Shown here: positions 1 through 43,129 of the stretch, in pieces
Layout of the letters: each line of letters starts with the position of its first letter
How positions within the stretch are numbered: position 1 is the first letter of the stretch
From: Acidobacteriota bacterium
Lineage (GTDB): Bacteria > Acidobacteriota > Vicinamibacteria > Fen-336
Assembly: GCA_016199625.1 (NCBI GenBank)
Contig: JACQGI010000007.1
Span: forward strand, 1 to 43,129
Direction: 5' to 3'
Length of the DNA stretch: 43,129 nt
Translations under genes and position numbers: made by a program
The notes under the pieces: model-generated
Told to the model about the DNA's origin: nothing
Database searches by the model: none
The model's input: only the letters and a program-made list of their open reading frames with translations

Positions 1-105
1 CGGGCTGGCGGCGGGAGGGCCGGGGGCGGGGGCGGTCGGGGGACGGCCGGAGGTGACCGGCTCGGCCGGCTTGGGGGCGTCGGAGGGCTTGCCGAAGATT
101 CCCAT
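1..105 (-). CDS. N-terminus of a small cytoskeletal-type protein, possibly bactofilin (cut by window edge)
   Basis: Only the first 35 codons lie in the window. The protein begins MGIFGKPSDAPKP and continues as a proline/alanine-rich, disordered tail. The ATG is preceded by a strong AGGAGG at 6-7 bases. A short MxIFGK-type start followed by a Pro-rich linker is often seen in bactofilins (polymer-forming cytoskeletal proteins), but the beta-helical core that would prove it is outside the window. It lies 57 bp downstream of the tRNA-Gly gene on the same strand, with no promoter that I can see in between, so it may be read through from the tRNA promoter. The existence of a gene here is fairly sure; its identity is a guess. 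Confidence 0.5.
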   Translation of the reverse strand, partial: MGIFGKPSDAPKPAEPVTSGRPPTAPAPGPPAASP

Positions 106-161
106 GGGTACCTCCTGCTGCTAAGGGACCGACGACTCCGGAAGCGCCTCCGGATCGAAGA

Positions 162-237
162 TGGAGCGGGCGACGGGAATCGAACCCGCGACACCGAGCT
201 TGGGAAGCTCGTACTCTACCAACTGAGCTACGCCCGC
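162..237 (-). tRNA. tRNA-Gly (anticodon CCC)
   Basis: The minus strand folds into a full cloverleaf: a 7-bp acceptor stem GCGGGCG/CGCCCGC, a D-arm starting GCTCAGTTGGTAGAGT, a 5-bp anticodon stem CGAGC/GCTCG around the loop TTCCCAA (anticodon CCC at 202-204), and a T-arm with GGGTTCGATTCCC. The discriminator is U73, as expected for bacterial tRNA-Gly, and the terminal CCA is encoded (162-164). It reads GGG codons. A sigma-70-type promoter lies just upstream. A small hairpin (self-complementary TCCGGA repeats at 137-142 and 149-154) follows the 3' end and could mark processing or weak termination. Confidence 0.96.
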
Positions 238-258
238 TCGACGCGAACGACGATCCTC

Positions 259-287
259 ATGATAGCCACGACCGCCCGGGGGGTCAA
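259..287 (-). promoter_or_regulatory. Sigma-70-type promoter of the tRNA-Gly gene
   Basis: On the minus strand TTGACC (287-282) is separated by exactly 17 bp from TATCAT (264-259). The expected transcript start near 252 gives a leader of about 15 bases before the tRNA. The promoter sits in the gap right after the stop codon of the mutase gene. Confidence 0.75.
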
Positions 288-298
288 GCCTGATCAGA

Positions 299-1648
299 TC
301 AGCCCCGGACGAGGGCGAGGACCTCGTCGCGTCGGCGCTCCATGGCGTCGCGCGAATAGGCCTCGAGGTTCAGCCGCAGGAGCGGCTCCGTGTTGGACGG
401 GCGCACGTTGAAGTGCCAGTCGTCGTAGTCCACCGAGATGCCGTCCATGCGCGTGATGCGCCCGTCGCGGTGCCGCTCCTCGATGCGCGCGAGGGCGGCG
501 GTCACGTCGGACACCTTGGAGTTGATCTCGCCGGAGATATGGTACCGCTCCCGGAGCGGAGCGAGGATCTCGCTCAGGCGACGCCCCTCGCGCCCGATCA
601 TCTCGAGGACGAGCAGAGCGGGGATCATCCCGTTGTCGGCGTACCAGTTGTCCCGGAAGTAGAAGTGCCCCGAGACCTCGCCGCCGAAGACTCCGTTCTC
701 GTCGCGCATCCGCTTCTTGATGAAGGCGTGGCCGACGCGGTTCATGAGGGCCCGCCCCCCGGCGGCCTCAACCTTGTCGCGGACCGCCCGGGACGCCCGC
801 ACGTCGTAGATGACCGTCGCCCCTTTCTCCTTGCGGCAGAAGTGCTCGCCCAGCAGGGCGGTGACGAAGTCTCCGGGGACGAACTCGCCCGTGTCGTCGA
901 TGAAGAAGCAACGGTCGGCGTCGCCGTCCCACGCGATGCCCAGCTGCGCCTTCTCCTGCTTCACCCACTGGACGATCTCGGCCCGGTTCTGCGCCTCGAG
1001 GGGATCCGGGGGGTGGTTCGGGAAGGTCCCGTCGAGATCGAAGTAGAGTCGTACGGTCTCGACGGGCAGCCGGTCGAAGAGGGCGGCGGCGCCCACGGCC
1101 CCCATGCCGTTCCCCGGGTCGAGGACGACCTTGATCTTCGGCACCGCCGCGACGTCGATGAAGGAAAGGCAGTGCCGCGCGTATTCCTCGCCGATGGCCC
1201 GGGTCGCCACCGTCGGTGGCGCCTCGGAGGGGTCGTCGGCGAAGCGGCCAGCGGCCAGCGCCTCGCGGATCTCCTTGATCCCTGCGTCCCCCGACAGGGC
1301 CAGGGCGCCCTTGCGGACCATCTTGATGCCGTTCCACTCCTTGGGGTTGTGCGAGGCCGTGATCATGGCCCCGCCATCGAGGTCGTTCTTCGCGACGGAG
1401 TAATAGAGCATGTCGGTGCCGACGGTGCCGATGTCCACGACGTGGGCCCCCTGGCTGCACGCACCCTTGATGAAGCCCTTGGCGACCTCCGGCGAGGACA
1501 GGCGGGCGTCGCGCCCCACGGCGATGCGGCGTGCCCCCAGGTAATCCACGAAGGCCCGGCCCACGCGCCGCGCCACCTCGCCGTTGATCTGTCCCGGGTA
1601 GATCCCCCGGATGTCGTAGGCCTTGAAGATGCTCGAGTCGATCGGCAT
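299..1648 (-). CDS. Phosphomannomutase/phosphoglucomutase
   Basis: This 449-residue alpha-D-phosphohexomutase interconverts mannose-6-phosphate and mannose-1-phosphate (and probably the glucose equivalents) in the cytoplasm, feeding GDP-mannose and other sugar-nucleotide pools. All four family signatures are visible: the phosphoserine loop TASHNP with Ser99, the Mg-binding loop DGDADR at 241-246, the sugar-recognition loop GEVSGH at 323-328, and the phosphate-binding RPSNTEP near 417-422. Length and motif spacing fit AlgC-type bacterial PMM/PGM enzymes. The gene follows the guanylyltransferase-like gene by 18 bp on the same strand, so the two probably form one operon for activated mannose. 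Which hexose is preferred cannot be told from sequence alone. Confidence 0.93.
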   Translation of the reverse strand: MPIDSSIFKAYDIRGIYPGQINGEVARRVGRAFVDYLGARRIAVGRDARLSSPEVAKGFIKGACSQGAHVVDIGTVGTDMLYYSVAKNDLDGGAMITASHNPKEWNGIKMVRKGALALSGDAGIKEIREALAAGRFADDPSEAPPTVATRAIGEEYARHCLSFIDVAAVPKIKVVLDPGNGMGAVGAAALFDRLPVETVRLYFDLDGTFPNHPPDPLEAQNRAEIVQWVKQEKAQLGIAWDGDADRCFFIDDTGEFVPGDFVTALLGEHFCRKEKGATVIYDVRASRAVRDKVEAAGGRALMNRVGHAFIKKRMRDENGVFGGEVSGHFYFRDNWYADNGMIPALLVLEMIGREGRRLSEILAPLRERYHISGEINSKVSDVTAALARIEERHRDGRITRMDGISVDYDDWHFNVRPSNTEPLLRLNLEAYSRDAMERRRDEVLALVRG

Positions 1649-1666
1649 GGTCCGTCTCCTCTCGGA

Positions 1667-2722
1667 TCAGGAGGTGCGCGAGTGGGGGCTCACCACCGAG
1701 CCCTCACCCAGGACGGCGCCCGGCCGCACGCTGGCGTGGGCGCAGACCCGGACGCCCGTGCCCAGCAGGGCGCCCTCCACCTGTGCCTCTTCGGCGACGA
1801 CGCCTCCGCTCCAGAGGACCGACTCGCGGACCCTCGCGCCCGCCATCAGGCGGACGTCGGCCACGAGGGTGGTCTCGGGTCCCAGGCTCGCGCCCTCTTC
1901 GACGCGACAGCCGGGACCGACGAAGAACGGGGCCTCGAGGACGGCGCCGGCGTCGACCGAGGCCGACTCGTGGACCCAGCCACCGCGGAGCGTGCGCCCC
2001 TCGAGGTCGACCGGGAAGCGGCCGCACAGGATGTCGCGGTGGACCTGGAGGTACTTCTCGGGCGTGCCGATGTCGATCCAGTAGCCGCGATGCACGTGGG
2101 CCCGCACGAGGGATCCCCTGGCCAGGAGCTCGGGGAAGAAGGCGCGCTCGATGGAGTGGTTGACCCCGGCCGGCATGAGCGCCAGGGTGGAGGTGTTGAG
2201 GACGTAGATGCCCGCGTTGATCGTGTCGGTGGTGATCTGGGACGGGTCGGGCTTCTCGACGAAGCGGCGCACCCGGCCCGAGTCGTCGGTCTCCACGAGG
2301 CCGTAAGCCGAGGGATTCGGAACGGGCGTCAGGACGAGCGTCGCCTCCGCGTGCGAGGCCCTGTGCTCGGCCACGACCGCGGGCAAGTCCACGTCCGTGA
2401 GGACGTCCCCGTTGAACACGACCGTGAGGGCGTCGAGCCAGCGCTCGGCGTTCTTCACGGCGCCGCCGGTTCCCAGGGGCGCGTCCTCCACCGCATAGTG
2501 GATCCGTTTGCCGACGCGGGCGCCGTCCCCGAAGACCGCCTGCACCCGCTCGGGACGGTAGGCGAGGGAGAACACGACCTCCTCGACCCCGACGCGGGAG
2601 AGCAGGTCGAGCTGATGGCGCAGGAAAGGCCGGTCCACCACGGGAACCACGGGCTTCGGTGTGGCGAGCGTCAAGGGCCGGAGCCGTGTGCCTTCCCCTC
2701 CGGCGAGGATCACCGCTTTCAT
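1667..2722 (-). CDS. Sugar-1-phosphate nucleotidyltransferase, mannose-1-phosphate guanylyltransferase type
   Basis: A 351-residue NDP-sugar pyrophosphorylase. It starts MKAVILAGGEGTRLRPLT, the nucleotide-binding loop of the family, followed by TPKPVVPVVDRP. The N-terminal Rossmann-like transferase domain (about 1-235) carries NGDVL near residue 103 (metal and sugar binding). The C-terminal part (about 245-345) is rich in hexapeptide-like repeats (ESASV, GPGCRVEEGASL, GARV), a left-handed beta-helix. This layout matches GMPPB-like GDP-mannose pyrophosphorylases, and the mutase partner next door supports GDP-mannose; a glucose-1-phosphate enzyme is the alternative. I chose the ATG at 2722 because the longer frame only adds an unlikely arginine/proline-rich extension. 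No good ribosome-binding site is visible. Confidence 0.88.
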   Translation of the reverse strand: MKAVILAGGEGTRLRPLTLATPKPVVPVVDRPFLRHQLDLLSRVGVEEVVFSLAYRPERVQAVFGDGARVGKRIHYAVEDAPLGTGGAVKNAERWLDALTVVFNGDVLTDVDLPAVVAEHRASHAEATLVLTPVPNPSAYGLVETDDSGRVRRFVEKPDPSQITTDTINAGIYVLNTSTLALMPAGVNHSIERAFFPELLARGSLVRAHVHRGYWIDIGTPEKYLQVHRDILCGRFPVDLEGRTLRGGWVHESASVDAGAVLEAPFFVGPGCRVEEGASLGPETTLVADVRLMAGARVRESVLWSGGVVAEEAQVEGALLGTGVRVCAHASVRPGAVLGEGSVVSPHSRTS

Positions 2723-2752
2723 GGGCGCCCGCCGAGCCCCGACGGGCGGGGG

Positions 2753-2761
2753 ATCATAGCA
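2753..2761 (-). promoter_or_regulatory. Probable extended -10 promoter for the guanylyltransferase-mutase operon
   Basis: The minus strand reads TGCTATGAT, an extended -10 element (TATGAT at 2758-2753), about 30 bases before the ATG at 2722. No convincing -35 is present. It faces a second extended -10 for the divergent dehydrogenase gene. Confidence 0.45.
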
Positions 2762-2790
2762 CTCTCGCGGGGGGCTCGGAAGCGACCGCA

Positions 2791-2799
2791 TGTTACACT
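2791..2799 (+). promoter_or_regulatory. Probable extended -10 promoter for the dehydrogenase-pgsA operon
   Basis: TGTTACACT (extended TGn followed by TACACT, 2794-2799) lies about 108 bases before the TTG start at 2908. There is no clear -35. The 185-bp divergent gap otherwise holds only GC-rich sequence. Confidence 0.4.
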
Positions 2800-2907
2800 G
2801 CGGGTTCGGTTTCCGGCCGAGCCGACGGTGATCGATGCCGTCGGATCGGTGGAGACCGTGGCTCGCGACCGGACGGGAACGCGGCGGGAAGCAGCGGAGG
2901 AACCACT

Positions 2908-4215
2908 TTGGACGACATCGCGTCGGCACTCGAAGAGAAGATCCGAAAAGGCGAGGCCCGCCTCGGTACGCTGGGCCTCGGCTACGTGGGCCTCCCGCTG
3001 TCCGTGGAGTTCGCGGCGGCAGGACTTCGGGTGACCGGCTTCGACCTATCCGCCGACAAGGTCGAGGCGGTCAACCGAGGGGAGTCCTACGTCGGGGACG
3101 TGCCTTCGGAGCGCCTGGCGCCCCTCGTCCGCGACGGCCGCCTCCGGGCGAGCGGCGACTTCGACGAGCTCGCCGCGTGCGACGCCGTGATCATCTGCGT
3201 GCCGACGCCCCTGAGCAAGACCAAGGACCCGGACCTGTCCATGGTCGTCGAGGCTGCGAAGGCCATCGCGGCGCGGCTTCGCCAGGGGCAGCTCGTGGTG
3301 CTGGAGAGCACGACCTACCCCGGCACGACCGAGGAGCTGATCCTCCCGCTGCTCTCCGAGCGCGGCCTCGCCGTCGGCGAGTCCTTCTTCCTCGCATTCT
3401 CCCCCGAGCGCGTGGATCCGGGGAACTCGCGGTACAACACGCGGAACACGCCGAAGATCATCGGGGGCGCGACCCCGGCGTGCACCCGTGTGGCGCGCGC
3501 GCTGTACTCGCGTGCCATCGATACCGTCATCCCAGTGTCGTCCACGCGCACCGCCGAGATGGTGAAGCTGCTCGAGAACACGTTTCGCAGCGTGAACATC
3601 GGCCTCGTCAACGAGGTGGCCCTCATGTGCGACCGCCTGGGGGTGGACGTCTGGGAGGTCATCGACGCGGCGGCGAGCAAGCCGTTCGGCTTCATGGCGT
3701 TCTACCCGGGTCCGGGGCTCGGCGGACACTGCATTCCCATCGACCCGCTCTACCTGTCGTGGAAGCTCAAGACGCTCAACTACCGTGCGCGTTTCATCGA
3801 GCTGGCGGGGGAGATCAACTCGGAGATGCCGGAATACGTCTGCTCGCGCGTGGCCGATGCGCTGAACGACCGCGAGAAGGCGGTCAAGGGGAGCCGGATC
3901 CTCGTGCTCGGGGTGACCTACAAGCGCGACATCGACGACGTGCGGGAGTCGCCGGCCCTGGACATCCTGCGGATCCTCGAGTCGCGGGGCGCCCGCGTCA
4001 GCTACAATGACCCCCACGTTCCCGCCCTGGAGATGAACGAGGTCGCCCTTCGCTCCGTGGAGCTCCTCCCGGCCGCCCGGGACGCCGACGCCGTGGTGAT
4101 CGTCACGGATCACTCCGCGTACCCCTACCGGGAGATCGTCGAGGCTGCGCGGCTCGTGGTGGACACGCGCAACGCGACGAAGGGGATCGTATCGAGCAAG
4201 ATCCTGAAGCTCTGA
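2908..4215 (+). CDS. Nucleotide-sugar 6-dehydrogenase, WbpA/TviB-like (UDP-GlcNAc type)
   Basis: A 435-residue NAD-dependent enzyme that oxidises C6 of a UDP-hexosamine to the uronic acid in two steps for surface polysaccharide. It has the Rossmann loop GLGYVGLP (23-30), the VPTPL strand, STTYPGTTEE, the substrate-binding SPERVDPGN, and the catalytic Cys275 in GGHCIPIDP. The STTYPGTTEE and GHCIP context resembles WbpA/TviB (UDP-GlcNAc or UDP-GalNAc) more than UDP-glucose dehydrogenase, though substrate is inferred. I chose the TTG start because GGAGG (2896-2900) lies 7 bases upstream and the conserved fold begins directly after it; the frame is open further upstream but without family similarity. 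pgsA follows by 8 bp. Confidence 0.9.
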   Translation: MDDIASALEEKIRKGEARLGTLGLGYVGLPLSVEFAAAGLRVTGFDLSADKVEAVNRGESYVGDVPSERLAPLVRDGRLRASGDFDELAACDAVIICVPTPLSKTKDPDLSMVVEAAKAIAARLRQGQLVVLESTTYPGTTEELILPLLSERGLAVGESFFLAFSPERVDPGNSRYNTRNTPKIIGGATPACTRVARALYSRAIDTVIPVSSTRTAEMVKLLENTFRSVNIGLVNEVALMCDRLGVDVWEVIDAAASKPFGFMAFYPGPGLGGHCIPIDPLYLSWKLKTLNYRARFIELAGEINSEMPEYVCSRVADALNDREKAVKGSRILVLGVTYKRDIDDVRESPALDILRILESRGARVSYNDPHVPALEMNEVALRSVELLPAARDADAVVIVTDHSAYPYREIVEAARLVVDTRNATKGIVSSKILKL

Positions 4216-4223
4216 GGGGCCCC

Positions 4224-4820
4224 GTGAACCTTCCGAACGCCTTGACGCTCCTGCGCATCTTCCTCGTGCCCGTGCTCGTCGTGGTGCTCCTGACGCGGAG
4301 CCGCACCGAGGGCGGGCTGTTCCTCGGCACGGCGATCTTCGGCCTCGCAGTCCTGACCGACTATCTGGACGGGTACTTCGCCCGACGGCGCAACCAGGTC
4401 ACGAAGGTCGGCATCCTCCTGGACCCCATCGCCGACAAGCTCCTGACGGCCGCCGCGTTCCTGTCCCTCGTGGAGATGGGAGCCGTTCCGGCGTGGATGG
4501 TGACGATCGTCCTGGGACGCGAGTTCGCCGTCACGGGGCTGCGGAACATCGCGGCGGGGCGTGGCGTCCTGATCCCGGCGTCGGGGCTTGGAAAGGGGAA
4601 GATGGTCTCGCAGGTCGTGGCGATCGTGCTGCTGCTCCTGGGCCGGCGTTACGCCGTCCTGCAGGGGCCCGCCCTCGCGGTGCTGTGGGTCGTGGTCGTG
4701 CTGGCGCTGATCTCCGGTGTGGACTACTTTCACCGGTTCTGGCGGGAGGTGTTGCGCCCGTCGCCTCGACCGGCGAGCGACAGGGACGCCTATGACGGAT
4801 CGAAGGCGAGGGTGGAGTAG
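4224..4820 (+). CDS. pgsA: CDP-diacylglycerol-glycerol-3-phosphate 3-phosphatidyltransferase
   Basis: PgsA transfers the phosphatidyl group from CDP-diacylglycerol to glycerol-3-phosphate, the committed step to phosphatidylglycerol, in the inner membrane. The 198-residue product has the CDP-alcohol phosphotransferase signature DG-x2-AR-x8-G-x3-D-x3-D, here DGYFAR and GILLDPIAD (about 52-75), with hydrophobic segments before and after it (MNLPNALTLLRIFLVPVLVV at the start, then three to four more). The usual family length is 180-200. It starts with GTG behind GAGGGG, 8 bp after the dehydrogenase stop, so the two are probably cotranscribed. The C-terminal 20 residues are polar and non-conserved. 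Confidence 0.93.
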   Translation: MNLPNALTLLRIFLVPVLVVVLLTRSRTEGGLFLGTAIFGLAVLTDYLDGYFARRRNQVTKVGILLDPIADKLLTAAAFLSLVEMGAVPAWMVTIVLGREFAVTGLRNIAAGRGVLIPASGLGKGKMVSQVVAIVLLLLGRRYAVLQGPALAVLWVVVVLALISGVDYFHRFWREVLRPSPRPASDRDAYDGSKARVE

Positions 4821-4842
4821 CGAGGCGAGGCCGAGGAGGCGA

Positions 4843-4868
4843 AGGGCCCGGGATGCGCTCCGGGCCCT
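4843..4868. terminator. Hairpin between convergent pgsA and LysM genes, possible bidirectional terminator
   Basis: AGGGCCCGG (4843-4851) and CCGGGCCCT (4860-4868) form a perfect 9-bp stem with an 8-base loop. It lies in the 78-bp gap between two genes that point at each other. Neither side has a T-tract, so intrinsic termination would be non-classical. Confidence 0.45.
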
Positions 4869-4898
4869 CGTCGCGTCTGCGGACTCGATGGAGCGAGG

Positions 4899-6059
4899 CT
4901 AGCGAAGCTCGACTTCGTCTCCGGGCATGACGGCGTCAGTGCTGTAGATCAGCTTGGCGGTCGCCGTGCGCTCGCGAACGGTCAGGATGGCGGCCTCCCC
5001 GAGGACGTTCCGGGCCGTGGGCACGGAGGGGTACATCACCCTGTAGATGACCAGGACGTTGCCCGGGGCAATGCCGTTCTCGGATCCCAGGTCGATGCTC
5101 ACCATGTGGCCCGCAGCGGCGATGGACGCGTCGTCGGCGATGTCGAGGACGTACCCGTGGGCCTTGCCGCTCGGGGGCGTGAGGCGGTCGGCGTGCGGCC
5201 GGCGCAGGACCAGCGGCACGTTCACCTTCTCGAAGGGCTTCAGGTAGTCACCGAGGTGGATGTCGTTGCAGGCCTGCTCGATCGAGAGGGTGGCCGTGTT
5301 CTCCTGGACCAGGATCACGCGGCCCCAGCCGAGGGTCTCGATCTTGGTGCCCAGGCCCCTCCCGCTCGTCGGGTGCTTCACGCTGTAAGCGGCGTGGTGG
5401 ATCGTGTAGACGTCGCCCGTCTTGACCCCCGCGTTGCTCCCCTTGCCCAGGTAGAGAATGTCCCGGTCGCCGAAGGCGTTCTTCGCGGAGCCCTGCTCGG
5501 AGCCCACGATCTTCAGGCTCTCGTCCTCTCGGTCGGAGGCGATGTAGTGCGCGCACTGCATCGAGGCCTCCTCGGTGACCGGGTAGAGCACCGTTCCCGG
5601 CCCGACGCCCTCCGGGCCCTCGCCGGGGAGGCCCTCGAGGTCCTCCGCTCCGGGCTCGCCGGCTCCGGGTCCGCCGGGCTCGCCGGCCTGAGCGGCCACC
5701 AGTGCGACCTTGGGGAGGATGATGGGGTCGCCCGGATAGATCCAGTGGGCGTCGGTGATGTACTTGTTGTGGTCCCAGATCTGCGGCCAGAGGTAGGGGT
5801 TCCCGAGGAAGCGCTGCGCGATGTCCCAGAGCGTGTCGTCCTTGACGACGACGTAGTAGGACTCACCCTCGGGGATGCTCTCGGGGTACTTGTTCTTCGA
5901 CCAGTGCGGAGCCACCGTCGCGGGGCCGGTCTGCAGGCCGGCGGCGGGAGGGGCGGCCTGGGAGGCGTCCGCGGGCGGTGCCGTCTGCGCCACGGCACTC
6001 CCGAGCCCCAGGGAGAACGCGACGACACCGCACAGGATGCCGATTCCGTTCGCTCTCAC
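4899..6059 (-). CDS. Secreted LysM-domain protein
   Basis: A 386-residue exported protein. It begins with a signal peptide (about 1-25, ending SAVAQ), followed by an Ala/Pro/Gln-rich linker and one LysM domain (about 67-117; VVKDDTLWDIAQRFLG and the IYPGDPIILP ending). LysM binds peptidoglycan, so the protein most likely sits in the periplasm or at the wall. The rest (about 160-386) is a beta-rich region with repeated short motifs such as GDVYTIHH and GNVLVIYR, which I do not recognise; it may be two related barrels. I chose the GTG at 6059 because AGGAGG (6067-6072) lies 7 bases upstream and a clean signal peptide follows; the longer open frame is a shadow of the bamD-like gene. It has its own promoter. 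Confidence 0.88.
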   Translation of the reverse strand: MRANGIGILCGVVAFSLGLGSAVAQTAPPADASQAAPPAAGLQTGPATVAPHWSKNKYPESIPEGESYYVVVKDDTLWDIAQRFLGNPYLWPQIWDHNKYITDAHWIYPGDPIILPKVALVAAQAGEPGGPGAGEPGAEDLEGLPGEGPEGVGPGTVLYPVTEEASMQCAHYIASDREDESLKIVGSEQGSAKNAFGDRDILYLGKGSNAGVKTGDVYTIHHAAYSVKHPTSGRGLGTKIETLGWGRVILVQENTATLSIEQACNDIHLGDYLKPFEKVNVPLVLRRPHADRLTPPSGKAHGYVLDIADDASIAAAGHMVSIDLGSENGIAPGNVLVIYRVMYPSVPTARNVLGEAAILTVRERTATAKLIYSTDAVMPGDEVELR

Positions 6060-6170
6060 TGCCTTACCTCCTGGACGGGCCCGACGCCACACCGTCCGAA
6101 CGCCCACGCTTCCCGGATCGGCCGCCACACGACCCCTCGAGACCCCCGACCACACCGGGAAGTTTGGCCG

Positions 6171-6200
6171 ATGGTAGCAGGAAAAGAGTCGAGTCGTCAA
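6171..6200 (-). promoter_or_regulatory. Sigma-70-type promoter of the LysM gene
   Basis: The minus strand has TTGACG (6200-6195), an 18-bp spacer ending in TGC, and TACCAT (6176-6171). The expected start near 6164 gives a leader of about 105 bases before the GTG at 6059. The leader shows no obvious riboswitch. Confidence 0.65.
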
Positions 6201-6217
6201 GAGTTTTTTTGCAGATT

Positions 6218-6234
6218 CTAAAGTGACACTTGAG
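6218..6234. promoter_or_regulatory. Palindrome upstream of the LysM promoter, possible activator site
   Basis: CTAAAGTG-A-CACTTGAG is a 17-bp inverted repeat (7 of 8 pairs match; the AAGTG/CACTT core is exact). Its centre at 6226 is about 62 bp before the predicted LysM transcript start, the spacing of class I activator sites. It lies directly after the bamD-like stop codon in an unusually AT-rich patch that also holds a run of seven T. Confidence 0.35.
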
Positions 6235-6235
6235 C

Positions 6236-7081
6236 TTAGGGCGTCGTGTCGGGCGAGGGTGAGGCGGGTGTGACTGGAGCCACTGCAGGTGCGGGGGCGG
6301 CGGGGGCCTGCGACAGGCGGTCCATGAGCTCCCGCGCTTCGTCGGCCCACTCGCTTTGAGGATAGCCTTCGACGAGACGCCCCAGATGGGGCCGGGCCTC
6401 GGCCTCCCGGCCGGCGGCGGCGAGGCACTGGGCCAGGCGGTAGAGAACCTCGTCCAGGCGGCTGTAGTCGGGGTAGTCGGAGAGGATGCCCTCGTAGCGG
6501 CCGATGGCCGCCCTGCAGGCCTGGCGCGTGCGCTGGTAGAAGTAGCCCGCGAGGAATTCCGCTCGCGCGAGGCTCTGGCGGCAGACGGCGATGCGCTCCC
6601 GGGCCGTCTCCATCTGGCCCGAGGAGGGGTAGATCTCCAGGAGCCGCTGGAACTCCTCCAGGGCGTGGAGCGTGGGCGTCTGGTCCCGGTCGGGGCCGTT
6701 GCGTTGCCGGAAGAAGCACTCTCCTACCTGAAACTGCGCGTAGTCGGAGCGGGGGTGGGACGGATAAAGGGTGAGGAACTCCCGGTAGGCGGACACGGCC
6801 AGGATGTAGTTGGCGGCTCCGCCCTCCTGGTAGTGGCTGTCTGCGAGGGCGAGGCGGGCGGCCGGTTGCAGCGAGCTCTGGGGGAAGCCATCGACGATGC
6901 GCTTGAAATGCTGGCGCGCGCTCTCCCAGTTCTTCTTCGCGAAGGCCTTCTGACCCTCCTCCCAGATGAGCTGGTCGGAGTTGCTGGCGAGCACGGCGAT
7001 GTCGGCTTCGCCGCCGTGGGCGCACGCGAAGGCCGCGAGGGCCGAACCCAGGAGGGTGGCCAGCGGGGCGAGCCGCCTCAC
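6236..7081 (-). CDS. bamD: BamD-like outer-membrane assembly TPR lipoprotein
   Basis: A 281-residue TPR protein. Its N-terminus MRRLAPLATLLGSALAAFAC looks like a lipoprotein signal with the acylated residue at Cys20, although the lipobox (AFAC) is imperfect. The BamD/YfiO pattern is clear: EGQKAFAKKNWESARQHFKR, then FLTLYPSHPRSDYAQFQVGEC and a second block with the FQRLLEIYPSS repeat, five TPR-like units over about 35-265. BamD helps BamA insert beta-barrels into the outer membrane. The tail is Ala/Pro-rich and disordered. I chose the GTG at 7081 because it forms a GTGA overlap with the epimerase stop and gives a proper signal peptide. It is the last gene of the aroC operon. Confidence 0.82.
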   Translation of the reverse strand: MRRLAPLATLLGSALAAFACAHGGEADIAVLASNSDQLIWEEGQKAFAKKNWESARQHFKRIVDGFPQSSLQPAARLALADSHYQEGGAANYILAVSAYREFLTLYPSHPRSDYAQFQVGECFFRQRNGPDRDQTPTLHALEEFQRLLEIYPSSGQMETARERIAVCRQSLARAEFLAGYFYQRTRQACRAAIGRYEGILSDYPDYSRLDEVLYRLAQCLAAAGREAEARPHLGRLVEGYPQSEWADEARELMDRLSQAPAAPAPAVAPVTPASPSPDTTP

Positions 7082-8016
7082 GCGAGCCCCCGGACCCACT
7101 CCCACTCGAGGGCCAGGCCGTCGTCGAGGCCCACGGTCGAGCGGAAACCCAGGTCGCGCTGGGCGGCGGTCGTGTCGGCGAAGGTGTCTCTCATGTCGCC
7201 TTTCTGGGCCTCCTCACGGACGACCTCGACGGGCCGGCCGGTGATCTGGCGGATCCTGCGCACGACGTCGTTGACGGAGACCCGCTCGCCCCCTCCGACG
7301 TTGTAGACGCAGCCTGGGCGGCCGGAGTCGGCGGCGGCGCGGGTGGCTTCCACGACGTCCGCGACGTACGTGAAGTCCCGGGTCTGCTCCCCGTCGCCGA
7401 AGATGCGCAGGGCCGCGCCATCGCGTGCCGCCTTCAGGAAGCGGTGGAAGGCCATGTCGGGGCGCTGGCGGGGGCCGTAGGCCGTGAAGTAGCGCAGGCT
7501 CACCACCGGCAAGCCGTGGTTTCGACCGTAGAGGTGGACGAGGTGCTCCGCCGCCAGCTTCGTGACGCCGTACGGCGAGACCGGCCGGCAGGGGGAGTCT
7601 TCCCGGAGGGGAAGCGCCCGCACGTCGCCGTAGACCGAGGAGGACGAAGCGTACACGACCCGCCCCACTCCCGCCGTGAGCGCGGCCTCGAGCAGGCGCT
7701 GGGTCGCGAGGACGTTGTGGCTCGTGTAGGCGGCGAAGTCGCGGCCCCAGGAGGCGCGGACGCCAGCCTGGGCGGCGAGGTGGAAGACGACGCCGGCGCC
7801 TTCGAGGAGCCCGTCGAGGGGGAGATCCTGGAGCGCCCCCTCGACGAAGCGGAAGCGGGCCTGCCCACGAGCCGTCCTGAGGTTGTCCTCCTTGATCGCG
7901 CGGGGGTAGTAGTCCACGAAGGCGTCGACCCCGACGACCTCGTGTCCTTCGGCGAGCAGACGTTCGGCCAGATGAGAGCCGATGAAGCCCGCGACGCCCG
8001 TCACCACCGCCTTCAC
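7078..8016 (-). CDS. NAD-dependent sugar-nucleotide epimerase (extended SDR)
   Basis: A 312-residue extended short-chain dehydrogenase. It has the Rossmann loop GVAGFIGSHLAERL (7-20), HLAAQAGVR (near 75), the catalytic SSSSVYG (near 124) and YGVTK (Y-x3-K near 149), and the C-terminal substrate region RDFTYVADVV and YNVGGGERVSV. It resembles UDP-glucose and UDP-glucuronate 4-epimerases; the exact sugar cannot be read. It could supply an epimerised or uronic sugar for the same envelope polysaccharide as the genes at 299-4215. Start and stop both form 4-bp GTGA overlaps with the neighbours, indicating translational coupling. Confidence 0.88.
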   Translation of the reverse strand: MKAVVTGVAGFIGSHLAERLLAEGHEVVGVDAFVDYYPRAIKEDNLRTARGQARFRFVEGALQDLPLDGLLEGAGVVFHLAAQAGVRASWGRDFAAYTSHNVLATQRLLEAALTAGVGRVVYASSSSVYGDVRALPLREDSPCRPVSPYGVTKLAAEHLVHLYGRNHGLPVVSLRYFTAYGPRQRPDMAFHRFLKAARDGAALRIFGDGEQTRDFTYVADVVEATRAAADSGRPGCVYNVGGGERVSVNDVVRRIRQITGRPVEVVREEAQKGDMRDTFADTTAAQRDLGFRSTVGLDDGLALEWEWVRGLA

Positions 8017-8411
8017 GCCAGCAGCCTCCGCAGCTCCTCGGGCAGGCGCCTGGGCCGTCCGTGGGCGTCCACGGAGGCATGGGCCGTCGTGCCCGTGGCG
8101 AGCAACGCGTCGCCGCCGGCCCTGTGGACCTCGTACGTGAAGCCGACCCGGACGCCCGTCAGGGACGTCACCCGCGTCCGGATCTCTAGGACGTCGTCGT
8201 AGAACGCCGGTCTCAGAAACCGGGCGTGTGTCTCGATCACCGGCAGGCGCAACCCCTTCTTCTCCATGTCGCGGTACGTGACGCCCCGTTCACGGAGGAG
8301 GTCCGTCCGGCCGACCTCGAACCAGGCGAAGTACTCCCCGTGCCAGGCGACGCCCATCTGATCGGTCTCGGCGTAGCGGACCCGCACCGTGGTCGTGGAC
8401 TGGGCTCTCAC
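8013..8411 (-). CDS. ybgC: Acyl-CoA thioesterase, YbgC/4-hydroxybenzoyl-CoA thioesterase family
   Basis: A 132-residue single hotdog-fold thioesterase, the normal length of the family. The signature RYAETDQMGVAWHGEYFAWF (about 12-31) carries the catalytic Asp of YbgC/FadM enzymes, and the long hotdog helix follows (EVGRTDLLRERG). These enzymes hydrolyse short- or medium-chain acyl-CoA in the cytoplasm. In proteobacteria ybgC precedes tol-pal; here it is inside a housekeeping operon, with GTGA overlaps to rpe and to the epimerase. Its true substrate is unknown. Confidence 0.87.
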   Translation of the reverse strand: MRAQSTTTVRVRYAETDQMGVAWHGEYFAWFEVGRTDLLRERGVTYRDMEKKGLRLPVIETHARFLRPAFYDDVLEIRTRVTSLTGVRVGFTYEVHRAGGDALLATGTTAHASVDAHGRPRRLPEELRRLLA

Positions 8412-9058
8412 CGGGCGGCCTCGACGAGGCGGCGGACGGCGGCCTCGGGGTCCCCCTGGCCGAAGACCGCCGATCCGGCGACCAGGATCTCGGCTCCGGC
8501 GTCCACGAGAGCGCGGACGTTGGCCGCATCGACGCCACCGTCCACCTCGATCTGCGTCCGAAGGCCGCGCTGGCGGATGGTCGCCGCGAGCCTCCGCACC
8601 TTGTCGAGGCTGGCGGGGAGGAAGCTCTGGCCGCCGAACCCCGGGTTCACGGACATGACCAGCACGTAGTCGAGCTCGGGCAGGACCTCGTCCAGGCTGG
8701 ACAGGGGAGTCGAGGGGTTGACGGCGACGCCGGCCCGCACGCCGCGACCGCGCAGGTGGGCGAGGGCCCGCTGCAGGTGAGGCAGGGCCTCGACGTGGAG
8801 GCTGATCCAGGACGCGCCGGCGTCGATGAACCCGTCGAGATACCGGTCGGCGTTCTCGATCATCAAGTGCGCGTCGATCGGGAGCGACGTCGCCCGGCGG
8901 AGGGCACGGACCACGGCGGGCCCCAGGGTGAGGTTCGGCACGAAGTGGCCGTCCATGACGTCCGCGTGGACCATGCCGGCGCCGCCGCGCTCGGCGCGGG
9001 AGACCTCCTCTGCCAAGCGGCCGAAGTCCGCCGAGAGGATCGACGGGGCGAGGATCAC
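8408..9058 (-). CDS. rpe: Ribulose-phosphate 3-epimerase
   Basis: Rpe interconverts ribulose-5-phosphate and xylulose-5-phosphate in the pentose phosphate pathway. The 216-residue TIM barrel shows every landmark: APSILSADFGRL (catalytic Ser/Asp), HADVMDGHFVPN (metal His and Asp), IDAHLMIENADRY, VMSVNPGFGGQSF, and the phosphate site IEVDGGVDAAN plus VAGSAVFG. Length is typical. The start is GTG at 9058, in a GTGA overlap with the PASTA gene stop. Placement after rsmB and a PASTA gene mirrors the rsmB-prkC-rpe order of Firmicutes. Confidence 0.95.
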   Translation of the reverse strand: MILAPSILSADFGRLAEEVSRAERGGAGMVHADVMDGHFVPNLTLGPAVVRALRRATSLPIDAHLMIENADRYLDGFIDAGASWISLHVEALPHLQRALAHLRGRGVRAGVAVNPSTPLSSLDEVLPELDYVLVMSVNPGFGGQSFLPASLDKVRRLAATIRQRGLRTQIEVDGGVDAANVRALVDAGAEILVAGSAVFGQGDPEAAVRRLVEAAR

Positions 9059-9789
9059 GAGGCCGCCTTGCTCACGTCCAGGCTCACGGTGGTCCGAGGG
9101 CTGACACGGCGGCCCGCCGCGGGTGTCTGCCGGAGGATGATCCCGGGGGCCACTCCCGGATAGGTCCGGTAGCGTACCTCCGCGACCTTGAGCCCGGCCA
9201 GCTTCAACGTCTCCAAGACGTCCTCCGCCTTTCGGCCGATCAGATCCGGCATCAAGTAGTCCCGTCCGACGGGCCCACGGCTCGCGAGGAGAGAGGCCCC
9301 CTCACCGACGCTGTCCGTCTCGCCCGCCGGCGGCCGCTGTACGAGCACGGTGCCCTCCTGCGCCGGCGCGTCGACTTCCACGACGCGGGCCACCGGTATG
9401 CGGGCCTGCTCGAGCATGAGCCGCGCCGTCCTCAGGCTCTCGCCCTCGACGGCGGGGACGACGAGGCGCCGTGGACCGAGGCTGAGCCAGACCCGTACGC
9501 TCCGGTTCGCCTTGAGCCGCGCTCCCGGCGGCGGGTCCTGGGCCACGATCCGGTCCGCGGTCACCTTGGGATCGTGGCGCTTGCCTTCGACCCTCACGAG
9601 GAGCCCCTGACGAGCCGCCAGCGATCCCGCGTCCGGGATCCGCCGTTCGAGGAGCGAGGGCACCGTCACCTCCTGGGAGGTGAGGACCACTCGCATCGTG
9701 GTCACCGCGCTCAAGGCGGCCGTGACCAGCAACGCCAGGGCGAGGAGGCCGTGCTTCACGAGGAAGACGGCGAAGCGCTTGATCCTCAC
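9055..9789 (-). CDS. Membrane-anchored protein with three PASTA domains and no kinase domain
   Basis: A 244-residue protein: a short basic cytoplasmic tail (MRIKRF), one transmembrane helix (about 12-33), then three tandem PASTA domains outside the membrane (about 40-108, 109-175, 177-242). Each starts with the VP/MP motif (VTVPSLL, LVVPAVEG, YLMPDLIG) and ends with the P-x-G-x-x-V signature (PPPGARLKANRSV, PPAGETDSVGEGA, TPAAGRRVSPRTTV). PASTA domains bind peptidoglycan or muropeptides and normally end PrkC/Stk1 kinases or PBPs; neither partner domain is present here. The GTG start has GGGGAG upstream. See the finding on its position in the operon. Confidence 0.88.
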   Translation of the reverse strand: MRIKRFAVFLVKHGLLALALLVTAALSAVTTMRVVLTSQEVTVPSLLERRIPDAGSLAARQGLLVRVEGKRHDPKVTADRIVAQDPPPGARLKANRSVRVWLSLGPRRLVVPAVEGESLRTARLMLEQARIPVARVVEVDAPAQEGTVLVQRPPAGETDSVGEGASLLASRGPVGRDYLMPDLIGRKAEDVLETLKLAGLKVAEVRYRTYPGVAPGIILRQTPAAGRRVSPRTTVSLDVSKAAS

Positions 9790-9841
9790 GGCGTCTCCCC
9801 GGCTCCGCTCCTCGTAAGTCGAAGCGACAGCCTACCACAGG

Positions 9842-11119
9842 TCAGGCGCGGCGCAGTACCGCGACGAAGAACGCGTCCCCGCCGTGGGCCTCGGGGCGTG
9901 TGCGGAGGAACGGGCCCGCCGCGAACGTCGTCGCCCACTCCGGGGTCTCGGGGCGCAGGTCGGGGTGCGCGTCGAGGAAGGAGCCGAGCACGTGCTCGTT
10001 CTCCTCCGGCTCGACCGAGCACGTCGCGTAGACCAGCACCCCGCCGGGCGCGACGAGCGGCGCGAGGGCGTGGAGGAGCTCCGTCTGGCGCCGAGCGTGA
10101 CGAGGAAGGTCGTCCGGGCCGGCGCGCCAGCGGAGGTCGGGGTGCCGTCCGATGGTGCCGAGGCCGCTGCACGGCGCGTCGAGGAGGACGCCGGCGAAGG
10201 GCGTCCGGAACGGCGGGCGTCGGGCGTCGGCCCCCACGCAGGCCACGTTCGACGCCCCCCACTTCCGCACCAGCCCGGCCAGGACGCGGAGGCGGCGCGG
10301 CGAGGCCTCGGCGGCGACCACGCGTCCCTGGGGCCCGGCGACGTCGGCCATCAGCATGGCCTTGCCGCCGGGGGCGGCGCAGGCGTCGAGGCGGAGGCCG
10401 GGGCCTCCGGCCAGGCGGCCCGCGAGCTGCGAGCCCTGGTCCTGCAGGTAGAGGACGGCCTCGGCCCCGAGGTCGGCCGCGCGGCCCGCCGTGGCCAGCC
10501 ACGCGCCCGGGACCGCGAGGGGCCGTGGCTCGAGGCTCGCGGCGCGGGCCTCGGCGTCGGAAACCCGAGGGTTCAGCCGGTAGACGGTGGGCGGCGTCGC
10601 GAGGAAACCGCGGGCGCGGGCGACGGCGACGTCCGGGCCGAGTCGCGCCACCCATCGCTCCGCGAGCCAGAGGGGGAGGGAGCCTTCGGTCGTGAGCCAG
10701 CCGAGAGGGTCGGCCGACGGGTCGGGGGCGGGCCGAGCGCCCTCGCGGGCGAGGCGGCGCAATACGGCGTTCACGAAGCCGCTCGCCTGCGGCGTCCCTC
10801 TGCGGACCAGGTCCACGGACTCCGAGACCGCGGCCCGCGCAGGCACGCGCATGCGGAGGAGCTGGTAGGCCCCCAGCCGGAGAGCGGCGAGCACCGGCGG
10901 ATCCAGCTCGTCGAGGGGCCGGCCGGACAGGTGCGAGAGGGAGTGGTCCAGGGCGCCCCGGTGACGCAGCGTCCCCAGGAGGATCTCGTGGAGGAAGGCG
11001 CGGTCGCGGGGAGAAAGGGCCTCGACCTCGTGCGCGGCGAGGCGCTCGGCGAGGGTGGCTCCGCCGCGCTCGGTGCGGAGGAGGATCTCCAGTGCCAGCT
11101 GGCGCGACGGGGTGGGCAC
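9842..11119 (-). CDS. rsmB: 16S rRNA (cytosine-967 C5) methyltransferase
   Basis: RsmB methylates C967 of 16S rRNA using S-adenosylmethionine. The 425-residue product has the NusB-like RNA-binding domain at the N-terminus (about 1-130; RQLALEILLRTERGGA, FVNAVLRRL) and a Rossmann methyltransferase domain after it. The SAM loop DACAAPGGKA is at 245-254, DAPCSGLGTIGRHPD holds Cys317, and YATCSVEPEENE holds the nucleophile-pair partner Cys367; both cysteines are needed by m5C enzymes. It follows fmt by 10 bp, and the start at 11119 is the conserved N-terminus. A 52-bp gap separates it from the PASTA gene, the widest inside this operon. Confidence 0.95.
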   Translation of the reverse strand: MPTPSRQLALEILLRTERGGATLAERLAAHEVEALSPRDRAFLHEILLGTLRHRGALDHSLSHLSGRPLDELDPPVLAALRLGAYQLLRMRVPARAAVSESVDLVRRGTPQASGFVNAVLRRLAREGARPAPDPSADPLGWLTTEGSLPLWLAERWVARLGPDVAVARARGFLATPPTVYRLNPRVSDAEARAASLEPRPLAVPGAWLATAGRAADLGAEAVLYLQDQGSQLAGRLAGGPGLRLDACAAPGGKAMLMADVAGPQGRVVAAEASPRRLRVLAGLVRKWGASNVACVGADARRPPFRTPFAGVLLDAPCSGLGTIGRHPDLRWRAGPDDLPRHARRQTELLHALAPLVAPGGVLVYATCSVEPEENEHVLGSFLDAHPDLRPETPEWATTFAAGPFLRTRPEAHGGDAFFVAVLRRA

Positions 11120-11129
11120 GTCCTGCGCC

Positions 11130-12053
11130 TCAGCCGAGCCGCATCCCGGGTGCGAGGCGGGTCCCGGCGGCGAAGGCCACGGCGGGCATGGCGCGCCGGC
11201 TCTCGGGTTGCACCTCGAGGAGGCTCACCCGCGTGTCTCCGCCGCAGGCCACGACGAGACCCTCCCGATCCAGGGCCACGATCGTCCCTGGCTCGCCGGG
11301 GCCCGGCTCGGCCGTGCGCGCCCTCAGCACCTTCAGCACCTGGCCTGCGAGCCGCGTGTAGGCTCCGGGCCAGGGATGGAAGCCGCGCACCCGGGCGGCG
11401 AGCGCCGGGGCGGGACGGCGCCAGTCGATCTGCCCGTCCTCCTTCCGGAGGAGCGGTGCGAGCGTCGCGCGGGCGTGATCCTGAGGGGTCGGGGAGAGGG
11501 TTCCTGCCTCCACGCCGCGGAGCGTCTCGACGAGCAGCTCGGCGCCGAGGCGCGCGAGGCGCGGTTCGAGAGCGGCGGCGGTCTCATCGGGTCCGATGGA
11601 CGTCGCCCGCTGCAGCAGCACCGGACCCGTGTCGAGCCCCTCGTCTATGAGCATGGTGCTGACGCCGGTTTCCGTCTCTTCGTTGGCGACGGCCCATTGG
11701 ACGGGCGCGGCGCCGCGATAGCGGGGGAGCAGGGAGGCGTGGACGTTCACGGTCCCGCGCGGCGGGACGTCGAGGACCGCCCGCGGGAGGATCTGTCCAT
11801 ACGCGACCACCACCTGGAGCTGCGGCGCGAGACGGCGCAGCTCGGCCTCGGCCTCCCGGATGCGCCGCGGCTGGAGCACGGGCAGGGCGCGTGCCTCGGC
11901 AATGGGCTTCACCGGCGGCGGCGTCACGGTCCGACCGCGGCCCTTCCCGCGGTCGGGCTGCGTGACGACGGCGGCGATCTCGTGGCCGGCCGCGAGGAGA
12001 GCCTCGAGGGACGGGATCGCGAACGAGCCGGAGCCGAGGAAGACGAGGCGCAT
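11130..12053 (-). CDS. fmt: Methionyl-tRNA formyltransferase
   Basis: Fmt formylates the initiator Met-tRNA with 10-formyltetrahydrofolate. The 307-residue product starts MRLVFLGSGSFAIPSLEALL. Its active site HASLLPRYRGAAPVQWA carries Asn103 and His105, with Asp141 in LDTGPVLLQ, matching the N/H/D set of the family. The C-terminal domain (about 205-300) is the usual beta-barrel that binds tRNA (KVLRA, PGTIVA, ACGGDTRVSLLEVQPESRR). def lies just upstream (19-bp gap), the standard def-fmt pair, so formylation and deformylation are coexpressed. Confidence 0.96.
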   Translation of the reverse strand: MRLVFLGSGSFAIPSLEALLAAGHEIAAVVTQPDRGKGRGRTVTPPPVKPIAEARALPVLQPRRIREAEAELRRLAPQLQVVVAYGQILPRAVLDVPPRGTVNVHASLLPRYRGAAPVQWAVANEETETGVSTMLIDEGLDTGPVLLQRATSIGPDETAAALEPRLARLGAELLVETLRGVEAGTLSPTPQDHARATLAPLLRKEDGQIDWRRPAPALAARVRGFHPWPGAYTRLAGQVLKVLRARTAEPGPGEPGTIVALDREGLVVACGGDTRVSLLEVQPESRRAMPAVAFAAGTRLAPGMRLG

Positions 12054-12072
12054 CGGGCGAGCAGGGGCCGTC

Positions 12073-12591
12073 CTACTCCTCCCAGTCGCCGGCTTTCGCC
12101 TTCTTGCGGAGCTTCCGCTTGAGCAGGTCGCGCTTCAAGGGCGTCAGGCGGTCGACGAAGAGGAGGCCGTCGATGTGGTCGATCTCGTGGCAGAAGGCGC
12201 GCGCCAGCAGCTCGGTGGCGGTGTACACGCGCTCCTTGCCGTCGAGGTCCGTTCCCTTGACGGTGACGCGGGTGGGTCGCGCCGGCGCGCCGCCGTATCC
12301 GGGGACCGAGAGGCAGCCCTCCTCTTCGCGCTGCTCGCCCTCCTTCTCGACGAACTCGGGATTGACGAGCTTGATGAGCTCCCTGGCGCTCTTGCCCACC
12401 GAGAGGTCGATGACGATCACCCTGAGGGGCACGGCGACCTGGGGCGCCGCGAGACCGATCCCGGGCGCGGCGTACATCGTCTCGACCATGTCCTTCACGA
12501 GGGCCGCGACCGAGCCGTCGATCTCCACGACCGGGGCCGATGGCGCGTGCAGCACCGGATGGCCCCACTTCACGATGGGGCGGATCGCCAT
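12073..12591 (-). CDS. def: Peptide deformylase
   Basis: Def removes the formyl group from nascent proteins; it is an Fe/Zn metalloenzyme at the ribosome exit. All three motifs are intact in 172 residues: GIGLAAPQ (44-51), EGCLS (91-95, metal ligand Cys93) and HEIDH (135-139, two His ligands and the catalytic Glu). The C-terminal tail is lysine-rich. The start codon directly abuts the aroC stop with no gap (TAG then ATG), so translation is probably coupled to aroC. Confidence 0.96.
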   Translation of the reverse strand: MAIRPIVKWGHPVLHAPSAPVVEIDGSVAALVKDMVETMYAAPGIGLAAPQVAVPLRVIVIDLSVGKSARELIKLVNPEFVEKEGEQREEEGCLSVPGYGGAPARPTRVTVKGTDLDGKERVYTATELLARAFCHEIDHIDGLLFVDRLTPLKRDLLKRKLRKKAKAGDWEE

Positions 12592-13779
12592 CTACTCCTC
12601 CCGGGGCCGCCGGGAGAGGAACTCCCGCCAGGCCGCCCGCGTGGACTCCAGGTGGGCGAGGAGCTCCGCCAGGGAGTCGCCGCCGAGCTTCTCGAGGAGG
12701 GCATCGGCCAGGACGAGGGCGAGCATGGCCTCGGCCACGACTCCCGCCGCCGGCACGACGCACGTGTCGCTGCGCTCGACGGACGCGGTCTGGGGCTCCT
12801 TGGTCCGGAGGTCCACGGAGCGCAGCGGCATCAGGAGCGTCGGGATCGGCTTGACCACGGCCTGGGCGCGGATCTCCTCGCCGTTGCTGACGCCCCCCTC
12901 GAGACCGCCGGCCCGGTTGCTGCCGCGATGCAGCCCCTGGGCGTCGTCGAACAGGATCTCGTCGTGGAACGACGAGCCGGGCGTCGCCCCCGCCTCGAAG
13001 CCCGCCCCGAGGGCCACGGCCTTCACGGCCTGGATGGACATGAGGGCCTGTGCGATCCGGCCGTCGAGTCGCCGGTCCCACTGCGAGAACGAGCCGAGAC
13101 CGGCCGGGACGCCCCGGGCGACGACCTCGACGACGCCTCCGACGGTGTCTCCCGCGCGCCTCGCCCTGTCGATCTCCGCGACCATGGCGGCCGCGGTGGC
13201 GGCGTGGGTGCACCGTACGGGGCTGTCCTCGACGCCGGCCAGAAGCTCCCAGGAGACGAGTGCCGTGGGCAGGGCCGCGGAGCCGATGCGCACGACGTGG
13301 CTTCGCACCTCGACGCCGGCCGCCGTGAGCAGGCCGCGGACGAGGGACCCGGCGGCCACGCGCATGGTCGTCTCGCGAGCGCTCGCCCGCTCGAGGACGT
13401 TGCGCAGGTCGTCGGTGAGGTACTTGAGGGCGCCGGCCAGGTCGGCGTGCCCGGGACGAGGGTGCCGGAGCGCGCGCCGCCGCCGCGCTTCGGGCGGCTG
13501 CGGGTCGGGGGACATGACGTCGCTCCAGTTCTCGTGGTCGCGGTTGCGGACGACGAGCGTCACCGGACCGCCGAGGGTTCTCCCGTGACGCACGCCGGAG
13601 AGGATCTCGACCGCGTCGGTCTCGATCTTCATCCGCCCGCCGCGCCCGTAGCCGCCCTGCCGGCGGCGGAGGTCCGCGTCGATGGCCGACCGGTCCACGT
13701 GCACGCCTGCCGGCAGGCCCTCGACGACCACCGTGAGGGCGGGGCCGTGGGACTCTCCGGCGGTGAGAAAGCGCAGCAT
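12592..13779 (-). CDS. aroC: Chorismate synthase
   Basis: AroC forms chorismate from EPSP with reduced FMN, the last shikimate step. The 395-residue product starts with the canonical [15 protein letters not shown] and has the [12 protein letters not shown] loop, [33 protein letters not shown], and [16 protein letters not shown]-type residues (ERASARETT near 137). Length fits the long bacterial form. It is the first gene of a nine-gene operon. The promoter is so close to the start codon (11 bases from the -10) that the mRNA should have a leader of only about five bases and no ribosome-binding site is visible. Confidence 0.96.
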
Positions 13780-13790
13780 CGGAAGGGGCG

Positions 13791-13819
13791 AGACTAGGGC
13801 AGGCCCCAGGGCCTGTCAA
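13791..13819 (-). promoter_or_regulatory. Sigma-70-type promoter of the aroC operon
   Basis: The minus strand reads consensus TTGACA (13819-13814), a 17-bp spacer and TAGTCT (13796-13791). The ATG of aroC is at 13779, only 11 bases beyond the -10, so transcription should begin about five bases before the start codon. Confidence 0.72.
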
Positions 13820-13851
13820 GAACGCCGAGGCGCGATGCCAGTCCCGGGTCC

Positions 13852-13875
13852 TGAGACACTCGGCTTTGTGTCACA
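13852..13875. promoter_or_regulatory. Inverted repeat in the aroC / sigma-54-activator gap, possible operator
   Basis: TGAGACAC and GTGTCACA flank an 8-bp spacer; the inner GACAC/GTGTC pair is exact. It lies between the divergent aroC promoter and the activator gene, about 80 bp upstream of the predicted aroC start. The activator gene itself has only a weak TAGTCT (13906-13911) before its GGGAGG ribosome-binding site. Which gene it would control is unknown. Confidence 0.3.
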
Positions 13876-13938
13876 CCGCCCCCGTCCGTCCCGGCGTGGG
13901 GCGGATAGTCTCCCGCCCTCGACCGGGAGGCCAAGGAC

Positions 13939-16725
13939 ATGTGCTCCGTCGTGCCGACACCGCCGCGCGCCCTCTCGCGCGGCCCCCTTCACCAGGACGA
14001 GGTCCGGGCGTCGCTCTCCGAGGGGCGGCACGCCGATGCCCTCGAGGCCCTGCGCCAGCTCCGCCGCTCGCGTCTCGGAGCCGAGGCGGTGAGCCTCGCT
14101 CTCCAGGAGGCCGAGGCTCTCTTCGGGCTGCTGCGCTTCCGCGACGCCTTGGGCGTGGCCACGCGTGCGCTGCGGAGGCGCCCGGTGGACCCGGACGTCG
14201 CCGCGCGTCTCCGCGTCGTCCGCGGCCACGCCCTCTGGCTCACCGGCCGCGTACGGCCCGGCCGGGCCGAGGTGCTCCGGGGGATCGCCGGGGCTCGGGA
14301 GCCGCTCACGCGTGCCCGAGGCTGCGAGGCCCTCGCACTGTTCGCCTGGAAGGAGCAGGACCTCGACGGCGCCCGGCGGCACCTCTCGGCGGCGCGGGCC
14401 CTCTACGAGGAGGCGGGGTCCGCCGAGGGGCTCGTACGGGTCCTCGAGAAGGAGGCCCGCGTGCTCCGCGACGCCGGGCGGATCGAGGCGGCGCTGGACG
14501 TTCTCGCCCGCCGGATCGAGGCGGCCGCGGCGTCGCCGAGGCTCGACGCCCTGGCGAGCGCCCGCACCGATCGGGGGGACCTTCTCGGCGTCCTGGGCCG
14601 GTGGCGCGAGGCGCGCGAGGAACTCGACGAGGCGAGCCGACTGTTCCGCGAGGTCGGTGACCCGCGCGAGATGACCCTGGCCGGCGTGAACCGTGCCGTG
14701 CTCGACGTCGCCGAGGGCGACTTGGTCGCCGCCCAGGCTGCCCTCGCCCGGGCCCGGGGAGCCCTCGGTGCCGGCGGCGATCCCCGAGCGGCCGCGGAGA
14801 TCGAGCTCCTCGTCTCCGACGTCCACCTCGCCGCAGGCGAGCCGGAGGGGGCGGAGCAGGCAGCGGTCGAGGCGCTGAAGCTCTTCGGCCTGGTTCGAGA
14901 CAGAGTCGGAGAGTCCCGGGCGCGCTTCCGGCGGAGCCACGCCCTCCTCGGCCTGTCGCGTCTCCGTGAGGCGCTGCGCGAGGCGCGCCGCTCGCTGCGC
15001 GCGGCGCCGTCCTCGCGCGGTGACCTGCAGGCTCTCGCGGCGCTGGCCATGGGACGCGTGCTGCTCCGCGGCCGGCGCGCAGATGCCGGGGCGGCCTTCG
15101 AGCGGGCCATCGCGCTGTGCGGCTTCCCGTCGGGCATCCTGCACGCCGCGCGGCTGGGCCGCGCGATCGCCGCCGGCGTGCGCCGTGGCGACGAGGAGGT
15201 CGAGCGCATCGTCCGCTCTCTGGAGATCTGGGGCGACCGGCGCCTGTTGTCTCTCTGCCTCGGCGACGTCGCGTGTCTCCTGGGGCCGGAGGGCGGGCCG
15301 CGGGCGCGCGCGACCGTGAGGGCCGTGCCCGACCACCGATCCGACGCGCTCGTCGAGGCCGCCGTGGCCCTCACTGCCGACGGCGAGTGGAGCGCGCTCT
15401 GGGCCGCCGCCGTGCGGGCCGTCGAGCCGTTGCTCCCGTGGTCCCGCGCCGTCCTCGTCGACGAGCCGGCCTGGGAGCTGCGGTCCGGGAGCGCGGCCCC
15501 GGGCCTCGCCCCGGAAGCCGATCTCGCCCGTGAGATCGTGCGGACGTGCCGCGGGCCTGCACGTCTCGACCTCCGTCGGGACCCCGCGTGGCGGCGCCAT
15601 CCCCAGCGGGTGCTCCACCGGCTCGGCGAGGCCCTGGTCGTTCCCGCGGGTGAGGGCGGCGCGTTCTATCTCGAGCGGCGGGATGGCGCGCCCGGCTTCG
15701 GCGAAGGGGACCTGGTCCTGGCGGCGCACCTCGGCAGGCTCCTCGGGGGCCGCCGGCCGGCGTGCGTTGCCGCAGAGCCGCCGGACGCGCGCGCGGCGTT
15801 CCCCGGGATCGTGGGGCGTTGCTCCGGCATGGCGTTGCTGTTCGACCAGATGAGCCGCGTGGCCGCCTCCGAAGTCACGGTCCACGTCTCGGGCGAGACC
15901 GGCACGGGCAAGGAACGGGTGGCCCGAGCGCTCCACGAGCGTTCCGCGCGGCGCGCCCGGCCCTTCGTGGCGCTCAACGCCTCGTCGCTCTCCGACGAGC
16001 TGTTCGAGGCCGAGATGTTCGGCCACACGCGGGGAGCGTTCACCGGCGCCGTCGCTCCTCGCGAAGGGCACGTGGCTGAAGCCGAGGGCGGGACGCTGTT
16101 CCTCGACGAGGTCGCCGACCTGACGCCCCGCGGCCAGGCGAAGCTGCTGCGATTCCTCGGCGACTTCGAGTGCCGCCGCCTCGGCGAGAGCGTCACCCGT
16201 CGGGCCGACGTCCGTGTGCTGACCGCCGCCAACGCCGACCTCCGCGAGCGCGTGCGCGCGGGGGCCTTCCGCGAGGACCTGATGTACCGGCTGACGCCCC
16301 TGACCCTGTCCCTGCCGCCGCTGCGGGAGCGGGGCGGCGACATCCTGCTCCTCGCGCGGCACTTCCTGCGGGAGGCGGCTGCCAGCGAGGGCCGCCCCGC
16401 GCCCGTTCTTTCGAGCGAGGCGGGGCGGGCGCTCGAGGGCTACGCGTGGCCCGGCAACATCCGCGAGCTCGAGAACGAGATGAAACGACTCGTGGTCCTC
16501 GGGGGGCGCGGCCCGATGAGGTGCCAACACCTGTCCCCCCGGATCGCGGCGGCGATGGAGACACCGCGGGGATCGGGTCCGCTCCGCGAAGCCGTAGCCG
16601 CTTTCGAGCGGGAGCACATCGTCCGCGCGCTCGGCGTCAACGGCGGAAACCGGGCCCGCACGGCGCTGGCGCTGGGCCTCACGCGCCAGGCCCTCCTCGG
16701 GAAGATGAAACGCCTGGGGGTCTGA
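13939..16725 (+). CDS. Sigma-54 (RpoN) activator with TPR sensor region
   Basis: A 928-residue bacterial enhancer-binding protein. Residues about 20-450 are helical TPR-like repeats (ADALEALRQL, EGLVRVLEKEARVLRDAGRIEAAL), then a GAF-like segment (about 455-600). The AAA+ domain follows: Walker A GETGTGKE with Lys658, the sigma-54-contact loop GAFTGA intact at 699-704, Walker B LFLDE with Asp723/Glu724, and the arginine-finger region REDLMYRLTPLTLSLPPLRER. A Fis-type helix-turn-helix ends the protein (about 885-928; NGGNRARTALALGLTRQALL). There is no receiver domain, so input is probably protein or ligand binding by the TPR/GAF part. GGGAGG lies 8 bases before the ATG. It converges on lysC with 3 bp between stops. 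Its targets are not evident here. Confidence 0.9.
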   Translation: MCSVVPTPPRALSRGPLHQDEVRASLSEGRHADALEALRQLRRSRLGAEAVSLALQEAEALFGLLRFRDALGVATRALRRRPVDPDVAARLRVVRGHALWLTGRVRPGRAEVLRGIAGAREPLTRARGCEALALFAWKEQDLDGARRHLSAARALYEEAGSAEGLVRVLEKEARVLRDAGRIEAALDVLARRIEAAAASPRLDALASARTDRGDLLGVLGRWREAREELDEASRLFREVGDPREMTLAGVNRAVLDVAEGDLVAAQAALARARGALGAGGDPRAAAEIELLVSDVHLAAGEPEGAEQAAVEALKLFGLVRDRVGESRARFRRSHALLGLSRLREALREARRSLRAAPSSRGDLQALAALAMGRVLLRGRRADAGAAFERAIALCGFPSGILHAARLGRAIAAGVRRGDEEVERIVRSLEIWGDRRLLSLCLGDVACLLGPEGGPRARATVRAVPDHRSDALVEAAVALTADGEWSALWAAAVRAVEPLLPWSRAVLVDEPAWELRSGSAAPGLAPEADLAREIVRTCRGPARLDLRRDPAWRRHPQRVLHRLGEALVVPAGEGGAFYLERRDGAPGFGEGDLVLAAHLGRLLGGRRPACVAAEPPDARAAFPGIVGRCSGMALLFDQMSRVAASEVTVHVSGETGTGKERVARALHERSARRARPFVALNASSLSDELFEAEMFGHTRGAFTGAVAPREGHVAEAEGGTLFLDEVADLTPRGQAKLLRFLGDFECRRLGESVTRRADVRVLTAANADLRERVRAGAFREDLMYRLTPLTLSLPPLRERGGDILLLARHFLREAAASEGRPAPVLSSEAGRALEGYAWPGNIRELENEMKRLVVLGGRGPMRCQHLSPRIAAAMETPRGSGPLREAVAAFEREHIVRALGVNGGNRARTALALGLTRQALLGKMKRLGV

Positions 16726-16728
16726 CCG

Positions 16729-17928
16729 TCAGCCGCGGTCGGCGACGAGGCCGGCGTGGAGGCGGAGGACGGCGTCGGCCACTCGCGCCTCGTCGATCAG
16801 GACGCTGATTCGGAAGCTGGACGTGGAGAGCCCCATGACGCGCGTCCCGGCATCGCCCAGGATTGCGAGCACGCGCCGCACGTTGAGGAAGCGCGCGTTG
16901 ATCCCCGTTCCGATGGCCGACACCGCGCCCACGCCCTCGGTCAAGCGCACGTCTGCGCCGAACCGCGCCGCGAGCTCCTCCTTGAGCCGCGGGAAGTCGT
17001 GTAGGTTCTCGAGGGACAGGACCAGGGACGCCCGGCCCGCACCCACGGGGGATTCTTCGAAGAGGATCTGCTTCCCACCGACCTCCCTCTCGTCGAGGAG
17101 GTCGAGGAGGGCCGCCACGGATCCTCCCGCCTCGGTCGAGAGGCGGACGAGGCCCGTCTCGCTGGCGACGCCCACGACACGCCCCGGCGCTCGCGGCGGG
17201 GACTTGCGCACGACGGTCTCCCCGCCGCCTCCGCGGGTCGCCCGGGCGTAGAGGGCGATGCCACGCTCCTTGGCGAACTCCACGGCCTGGGCGTTCAGCA
17301 CCTTCGCGCCGGACTCGGCGAGCTCCTGCATCTCCTCGTACGAGAGCTCCGCGATGCGCCGGGCGTCGGGGACGACGCGAGGGTCGGCGGAGTAGACCCC
17401 ATCCACGTCGCTGTAGATCTCGCACGCCTCGGCGTCGAGGGCCGCCGCGAGAGCCACCGCCGTGGTGTCCGAGCCGCCGCGCCCCAGCGTCGTGACTTCC
17501 TTCTTGTACGAGACGCCCTGGTATCCCGCCACGATGACGACGCGGCCGCGGGCCAGCTCGTCCTGCACCCGGTAGGGCCGGACCTCCACGATCCGGGCGT
17601 TCGCGTGGGCGTCGTTGGTGATGATGCCGGATTGCGAGCCGGTGAAGCTCACGGCGGGCACGCCCCGGGCGTTCAGGGCCATGGAGAGCAACGCCATGGA
17701 GATGCGCTCCCCGGCCGTGAGGAGCATGTCGAGCTCGCGGCGCGGCGGGTTCTCGGTGACCCTTCTCGCGAGGGCCAGGAGCTCGTCGGTCGTGTCGCCC
17801 ATGGCGGAGACCACGACCACGACGTCCTTGCCCGATGACCGCGTGGCCGCGACCCGGTCGGCCACCTTCTGGATGCGCTCGACGCCGGCGACGGAGCTGC
17901 CTCCGAACTTCTGGACGATCACACCCAT
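16729..17928 (-). CDS. lysC: Aspartate kinase
   Basis: LysC phosphorylates aspartate, the first step to lysine, threonine and methionine. The 399-residue product starts [19 protein letters not shown], has [28 protein letters not shown], the active-site [17 protein letters not shown] and [13 protein letters not shown], and ends with two ACT domains (about 258-330 and 335-395) for feedback control by amino acids. I chose the ATG at 17928 because it matches the family start; the longer frame adds unrelated residues. No ribosome-binding site is visible. TATACT lies 10 bases before the ATG, so the transcript is probably leaderless or nearly so. It diverges from the transporter gene across only 28 bp. 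Confidence 0.94.
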
Positions 17929-17938
17929 CGCGCGAGTA

Positions 17939-17948
17939 AGTATATGCT
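17939..17948. promoter_or_regulatory. Overlapping bidirectional -10 elements for lysC and the AmpG-like gene
   Basis: On the minus strand TATACT (17944-17939) serves lysC; on the plus strand TATGCT (17943-17948) could serve the transporter. The two hexamers share two base pairs. They lie 10 and 8 bases from the respective start codons. Neither has a recognisable -35. Confidence 0.5.
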
Positions 17949-17956
17949 GCGGGCGA

Positions 17957-19516
17957 ATGTCGGCGGCCTCCGCGAAGCTCGGCACGTGGCAGAGCCTCCG
18001 CACGGTCGCCGCGAGCTGGCGTCTCGGCTCGGTGGCGCTGCTGTCGTTCTCCTCGGGCCTGCCCCTGGGCCTCGTCTGGCTCGCGGTGCCCGCGTGGATG
18101 ACTCAGGTCGGCGTCGACATCAAGGTCGTCGGCCTCTTCACCCTCGCCCAGGCCCCCTGGACGTTCAAGGTCCTCTGGGCGCCCCTCATGGACCGCTATC
18201 CGCTCCCGTTCCTGGGGCGGAAGCGGGGCTGGGTGTTCCTGAGCCAGGTCGCACTGCTCGGCCTCGGTGTGTGGCTGGGGGTGGCCGCCGATCCGCCGGT
18301 GCCGATCGGGCTGGTGGCGCTGCTGTGTCTCGCGACGGCCTTCGCCTCGGCCACCCAGGACATCGCCTACGACGGCTATACGGTGGAGGTGCTGCGCCGC
18401 GAGGAGCAGGGTGTGGCGGTCGGCGCCCGTGTGGCTCTCTACCGCGCCGCGATGTGGGTGGCTGGTCGCCTCGCGATCACCGTCGCGGGTTGGACTTCGT
18501 GGGCCGTCGTCCATCTCGGTCTGGCTCTCCTGTATCTGCCCACTCTCGTCGTGGCGCGCTTCGCCCCGGAGCCGGAGGCGCCCGCGCAGGCGCCCCGCAC
18601 GCTCCGCGAGGCCGTGTGGGAGCCGTTCGTGGGGCTCCTGGCGCAGCACCGCGCCCTCGAGATCCTCTCGTTCGTCGTCCTGTACAAGCTGAGCGACAAC
18701 CTCACGCAGGCGCTGACGGGGCCCTTTCTCCTCAAGACGGGGTTCAGCACCGTGGACGTGGGTGTGGCGAGCGGCACCATCAGCCTCGTGGCGATCGTCG
18801 CGGGCACGTTCCTGGGCGGCATCCTCACCCAGTCCCGAGGCCTCGGACCCGGGCTTTGGATCTCGGGACTCCTCCAGGTGTTCTCGAACCTGGGCTACGC
18901 CGCCGTCGCGGAGGTGGGGGTGAACCGGCCGCTCATGTATGCCGCGCAGGGCTTCGAGTACGCGACGACGGGGATGGGCAACGGCGCCTTCGGCGTGCTG
19001 CTGCTCCGCCTCACGGAGAAGCGCTTCTCGTCCACGCAGTACGCCCTCCTCTCGACCCTCTTCTCCGTTCCGCGGGTTCTGGCGGGCCCCGCCGCCGGGG
19101 TCCTGGCGGACGCGATCGGCTGGCGGGACTTCTTCGTGTCGACGCTGATCTTCGGCGTCCCGGGCCTCGTGATGCTCCAGCGCTTCGTCCCCTGGGGCGT
19201 CCGCGACGTGGAGTTCCACCTTCCCGAGCCGCGCGCGGGCCGTCCCCTCCGGCGGCGCGGCCTCCTCCTGCGGTCGCTGGCCGTCGGCGTCGCGAGCTGG
19301 GCCGTGCTGGTCCTCGCCGCAGCGGCCGTCGCGGCGGCGAAGGCCTTCCGACAGGGACGGGGCTTCGACCTGTGGTCGCACGTCGCCGCGCTGCTCGCCC
19401 CAGGCACGCTCGAGGCGTGGGTCACAGTGGCCGGCGTCGTGTCCCTGGGGTTCATGATGACGCTGGGCGCCGCGGCGGCGCTCGCGGCGCGGCGAGGGCT
19501 CGCGCCCCGGGAATAG
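17957..19516 (+). CDS. AmpG-like major facilitator transporter (muropeptide permease family)
   Basis: A 519-residue MFS protein with about 12-14 hydrophobic segments. The N-terminal block [20 protein letters not shown], the loop [24 protein letters not shown] and [16 protein letters not shown] are hallmarks of the AmpG/PAT (acetyl-CoA transporter-like) branch. AmpG imports anhydro-muropeptides for cell-wall recycling; acidobacterial homologues may carry other substrates, so the role is inferred. The C-terminus (about 430-519) has two extra hydrophobic segments. I chose the ATG at 17957, 28 bp from the divergent lysC start; no in-frame ATG or GTG exists between it and the first membrane segment. 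It is followed 51 bp later by the ECF sigma gene. Confidence 0.85.
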
Positions 19517-19567
19517 CCCGCAGGCCGGCGGCGTAGAATGGGACGGGGAACCCCGGAGGGACCTGCG

Positions 19568-20242
19568 GTGTCCAAGCCGTCGAGGGTCGGCGCGGAGGTC
19601 GTGATGGCCTCGGGGGAAGTGGCGCTGCGGTCGACGGAGACGTTGGCGGCGGGCCCTTCCGCCGAGAGCGGCCTTCTGGAGCAGTGCCGCCGGGGCGACG
19701 CGCAGGCCTTCGCCCGGCTCGTGGCGATCCACGAGGCCATGGTCTACAACCTGGCCGTGCGGATCCTCGGGGACACCGAGGAGGCGAGGGACCTCGCGCA
19801 GGACGTCTTCCTGCAGGTCTACCGGACCCTCGGACGCTTCGAGGGCCGGAGCACCCTCAAGACCTGGATCTACCGCATCGTGGTGAACCAGTGCCGCAAC
19901 CGACAGCGCTGGTGGCGGCGGCGGCGACGCGACCGATCGTGCCCCATCGAGGACCTGTCGCCTGCCGACGAGGCGCGGGTCCAGTCGGGGGCCGAGCCGG
20001 ACGGACCCTACGAGGCCGTGGAGCGGCGCGAGCGGACGCGACGGGTGCAGGAGGCGCTCCTGGGCCTGAGCTTCGACCACCGCGCGATCCTGCTCCTGCG
20101 GGAGGTGGAATGCCTGTCGTGCGAGGACATCGGCGAGGCGCTGGGGGTCCCGGAGGGCACGGTCAAGAGCCGGCTGGCCCGGGCCCGGGAGGCCCTGCGG
20201 CAACGTCTCGCGCCACTCCTCGACGGGGAGGGTCGCACATGA
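19568..20242 (+). CDS. ECF-family RNA polymerase sigma factor
   Basis: A 224-residue group 4 sigma factor. After a nonconserved 35-residue N-terminus come region 2 (about 40-105; EEARDLAQDVFLQVYRTLGRF and STLKTWIYRIVVNQCRN) and region 4 (about 155-215; SFDHRAILLLREVECLSCEDIG, GVPEGTVKSRLARAREALR). The linker has a strongly basic WWRRRRRDR stretch. I chose the GTG at 19568 because GGAGGG is 7 bases upstream; the earlier ATG at 19538 overlaps a possible -10 (TAGAAT, 19534-19539). Its stop overlaps the next gene by ATGA. It should be held inactive by the membrane anti-sigma factor encoded next. Confidence 0.93.
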   Translation: MSKPSRVGAEVVMASGEVALRSTETLAAGPSAESGLLEQCRRGDAQAFARLVAIHEAMVYNLAVRILGDTEEARDLAQDVFLQVYRTLGRFEGRSTLKTWIYRIVVNQCRNRQRWWRRRRRDRSCPIEDLSPADEARVQSGAEPDGPYEAVERRERTRRVQEALLGLSFDHRAILLLREVECLSCEDIGEALGVPEGTVKSRLARAREALRQRLAPLLDGEGRT

Positions 20243-20961
20243 GCTGCCGCCGCGTCGTTCGCCGGCTGTCGGCGTACCTGGACGGCGACCTCCCCGCCGT
20301 CGAGGCGCGCGCGGTCGCGGCTCACCTCGGTGGCTGCCCGGAGTGCTCCGCCCGCTGGCGCTCCCTGCAGGGCGCGGTGGCGAAGCTGGGTGCGCTGCCG
20401 CGGCTGACGCCGTCGGAGGCGGTGGTCGCGCGCGTGATGGACCGGCTGGAGGTGGAGAGCCGGGGCCCGGGTCTGGCCCTGCTCTTCCGGCCCTTCTGGG
20501 CGGCGCGGCCGCTCATCCTCCCGAGCCTCGTCCCGGCCGCGCTCGTCCTCGTCTCCGTGCTGGCGGGCATCGTGGCGCTCCAGCAGGATGGCCAGCGTCC
20601 GGCCACCGTTGCGCAGCGCGGCGAGCAGTGGGACCGGCGGCTGCCCCCCTCGGGCACCGAAGGCAACCCCCTCTTCCCGTCGGCGGGCGTGAGCGTGCCG
20701 CGGATCCGCTCGCGTGGCGTCCTGCCCGACGATGCCCTGGCGGCGATGGGGGAGGACTCGCTGTTCATCGAGACCGTGGTGGCGCGGGACGGGAGCGTCT
20801 CGACGATCACGCTCCTCGACGGAGACTCCGAGCGCGCCCGCCCGCTCCTCGACGCGCTGCGGAGCGATCGCTTCGAGCCCCCGCGCTATCGCGGCCGGCC
20901 CGTGGCCGTGAGCATCTACCGGCTCATCAGCCGCATGGAGGTCCGGGCGCCGCTGACCTAG
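20239..20961 (+). CDS. Zinc-finger anti-sigma factor with a periplasmic TonB-C-like domain
   Basis: A 240-residue membrane protein that overlaps the ECF gene by ATGA. Residues 1-45 carry the zinc-binding anti-sigma pattern: Cys3, His29, Cys33 and Cys36 (HLGGCPEC). One transmembrane helix spans about 91-114. The periplasmic part ends in a compact domain (about 172-240) with DGSVSTITLLDGDSERARPL and RFEPPRYRGRPVAV, which resembles the C-terminal domain of TonB (G-x-V, alpha-helix with LLDALRS, then F-x-P and G-x-P-V strands). That likeness is by eye. It suggests sensing of an envelope signal. The stop lies 31 bp before the convergent glycosyltransferase gene. Confidence 0.85.
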   Translation: MSCRRVVRRLSAYLDGDLPAVEARAVAAHLGGCPECSARWRSLQGAVAKLGALPRLTPSEAVVARVMDRLEVESRGPGLALLFRPFWAARPLILPSLVPAALVLVSVLAGIVALQQDGQRPATVAQRGEQWDRRLPPSGTEGNPLFPSAGVSVPRIRSRGVLPDDALAAMGEDSLFIETVVARDGSVSTITLLDGDSERARPLLDALRSDRFEPPRYRGRPVAVSIYRLISRMEVRAPLT

Positions 20962-20992
20962 GGAGAAGGGCAGCCTTCAGCTCCTCGGCCGT

Positions 20993-21895
20993 CTAGCATT
21001 CACCAGCCTTCGGCGCCGACAGCAGGACGAGGACGTCGTCCACGGCGAGGTCCTGTATGCGGCCGCTGCTAGCGCGGAGGACCCGTACGCGGGGGCCGAC
21101 GGGCGCCCAGACCTCGGGATCGGTCGGACCGAAGAGCGCCACGGTGGGTGCGCCCCAGGCAGCGGCGAGATGGCTGACGCCGGAGTCGTTGCCGACGTAC
21201 GCGCCGGCTCGTGCGAGGACCGCTCCGAGCACTCGCGGCGGTAGCTCGCGCGCGAGGACGGCGCGCGGCAGCTCGCGCAGGGGCCCACCGGCCGTCTCGG
21301 CCGGGCCCTCGATCAGAAGCCAGGGACGCCCACCGGAGAGCGCTTCGACGAGCGCGGCGAAGCGCCGCTCCGGCCAGTTCTTCGGAGCCGAGCCGCTGCC
21401 GGCATGGACGGCGAGGAACTCCTCGGGGAGACCGTCGAGCCACGGGCGCGCCGCCGAGTCCTCCTCCCGCGTCGGCGCCTGGCAAGGCGGCGCGACGACG
21501 GACGCGCCGAAGTCGGTGACCGGCCGCGCCAGCCAGTCGGACGCGTGCCCCGCCACCGGGAGCGGATCGTGGACGACCACGCGCGTGACGAGGGCCGCGA
21601 GGCTGCGCGGGATCGCGGCGTTGCGCGTGTAGGCGACCGCGGCGTCGAAGGTGGCGAGCTGCTGCCGCAGGGCCCCCGGGGGGACGCCGGCGGCCGTGAG
21701 CAGCGAGGCCACGTCGGCCCGATCCCAGGGAAGCAGCGTGCCGACGTCGGCCGGCCCGCGTCCGACGAGAGCGGCGCCCGGCGCAACGGGAGCCAGAAGG
21801 CCGACGGTGTGCCCGGCGGTGCGCAGCGACGCCACCGCCCGGCGCAGGAGCAGCACGTCGCCGAGGGCGCCCGCCCGGACGACGAGGACGTTCAG
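20993..21895 (-). CDS. Glycosyltransferase family 9 protein (heptosyltransferase-like), unusual start
   Basis: A GT-B glycosyltransferase of about 300 residues. The C-terminal domain is typical of GT9: AVHAGSGSAPKNWPERRF, the ADP-sugar-binding GNDSGVSHLAAAWGAPTVALF and GPTDPEVWAPVG. GT9 enzymes add heptose or related sugars to LPS core. The N-terminus is odd: the conserved LNVLVVRAGALGDVLLLRR is encoded, but the only start codon ahead of it is CTG at 21895, while the first ATG/GTG/TTG (GTG at 21856) would remove the Rossmann strand. I use the CTG start. It may be reached by coupling from the propeller gene, whose stop lies 10 bases upstream. Confidence 0.75.
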   Translation of the reverse strand: MNVLVVRAGALGDVLLLRRAVASLRTAGHTVGLLAPVAPGAALVGRGPADVGTLLPWDRADVASLLTAAGVPPGALRQQLATFDAAVAYTRNAAIPRSLAALVTRVVVHDPLPVAGHASDWLARPVTDFGASVVAPPCQAPTREEDSAARPWLDGLPEEFLAVHAGSGSAPKNWPERRFAALVEALSGGRPWLLIEGPAETAGGPLRELPRAVLARELPPRVLGAVLARAGAYVGNDSGVSHLAAAWGAPTVALFGPTDPEVWAPVGPRVRVLRASSGRIQDLAVDDVLVLLSAPKAGEC

Positions 21896-21905
21896 GGCTG
21901 CCAGC

Positions 21906-24110
21906 TCACGGCAGCTCGACGCGCGCGGTCGAGACGTTGCCCAGCTGATCCGTGGCCCGCACGACGAGGATCCGCGGGCCCGTTCCGTCCCCGGGGACGA
22001 TCTCGTAGGTCTCCTCGAGAGCGTCGTTGATGCCGTCCAGGGGATGGACCTCCTGCCAACGCCCGCCGTCCACGGAGAACTCGACCCTCCGGATCGTGCT
22101 GCTGTCGTCTCGGGCCACGGCGCGCACGCGCGCCGGCTTCTTCGCGGCGAGCAGGGCGGTCACCGTGGGGGGTGTGTTGTCCACGTCGAACGGCAGGCTC
22201 TCCTTCTCCCCGGCGAGGGCCAGGCTTTCCGGGTTTCCGGGAGAGTCCCGCGCCGTGACCTTGACGACGTAGCGTCCGTTGGGCACGGTCGAGGTGTCCC
22301 ACGCCAGCACCGCGTCCGCCAGTCCCTTCCGCAGGGGCCGGAACCGCGGGTCCTGGACGGTGCGGTAGGAGACGTCGTAGACGAGGGTGTCGGCGTTGGG
22401 GTCCTCGGCCTTCCACGAGAAGGTCTGGATGCCCTTCTGGTACAGGCGCCGGCTGTAGGCCGTCGCCGGTGGCAGACCCGGCGGCCGCTGGGCCGCGGCA
22501 CCGGGGCGCGGCTCCGGGCTCTCGCCGGGCTCGAGGCCCAGGATCTCGATCTCGCCGGTGAGGGAGAGGGGCTTCTGGAACACTTCGCCCGGGGGATGAA
22601 CCGTGACCGTGGTGACCTGCGGCCGCAGGTTGCGCTGGAGATAGGCCACCGCCGCGGCGTCCAGGACGGGAGACGTGCCGGCCTTCCCGACGAGGGTCGC
22701 CCGCAGCTGGAGGAAGCGAGCCCGCTCGCTGGTGACGGGGTCTCCGTCCTTCTGTGCGTACGCGGCGGACCAGCCCGACCACGTGGAGTCCGGGGTTCCG
22801 GTGTTCCCGCTGCGGGTCTGGACCTGAACCTCGGTCCCTTCGGAGACGGCCGCCTCCCACCGCAGGCGTCCCCATGTGGACACGGTCTCGGTGTCCTTCA
22901 CCTTGGAAACGAAGGTGCCACGCTCACCCGCCCCCGATCCGAGGAGGTGGAGCTTGCCGGGGTTCGAAGTGGCGAGAGCCAGGTCCTCTCCCGCCTGGAG
23001 GGCCGTGACCTGCTCGGCGGGGAAGGAGGCGACCATGGTCCAGGTGCGGTCGTTCCGCAGGCGATAGAGCTTCCCCTTGTCGCCGGTGCCGACGTACGCG
23101 CCGTCCTCCGCCGCTGCGAGGCTGTGGGGCATGTCCTCCGCGGAGGACCAGAGCGTGTCGATCTCACCCGTGGGCAGGATGCGGATCACGGCGCCCTTCA
23201 TGGCCCCCGGACGCGGCGCTTCCGCGACTCGCGGCGCCGGAGCGGGAACGGGTCCCCCGGGCGGTGAGACGACGAAGGCCTCGGTGACGGTGACCTCGCC
23301 GCCCATGGCGATCGGGGGGACGGGAACCATCGGCGCGGGGGCGCGCGAGGGCTCCTGCTTCTCCTTGCCGTCCACCAGTGCCGCGAAGAGGCTGCCCTCG
23401 CGGCCGACCGCCAGGGCCTTGACCTCGCGGAAGGGTGCGTCGTGGAGGACGAAGACCTTCCCCGCGGCGTCGATCCGATAGACGATGCCGTCTGGCGAGC
23501 TGCCGGCGTAGACGTTCCCTTTGCCGTCCACGGCGAGGGAGACGACGTGCGCTTCGCTGGAGGCGAGCAGGATCTCTCCCTTGCCCTTCGCGTCCACGCG
23601 GTGGACCTTGCCCTCGAGGCCGGTGGCCACGAGGAGCCGGTCCTCGCCGTCGAAGGCTAGGGCCCAGACGTACTTGTCGGCCGGGTCGTAGAACGTCTCC
23701 GCCTTGCCCTCCTCGTCCACGACGTACACGCGCCCGTCGGGTGCGGTGCCCACGTAGACGCGTCCGTCCCGCCCCACGGCGAGGGCGTGGACCTCGAGCT
23801 CCGTGGCATCGTAGAAGACCGTGGCCTCCCCGTCGGCGATGCGGAAGACCCTGCCCTCGTTCCCCGTTCCCGCGTACACGGCCCCCTTGCCGTCCCGCAC
23901 CACGCACCAGACCTGCGGCGACTCGACGTCGTGGAGGAGCCGCATGGCCGGCGCGAGGCGCACACGGCCCTCCGAGTCCACCGAGAGGCCCTCGGTATCG
24001 CCCTCGAGGAACTCCCGCGCCCCCTCGATCCGCCAGAACTGCGGCTGGGACGCCTGTGACGGGACGGCCGCGGCGAGCAGCACGGCCGCGAGGACGGGTC
24101 GCAGGAGCAT
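21906..24110 (-). CDS. Secreted beta-propeller protein with C-terminal Ig-like region
   Basis: A 734-residue exported protein with a signal peptide (MLLRPVLAAVLLAAAVPSQAS). The N-terminal half is a propeller of about 40-residue blades with recurring motifs VYAGTGNEGRVFRI, VYVGTAPDGRVYVV, VYAGSSPDGIVYRI and AYVGTGDKGKLYRL, similar to NHL/WD40-like or ligand-sensing propellers. A Pro-rich linker (about 265-315) interrupts it. The C-terminal half has fibronectin/Ig-like strands (GTSPVLDAAAVAYLQRN, PPTVTALLAAK, YEIVPGDGTGPRILVVRATD). No catalytic residues are evident, so it is probably a binding protein. I chose the inner ATG at 24110, which has GGAGG 4 bases upstream and gives the signal peptide. 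It lies 35 bp after the S55-like gene. Confidence 0.8.
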   Translation of the reverse strand: MLLRPVLAAVLLAAAVPSQASQPQFWRIEGAREFLEGDTEGLSVDSEGRVRLAPAMRLLHDVESPQVWCVVRDGKGAVYAGTGNEGRVFRIADGEATVFYDATELEVHALAVGRDGRVYVGTAPDGRVYVVDEEGKAETFYDPADKYVWALAFDGEDRLLVATGLEGKVHRVDAKGKGEILLASSEAHVVSLAVDGKGNVYAGSSPDGIVYRIDAAGKVFVLHDAPFREVKALAVGREGSLFAALVDGKEKQEPSRAPAPMVPVPPIAMGGEVTVTEAFVVSPPGGPVPAPAPRVAEAPRPGAMKGAVIRILPTGEIDTLWSSAEDMPHSLAAAEDGAYVGTGDKGKLYRLRNDRTWTMVASFPAEQVTALQAGEDLALATSNPGKLHLLGSGAGERGTFVSKVKDTETVSTWGRLRWEAAVSEGTEVQVQTRSGNTGTPDSTWSGWSAAYAQKDGDPVTSERARFLQLRATLVGKAGTSPVLDAAAVAYLQRNLRPQVTTVTVHPPGEVFQKPLSLTGEIEILGLEPGESPEPRPGAAAQRPPGLPPATAYSRRLYQKGIQTFSWKAEDPNADTLVYDVSYRTVQDPRFRPLRKGLADAVLAWDTSTVPNGRYVVKVTARDSPGNPESLALAGEKESLPFDVDNTPPTVTALLAAKKPARVRAVARDDSSTIRRVEFSVDGGRWQEVHPLDGINDALEETYEIVPGDGTGPRILVVRATDQLGNVSTARVELP

Positions 24111-24145
24111 GGAGCCTCCGAAGGGGGATGGTGCCGGTCTCGACC

Positions 24146-26002
24146 TCACCGCTCGACGGTGAGGGAGAGGGTACGCGATCCGCTGACGGCGTAGTCGGTG
24201 GGAAGGTCGAAGTCCCAGACCGACGCGGTGCGGATGGGAATGATGCTCCCGCCCTGGTCCGGGGAGCCCAGGACCGACAGCACCGAGGGCGGCAGGGACT
24301 GCATGTACTCACCCGCCACGATGGCGCCCTCGTCGCTGCGGAGCAGCCGGGCGTACACGTGGCTGTTGCGGCGCAGCCCGTTGATCGCGCGGATCAGCTG
24401 GTCCAGGTCGCGGGGGACGAAGGGCTGCCGCATCTCCCGCTGCTCGAGGGCCGTCAGGGCGCTCGCGTCGGCCACCAGGAGGGTGTAGATCCCCGGCGAC
24501 GCGGTCGCGGGAATCGTCACGGGGATCGTCTCGGTCCGGGCCTCGCCGCGGTAGGTGCGCAGCATCATCTTCAGGGTGACGAGGGACCCGGGGCGGACGG
24601 GCCCGGCACGCTCGAGCCAGGCGCGCTCGAGGGTCGCGCTCTGGACCGTCTCGTGGGAGGAGACGTCCACTTCCACCTGCTCCACCGTGACCCGCTCGAA
24701 GTCGTTGGACATGAGGTACGCCAGGGGGGCCGCGACGAGAGCCGATGCCTGGAGCGCCGGCTGGTCGTGGGCGAAGAGGTCCTCCACGCGGACCTCGCGC
24801 CGCTTGTCCTCGCGAGCGGGGCCCGCGAGGCTCACCTTCGCATCCACCTGGATCGTCGACGTCCCGAAGGCGCGCTCGTTGGCCTGGAGCACGGAGAGGA
24901 GGGACACGAAGGTGAGGACGGGGCTGAAGAGTTCGTCCTCGACGATCCGGAAGCCGTACTGTCGCTCCTGCCCACGGCTCGTGGTGAGCTTCACCGAGAC
25001 CGGAATCATCCGCGGCGTGCGACCGAGACGCCCGGCGATGGCCGTGGTGCGATCCTGGTCCATGGTCCCCACCGCCTCCAGGGCCGTGCTGATCTTCCAG
25101 GACTGGTACAGGCTCGGAAAGACCGAGAAGACGTAGGCCTTCTTCATCGGGAACTGTGTGGGGCCCAGGTTGTAGAACGGATGGCCGAAGGCGTAGACGC
25201 GGTCCTTGTCGATGTGGGTGATGGTGCCCGTGACCGACAGGTCCAGATCCCCCTCGATGAGGGAGACGCCGACGGCGCCTCCGGGCTGCAGGTCGGGCAG
25301 GGTCTCCGGGAAGGGGCCGCCGCGCGCCGTCCCCAGGACGGGCGCGAAGCCCACGCTCCCGAACAGCCCCCGGGCCCATTCGAAGGTCGAGGGGTCGAAG
25401 CCGGAGAAGACGAGCGGCAGGGTGAGTGGCGCCAACGTCGCTCCGGTCGGAGCCCCGCGGAGCACGTCGGCCGCGATCGACGGCAGCGGCCGACGGAGCG
25501 CGGCCGTCAGGGCCTCCCGGTCGAGGGGCCGTGCGGGTCCGCCGGGACCCAGGGGGGCCGGGAAGCGCGACGAAGCCGCCCGCGGGGCGTCGGTGTTGGT
25601 AGCCTCGATCATCTCGCCGATGGGCGTGATGCCCGCGATCGTCTCCTTGGAGAACGGGAAGCCGTAGGCGACGGCCCCCACCAGCTTGCCCTCGATGAAC
25701 ACGGGGCTCCCGCTCATTCCGGCGATGACGCCGGTCTCCTTGAGGGGTCCTCCCTCCAGACGGGCGATGATCATGCTCTGCTTGGGTCCGACCGCGTTCT
25801 CCAGCACCCCGAGGACAGAGACCTGGAACTCGTCGATGCGCGTCCCCTCGAAGACGGTGCGGCCCACGCCGGTCATGCCCGGGCGGATCTGGTCCAGGGG
25901 CAGGATGTCGGCGACGGTCTGCGCTGTCGCGAGGGAGGGGAGCAGGAGGGCGGCGACGACGGCGGCGGCCCGCGGACGGCTCATCGGCTTCTGAGGCTCC
26001 AC
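24146..26002 (-). CDS. Secreted SpoIVB-S55-like peptidase with catalytic halves in reversed order
   Basis: A 618-residue exported protein with a signal peptide (ends SLATAQ, about residue 28). Residues 80-133 match the serine half of SpoIVB peptidase S55: GMSGSPVFIEGKLVGAVAYG with Ser97 as likely nucleophile. The histidine-half motif RVYAFGHPFYNLG (His274) follows later, at about 268-280, preceded by PGGAVGVSLIEGDLDLSVTGT. In SpoIVB the His comes before the Ser, so this looks circularly permuted. The rest (about 300-618) is beta-rich and unrecognised. The start is GTG at 26002 (GAAGG 4 bases upstream); an ATG at 25984 is a second option. A good promoter ends 9 bases before the GTG. Whether it is proteolytic is unknown. 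Confidence 0.75.
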   Translation of the reverse strand: MEPQKPMSRPRAAAVVAALLLPSLATAQTVADILPLDQIRPGMTGVGRTVFEGTRIDEFQVSVLGVLENAVGPKQSMIIARLEGGPLKETGVIAGMSGSPVFIEGKLVGAVAYGFPFSKETIAGITPIGEMIEATNTDAPRAASSRFPAPLGPGGPARPLDREALTAALRRPLPSIAADVLRGAPTGATLAPLTLPLVFSGFDPSTFEWARGLFGSVGFAPVLGTARGGPFPETLPDLQPGGAVGVSLIEGDLDLSVTGTITHIDKDRVYAFGHPFYNLGPTQFPMKKAYVFSVFPSLYQSWKISTALEAVGTMDQDRTTAIAGRLGRTPRMIPVSVKLTTSRGQERQYGFRIVEDELFSPVLTFVSLLSVLQANERAFGTSTIQVDAKVSLAGPAREDKRREVRVEDLFAHDQPALQASALVAAPLAYLMSNDFERVTVEQVEVDVSSHETVQSATLERAWLERAGPVRPGSLVTLKMMLRTYRGEARTETIPVTIPATASPGIYTLLVADASALTALEQREMRQPFVPRDLDQLIRAINGLRRNSHVYARLLRSDEGAIVAGEYMQSLPPSVLSVLGSPDQGGSIIPIRTASVWDFDLPTDYAVSGSRTLSLTVER

Positions 26003-26011
26003 TGACCTTCG

Positions 26012-26040
26012 ATATTAAGTGGCGCGGGGCGGGTCGTCAA
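26012..26040 (-). promoter_or_regulatory. Sigma-70-type promoter of the S55-propeller-glycosyltransferase operon
   Basis: The minus strand has TTGACG (26040-26035), 17 bp, then TAATAT (26017-26012). Transcription should begin near 26005, only about three bases before the GTG at 26002. Confidence 0.72.
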
Positions 26041-26051
26041 CGTCGGGGCCC

Positions 26052-26081
26052 TTGACGGGCAAAGGACCCGGTCGGTAACAT
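26052..26081 (+). promoter_or_regulatory. Sigma-70-type promoter of the DUF6677-like operon
   Basis: TTGACG (26052-26057), an 18-bp spacer and TAACAT (26076-26081). The start near 26088 falls after the in-frame ATG at 26085, which rules out that start and supports the GTG at 26124. Its -35 lies 11 bp from the divergent promoter's -35. Confidence 0.65.
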
Positions 26082-26123
26082 GCGATGCTTTGGCGCCGCG
26101 ACGCACGGCGCGCGAGGAGGAGA

Positions 26124-26519
26124 GTGGCCGAAGCTCGAGCCGAAGCCCGATCCGGATCCGTCGTACCGGCCTGTCTGTTCGCCTGGCTCGTCCCCGGGGC
26201 GGGGCACCTCTACCTCGGTCGCCGGGGCCGCGCGGGGCTCTTCTTCGGGACCATCGTGGCGCTCTTCGCCCTCGGCGTGACCATGGACGCGAGGCTCGAG
26301 CTCCACCTGGGGCTCGACGACCCCCTGGCCTTCGTCATCGGAGTCGGCCAGGTGATGACGGGCCTTCCGTATTTCCTGGCGCGCAGCCTGGGCCACGTGC
26401 TCGGAGACGTGAAATCTGCCACCTACGACTACGGGCTGACCTTCACGGCGGTCGGGGGCCTGCTGAACGTCCTCGTGATCCTCGACGTCCACGACATCGC
26501 CGTCGGGCGCAAGTCGTGA
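26124..26519 (+). CDS. Conserved membrane protein, resembles DUF6677
   Basis: A 131-residue protein with an N-terminal hydrophobic segment containing AWLVPGAGHLYLGRRGRAGLFFG, a pattern I associate with DUF6677 proteins of Acidobacteriota; the name is tentative. Two to three membrane segments are likely (about 10-30, 35-55 and 105-125). I chose the GTG at 26124 because GAGGAGG ends 3-4 bases before it and the mapped promoter starts transcription after the earlier ATG. The stop overlaps the next small gene by GTGA, so these two are translationally coupled. Function unknown; its grouping with another small membrane protein and a VanZ-like protein suggests an envelope role. Confidence 0.8.
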   Translation: MAEARAEARSGSVVPACLFAWLVPGAGHLYLGRRGRAGLFFGTIVALFALGVTMDARLELHLGLDDPLAFVIGVGQVMTGLPYFLARSLGHVLGDVKSATYDYGLTFTAVGGLLNVLVILDVHDIAVGRKS

Positions 26520-26692
26520 TTCGAAGCCACCTCGTCGCCCTCCTCGTGTTCTCGGCCCTGGTCGGGGCGGTCTTCGCGACCCTGCTGAGGGACGATGCCC
26601 GGAGCCGCCTGCGGTTCGGGGCGCTCGTCTTCGCCGCGTTCGTGCTTTCGGCGGTGGTGGCGGGCTGGGTCATGTACCCCTTCCCCAGCTAG
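26516..26692 (+). CDS. Small membrane protein of 58 residues
   Basis: GTG at 26516 overlaps the previous stop by GTGA and opens a 58-residue frame ending FPS at 26692. It has two hydrophobic helices (LVALLVFSALVGAVFATLL and FGALVFAAFVLSAVVAGWV) joined by a basic/acidic loop RDDARSRLR. It fills the gap between its neighbours exactly, with only one base before the VanZ-like start, and its hydrophobic pattern is that of a real protein rather than a chance frame. No function can be assigned. Confidence 0.75.
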   Translation: MIRSHLVALLVFSALVGAVFATLLRDDARSRLRFGALVFAAFVLSAVVAGWVMYPFPS

Positions 26693-26693
26693 G

Positions 26694-27077
26694 GTGCCGA
26701 AGAACCCGATCGGCCTCTGGGGACCCGTGCTGCTCTGGATGGGTGCGGTTTTCGCCGCCTCGGCGCGGTCCGACGTGGGGCCTGCGGCGCTCGTCCCCGA
26801 CTGGGCGACCCACGGCGCCGCGTACGCCGTCCTGGCCATCCTCACGTGCCGGGCCCTCGGCGGGGGCTTCGGCGCGCCGCTGCCGTCGTCGGCCGCCGTG
26901 CTGGCGGTCGCCTTCGCCGTGGCCTACGGCGTGACCGACGAGCTCCACCAGTCCTTCGTGCCGGGCCGCGACGCGTCCGCGGCGGACGTGGGAAAGGACC
27001 TCGGAGGGGCGGTGGCCGGCGCCCTCCTTTACCGGCGTGCGGTGGCTCGCGGGGCCCGCGGAAGCGCGCCACGATGA
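26694..27077 (+). CDS. VanZ-like membrane protein
   Basis: A 127-residue integral membrane protein with about four hydrophobic segments. The family motif DELHQSFVPGRDASAADVGKDLGG near residues 83-106 and WATHGAAYAVLA are characteristic of VanZ-like proteins, named for teicoplanin resistance but mostly of unknown role, in many bacteria including those that modify the envelope. The GTG at 26694 begins one base after the small membrane gene stop; the longer frame upstream of it is a shadow. Resistance is not implied here because no other van gene is present. Confidence 0.85.
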   Translation: MPKNPIGLWGPVLLWMGAVFAASARSDVGPAALVPDWATHGAAYAVLAILTCRALGGGFGAPLPSSAAVLAVAFAVAYGVTDELHQSFVPGRDASAADVGKDLGGAVAGALLYRRAVARGARGSAPR

Positions 27078-27172
27078 ACGTGGGCGGTCCCCTGGGCACA
27101 CGCGAGGTCGGCCGCGCCATCGCCGCGCGGCTGCGTTAACATGAATGGTTGGAGGAGGCGCGAAGCGACGCG

Positions 27173-29167
27173 ATGAAGCCCGGCACGACGGTCTCCCTGA
27201 CGCCCGGCAAGCGGGTGCTGTTCCTCACCAAGGACCCCGAGCGCATTCGCAAGCAGCTCCGGGGCGAGATCGACCTCCGCATGGACGACCTGCTGGTCGA
27301 GGACCTCCTGGACGACGTCAACACCGACGCCATGACGCCCGCGTGGGCCTGCTTCGACTACCGGCCCGAGGACATCGCCCGCAACGCCTACGCCGGGATC
27401 ACCATCGACGGCGAGAGGCTCTTCCCCGAGGGCTCGCTCATCGCAGGGAACTTCGAGGTGATCGTCTCGGGCTACCGCAAGGGCGTCGGCTCCTCCCGGG
27501 AGACGGCCGTCCAGGCCGAGAAGTGGTCGGGGATCCGGATCGCCATCGCTGCGTCCTTCGCGCCGATCCACGCGCGGAACAACATCGCCCAGGGCGTGCT
27601 CATGGGCGACCACGACGCGCTGAGGCGGCTGCAGCGCGGCGAGAGCGTCCCCTTGGCCGACTTCCAGAGGGGCTGGGACTCGATCACCCAGCGGGTGATC
27701 GAGCACGGTGGTCTGTTCCCCTTCACGAAGGCCTACGCCCGCGGCGAGGTGCGCCTGCCGGCGCCCACGACGGGTCCGAGGCCGATGACCCTCGCCGAGA
27801 AGATCCTGGCCCGGCACGTCGTCGGGGCCGAAGGGCCCGCCTACGTCGAGCCGGGCGACGCCGTCTGCGTGCGCGTGGACGGCGGCTACTCTCACGAGTT
27901 CACGACCGCCCAGGTCCACTACTTCCTCGAACAGGAGTACGGGAAGGACTACGCCCTCGCCAACCCGGTCAAGTTCGCCGTCTTCGAGGACCACCTGATC
28001 TACGCCGACTCCGTGCCGCGCATGGCCCCGTTCTCGGCGAAGATCCAGCTGCTGCGGGACAAGCAGCGGCTGTTCCAGCGCCACACGGGCGTCCAGGACT
28101 TCGCCGCGCGGAACGGGATCTCCCCGGGGATCTGCCACAGCGTCGCCCGCGAACGCATCATCGAGCCCGGGGACTTCATCCAGGCCACCGACTCCCACAC
28201 CTGCATGGGCGGATCCCTGGGGTCCCTGGCCTACGGTGTGGGGGCCACCGAGTACGCCGCACTGGTGGTGTCCGGCTTCACCTTCGTCGAGGTTCCCGAG
28301 ACCATCCGGTTCGAGCTGGTGGGGGAGCTGCCGGCGGGATGCGCCGCGAAGGACGTGATGCTCCACATCCTGGCGCACCACGCCAAGGAGCAGGCCACCC
28401 TCGACCGGGTCATGGAGTTCGGCGGCCCCGGGCTCCGGTCGTTGTCGCCCGACGAGCGGGCGACCCTCGCCAACATGGCGACGGAATGCTCGGCCAAGGC
28501 TGGCGTCGTGGAGGTCGACGACGCGTCGCTCGAGTGGATCGCGGCCCGGCGGCCCGGTGCCGACGTCGAGAGCCTCCGGGCAAAGGTCGCGCTCCCCGAT
28601 CCGGGCGCGTCCTACGCCGGCGGCGTCCACGTCGTCGACCTCTCGAAGATCCGGCCGATGGTTGCGACGCCGGGCGACACGGCGAAGGGGATCCCCTCGG
28701 ACCCCACGAACGGCGCGTACATCGACGAGCTCGGCGACGTGCGCATCGACATCGCGTACGGCGGCTCCTGCACGGCGGGGAAGGAGGCCGACCTCGACCA
28801 GTACGCCGAGGTCATGGGCGAGGCGCGAGCGGCGGGGCTGCGGGTGAGGGAGGGCGTGGACTTCTACATCCAGTTCGGCTCCGAGGCTGTCGAGGAGTAC
28901 GCCCGGAGGAAGGGCTACCTCGACGTGTTCCAGAAGACCGGGGTGCGGGTGATCCACCCCGGTTGCGGCGCCTGCATCGGGTGCGGGCCCGGGGTCTCGA
29001 CCACCAAGGACCAGGTGACGGTCTCCGCCATCAACCGCAACTACCAGAACCGCTCCGGGCCGGGGCAGCTCTACCTCGCGTCACCGCTCAACGTGGCCGC
29101 ATCGGCCGTGGTGGGGAGGATCGTGGCCTACCGCAAGGGCATGTTCACCGGAAGCGAGGGTCGGTAG
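27173..29167 (+). CDS. Aconitase-superfamily hydro-lyase with the swivel domain first (LeuD-LeuC-like fusion)
   Basis: A 664-residue Fe-S hydro-lyase. Residues about 50-145 are a LeuD-like swivel domain with the catalytic GSSRE at 106-110 and a following SFAPIHARNNIAQG. The rest (about 190-655) is the LeuC-like catalytic part: ATDSHTCMGG near 340, the cluster ligand Cys533 in GGSCTAG, and Cys598/Cys601 in PGCGACIGC. The order swivel then catalytic recalls AcnB and is opposite to AcnA. Candidate substrates are aconitate, 2-methylcitrate/isocitrate or isopropylmalate; none can be chosen. The start is the ATG at 27173; a TTG eight codons earlier (27149) is an alternative. GGAGGAGG (27151-27158) lies 14 bases upstream. 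TAACAT at 27137 may be a -10. Confidence 0.88.
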   Translation: MKPGTTVSLTPGKRVLFLTKDPERIRKQLRGEIDLRMDDLLVEDLLDDVNTDAMTPAWACFDYRPEDIARNAYAGITIDGERLFPEGSLIAGNFEVIVSGYRKGVGSSRETAVQAEKWSGIRIAIAASFAPIHARNNIAQGVLMGDHDALRRLQRGESVPLADFQRGWDSITQRVIEHGGLFPFTKAYARGEVRLPAPTTGPRPMTLAEKILARHVVGAEGPAYVEPGDAVCVRVDGGYSHEFTTAQVHYFLEQEYGKDYALANPVKFAVFEDHLIYADSVPRMAPFSAKIQLLRDKQRLFQRHTGVQDFAARNGISPGICHSVARERIIEPGDFIQATDSHTCMGGSLGSLAYGVGATEYAALVVSGFTFVEVPETIRFELVGELPAGCAAKDVMLHILAHHAKEQATLDRVMEFGGPGLRSLSPDERATLANMATECSAKAGVVEVDDASLEWIAARRPGADVESLRAKVALPDPGASYAGGVHVVDLSKIRPMVATPGDTAKGIPSDPTNGAYIDELGDVRIDIAYGGSCTAGKEADLDQYAEVMGEARAAGLRVREGVDFYIQFGSEAVEEYARRKGYLDVFQKTGVRVIHPGCGACIGCGPGVSTTKDQVTVSAINRNYQNRSGPGQLYLASPLNVAASAVVGRIVAYRKGMFTGSEGR

Positions 29168-29168
29168 G

Positions 29169-30203
29169 CTACCTCAGCCAGCGGGGGTTGCTGAGGCGGA
29201 AGCCGGCGCCGCCGCCGGTGGCGATGGCGCGCCGACCGGAGCCGTCGGGCTGGACGAGGACGAGCGTCGCGTTCCCAGCCGAGTCCACCTCTTCGAACAC
29301 GATCCCCTGCGGGCCCCAATCCGGGGCGCTCCGGAAGGCCGGCCCGGACGCGACGACACGGGGATCGTCACCGTCCGCCTCGACGGTCATGACGTCCCAC
29401 GTTCCCTGGCCGGCGTTCCCGGTGCTCGTGAGGCGCCGGAAGACCACGAAGCGCCCGTCGGGGGAGAACGCCGGGGTGGCGTCGCCGCCGACCACGTACG
29501 GGGTGCCGACGAGGGTCTCGAGGCCGGGCCCGGGGGCGCCGGTGTCGATGGCGAACTGGTCGGAGCGCGAGAGGAAGACCCAGATCTGCCCCTTGAGCGT
29601 CCGGTCGATCCTCTCGAAGACCGCGATGGTGCCCGTGGGGTCGATGCGGGGATGCCGCTCCCGCACGTCCGGGGTGAGCGTCAGGTTGCCGACGTTGGCG
29701 CCGTTGCTGTCGGCCCGGAAGAGGTCCTCGACACCGCCCTCGCCCGCGGCGCTGTAGACGATCAACTCGTCGACGGGAGACCAGTCGAGGCCCGCGACGC
29801 GGAAGCTCGGTGCGAGCAGCGCGGCTTCGAGGGAGCGCTCGAGGTCCACGAAGAGCAGCGCCACGCCGTCGTCTTCCGTGAGCCGACGGTCTCCGTTGGC
29901 GTCGGAGGAGACGCGGCGGACGATCATGCGCTTGCGATCGGGTGCGACCGAGGCCTCGATTTGGTCGCAGGCCGAGTCCTCGCGGTTGCAGGCCGTGAGG
30001 CGGGAGAGGCGCCCTCCGTCCAGCTCGAGGGCGTAGACGTCCCGAGGGCTTCCTCCGGTCGACGCATGGGCGTCGCTCGTGAGGACGAGCGAGGCTCCGG
30101 CAGGGGGCGTCGCGGTGGCGTTGGGCGTCGCGAACGGGTTCTCGTACTCGGCGCTGCAGGCCGCCTGAAGCGTCGCGAGGACGAGGAGGAGGGAGCGACG
30201 CAT
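29169..30203 (-). CDS. TolB-like beta-propeller lipoprotein
   Basis: A 344-residue lipoprotein. The signal MRRSLLLVLATLQAAC has lipid-attached Cys16 (LQAAC lipobox), followed by a Pro/Thr linker. The propeller repeats of the TolB/PD40 type are clear: VAGLDWSPVDELIVYSAA, HPRIDPTGTIAVFERI, TPAFSPDGRFVVFRR and RSAPDWGPQGIVFEEV. It is probably a periplasmic or outer-membrane scaffold; no tolA/pal gene is nearby, so an actual Tol-Pal role is unproven. Its stop is 1 bp from the aconitase stop. The promoter (30216-30245) gives an almost leaderless mRNA with no ribosome-binding site. Confidence 0.85.
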   Translation of the reverse strand: MRRSLLLVLATLQAACSAEYENPFATPNATATPPAGASLVLTSDAHASTGGSPRDVYALELDGGRLSRLTACNREDSACDQIEASVAPDRKRMIVRRVSSDANGDRRLTEDDGVALLFVDLERSLEAALLAPSFRVAGLDWSPVDELIVYSAAGEGGVEDLFRADSNGANVGNLTLTPDVRERHPRIDPTGTIAVFERIDRTLKGQIWVFLSRSDQFAIDTGAPGPGLETLVGTPYVVGGDATPAFSPDGRFVVFRRLTSTGNAGQGTWDVMTVEADGDDPRVVASGPAFRSAPDWGPQGIVFEEVDSAGNATLVLVQPDGSGRRAIATGGGAGFRLSNPRWLR

Positions 30204-30215
30204 GACCCGAGTCGG

Positions 30216-30245
30216 AGCCTAGCCCTGGCCCGCGCAGCAAGTCAA
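30216..30245 (-). promoter_or_regulatory. Sigma-70-type promoter of the TolB-like lipoprotein
   Basis: The minus strand has TTGACT (30245-30240), 18 bp, then TAGGCT (30221-30216). The ATG at 30203 is 12 bases beyond the -10, leaving a leader of about six bases. Confidence 0.5.
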
Positions 30246-30250
30246 GGCCG

Positions 30251-30259
30251 TGCTATAAT
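30251..30259 (+). promoter_or_regulatory. Extended -10 promoter of the thiolase operon
   Basis: TGCTATAAT is a perfect consensus extended -10 (TATAAT at 30254-30259) with no clear -35. The start near 30266 gives a leader of about 42 bases ending in AAGGAG before the ATG. Confidence 0.7.
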
Positions 30260-30307
30260 CTGCGGTCTTTTTCCGTCCCGCGGCGGACTCAAGGAGCAGA
30301 GGTTCTC

Positions 30308-31492
30308 ATGGCTGACGATGTCGTGATCCTGGGCGGCGCGCGCACGCCCATGACGGAGTACGTCGGAGCCCTCGAGGGCGTCTCGGCGCTCGAGCTGGGG
30401 GCCCACGCAGCCCGAGGGGCGCTGGACCGGACCGGCGTCCAGGCCGCCTGGGTCGACCACGTCGTGATGGGCAACGTGCTCCAGACCTCGGGCGACGCGA
30501 TCTACGGGGCGCGCCATGTGGGGCTCAAGGCGGGCGTGCCCGTCGAGGTTCCGGCGCTCACCGTCAACCGCCTGTGCGGCTCCGGGATGCAAGCCGTGGT
30601 CTCGGCTGCGCAGATGGTCCGGCTGGGTGAGATCCGCCTCGCACTGGCCGGCGGCACCGAGAACATGACCCAGGCGCCCCACGTGATTCGCGGGGCACGC
30701 GCGGGGTTCCGCCTGGGCGAGGGCAAGCTCGAGGACTCGCTGATGGTGGCGCTCCTCGACACCCACTGCGGCCTGTACATGGCGCAGACCTCCGACAACC
30801 TCGCCCGCCAGCACGGCATCACACGCGAGGCCATGGACGCCTACGCCCTGCGGAGCCAGAAGGCGGCTGCGTCCGCCCTCGAGCGCGGCGTCTTCAGGGA
30901 GGAGATCGTCCCCGTCGCCGTGGGCCAGGGGAAGAAGGCGACCACCGTGGCCCAGGACGACCACCTGCGCCCCGACACGACCCTCGAGGGCCTCGCGGCC
31001 CTTCGGCCGGCGTTCGGCAAGGACGGTCTCGTGACCGCCGGCAACGCGAGCGGGATCGTGGACGGCGCCGCGTGCCTCGTGGTGGCCGGTCGCGAAGAGG
31101 CGAAGCGGCGCGGGATCGCGCCGCTCGCCCGCATCGTGTCGTGGGGGTTCGCCGGTGTGCCGCCGGAGATCATGGGCATCGGTCCCGTGCCGGCGTCGAA
31201 ACGGGCCCTCGAGGCCGCGGGCCTCTCGGTCGAGGACATGGACGTCGTCGAGGTGAACGAGGCCTTCGCCGGGCAGTACCTGGCCGTCGAGAAGGAGCTG
31301 GGCCTCGACAGGGAGAGGACCAACGTGAACGGCGGCGCGATCGCCCTCGGGCACCCTCTCGGCGCCACGGGGGCGCGGCTGCTGCTCACCGTCGCCCTCG
31401 AGCTGCGCCGGCGCAAGGGAACCTACGGCCTGGCCACGGCCTGCATCGGCGGCGGCCAGGGCATCGCCGTCATCATCGAGCGCGAGCAATAG
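30308..31492 (+). CDS. Acetyl-CoA acetyltransferase (thiolase)
   Basis: A 394-residue thiolase that joins two acetyl-CoA to acetoacetyl-CoA, or cleaves 3-ketoacyl-CoA in reverse. The active site is complete: Cys90 in NRLCGSGMQAV, His349 in GHPLGATGAR, Cys379 in ACIGGGQG, and NEAFAGQYLA near residue 316. Start: ATG after AAGGAG. The two following genes encode the next two enzymes of the acetyl-CoA to crotonyl-CoA series, so the three form one module in either fatty acid oxidation or short-chain synthesis. A biosynthetic or degradative preference cannot be told from sequence. Confidence 0.95.
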   Translation: MADDVVILGGARTPMTEYVGALEGVSALELGAHAARGALDRTGVQAAWVDHVVMGNVLQTSGDAIYGARHVGLKAGVPVEVPALTVNRLCGSGMQAVVSAAQMVRLGEIRLALAGGTENMTQAPHVIRGARAGFRLGEGKLEDSLMVALLDTHCGLYMAQTSDNLARQHGITREAMDAYALRSQKAAASALERGVFREEIVPVAVGQGKKATTVAQDDHLRPDTTLEGLAALRPAFGKDGLVTAGNASGIVDGAACLVVAGREEAKRRGIAPLARIVSWGFAGVPPEIMGIGPVPASKRALEAAGLSVEDMDVVEVNEAFAGQYLAVEKELGLDRERTNVNGGAIALGHPLGATGARLLLTVALELRRRKGTYGLATACIGGGQGIAVIIEREQ

Positions 31493-31511
31493 CAGGAAGG
31501 AGTTCGGAAAG

Positions 31512-32396
31512 ATGGCCATCAAGACCGTCGGCGTCGTCGGCTGCGGCCTCATGGGCTCGGGGATCGCCCAGGTGTGCGCCGAGGCCGGCTATCGCGTGAT
31601 CGTCCGCGAGGTGAGCGAGGACTTCCTGAAGAAGGGGATCGGCAAGATCGAGTCCTTCCTGAAAAAGGGGGTCGAGCGGGGGAAGCTCTCCCCCGAACGG
31701 ATGAAGGAGGTCATGGGTCGCATCGAGGGGACGACGGACCTCGCGAAGCTCTCCGACAGCGACGTGGTCGTGGAGGCCGTCGTCGAGAGCCTCGACGCCA
31801 AGCGCGAGGTCTACCAGGCCCTGGACGCCGCCTGCCCGGCCCACACGATCTTCGCGTCGAACACCTCCTCCCTGTCCATCACGGAGATGGCGGCGTGCAC
31901 GAAGCGGGCCGACCGCTTCGTCGGGCTGCACTTCTTCAATCCCGTGCCGCTCATGAAGCTGGTGGAGGTCGTCCGTTCCCCCGTCACGTCGGCCGGGGCT
32001 TTCGAGACGGCGTTCGAGTTCGCGAAGTCCCTGGGCAAGGTCCCCATCCGAGCCACGGACAAGACCGGCTTCATCGTGAACCGGCTCCTCGTGCCGTACC
32101 TCCTCGATGCCATCCGCGCTCTCGAGGAGGGCGTGGGCTCCATCGAGGACGTCGACAAGGGGATGCAGCTCGGCTGCGGCCATCCCATGGGGCCGCTGAC
32201 GCTCCTCGACTTCGTGGGCCTCGACACGACGTACTACATCGCCGACATCATGTTCGACGAGTTCCGGGAGAAGCGCTTCGCTCCGCCGCCGCTCCTCAAG
32301 CGGATGGTCCAGGCGGGGCTCCACGGCCGGAAGACGGGCAGGGGCTTCTACGACTACTCGGCGGAGCCGCCGAAACCCATGGCGGGACTGGTCTAG
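31512..32396 (+). CDS. 3-hydroxybutyryl-CoA dehydrogenase
   Basis: A 294-residue NAD(P)-dependent dehydrogenase that converts 3-hydroxyacyl-CoA to 3-ketoacyl-CoA and back. It has the Rossmann motif GVVGCGLMGSGIAQ (7-20), SNTSSLSI with Ser119, the catalytic His140 in GLHFFNPVP, Glu152 in LVEV, and the C-terminal dimer domain NRLLVPYLLDAI and GHPMGPLTLLDFVGLD. Size and motifs match HbdA/PaaH. It starts 19 bp after the thiolase, behind GGAAGGAG-type sequence, and precedes the enoyl-CoA hydratase by 19 bp. Confidence 0.94.
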   Translation: MAIKTVGVVGCGLMGSGIAQVCAEAGYRVIVREVSEDFLKKGIGKIESFLKKGVERGKLSPERMKEVMGRIEGTTDLAKLSDSDVVVEAVVESLDAKREVYQALDAACPAHTIFASNTSSLSITEMAACTKRADRFVGLHFFNPVPLMKLVEVVRSPVTSAGAFETAFEFAKSLGKVPIRATDKTGFIVNRLLVPYLLDAIRALEEGVGSIEDVDKGMQLGCGHPMGPLTLLDFVGLDTTYYIADIMFDEFREKRFAPPPLLKRMVQAGLHGRKTGRGFYDYSAEPPKPMAGLV

Positions 32397-32415
32397 GGCT
32401 GCGGGAGGGACGCTC

Positions 32416-33198
32416 TTGAGCTTCGAGAACCTGATCGTCGAGACGAAGGACGGCATCGCCGTCGTCACCATCAACCGACCCGAAAAGCTGAACGCGCTGA
32501 ACGACCGCACCGTGGACGAGCTGGATGCGGCCTTCGCCGCCATCGAGACCGACCCGGCCGTTCGGGGCGTGATCCTCACCGGGGCGGGGGAGAAGGCCTT
32601 CGTGGCGGGGGCCGACATCGCGGAGCTGGCCACCCAGAGCCCCGTGGAGGGCAGGGACCGGTCCATCCGCGGTCAGCGAGTCCTCGGCCGCATCGAGCGC
32701 CTGGGCAAGCCGGTCGTCGCGGCCGTCAACGGGTTCGCCCTCGGCGGCGGGTGCGAGCTGGCCATGGCGTGCCACGTGCGCATCGCCTCGGAGAACGCGA
32801 GGCTGGGCACCCCCGAGGTGAAGCTGGGCATCATGTGCGGCTACGCGGGCACCCAGCGCCTGCCGCGACTCGTGGGCCGGGGTCGCGCCCTCGAGATCCT
32901 CCTCACCGGCGAGATGGTCGACGCCCAGGAGGCCCACCGCATCGGCCTCGTGAACCGCGTGGTCCCGAAGGGCGAGCTCCTGGCCGAAGCCGAGGCCCTG
33001 CTCCGGAAGATGCTGGCGAACGGTCCAGTCTCGCTGCGGTTCACGCTGGACGCCGTGGGCCGGGGCCTCGAGATGCCCATGGACGAGGCGCAGACCTACG
33101 AGGCGACGCTCTTCGGGCTCATCTGCACCACCGAGGACATGGAGGAGGGGACCAAGGCGTTCCTCGAGAAGCGTCCGCCGAAGTTCCAGGGCAAGTGA
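32416..33198 (+). CDS. Enoyl-CoA hydratase (crotonase)
   Basis: A 260-residue crotonase-fold hydratase that adds water to trans-2-enoyl-CoA. The oxyanion-hole residues are in FVAGADI (near 62) and ALGGGCELAMA, and the two catalytic glutamates are Glu114 (GGCELA) and Glu134 (GTPEVKLGIM), as in rat crotonase. It begins with TTG, chosen because GGGAGGG lies 6 bases upstream and the fold starts directly after. It completes the thiolase-dehydrogenase-hydratase set. The stop overlaps the ribH start by GTGA. Confidence 0.94.
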   Translation: MSFENLIVETKDGIAVVTINRPEKLNALNDRTVDELDAAFAAIETDPAVRGVILTGAGEKAFVAGADIAELATQSPVEGRDRSIRGQRVLGRIERLGKPVVAAVNGFALGGGCELAMACHVRIASENARLGTPEVKLGIMCGYAGTQRLPRLVGRGRALEILLTGEMVDAQEAHRIGLVNRVVPKGELLAEAEALLRKMLANGPVSLRFTLDAVGRGLEMPMDEAQTYEATLFGLICTTEDMEEGTKAFLEKRPPKFQGK

Positions 33199-33674
33199 AG
33201 CAGGCGCCGCGTGAGCGCTCGTCGGCACGAGGGCTGCGCGTCGCGCTCTTGCGCGCCGCCTTCAATGCCGGAGTCGTCGACGGGCTCCTTTCGGGGGCCC
33301 GGGCGGCGCTCGCGGAGATGGGGGCCGGCGACGGGGACGTCGAGGTGGTGGACGTCCCCGGAGCGTTCGAGCTCCCGCTGGCAGCGAAGGCGGCCGCCCT
33401 GTCGGGGCGGTTCGACGCCGTCATCGCCCTCGGGGCGGTGATCCGGGGGGGGACCGACCACTACGAGCACATCGCCCGGGAGGCGGCGTCGGGCCTCGCG
33501 GCGGTGGCGCGGGAAACCGGGGTACCGGTGGCCTTCGGCGTGCTCACGTGCGCCACCGAGGCCCAGGCCCTCGAGCGCTCGGGTCCCGGAGAGGACAACA
33601 AGGGCGCCGAAGCCGCCCGAGCCGGCGTGGGAATGGTCCACGTGCTGCGATCGCTGAAGAAGAGCCATGGGTAA
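33195..33674 (+). CDS. ribH: 6,7-dimethyl-8-ribityllumazine synthase
   Basis: RibH condenses the pyrimidine intermediate with dihydroxybutanone phosphate, the step before riboflavin. The 159-residue product has FNAGVVDGLL, the pyrimidine-site VPGAFELPLAAK, and the phosphate/catalytic loop GAVIRGGTDHYEHI with likely catalytic His89, and ends VPVAFGVLTCATEAQA. No other rib gene is in the window. The GTG start at 33195 overlaps the crotonase stop, and its stop overlaps nusB by eight bases; ribH-nusB is a widespread pair. N-terminal residues 1-12 are nonconserved. Confidence 0.95.
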   Translation: MKQAPRERSSARGLRVALLRAAFNAGVVDGLLSGARAALAEMGAGDGDVEVVDVPGAFELPLAAKAAALSGRFDAVIALGAVIRGGTDHYEHIAREAASGLAAVARETGVPVAFGVLTCATEAQALERSGPGEDNKGAEAARAGVGMVHVLRSLKKSHG

Positions 33675-34110
33675 GAGGACCAAGGCGCGCGAGTGCGCGT
33701 TCCAGATGCTCTACCAGTGGGACATCACCCGGGAGCCCATCGACCGGGTGATCGAGGCCTTCTGGCGCGTCCGGAGCACGACCGACGAGACGCGCGGGAG
33801 GGCCGAACGCCTCGCCCGCGGCGCCCGACAGCACGTGGAGGCCATCGACGAGGCCGTCACGGCGGCGGCGACGCACTGGCGATTCGACCGGATCGCAGGG
33901 GTCGACCGCAACATCCTGCGCCTCGCGACCTATGAGCTCATGATGGAGCCCGAGACGCCCGCGCCGGTGGTCCTCGACGAGGCCGTGGAGATGGCCAAGC
34001 GCTTCGGCGAGGCCGACTCGCCGGCCTTCGTGAACGGCGTCCTCGACGGGGTCATGCGGCGGGTGCGTGGGGGCGAAGGCAAGGAGGCGAAGGGTGTCCG
34101 AGGGGCGTGA
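33667..34110 (+). CDS. nusB: Transcription antitermination factor NusB
   Basis: NusB binds boxA RNA with NusE (S10) in rRNA antitermination. The 147-residue all-helical protein starts MGKRTKARECAFQMLYQWDI, has the middle helices EAIDEAVTAAATHWRFDRIAGVDRNILRLATYEL and the conserved PAPVVLDEAVEMAKRFGEADSPAFVNGVLD. The typical order ribH-nusB is kept. The C-terminal 15 residues are basic and acidic tail, overlapped by the lysS start (34094). Confidence 0.96.
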   Translation: MGKRTKARECAFQMLYQWDITREPIDRVIEAFWRVRSTTDETRGRAERLARGARQHVEAIDEAVTAAATHWRFDRIAGVDRNILRLATYELMMEPETPAPVVLDEAVEMAKRFGEADSPAFVNGVLDGVMRRVRGGEGKEAKGVRGA

Positions 34111-35734
34111 TCCCGAAGGGGCGCAGGGCCGCGTGGGGCCCGAGGTTCCCGTGGAGGGATGGCCGGCCGAGTCCGCACAGCGCCTCGCCAAGGCGCGGGC
34201 GCTGAGGGCCCACGACGTCGACCCGTATCCGACGCGTTTCGAGCGGCGCCAGACGTTCACCGAGATCATCGCCGCCCACGGCGGAAAGAGCCTCGAAGAG
34301 CTCGAGGCGGCCTCGCAGGCTGTGCAGATCGCCGGGCGCGTGATGCTCAAGCGGCCGATGGGCAAAGCCTCCTTCGCGACGCTCTCGGACGGCGAGGCGC
34401 GCCTACAGGTGTACCTGCGCCTCGACGACCTCGGGGAGCGCGCCTACAGGCTCTTCGAGGACCTCGTGGACCTCGGGGACTTCATCGGCGTGGCCGGCAC
34501 GGTGATGCGGACCCGGAAGGGCGAGCTGTCGGTCCAGGCCAGGACGCTCACCTTCCTCTCGAAGGCGCTGCTCCCGCCGCCCGAGAAGTGGCACGGCCTC
34601 CAGGACGTCGAGGCACGCTACCGCCAGCGGTACGTGGACCTCGTGGCCAACCCCGAGGTCCGGAAGGTCTTCGTGAAGCGCAGCGCGATGGTCTCCGAGA
34701 TGCGGCGCTTCCTGGACGTCCGGGGTTACGTCGAGGTCGAGACGCCGATGATGCAGCCCATTCCCGGCGGCGCCCTCGCCCGTCCCTTCAAGACCCACCA
34801 CAACGCCCTGGGGATCGACCTCTACCTCCGCATCGCGCCGGAGCTGTACCTCAAGCGGCTGGTGGTCGGGGGCATGGAACGGGTCTACGAGATCAACCGG
34901 AACTTCCGGAACGAGGGGATCTCCTCGATGCACAACCCCGAGTTCACCATGCTGGAGTTCTACACGGCGTACTTCGACTGTCGGGACGTCATGGCGATCA
35001 CCGAGGAGCTGGTCGCGGCCGCGGCCCACCGGGCGCTGGGGGAGGGGTTGGCGGCGACCTACAAGGGGCGCGGGATCTCGTTCGATCGACCCTTCAAGCG
35101 CGTGAGGATGACCCAGGCCGTCGCGGATGTCGCCGAAGAGCAGGGATGGGGGATCGACGAGGCCGGAATCGCCGATCCCGTCGGCCTCGCGGACTGGCTG
35201 CGGTCGGCGCCACGACCCTCGAAGGTGACGCCCGGATCGAAGGACTTCGAGATGTTCTCCCTCGAGATCTCTTGGGCCAAGCACGGCGGGCTCTCCCATG
35301 GAAACCGCGTCGCGCAGCTTTTCGAGGTCTTCGTGGAGAGGCGGTGGGATCCCGAGACGACGCGGCTCTGGGAGCCGACCTTCGTGGTCGACTACCCGGT
35401 CGACATCTCCCCACTGGCCAAGGTCCATCCGGACCGTCCCTCGGTGGCCGATCGCTTCGAGCTCTTCGCCGCCGGCATGGAGATCGCCAACGGCTTCTCC
35501 GAGCTCAACGATCCCCTCGAGCAGCGCCAACGATTCCTCGACCAGATCGGCCGGCGGGAGAAGGGCGACGAGGAGGCCCACCTGATGGACGAGGACTACG
35601 TCCGGGCCCTGGGGCACGGGTTGCCCCCGACGGGCGGTTGCGGCGTGGGGATCGACCGCCTGGCCATGATCCTGACCGACTCGCCCTCGATCCGGGACGT
35701 CATCCTCTTCCCCCACATGCGCCCCGAACGATAG
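34094..35734 (+). CDS. lysS: Lysyl-tRNA synthetase (class II)
   Basis: LysS charges tRNA-Lys. The 546-residue product has the N-terminal OB-fold anticodon domain (about 60-165; VQIAGRVMLKRPMGKASFATL), motif 1 (YVEVETPMMQPIPGGA), motif 2 (YEINRNFRNEGISSMHNPEFT) and motif 3 (GGCGVGIDRLAMILTDS). The first 40 residues are a nonconserved extension. I chose the GTG at 34094 because AAGGAGG (34081-34087) is 6 bases upstream; it overlaps the nusB end by 17 bp. lolC follows 6 bp after the stop. Confidence 0.97.
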   Translation: MSEGRDPEGAQGRVGPEVPVEGWPAESAQRLAKARALRAHDVDPYPTRFERRQTFTEIIAAHGGKSLEELEAASQAVQIAGRVMLKRPMGKASFATLSDGEARLQVYLRLDDLGERAYRLFEDLVDLGDFIGVAGTVMRTRKGELSVQARTLTFLSKALLPPPEKWHGLQDVEARYRQRYVDLVANPEVRKVFVKRSAMVSEMRRFLDVRGYVEVETPMMQPIPGGALARPFKTHHNALGIDLYLRIAPELYLKRLVVGGMERVYEINRNFRNEGISSMHNPEFTMLEFYTAYFDCRDVMAITEELVAAAAHRALGEGLAATYKGRGISFDRPFKRVRMTQAVADVAEEQGWGIDEAGIADPVGLADWLRSAPRPSKVTPGSKDFEMFSLEISWAKHGGLSHGNRVAQLFEVFVERRWDPETTRLWEPTFVVDYPVDISPLAKVHPDRPSVADRFELFAAGMEIANGFSELNDPLEQRQRFLDQIGRREKGDEEAHLMDEDYVRALGHGLPPTGGCGVGIDRLAMILTDSPSIRDVILFPHMRPER

Positions 35735-35740
35735 CGCCTG

Positions 35741-36973
35741 ATGCCCTTCGAGCTGCGCATCGCCCTCCGGTACCTGACGGCGCGGCGGAAGCAGGCCTTC
35801 ATCTCGGTGATCTCGGCGATCTCGATCCTCGGGGTGTCGGTGGGCGTGATGGCTCTCATGATCGCCCTCGGCCTCATGACGGGGCTGCAGGGTGAGATCC
35901 GGTCGCGCATCCTGGGGACGACGGCCCACCTGAGCATCTTCCCGAGCCAGGGCGGCGACTTCGAGGACTACCGCCAGGTCGTGGCGTCGGTCCGGCGGAT
36001 GCCCCGCGTCCTGGGCACCGCGCCGGCCTTCTACTCCAAGGGGCTCCTGACGAGCGCGACGGGCTCGGCCGTGGCGACCCTCAAGGGGATCCGGCCATCG
36101 GAGGAGCGGACCGTGACCGAGCTCGGCTCACAGGTGGAACCCGAGGGCGGTTTCGAGGCCCTCGAGGTCCCCGGCGAGGCGCTGCCGCCGATCCTCCTGG
36201 GTCACGACCTCGCCGTGACGTTGGGGGTGGCCGCGGGGGACGTCGTCACCGTCACGTCGCCTCGGGGGCGGCTGTCGCCCATGGGCGTGCTCCCGCGCGT
36301 CGCGAAGCTCCGCGTCGCCGGCACCGCCAGGACCGGCCTGTACGAGTTCGACTCGGCCTGGGCCTACGTCCCCCTGGAGACGGCGCAGCGGCTCTTCGGC
36401 GATGGCGAGCAGGCCACCCTCGTGGAGGTGCGGGTGGACGACATCTACGCCGTCCGCGACCTGGCCCGCGACCTCCTCGCGCGCCTCGGCGAGGGGTACA
36501 TCACGACGGACTGGATCCAGATGAACGCGAGCCTCTTCTCGGCCCTCTGGCTGGAGAAGACCGTCATCGCCATCACCATCGGCCTCATCGTCATGGTGGC
36601 CGCCCTCAACATCGTCGCGACGCTGATCCTCATGGTCATGGAGAAGCACAAGGACATCGCGATCCTCGTCTCCATGGGAGCGTCCCGCGGCGCCATCACG
36701 CGCATCTTCGTGCTGCAAGGGACGGTGATCGGGGCCGTGGGGACGCTCGCCGGCGGGGTCCTCGGCTGGGCCGTGTGCCGGCTCTTCGACCATTACCGGC
36801 TGATCCGCGTGCCCGTGGACGTCTACCAGATCGCGTACGTGCCCTTCGAGCTGGTGCCCCTCGACGCGGCGGTGGTGGTCGTGGGGGCGCTGCTCACCTG
36901 CTTCCTGGCCACGATCCATCCCGCCCGGGGCGCCGCCCGCCTCGATCCCGCCGAGGCCCTGAGGTACGAATGA
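35741..36973 (+). CDS. lolC: Lipoprotein-releasing ABC transporter permease (LolC/LolE type)
   Basis: A 410-residue inner-membrane permease that extracts lipoproteins for transfer to the outer membrane. It has the MacB-like topology: one membrane helix near the N-terminus (SVISAISILGVSVGVMALMI), a periplasmic domain (about 50-265), then three helices at the C-terminus (TVIAITIGLIVMVAALNIVA, TVIGAVGTLAGGVLGWAV, AAVVVVGALLTCFLATI). The cytoplasmic coupling loop MEKHKDIAILVSMGAS is conserved. The ATG follows lysS by 6 bp. One permease and one ATPase are encoded, so a homodimer of this subunit (LolF-like arrangement) is likely. Confidence 0.92.
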   Translation: MPFELRIALRYLTARRKQAFISVISAISILGVSVGVMALMIALGLMTGLQGEIRSRILGTTAHLSIFPSQGGDFEDYRQVVASVRRMPRVLGTAPAFYSKGLLTSATGSAVATLKGIRPSEERTVTELGSQVEPEGGFEALEVPGEALPPILLGHDLAVTLGVAAGDVVTVTSPRGRLSPMGVLPRVAKLRVAGTARTGLYEFDSAWAYVPLETAQRLFGDGEQATLVEVRVDDIYAVRDLARDLLARLGEGYITTDWIQMNASLFSALWLEKTVIAITIGLIVMVAALNIVATLILMVMEKHKDIAILVSMGASRGAITRIFVLQGTVIGAVGTLAGGVLGWAVCRLFDHYRLIRVPVDVYQIAYVPFELVPLDAAVVVVGALLTCFLATIHPARGAARLDPAEALRYE

Positions 36974-37698
36974 CGGCGCCCCTCCTCGTCGCGTCGGGGG
37001 TGGTCAAGGGCTACCGCACGGCGGCGGGCTACGTTCCCGTGCTGCAGGGCCTCGACCTCGAGGTCGCCGCGGGGGAGATGCTCGCCATCACCGGCGCGTC
37101 GGGGGTCGGCAAGTCCACGCTGCTCCACGTCCTGGGGACGCTGGATCGCCCCGAGGCAGGGACGGTGCGCGTCGGAGCGGAGGACGTCTTCAAGCTGGCC
37201 GAGGTCCAGCTCCGGGAGTTCCGCAACCGGACCCTCGGCTTCGTCTTCCAGTTCCACCACCTTCTTCCCGAGTTCACCGCTCTCGAGAACGTCATGATGC
37301 CGGCGCTGATCGCGCGACGGCCCGAGGCCGAGGCCCGCGAGCGCGCCCGCGCGCTGCTCGACGAGCTCGGCCTCGGCCACCGCGGCCACCACCGGCCCGG
37401 CGCGCTGTCGGGGGGCGAGCAGCAACGCGTCGCCGTGGCGCGGGCCCTCGTCCAGTCGCCGCGGGCGCTCCTGGCCGACGAGCCCACCGGGAACCTCGAC
37501 AAGGACACGGGTGAGCGCTTGCACGACGTGCTCCGGCGGATGAACCGCGAGAAGGGGATCACGGTCGTGGTCGTGACGCACAACGAACGGCTCGCGGGAG
37601 CGTGCGACCGGGCGCTGCGCCTCGAGGGGGGCGGCCTGCGCCCGGACGGCGGCGGAGGCGGAGGGTCCAGTCTTGACCCCGCTCTGAAGAGGGCGTAG
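36970..37698 (+). CDS. lolD: Lipoprotein-releasing ABC transporter ATPase
   Basis: A 242-residue ABC ATPase that powers the permease before it. Motifs: Walker A GASGVGKST, Q-loop VFQFHHLLPEFTALENVMMP (a hallmark of LolD), signature LSGGEQQR, Walker B ALLADEP and H-loop VTHNE. ATG overlaps the lolC stop by ATGA. The C-terminus ends in a Gly-rich tail (GGGGGGSSLDPALKRA). The kinase promoter lies inside the last 30 bases of the gene. Confidence 0.95.
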   Translation: MTAPLLVASGVVKGYRTAAGYVPVLQGLDLEVAAGEMLAITGASGVGKSTLLHVLGTLDRPEAGTVRVGAEDVFKLAEVQLREFRNRTLGFVFQFHHLLPEFTALENVMMPALIARRPEAEARERARALLDELGLGHRGHHRPGALSGGEQQRVAVARALVQSPRALLADEPTGNLDKDTGERLHDVLRRMNREKGITVVVVTHNERLAGACDRALRLEGGGLRPDGGGGGGSSLDPALKRA

Positions 37699-37701
37699 CC
37701 T
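37673..37701 (+). promoter_or_regulatory. Sigma-70-type promoter of the hybrid kinase gene
   Basis: TTGACC (37673-37678), 17 bp, and TAGCCT (37696-37701) overlap the end of lolD. The start near 37708 gives a leader of about 42 bases with GAGG 7 bases before the TTG. The gene may also be read from the upstream operon. Confidence 0.5.
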
Positions 37702-37749
37702 CCGGCCGATCGGCTTCTCGGCAGGCCGACGGCGGGCCGAGGTGGCGAA

Positions 37750-41403
<3,654 letters not shown>

Positions 41404-41428
41404 AATCGGCCGGAACTAGGGAGAGGGG

Positions 41429-43129
41429 ATGTTCGAGCGCTACACCGAGCGGGCCCGACGTGTCATCTTCTTCGCGCGCTACGAGGCCAGCCAGCTGGGG
41501 AGCAATTCCATCGAGACCGAACACCTGCTCCTTGGCCTCATCCGCGAGGGCAAGGGGCTGACGTCGCGGCTCTTCAGCAAGAACCACCTTTCCATGGAGT
41601 CGATCCGCAAGGAGATCGAGGGCCGAGCCCTGTACCGCGAGAAAGTGTCGACCTCGGTGGACATCCCCCTCTCGGCCGAGTCGAAACGCGTCCTCGGGTA
41701 CGCCTCCGAGGAGGCCGAGCGGATGCTCCACAACTACATCGGCACCGAGCACATCCTCCTCGGGCTCATGCGCGAGGAGAAAAGCGTGGCTGCCGCGATT
41801 CTCGGCGACAAGGGGTTGCGTCTGGCCGCGATCCGGGAGGACATCGTCCAGCTCCTGAACGAGAAGGCCAACGTCGGGAAGGCCAAGGAGACCCCTCTCC
41901 TCTCGGAGTTCTCCCGTGACCTCACCGAGGCGGCCGCCCGCGGGGTCCTCGACCCGCTCGTCGGCCGCGAGGAGGAGCTGGCCCGGATCGTCCAGGTGCT
42001 CTGCCGCCGCACCCGGAACAACCCCGTGCTCATCGGCGAGCCGGGCGTCGGGAAGACCGCGCTCGTCGAGGGGCTGGCCAACAAGATCGTCCAGGGCGAC
42101 GTGCCCGTCTACCTCCAGGACATGCGCATCCTGGCCCTGGACATATCCCTGATCGTGGCGGGCACCAAGTACCGCGGGCAGTTCGAGGAGCGCCTCAAGA
42201 CCATCATGAGGGAGCTCACGGAGTCCCACAACATCATCATCTTCATCGACGAGCTCCACACCCTCGTGGGGGCGGGCTCGGCGGAGGGCAGCCTCGACGC
42301 CGCGAACATCCTGAAGCCCGCCCTCTCCCGCGGTGAGATCCAGTGCATCGGCGCCACGACCCCCGCCGAGTACCGCAAGTACATCGAGAAGGACCGGTCC
42401 CTCGAACGGCGGTTCCAGGCCGTGAAGGTGGCGTCTCCCACCGAGGAGGAGACCATCCAGATCCTACGCGGCATCAAGGACCGCTACGAGAAGTTCCACC
42501 ACGTGAGCTACGCCGACGAGGCCCTCGATGCGGCGGTCTACCAGTCGAGCCGCTACATCACCGATCGCTTCCTGCCCGACAAGGCCATCGATCTCCTCGA
42601 CGAGGCCGGCAGCCGGGTCAAGCTCCGCGACGCCGCGGCGCTCCACGAGGTGCCTGAGTTCTCCCGGAAGATCCGGGTCGTGGTGGACCGGAGCGACCCC
42701 TTCGAGAGGGGCGCCTTCTTCCGCGACGAGGAGGTGGCCCAGCGGGAGAACCTCCACATCGTCCGCGAGCACTGGGACATCGGGGCCCCGGGCTCCCACG
42801 AGGTCACGAAGTCGGACATCGACGAGGTGGTCTCCAAGTGGACCGGGATCCCGATCACCGCCGTCAAGGAGGAGGAGTCCCAGAAGCTGCTCCGGATGGA
42901 GGAGGAGCTCCACAAGCGGATCGTCTCCCAGGTCAGCGCGATCAGCGCCGTGGCGCGGGCCATCCGCCGGACCCGGGCGGGACTCAAGAACCCCAACCGG
43001 CCGGTGGGCTCCTTCATCTTCCTCGGCCCGACGGGTGTGGGGAAGACCGAGGTGGCCCGGACCCTGGCCGCGTTCCTCTTCGGCAGCGAGCGCGCACTCA
43101 TCCGCTTCGACATGTCGGAGTACATGGAG
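41429..43129 (+). CDS. clpC: ATP-dependent Clp protease ATP-binding subunit ClpC (cut by window end)
   Basis: The first 567 residues of a ClpC-type unfoldase. It has two N-terminal Clp repeats (about 1-75 and 80-145; [20 protein letters not shown] and [21 protein letters not shown]), the first AAA+ domain (Walker A GEPGVGKT at 203-210, Walker B IIIFIDE at 269-275), a middle domain (about 415-480), and the start of the second AAA+ domain (Walker A GPTGVGKT, then FDMSEYME at the edge). ClpC feeds unfolded proteins to ClpP. The rest of AAA2 is outside the window. The ATG follows the kinase stop by 25 bp. A ClpA identity is unlikely given the N-domain and middle domain. Confidence 0.95.

Follow-up and report, generated by a model that had tools for sequence, protein, structure and literature searches.

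SpoIVB and Other Trypsin-like Peptidases

SpoIVB (MEROPS S55/PF05580; B. subtilis, 9lnf) is the only convincing sequence relative in the PDB of the protein described here. Its histidine half precedes its serine half, and an N-terminal PDZ domain stands before the barrels. Envelope proteases such as HtrA/DegP, MucD, Deg8, and Rv3671c, which are mostly periplasmic or extracytoplasmic, also consist of two six-stranded barrels with a Ser-His-Asp set; to our knowledge, the histidine barrel always comes first in these proteins, and PA-clan peptidases in general are ordered His-Asp-Ser along the chain. This order has been described for the S1 peptidases (PMC3434108). The 2025 crystal paper on SpoIVB reports that the protein cleaves itself, places Asp363 about 24 Å from His236, and proposes Thr393 as the third catalytic residue (PMC12502668). 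Circular permutation has been mentioned for papain-like cysteine peptidases (PMC10318531), which provide a precedent for a permuted catalytic order but differ in fold and chemistry. The open-access literature searched yielded no natural trypsin-like protease with reversed barrels and no permuted trypsin-like fold, even though this enzyme class has been heavily studied. S55 has already been annotated in Acidobacteria, where the order of the halves is unmentioned (PMC8841776).

The window analyzed here is the whole stretch of 43,129 nucleotides of contig JACQGI010000007.1 (assembly GCA_016199625.1). It comes from a genome that is 63% complete and whose phylum, judged from its relatives, is most likely Acidobacteriota. 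We consider it very likely that the window encodes a circularly permuted SpoIVB-type (S55) peptidase, which would reside in the periplasm and work with an adjacent propeller protein, probably as an envelope processing protease.

Gene and Protein Layout

The permuted S55 serine peptidase gene occupies 24146..26002 on the minus strand, as do all the protein features below, and encodes 618 amino acids from a GTG start at 26002; an ATG at 25984 could also serve. Residues 1–27 (25922..26002; ...PSLATA-QT) form a probable Sec signal peptide, judged by eye in a segment where AlphaFold2 confidence is low, and the protein looks exported. The serine barrel spans residues 42–128 (25619..25879; strands 44–53, 55–72, 75–83, 100–103, 106–114, and 122–127) and carries the GMSGSP motif at residues 95–100 (25703..25720) with the invariant putative nucleophile Ser97 (codon 25712–25714). 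A variable inter-barrel linker of residues 129–242 (25277..25618) contains a small alpha/beta part at 195–223 and a poorly modelled segment at 149–158. It is followed by the histidine barrel of residues 243–326 (25025..25276; strands 243–251, 254–265, 268–271, 280–295, 302–318, and 321–326), which holds the AFGHPF motif at residues 271–276 (25175..25192) with the invariant, presumably catalytic His274 (codon 25181–25183), and the invariant Asp317 (25052..25054), the proposed third member of the triad. The C-terminal region, residues 330–618 (24149..25015), is mixed alpha/beta, well modelled, and conserved across the family, and has no Pfam match. Neither this region nor the linker showed similarity to either barrel. 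The chain would accordingly be read as serine barrel, variable linker of about 110 residues, His/Asp barrel, and conserved C-terminal domain.

The earlier note on this DNA, made from the letters alone, had placed the serine motif before the histidine motif, and this order is confirmed: Ser97 of GMSGSP precedes His274 of AFGHPF by 177 residues within the 618-residue open reading frame. Residues 1–96 contain no histidine, so the normal order of histidine before serine is impossible, and no normal-order His-Asp-Ser set was found elsewhere in the window protein. The same note's description of a secreted protein, encoded first in its operon and followed by a large propeller protein, also agrees with the Sec-like N-terminus, with the lack of a same-strand gene immediately upstream, and with the gene directly downstream. 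The latter (21906..24149, minus strand) encodes an exported protein of beta-propeller and Ig-like parts; its GTG start at 24149 and the S55 stop share 4 bp, and an ATG at 24110 is a possible true start. On the plus strand, what appear by eye to be an ECF-type sigma factor (19538–20242) and then a probable zinc-finger anti-sigma protein (20239–20961) form a pair that converges on the peptidase, propeller, and glycosyltransferase genes.

Homology of the Two Halves to SpoIVB

The serine half is readily recognized. PF05580 (Peptidase_S55) matches residues 35–115 of the window protein with E = 5.7e-9 and 36.7 bits, against a curated cut-off of 25, and covers only positions 114–194 of the 210 in the profile. 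In profile-profile comparison this half matches the C-half of SpoIVB (Prob 99.4, E 6e-22). TIGR02860, the SpoIVB equivalog model, matches by its C-terminal end only, at 35.9 bits against a cut-off of 305.25.

An HMM of the phylum's histidine halves did not match the single B. subtilis SpoIVB chain significantly, scoring no better than a shuffled sequence, and profile-profile comparison with decoys was therefore adopted. Residues 232–420 matched the N-half of 34 SpoIVB proteins with a score of 32.7 (E 6.7e-5), above every one of 400 column-shuffled decoys (best 22.3, mean 12.8, s.d. 2.4), and cross-comparisons of the wrong halves gave decoy-level scores. When histidine-half fragments were compared with all of Pfam, PF05580 was matched in 18 of 77 members and the next family in two; these matches of the relatives fall at profile positions 12–85 and lie below the cut-off (best E 0.0024). 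The PF05580 segments therefore run along the chain as 114–194 and then 12–85, the latter seen from some relatives' histidine halves. Residues 236–345 modelled alone by AlphaFold2 give a six-stranded barrel (pLDDT 95.4). Among 350,542 PDB chains its first match is SpoIVB 9lnf, with a probability of 1.00 and a weak E-value of 0.089, such weak Foldseek values being usual for short domains; trypsin, thrombin, and V8 protease come next. It is highly improbable that AFGHPF belongs to an unrelated domain, with only the serine half SpoIVB-like and the GH motif there by chance, a reading that fits the shuffled-level single-sequence result and the second half's want of Pfam annotation, since the decoy comparison, the top Pfam family with its N-half positions, the first fold match, and the invariance of H274 and D317 all speak against it.

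The protein is therefore a circular permutation: both halves are homologous to the S55 domain and stand in swapped order in one chain. The resemblance to SpoIVB around both motifs that had been noticed by eye was right, although for the histidine half profiles on both sides were needed to see it, and the suggestion of a permuted fold is borne out by profile-profile, Pfam, and fold searches alike. No similarity to a second serine-half remnant, as expected from permutation by duplication, was found C-terminal of the histidine barrel. Databases annotate half of the permuted protein, which hides the permutation.

Compared with SpoIVB, the permuted protein has both barrels, the motifs GMSG[SA]P and GT.T...GH, and export in common, and likewise would work in the space between two membranes. 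The barrel order is opposite, and Asp317 stands where SpoIVB has Asn290. Unlike SpoIVB, the permuted protein lacks a PDZ domain (no PDZ match by Pfam in the window protein), has a C-terminal domain of nearly 300 residues, and is paired with a propeller; its gene is not a sporulation gene and occurs in lineages outside the spore-forming Bacillota. By Pfam or phmmer, no sequence-level relation to HtrA/DegP, MucD, Deg8, or Rv3671c was detected.

Fold of the Whole Protein

The full AlphaFold2 model (pLDDT 89.3, pTM 0.88) has two barrels of six strands, one per half. In the first barrel, Ser97 is on the connection from strand 3 to strand 4; in the second, His274 follows strand 3 and Asp317 is at the end of strand 5. 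This placement of strands and residues is the topology of the trypsin barrels, here with the barrels exchanged. A PDB search with the whole model was dominated by spurious low-probability matches to beta-rich proteins, with 9lnf outside the top 50, and the matches at probability 0.98–1.00 are the PA-clan proteases MucD, Rv3671c, and Deg8, whose alignments extend over about 110 columns, as many as a single barrel would fill. That the window protein has a permuted two-barrel fold is nearly certain.

The two barrels most likely come together in the trypsin manner, which would place the active site between them. Because the inter-barrel linker is long and variable, with part of it disordered in the model, the active site might instead be built between two chains, the serine barrel of one molecule lying on the histidine barrel of another in a domain-swapped dimer, in which case the barrel order of a single chain would be under less constraint; the pTM of 0.88 obtained for the monomer suggests a confident intra-chain arrangement, and we find the dimer quite unlikely.

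Catalytic Residues and Asn290 of SpoIVB

When 77 diverse sequences from many phyla are compared, just four residues that could take part in catalysis never vary, namely Ser97, Ser99, His274, and Asp317. His274 and Asp317 are 43 residues apart; the corresponding spacing in chymotrypsin, between His57 and Asp102, is 45. Ser97, His274, and Asp317 most likely form the catalytic triad, and their order along the chain departs from the His, Asp, Ser of the PA clan. Packed in a trypsin-like manner, the barrels would allow His274 and Asp317 to activate Ser97.

Ser97 aligns with S378, the catalytic serine of SpoIVB, and His274 with H236, its catalytic histidine. In a MAFFT alignment, Asp317 falls on SpoIVB Asn290 through the shared pattern G-x-[IM]-x-x-[DN]-x4-[IV]-x-G, a stretch that hhalign, in a shorter local alignment, registers differently. 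All 34 SpoIVB proteins compared have Asn290, and Thr393 is invariant in SpoIVB as well. Asn290 could hence be hypothesized to be the third catalytic residue of SpoIVB, as an alternative to Thr393; it is not considered as such in the passages of the crystal paper that were consulted (PMC12502668). The invariant Asn290/Asp317 column offers a testable answer to the question of the third residue of SpoIVB.

Distribution and Conservation of the Order

The serine-first order, whose conservation among homologues the earlier note had proposed to check, was found in every homologue read, that is, in all 128 gene copies (30 from the window's phylum including the window, 78 from named loci, and 20 from Bacillota), a few of these loci being the same gene reached twice. 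A collinear PF05580 match over the whole domain, histidine half first, occurs in none of them, the order being swapped in 128 of 128. The protein is homologous to S55 and would work like a PA-clan protease, but the collinear order by which both are defined is broken, so that permuted variant of S55 is the most fitting name.

S55 matches were present in 107 of the 119 genomes sampled from the window's phylum, nearly always one per genome and with the serine half only, in open reading frames mostly of about 600 amino acids. All 30 loci read there have GMSGSP first and the FGH motif 130–190 residues later; over the 98 loci measured, the spacing from GMSGSP to GH is 135–236 residues. An apparent loss of the histidine in some Acidobacteriia proved to be an artefact of a narrow pattern, AFGHR or ACGHP being present instead. 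A scan of the genomes of 84,980 species yielded 80 named loci, of which 78 were readable. Among the phyla represented by the 80 loci are Acidobacteriota, Aminicenantes, Gemmatimonadota, Planctomycetota, Latescibacterota, Zixibacteria, Poribacteria, KSB1, WOR-3, Eisenbacteria, Myxococcota, Verrucomicrobiota, and Bacillota. Of three more phyla that were sampled, one gave S55 matches in 48 of 60 genomes, another in 18 of 58, and the last in 14 of 59, again with the serine half only. The permuted form is carried by the majority of the genomes sampled from two phyla and is present in parts of several more, usually as a single copy.

Two observations concern individual genomes. In a Gemmatimonadota-like phylum, several genomes (G249, G259, G273, G291, and others) have two to four S55 matches each, and the extra matches, at profile positions of about 156–205 only and in open reading frames of 650–1100 amino acids, are possibly diverged paralogues. 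One locus labelled Acidimicrobiia of Actinomycetota (L031) encodes a peptidase 48% identical to that of the window and groups with an Acidobacteria MAG; the genome is probably mislabelled.

The Propeller Protein and the Probable Function

In 64 of the 78 named loci, across phyla, the next gene downstream encodes a beta-propeller and Ig-like protein, often with start and stop overlapping. In the window's phylum, the propeller was found in all 107 genomes with S55, directly downstream and on the same strand in 91 of them; some of the other 16, in which it lies elsewhere, may reflect contig breaks. In one Hebobacteria locus (L104:97-4047), the permuted peptidase and the propeller are fused in one continuous open reading frame of 1317 amino acids, and such a fusion speaks more for a partner than for a substrate meant to be degraded. 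The earlier note had left partner and substrate side by side; with the adjacency conserved across phyla and one gene fusion, the evidence leans toward a partner. The propeller is not universal, because it is absent within the 8–15 kb of sequence around the permuted genes of Bacillota. Outside Bacillota, no conserved neighbours besides the propeller were found, envelope genes included, and the common neighbour matches are riboflavin genes of one lineage.

As we picture it, the peptidase would be exported to the periplasm and act there with the product of the adjacent propeller gene, cutting an envelope protein that the propeller might recruit or whose cleavage it might regulate. Its probable role would be that of a site-specific or processing protease in the maintenance of the outer membrane or envelope. 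The wide spread in two-membrane bacteria and the usual pairing with a propeller point to a role, so far unstudied, in the assembly or upkeep of the envelope. It is also conceivable, though unlikely, that the permuted fold has been kept while peptidase work has been lost, the protein serving as an envelope chaperone, scaffold, or binding partner, or cutting only itself. The self-cleavage reported for SpoIVB (PMC12502668) would suit the last of these, and the conserved propeller pairing is also compatible with a structural complex; a Ser, His, and Asp that never change throughout about ten phyla are unexpected in a dead enzyme. The conserved residues make peptidase activity of the permuted protein likely.

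Outer-membrane Link in Bacillota

Among 120 Bacillota genomes, the permuted gene occurs in 29, bamA (PF01103), a gene for outer-membrane assembly, in 30, and both in 28 (Fisher p = 7e-24, a value that overstates independence because the genomes are related). In 23 pairs, the permuted gene and bamA are 2.5–14 kb apart. There are three exceptions (G160, G202, and G230): two genomes have Omp85 without a permuted S55, and one has a partial permuted-type match without Omp85.

In Propionispora, the gene order is NAGPA (DUF2233), a lipoyl-like protein, permuted S55, MlaE, MlaF, and MlaD. Three Negativicutes loci (L105:6680-6991, L109:6611-6919, and L115:1390-1680) have a gene for a small exported lipoyl/biotin-like protein, separated by about 3 bp from the permuted peptidase gene that comes next; the latter is then followed by MlaEFD. 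Adjacency to MlaE was rejected as a general rule: it holds in three Bacillota genomes and is a trait of some lineages such as Negativicutes, since MlaE occurs only in seven of the 120.

Veillonella parvula provides a link to published work. Vpar_0521, a SpoIVB-domain protein, belongs to the outer-membrane proteome and is encoded close to the DUF2233 gene Vpar_0519 (PMC5491611), and the organism has an mlaEFD-tolC-tamB operon within a large outer-membrane gene cluster (PMC10665443; PMC5007114). Judged from its domain and neighbours, Vpar_0521 is probably an ortholog of the permuted S55: like the permuted family, it has the SpoIVB domain at the N-terminus, adjoins a DUF2233 (NAGPA) gene, and is conserved in diderm Firmicutes. 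As published, DUF1090 was assigned to its C-terminus, the permutation was unmentioned, and no function was given (PMC5491611). A single family would then tie together an uncharacterised gene of the diderm Firmicutes outer-membrane cluster, probably a protein of the Veillonella outer-membrane proteome, and a gene that belongs to the core of the window's phylum.

Which Order Is Older

The canonical SpoIVB order, with profile positions 2–210 in one piece, was seen in Bacillota only, and some Bacillota genomes encode both a permuted S55 and a canonical SpoIVB. In the tree, the permuted proteins from outside Bacillota form one side (support 100), except for one long-branch row, and the permuted proteins of Bacillota lie with SpoIVB on the other. 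The tree fails to root the SpoIVB split: the SpoIVB branch is long, and a second run does not pin down where it attaches.

The name permuted variant takes the order of SpoIVB as the reference; the polarity may be the reverse, with the serine-first order the older one in bacterial S55 and SpoIVB rearranged within Bacillota. We regard this as less than probable, yet as a possibility of some weight. In each of 187 genomes outside Bacillota with S55 matches, the serine half alone is matched, and the genes that were read are serine-first; diderm spore formers carry both genes; and one tree joins SpoIVB to the side that holds the permuted proteins of Bacillota. On the other hand, SpoIVB sits on a very long branch whose attachment the second tree run leaves unfixed, and the general His-Asp-Ser order of the PA clan (PMC3434108 for S1) favours histidine-first as the older arrangement.

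A fuller and more doubtful proposal can be built on the reversed polarity. The permuted protease would be a widespread, mostly single-copy envelope protein of many two-membrane bacteria. SpoIVB, whose signalling during sporulation takes place between the two membranes of the forespore, would have been derived from it in the diderm ancestor of Bacillota by reversal of the barrels, with Asn290 as its third residue. If this were true, a protease that maintains the outer membrane would have been taken over for sporulation, and a possible tie between the outer membrane and sporulation is thereby made testable. With regard to the canonical form, one Bacillota genome (G159:C4:1081-1711) has its SpoIVB split over two overlapping frames, by a frameshift or an assembly error.
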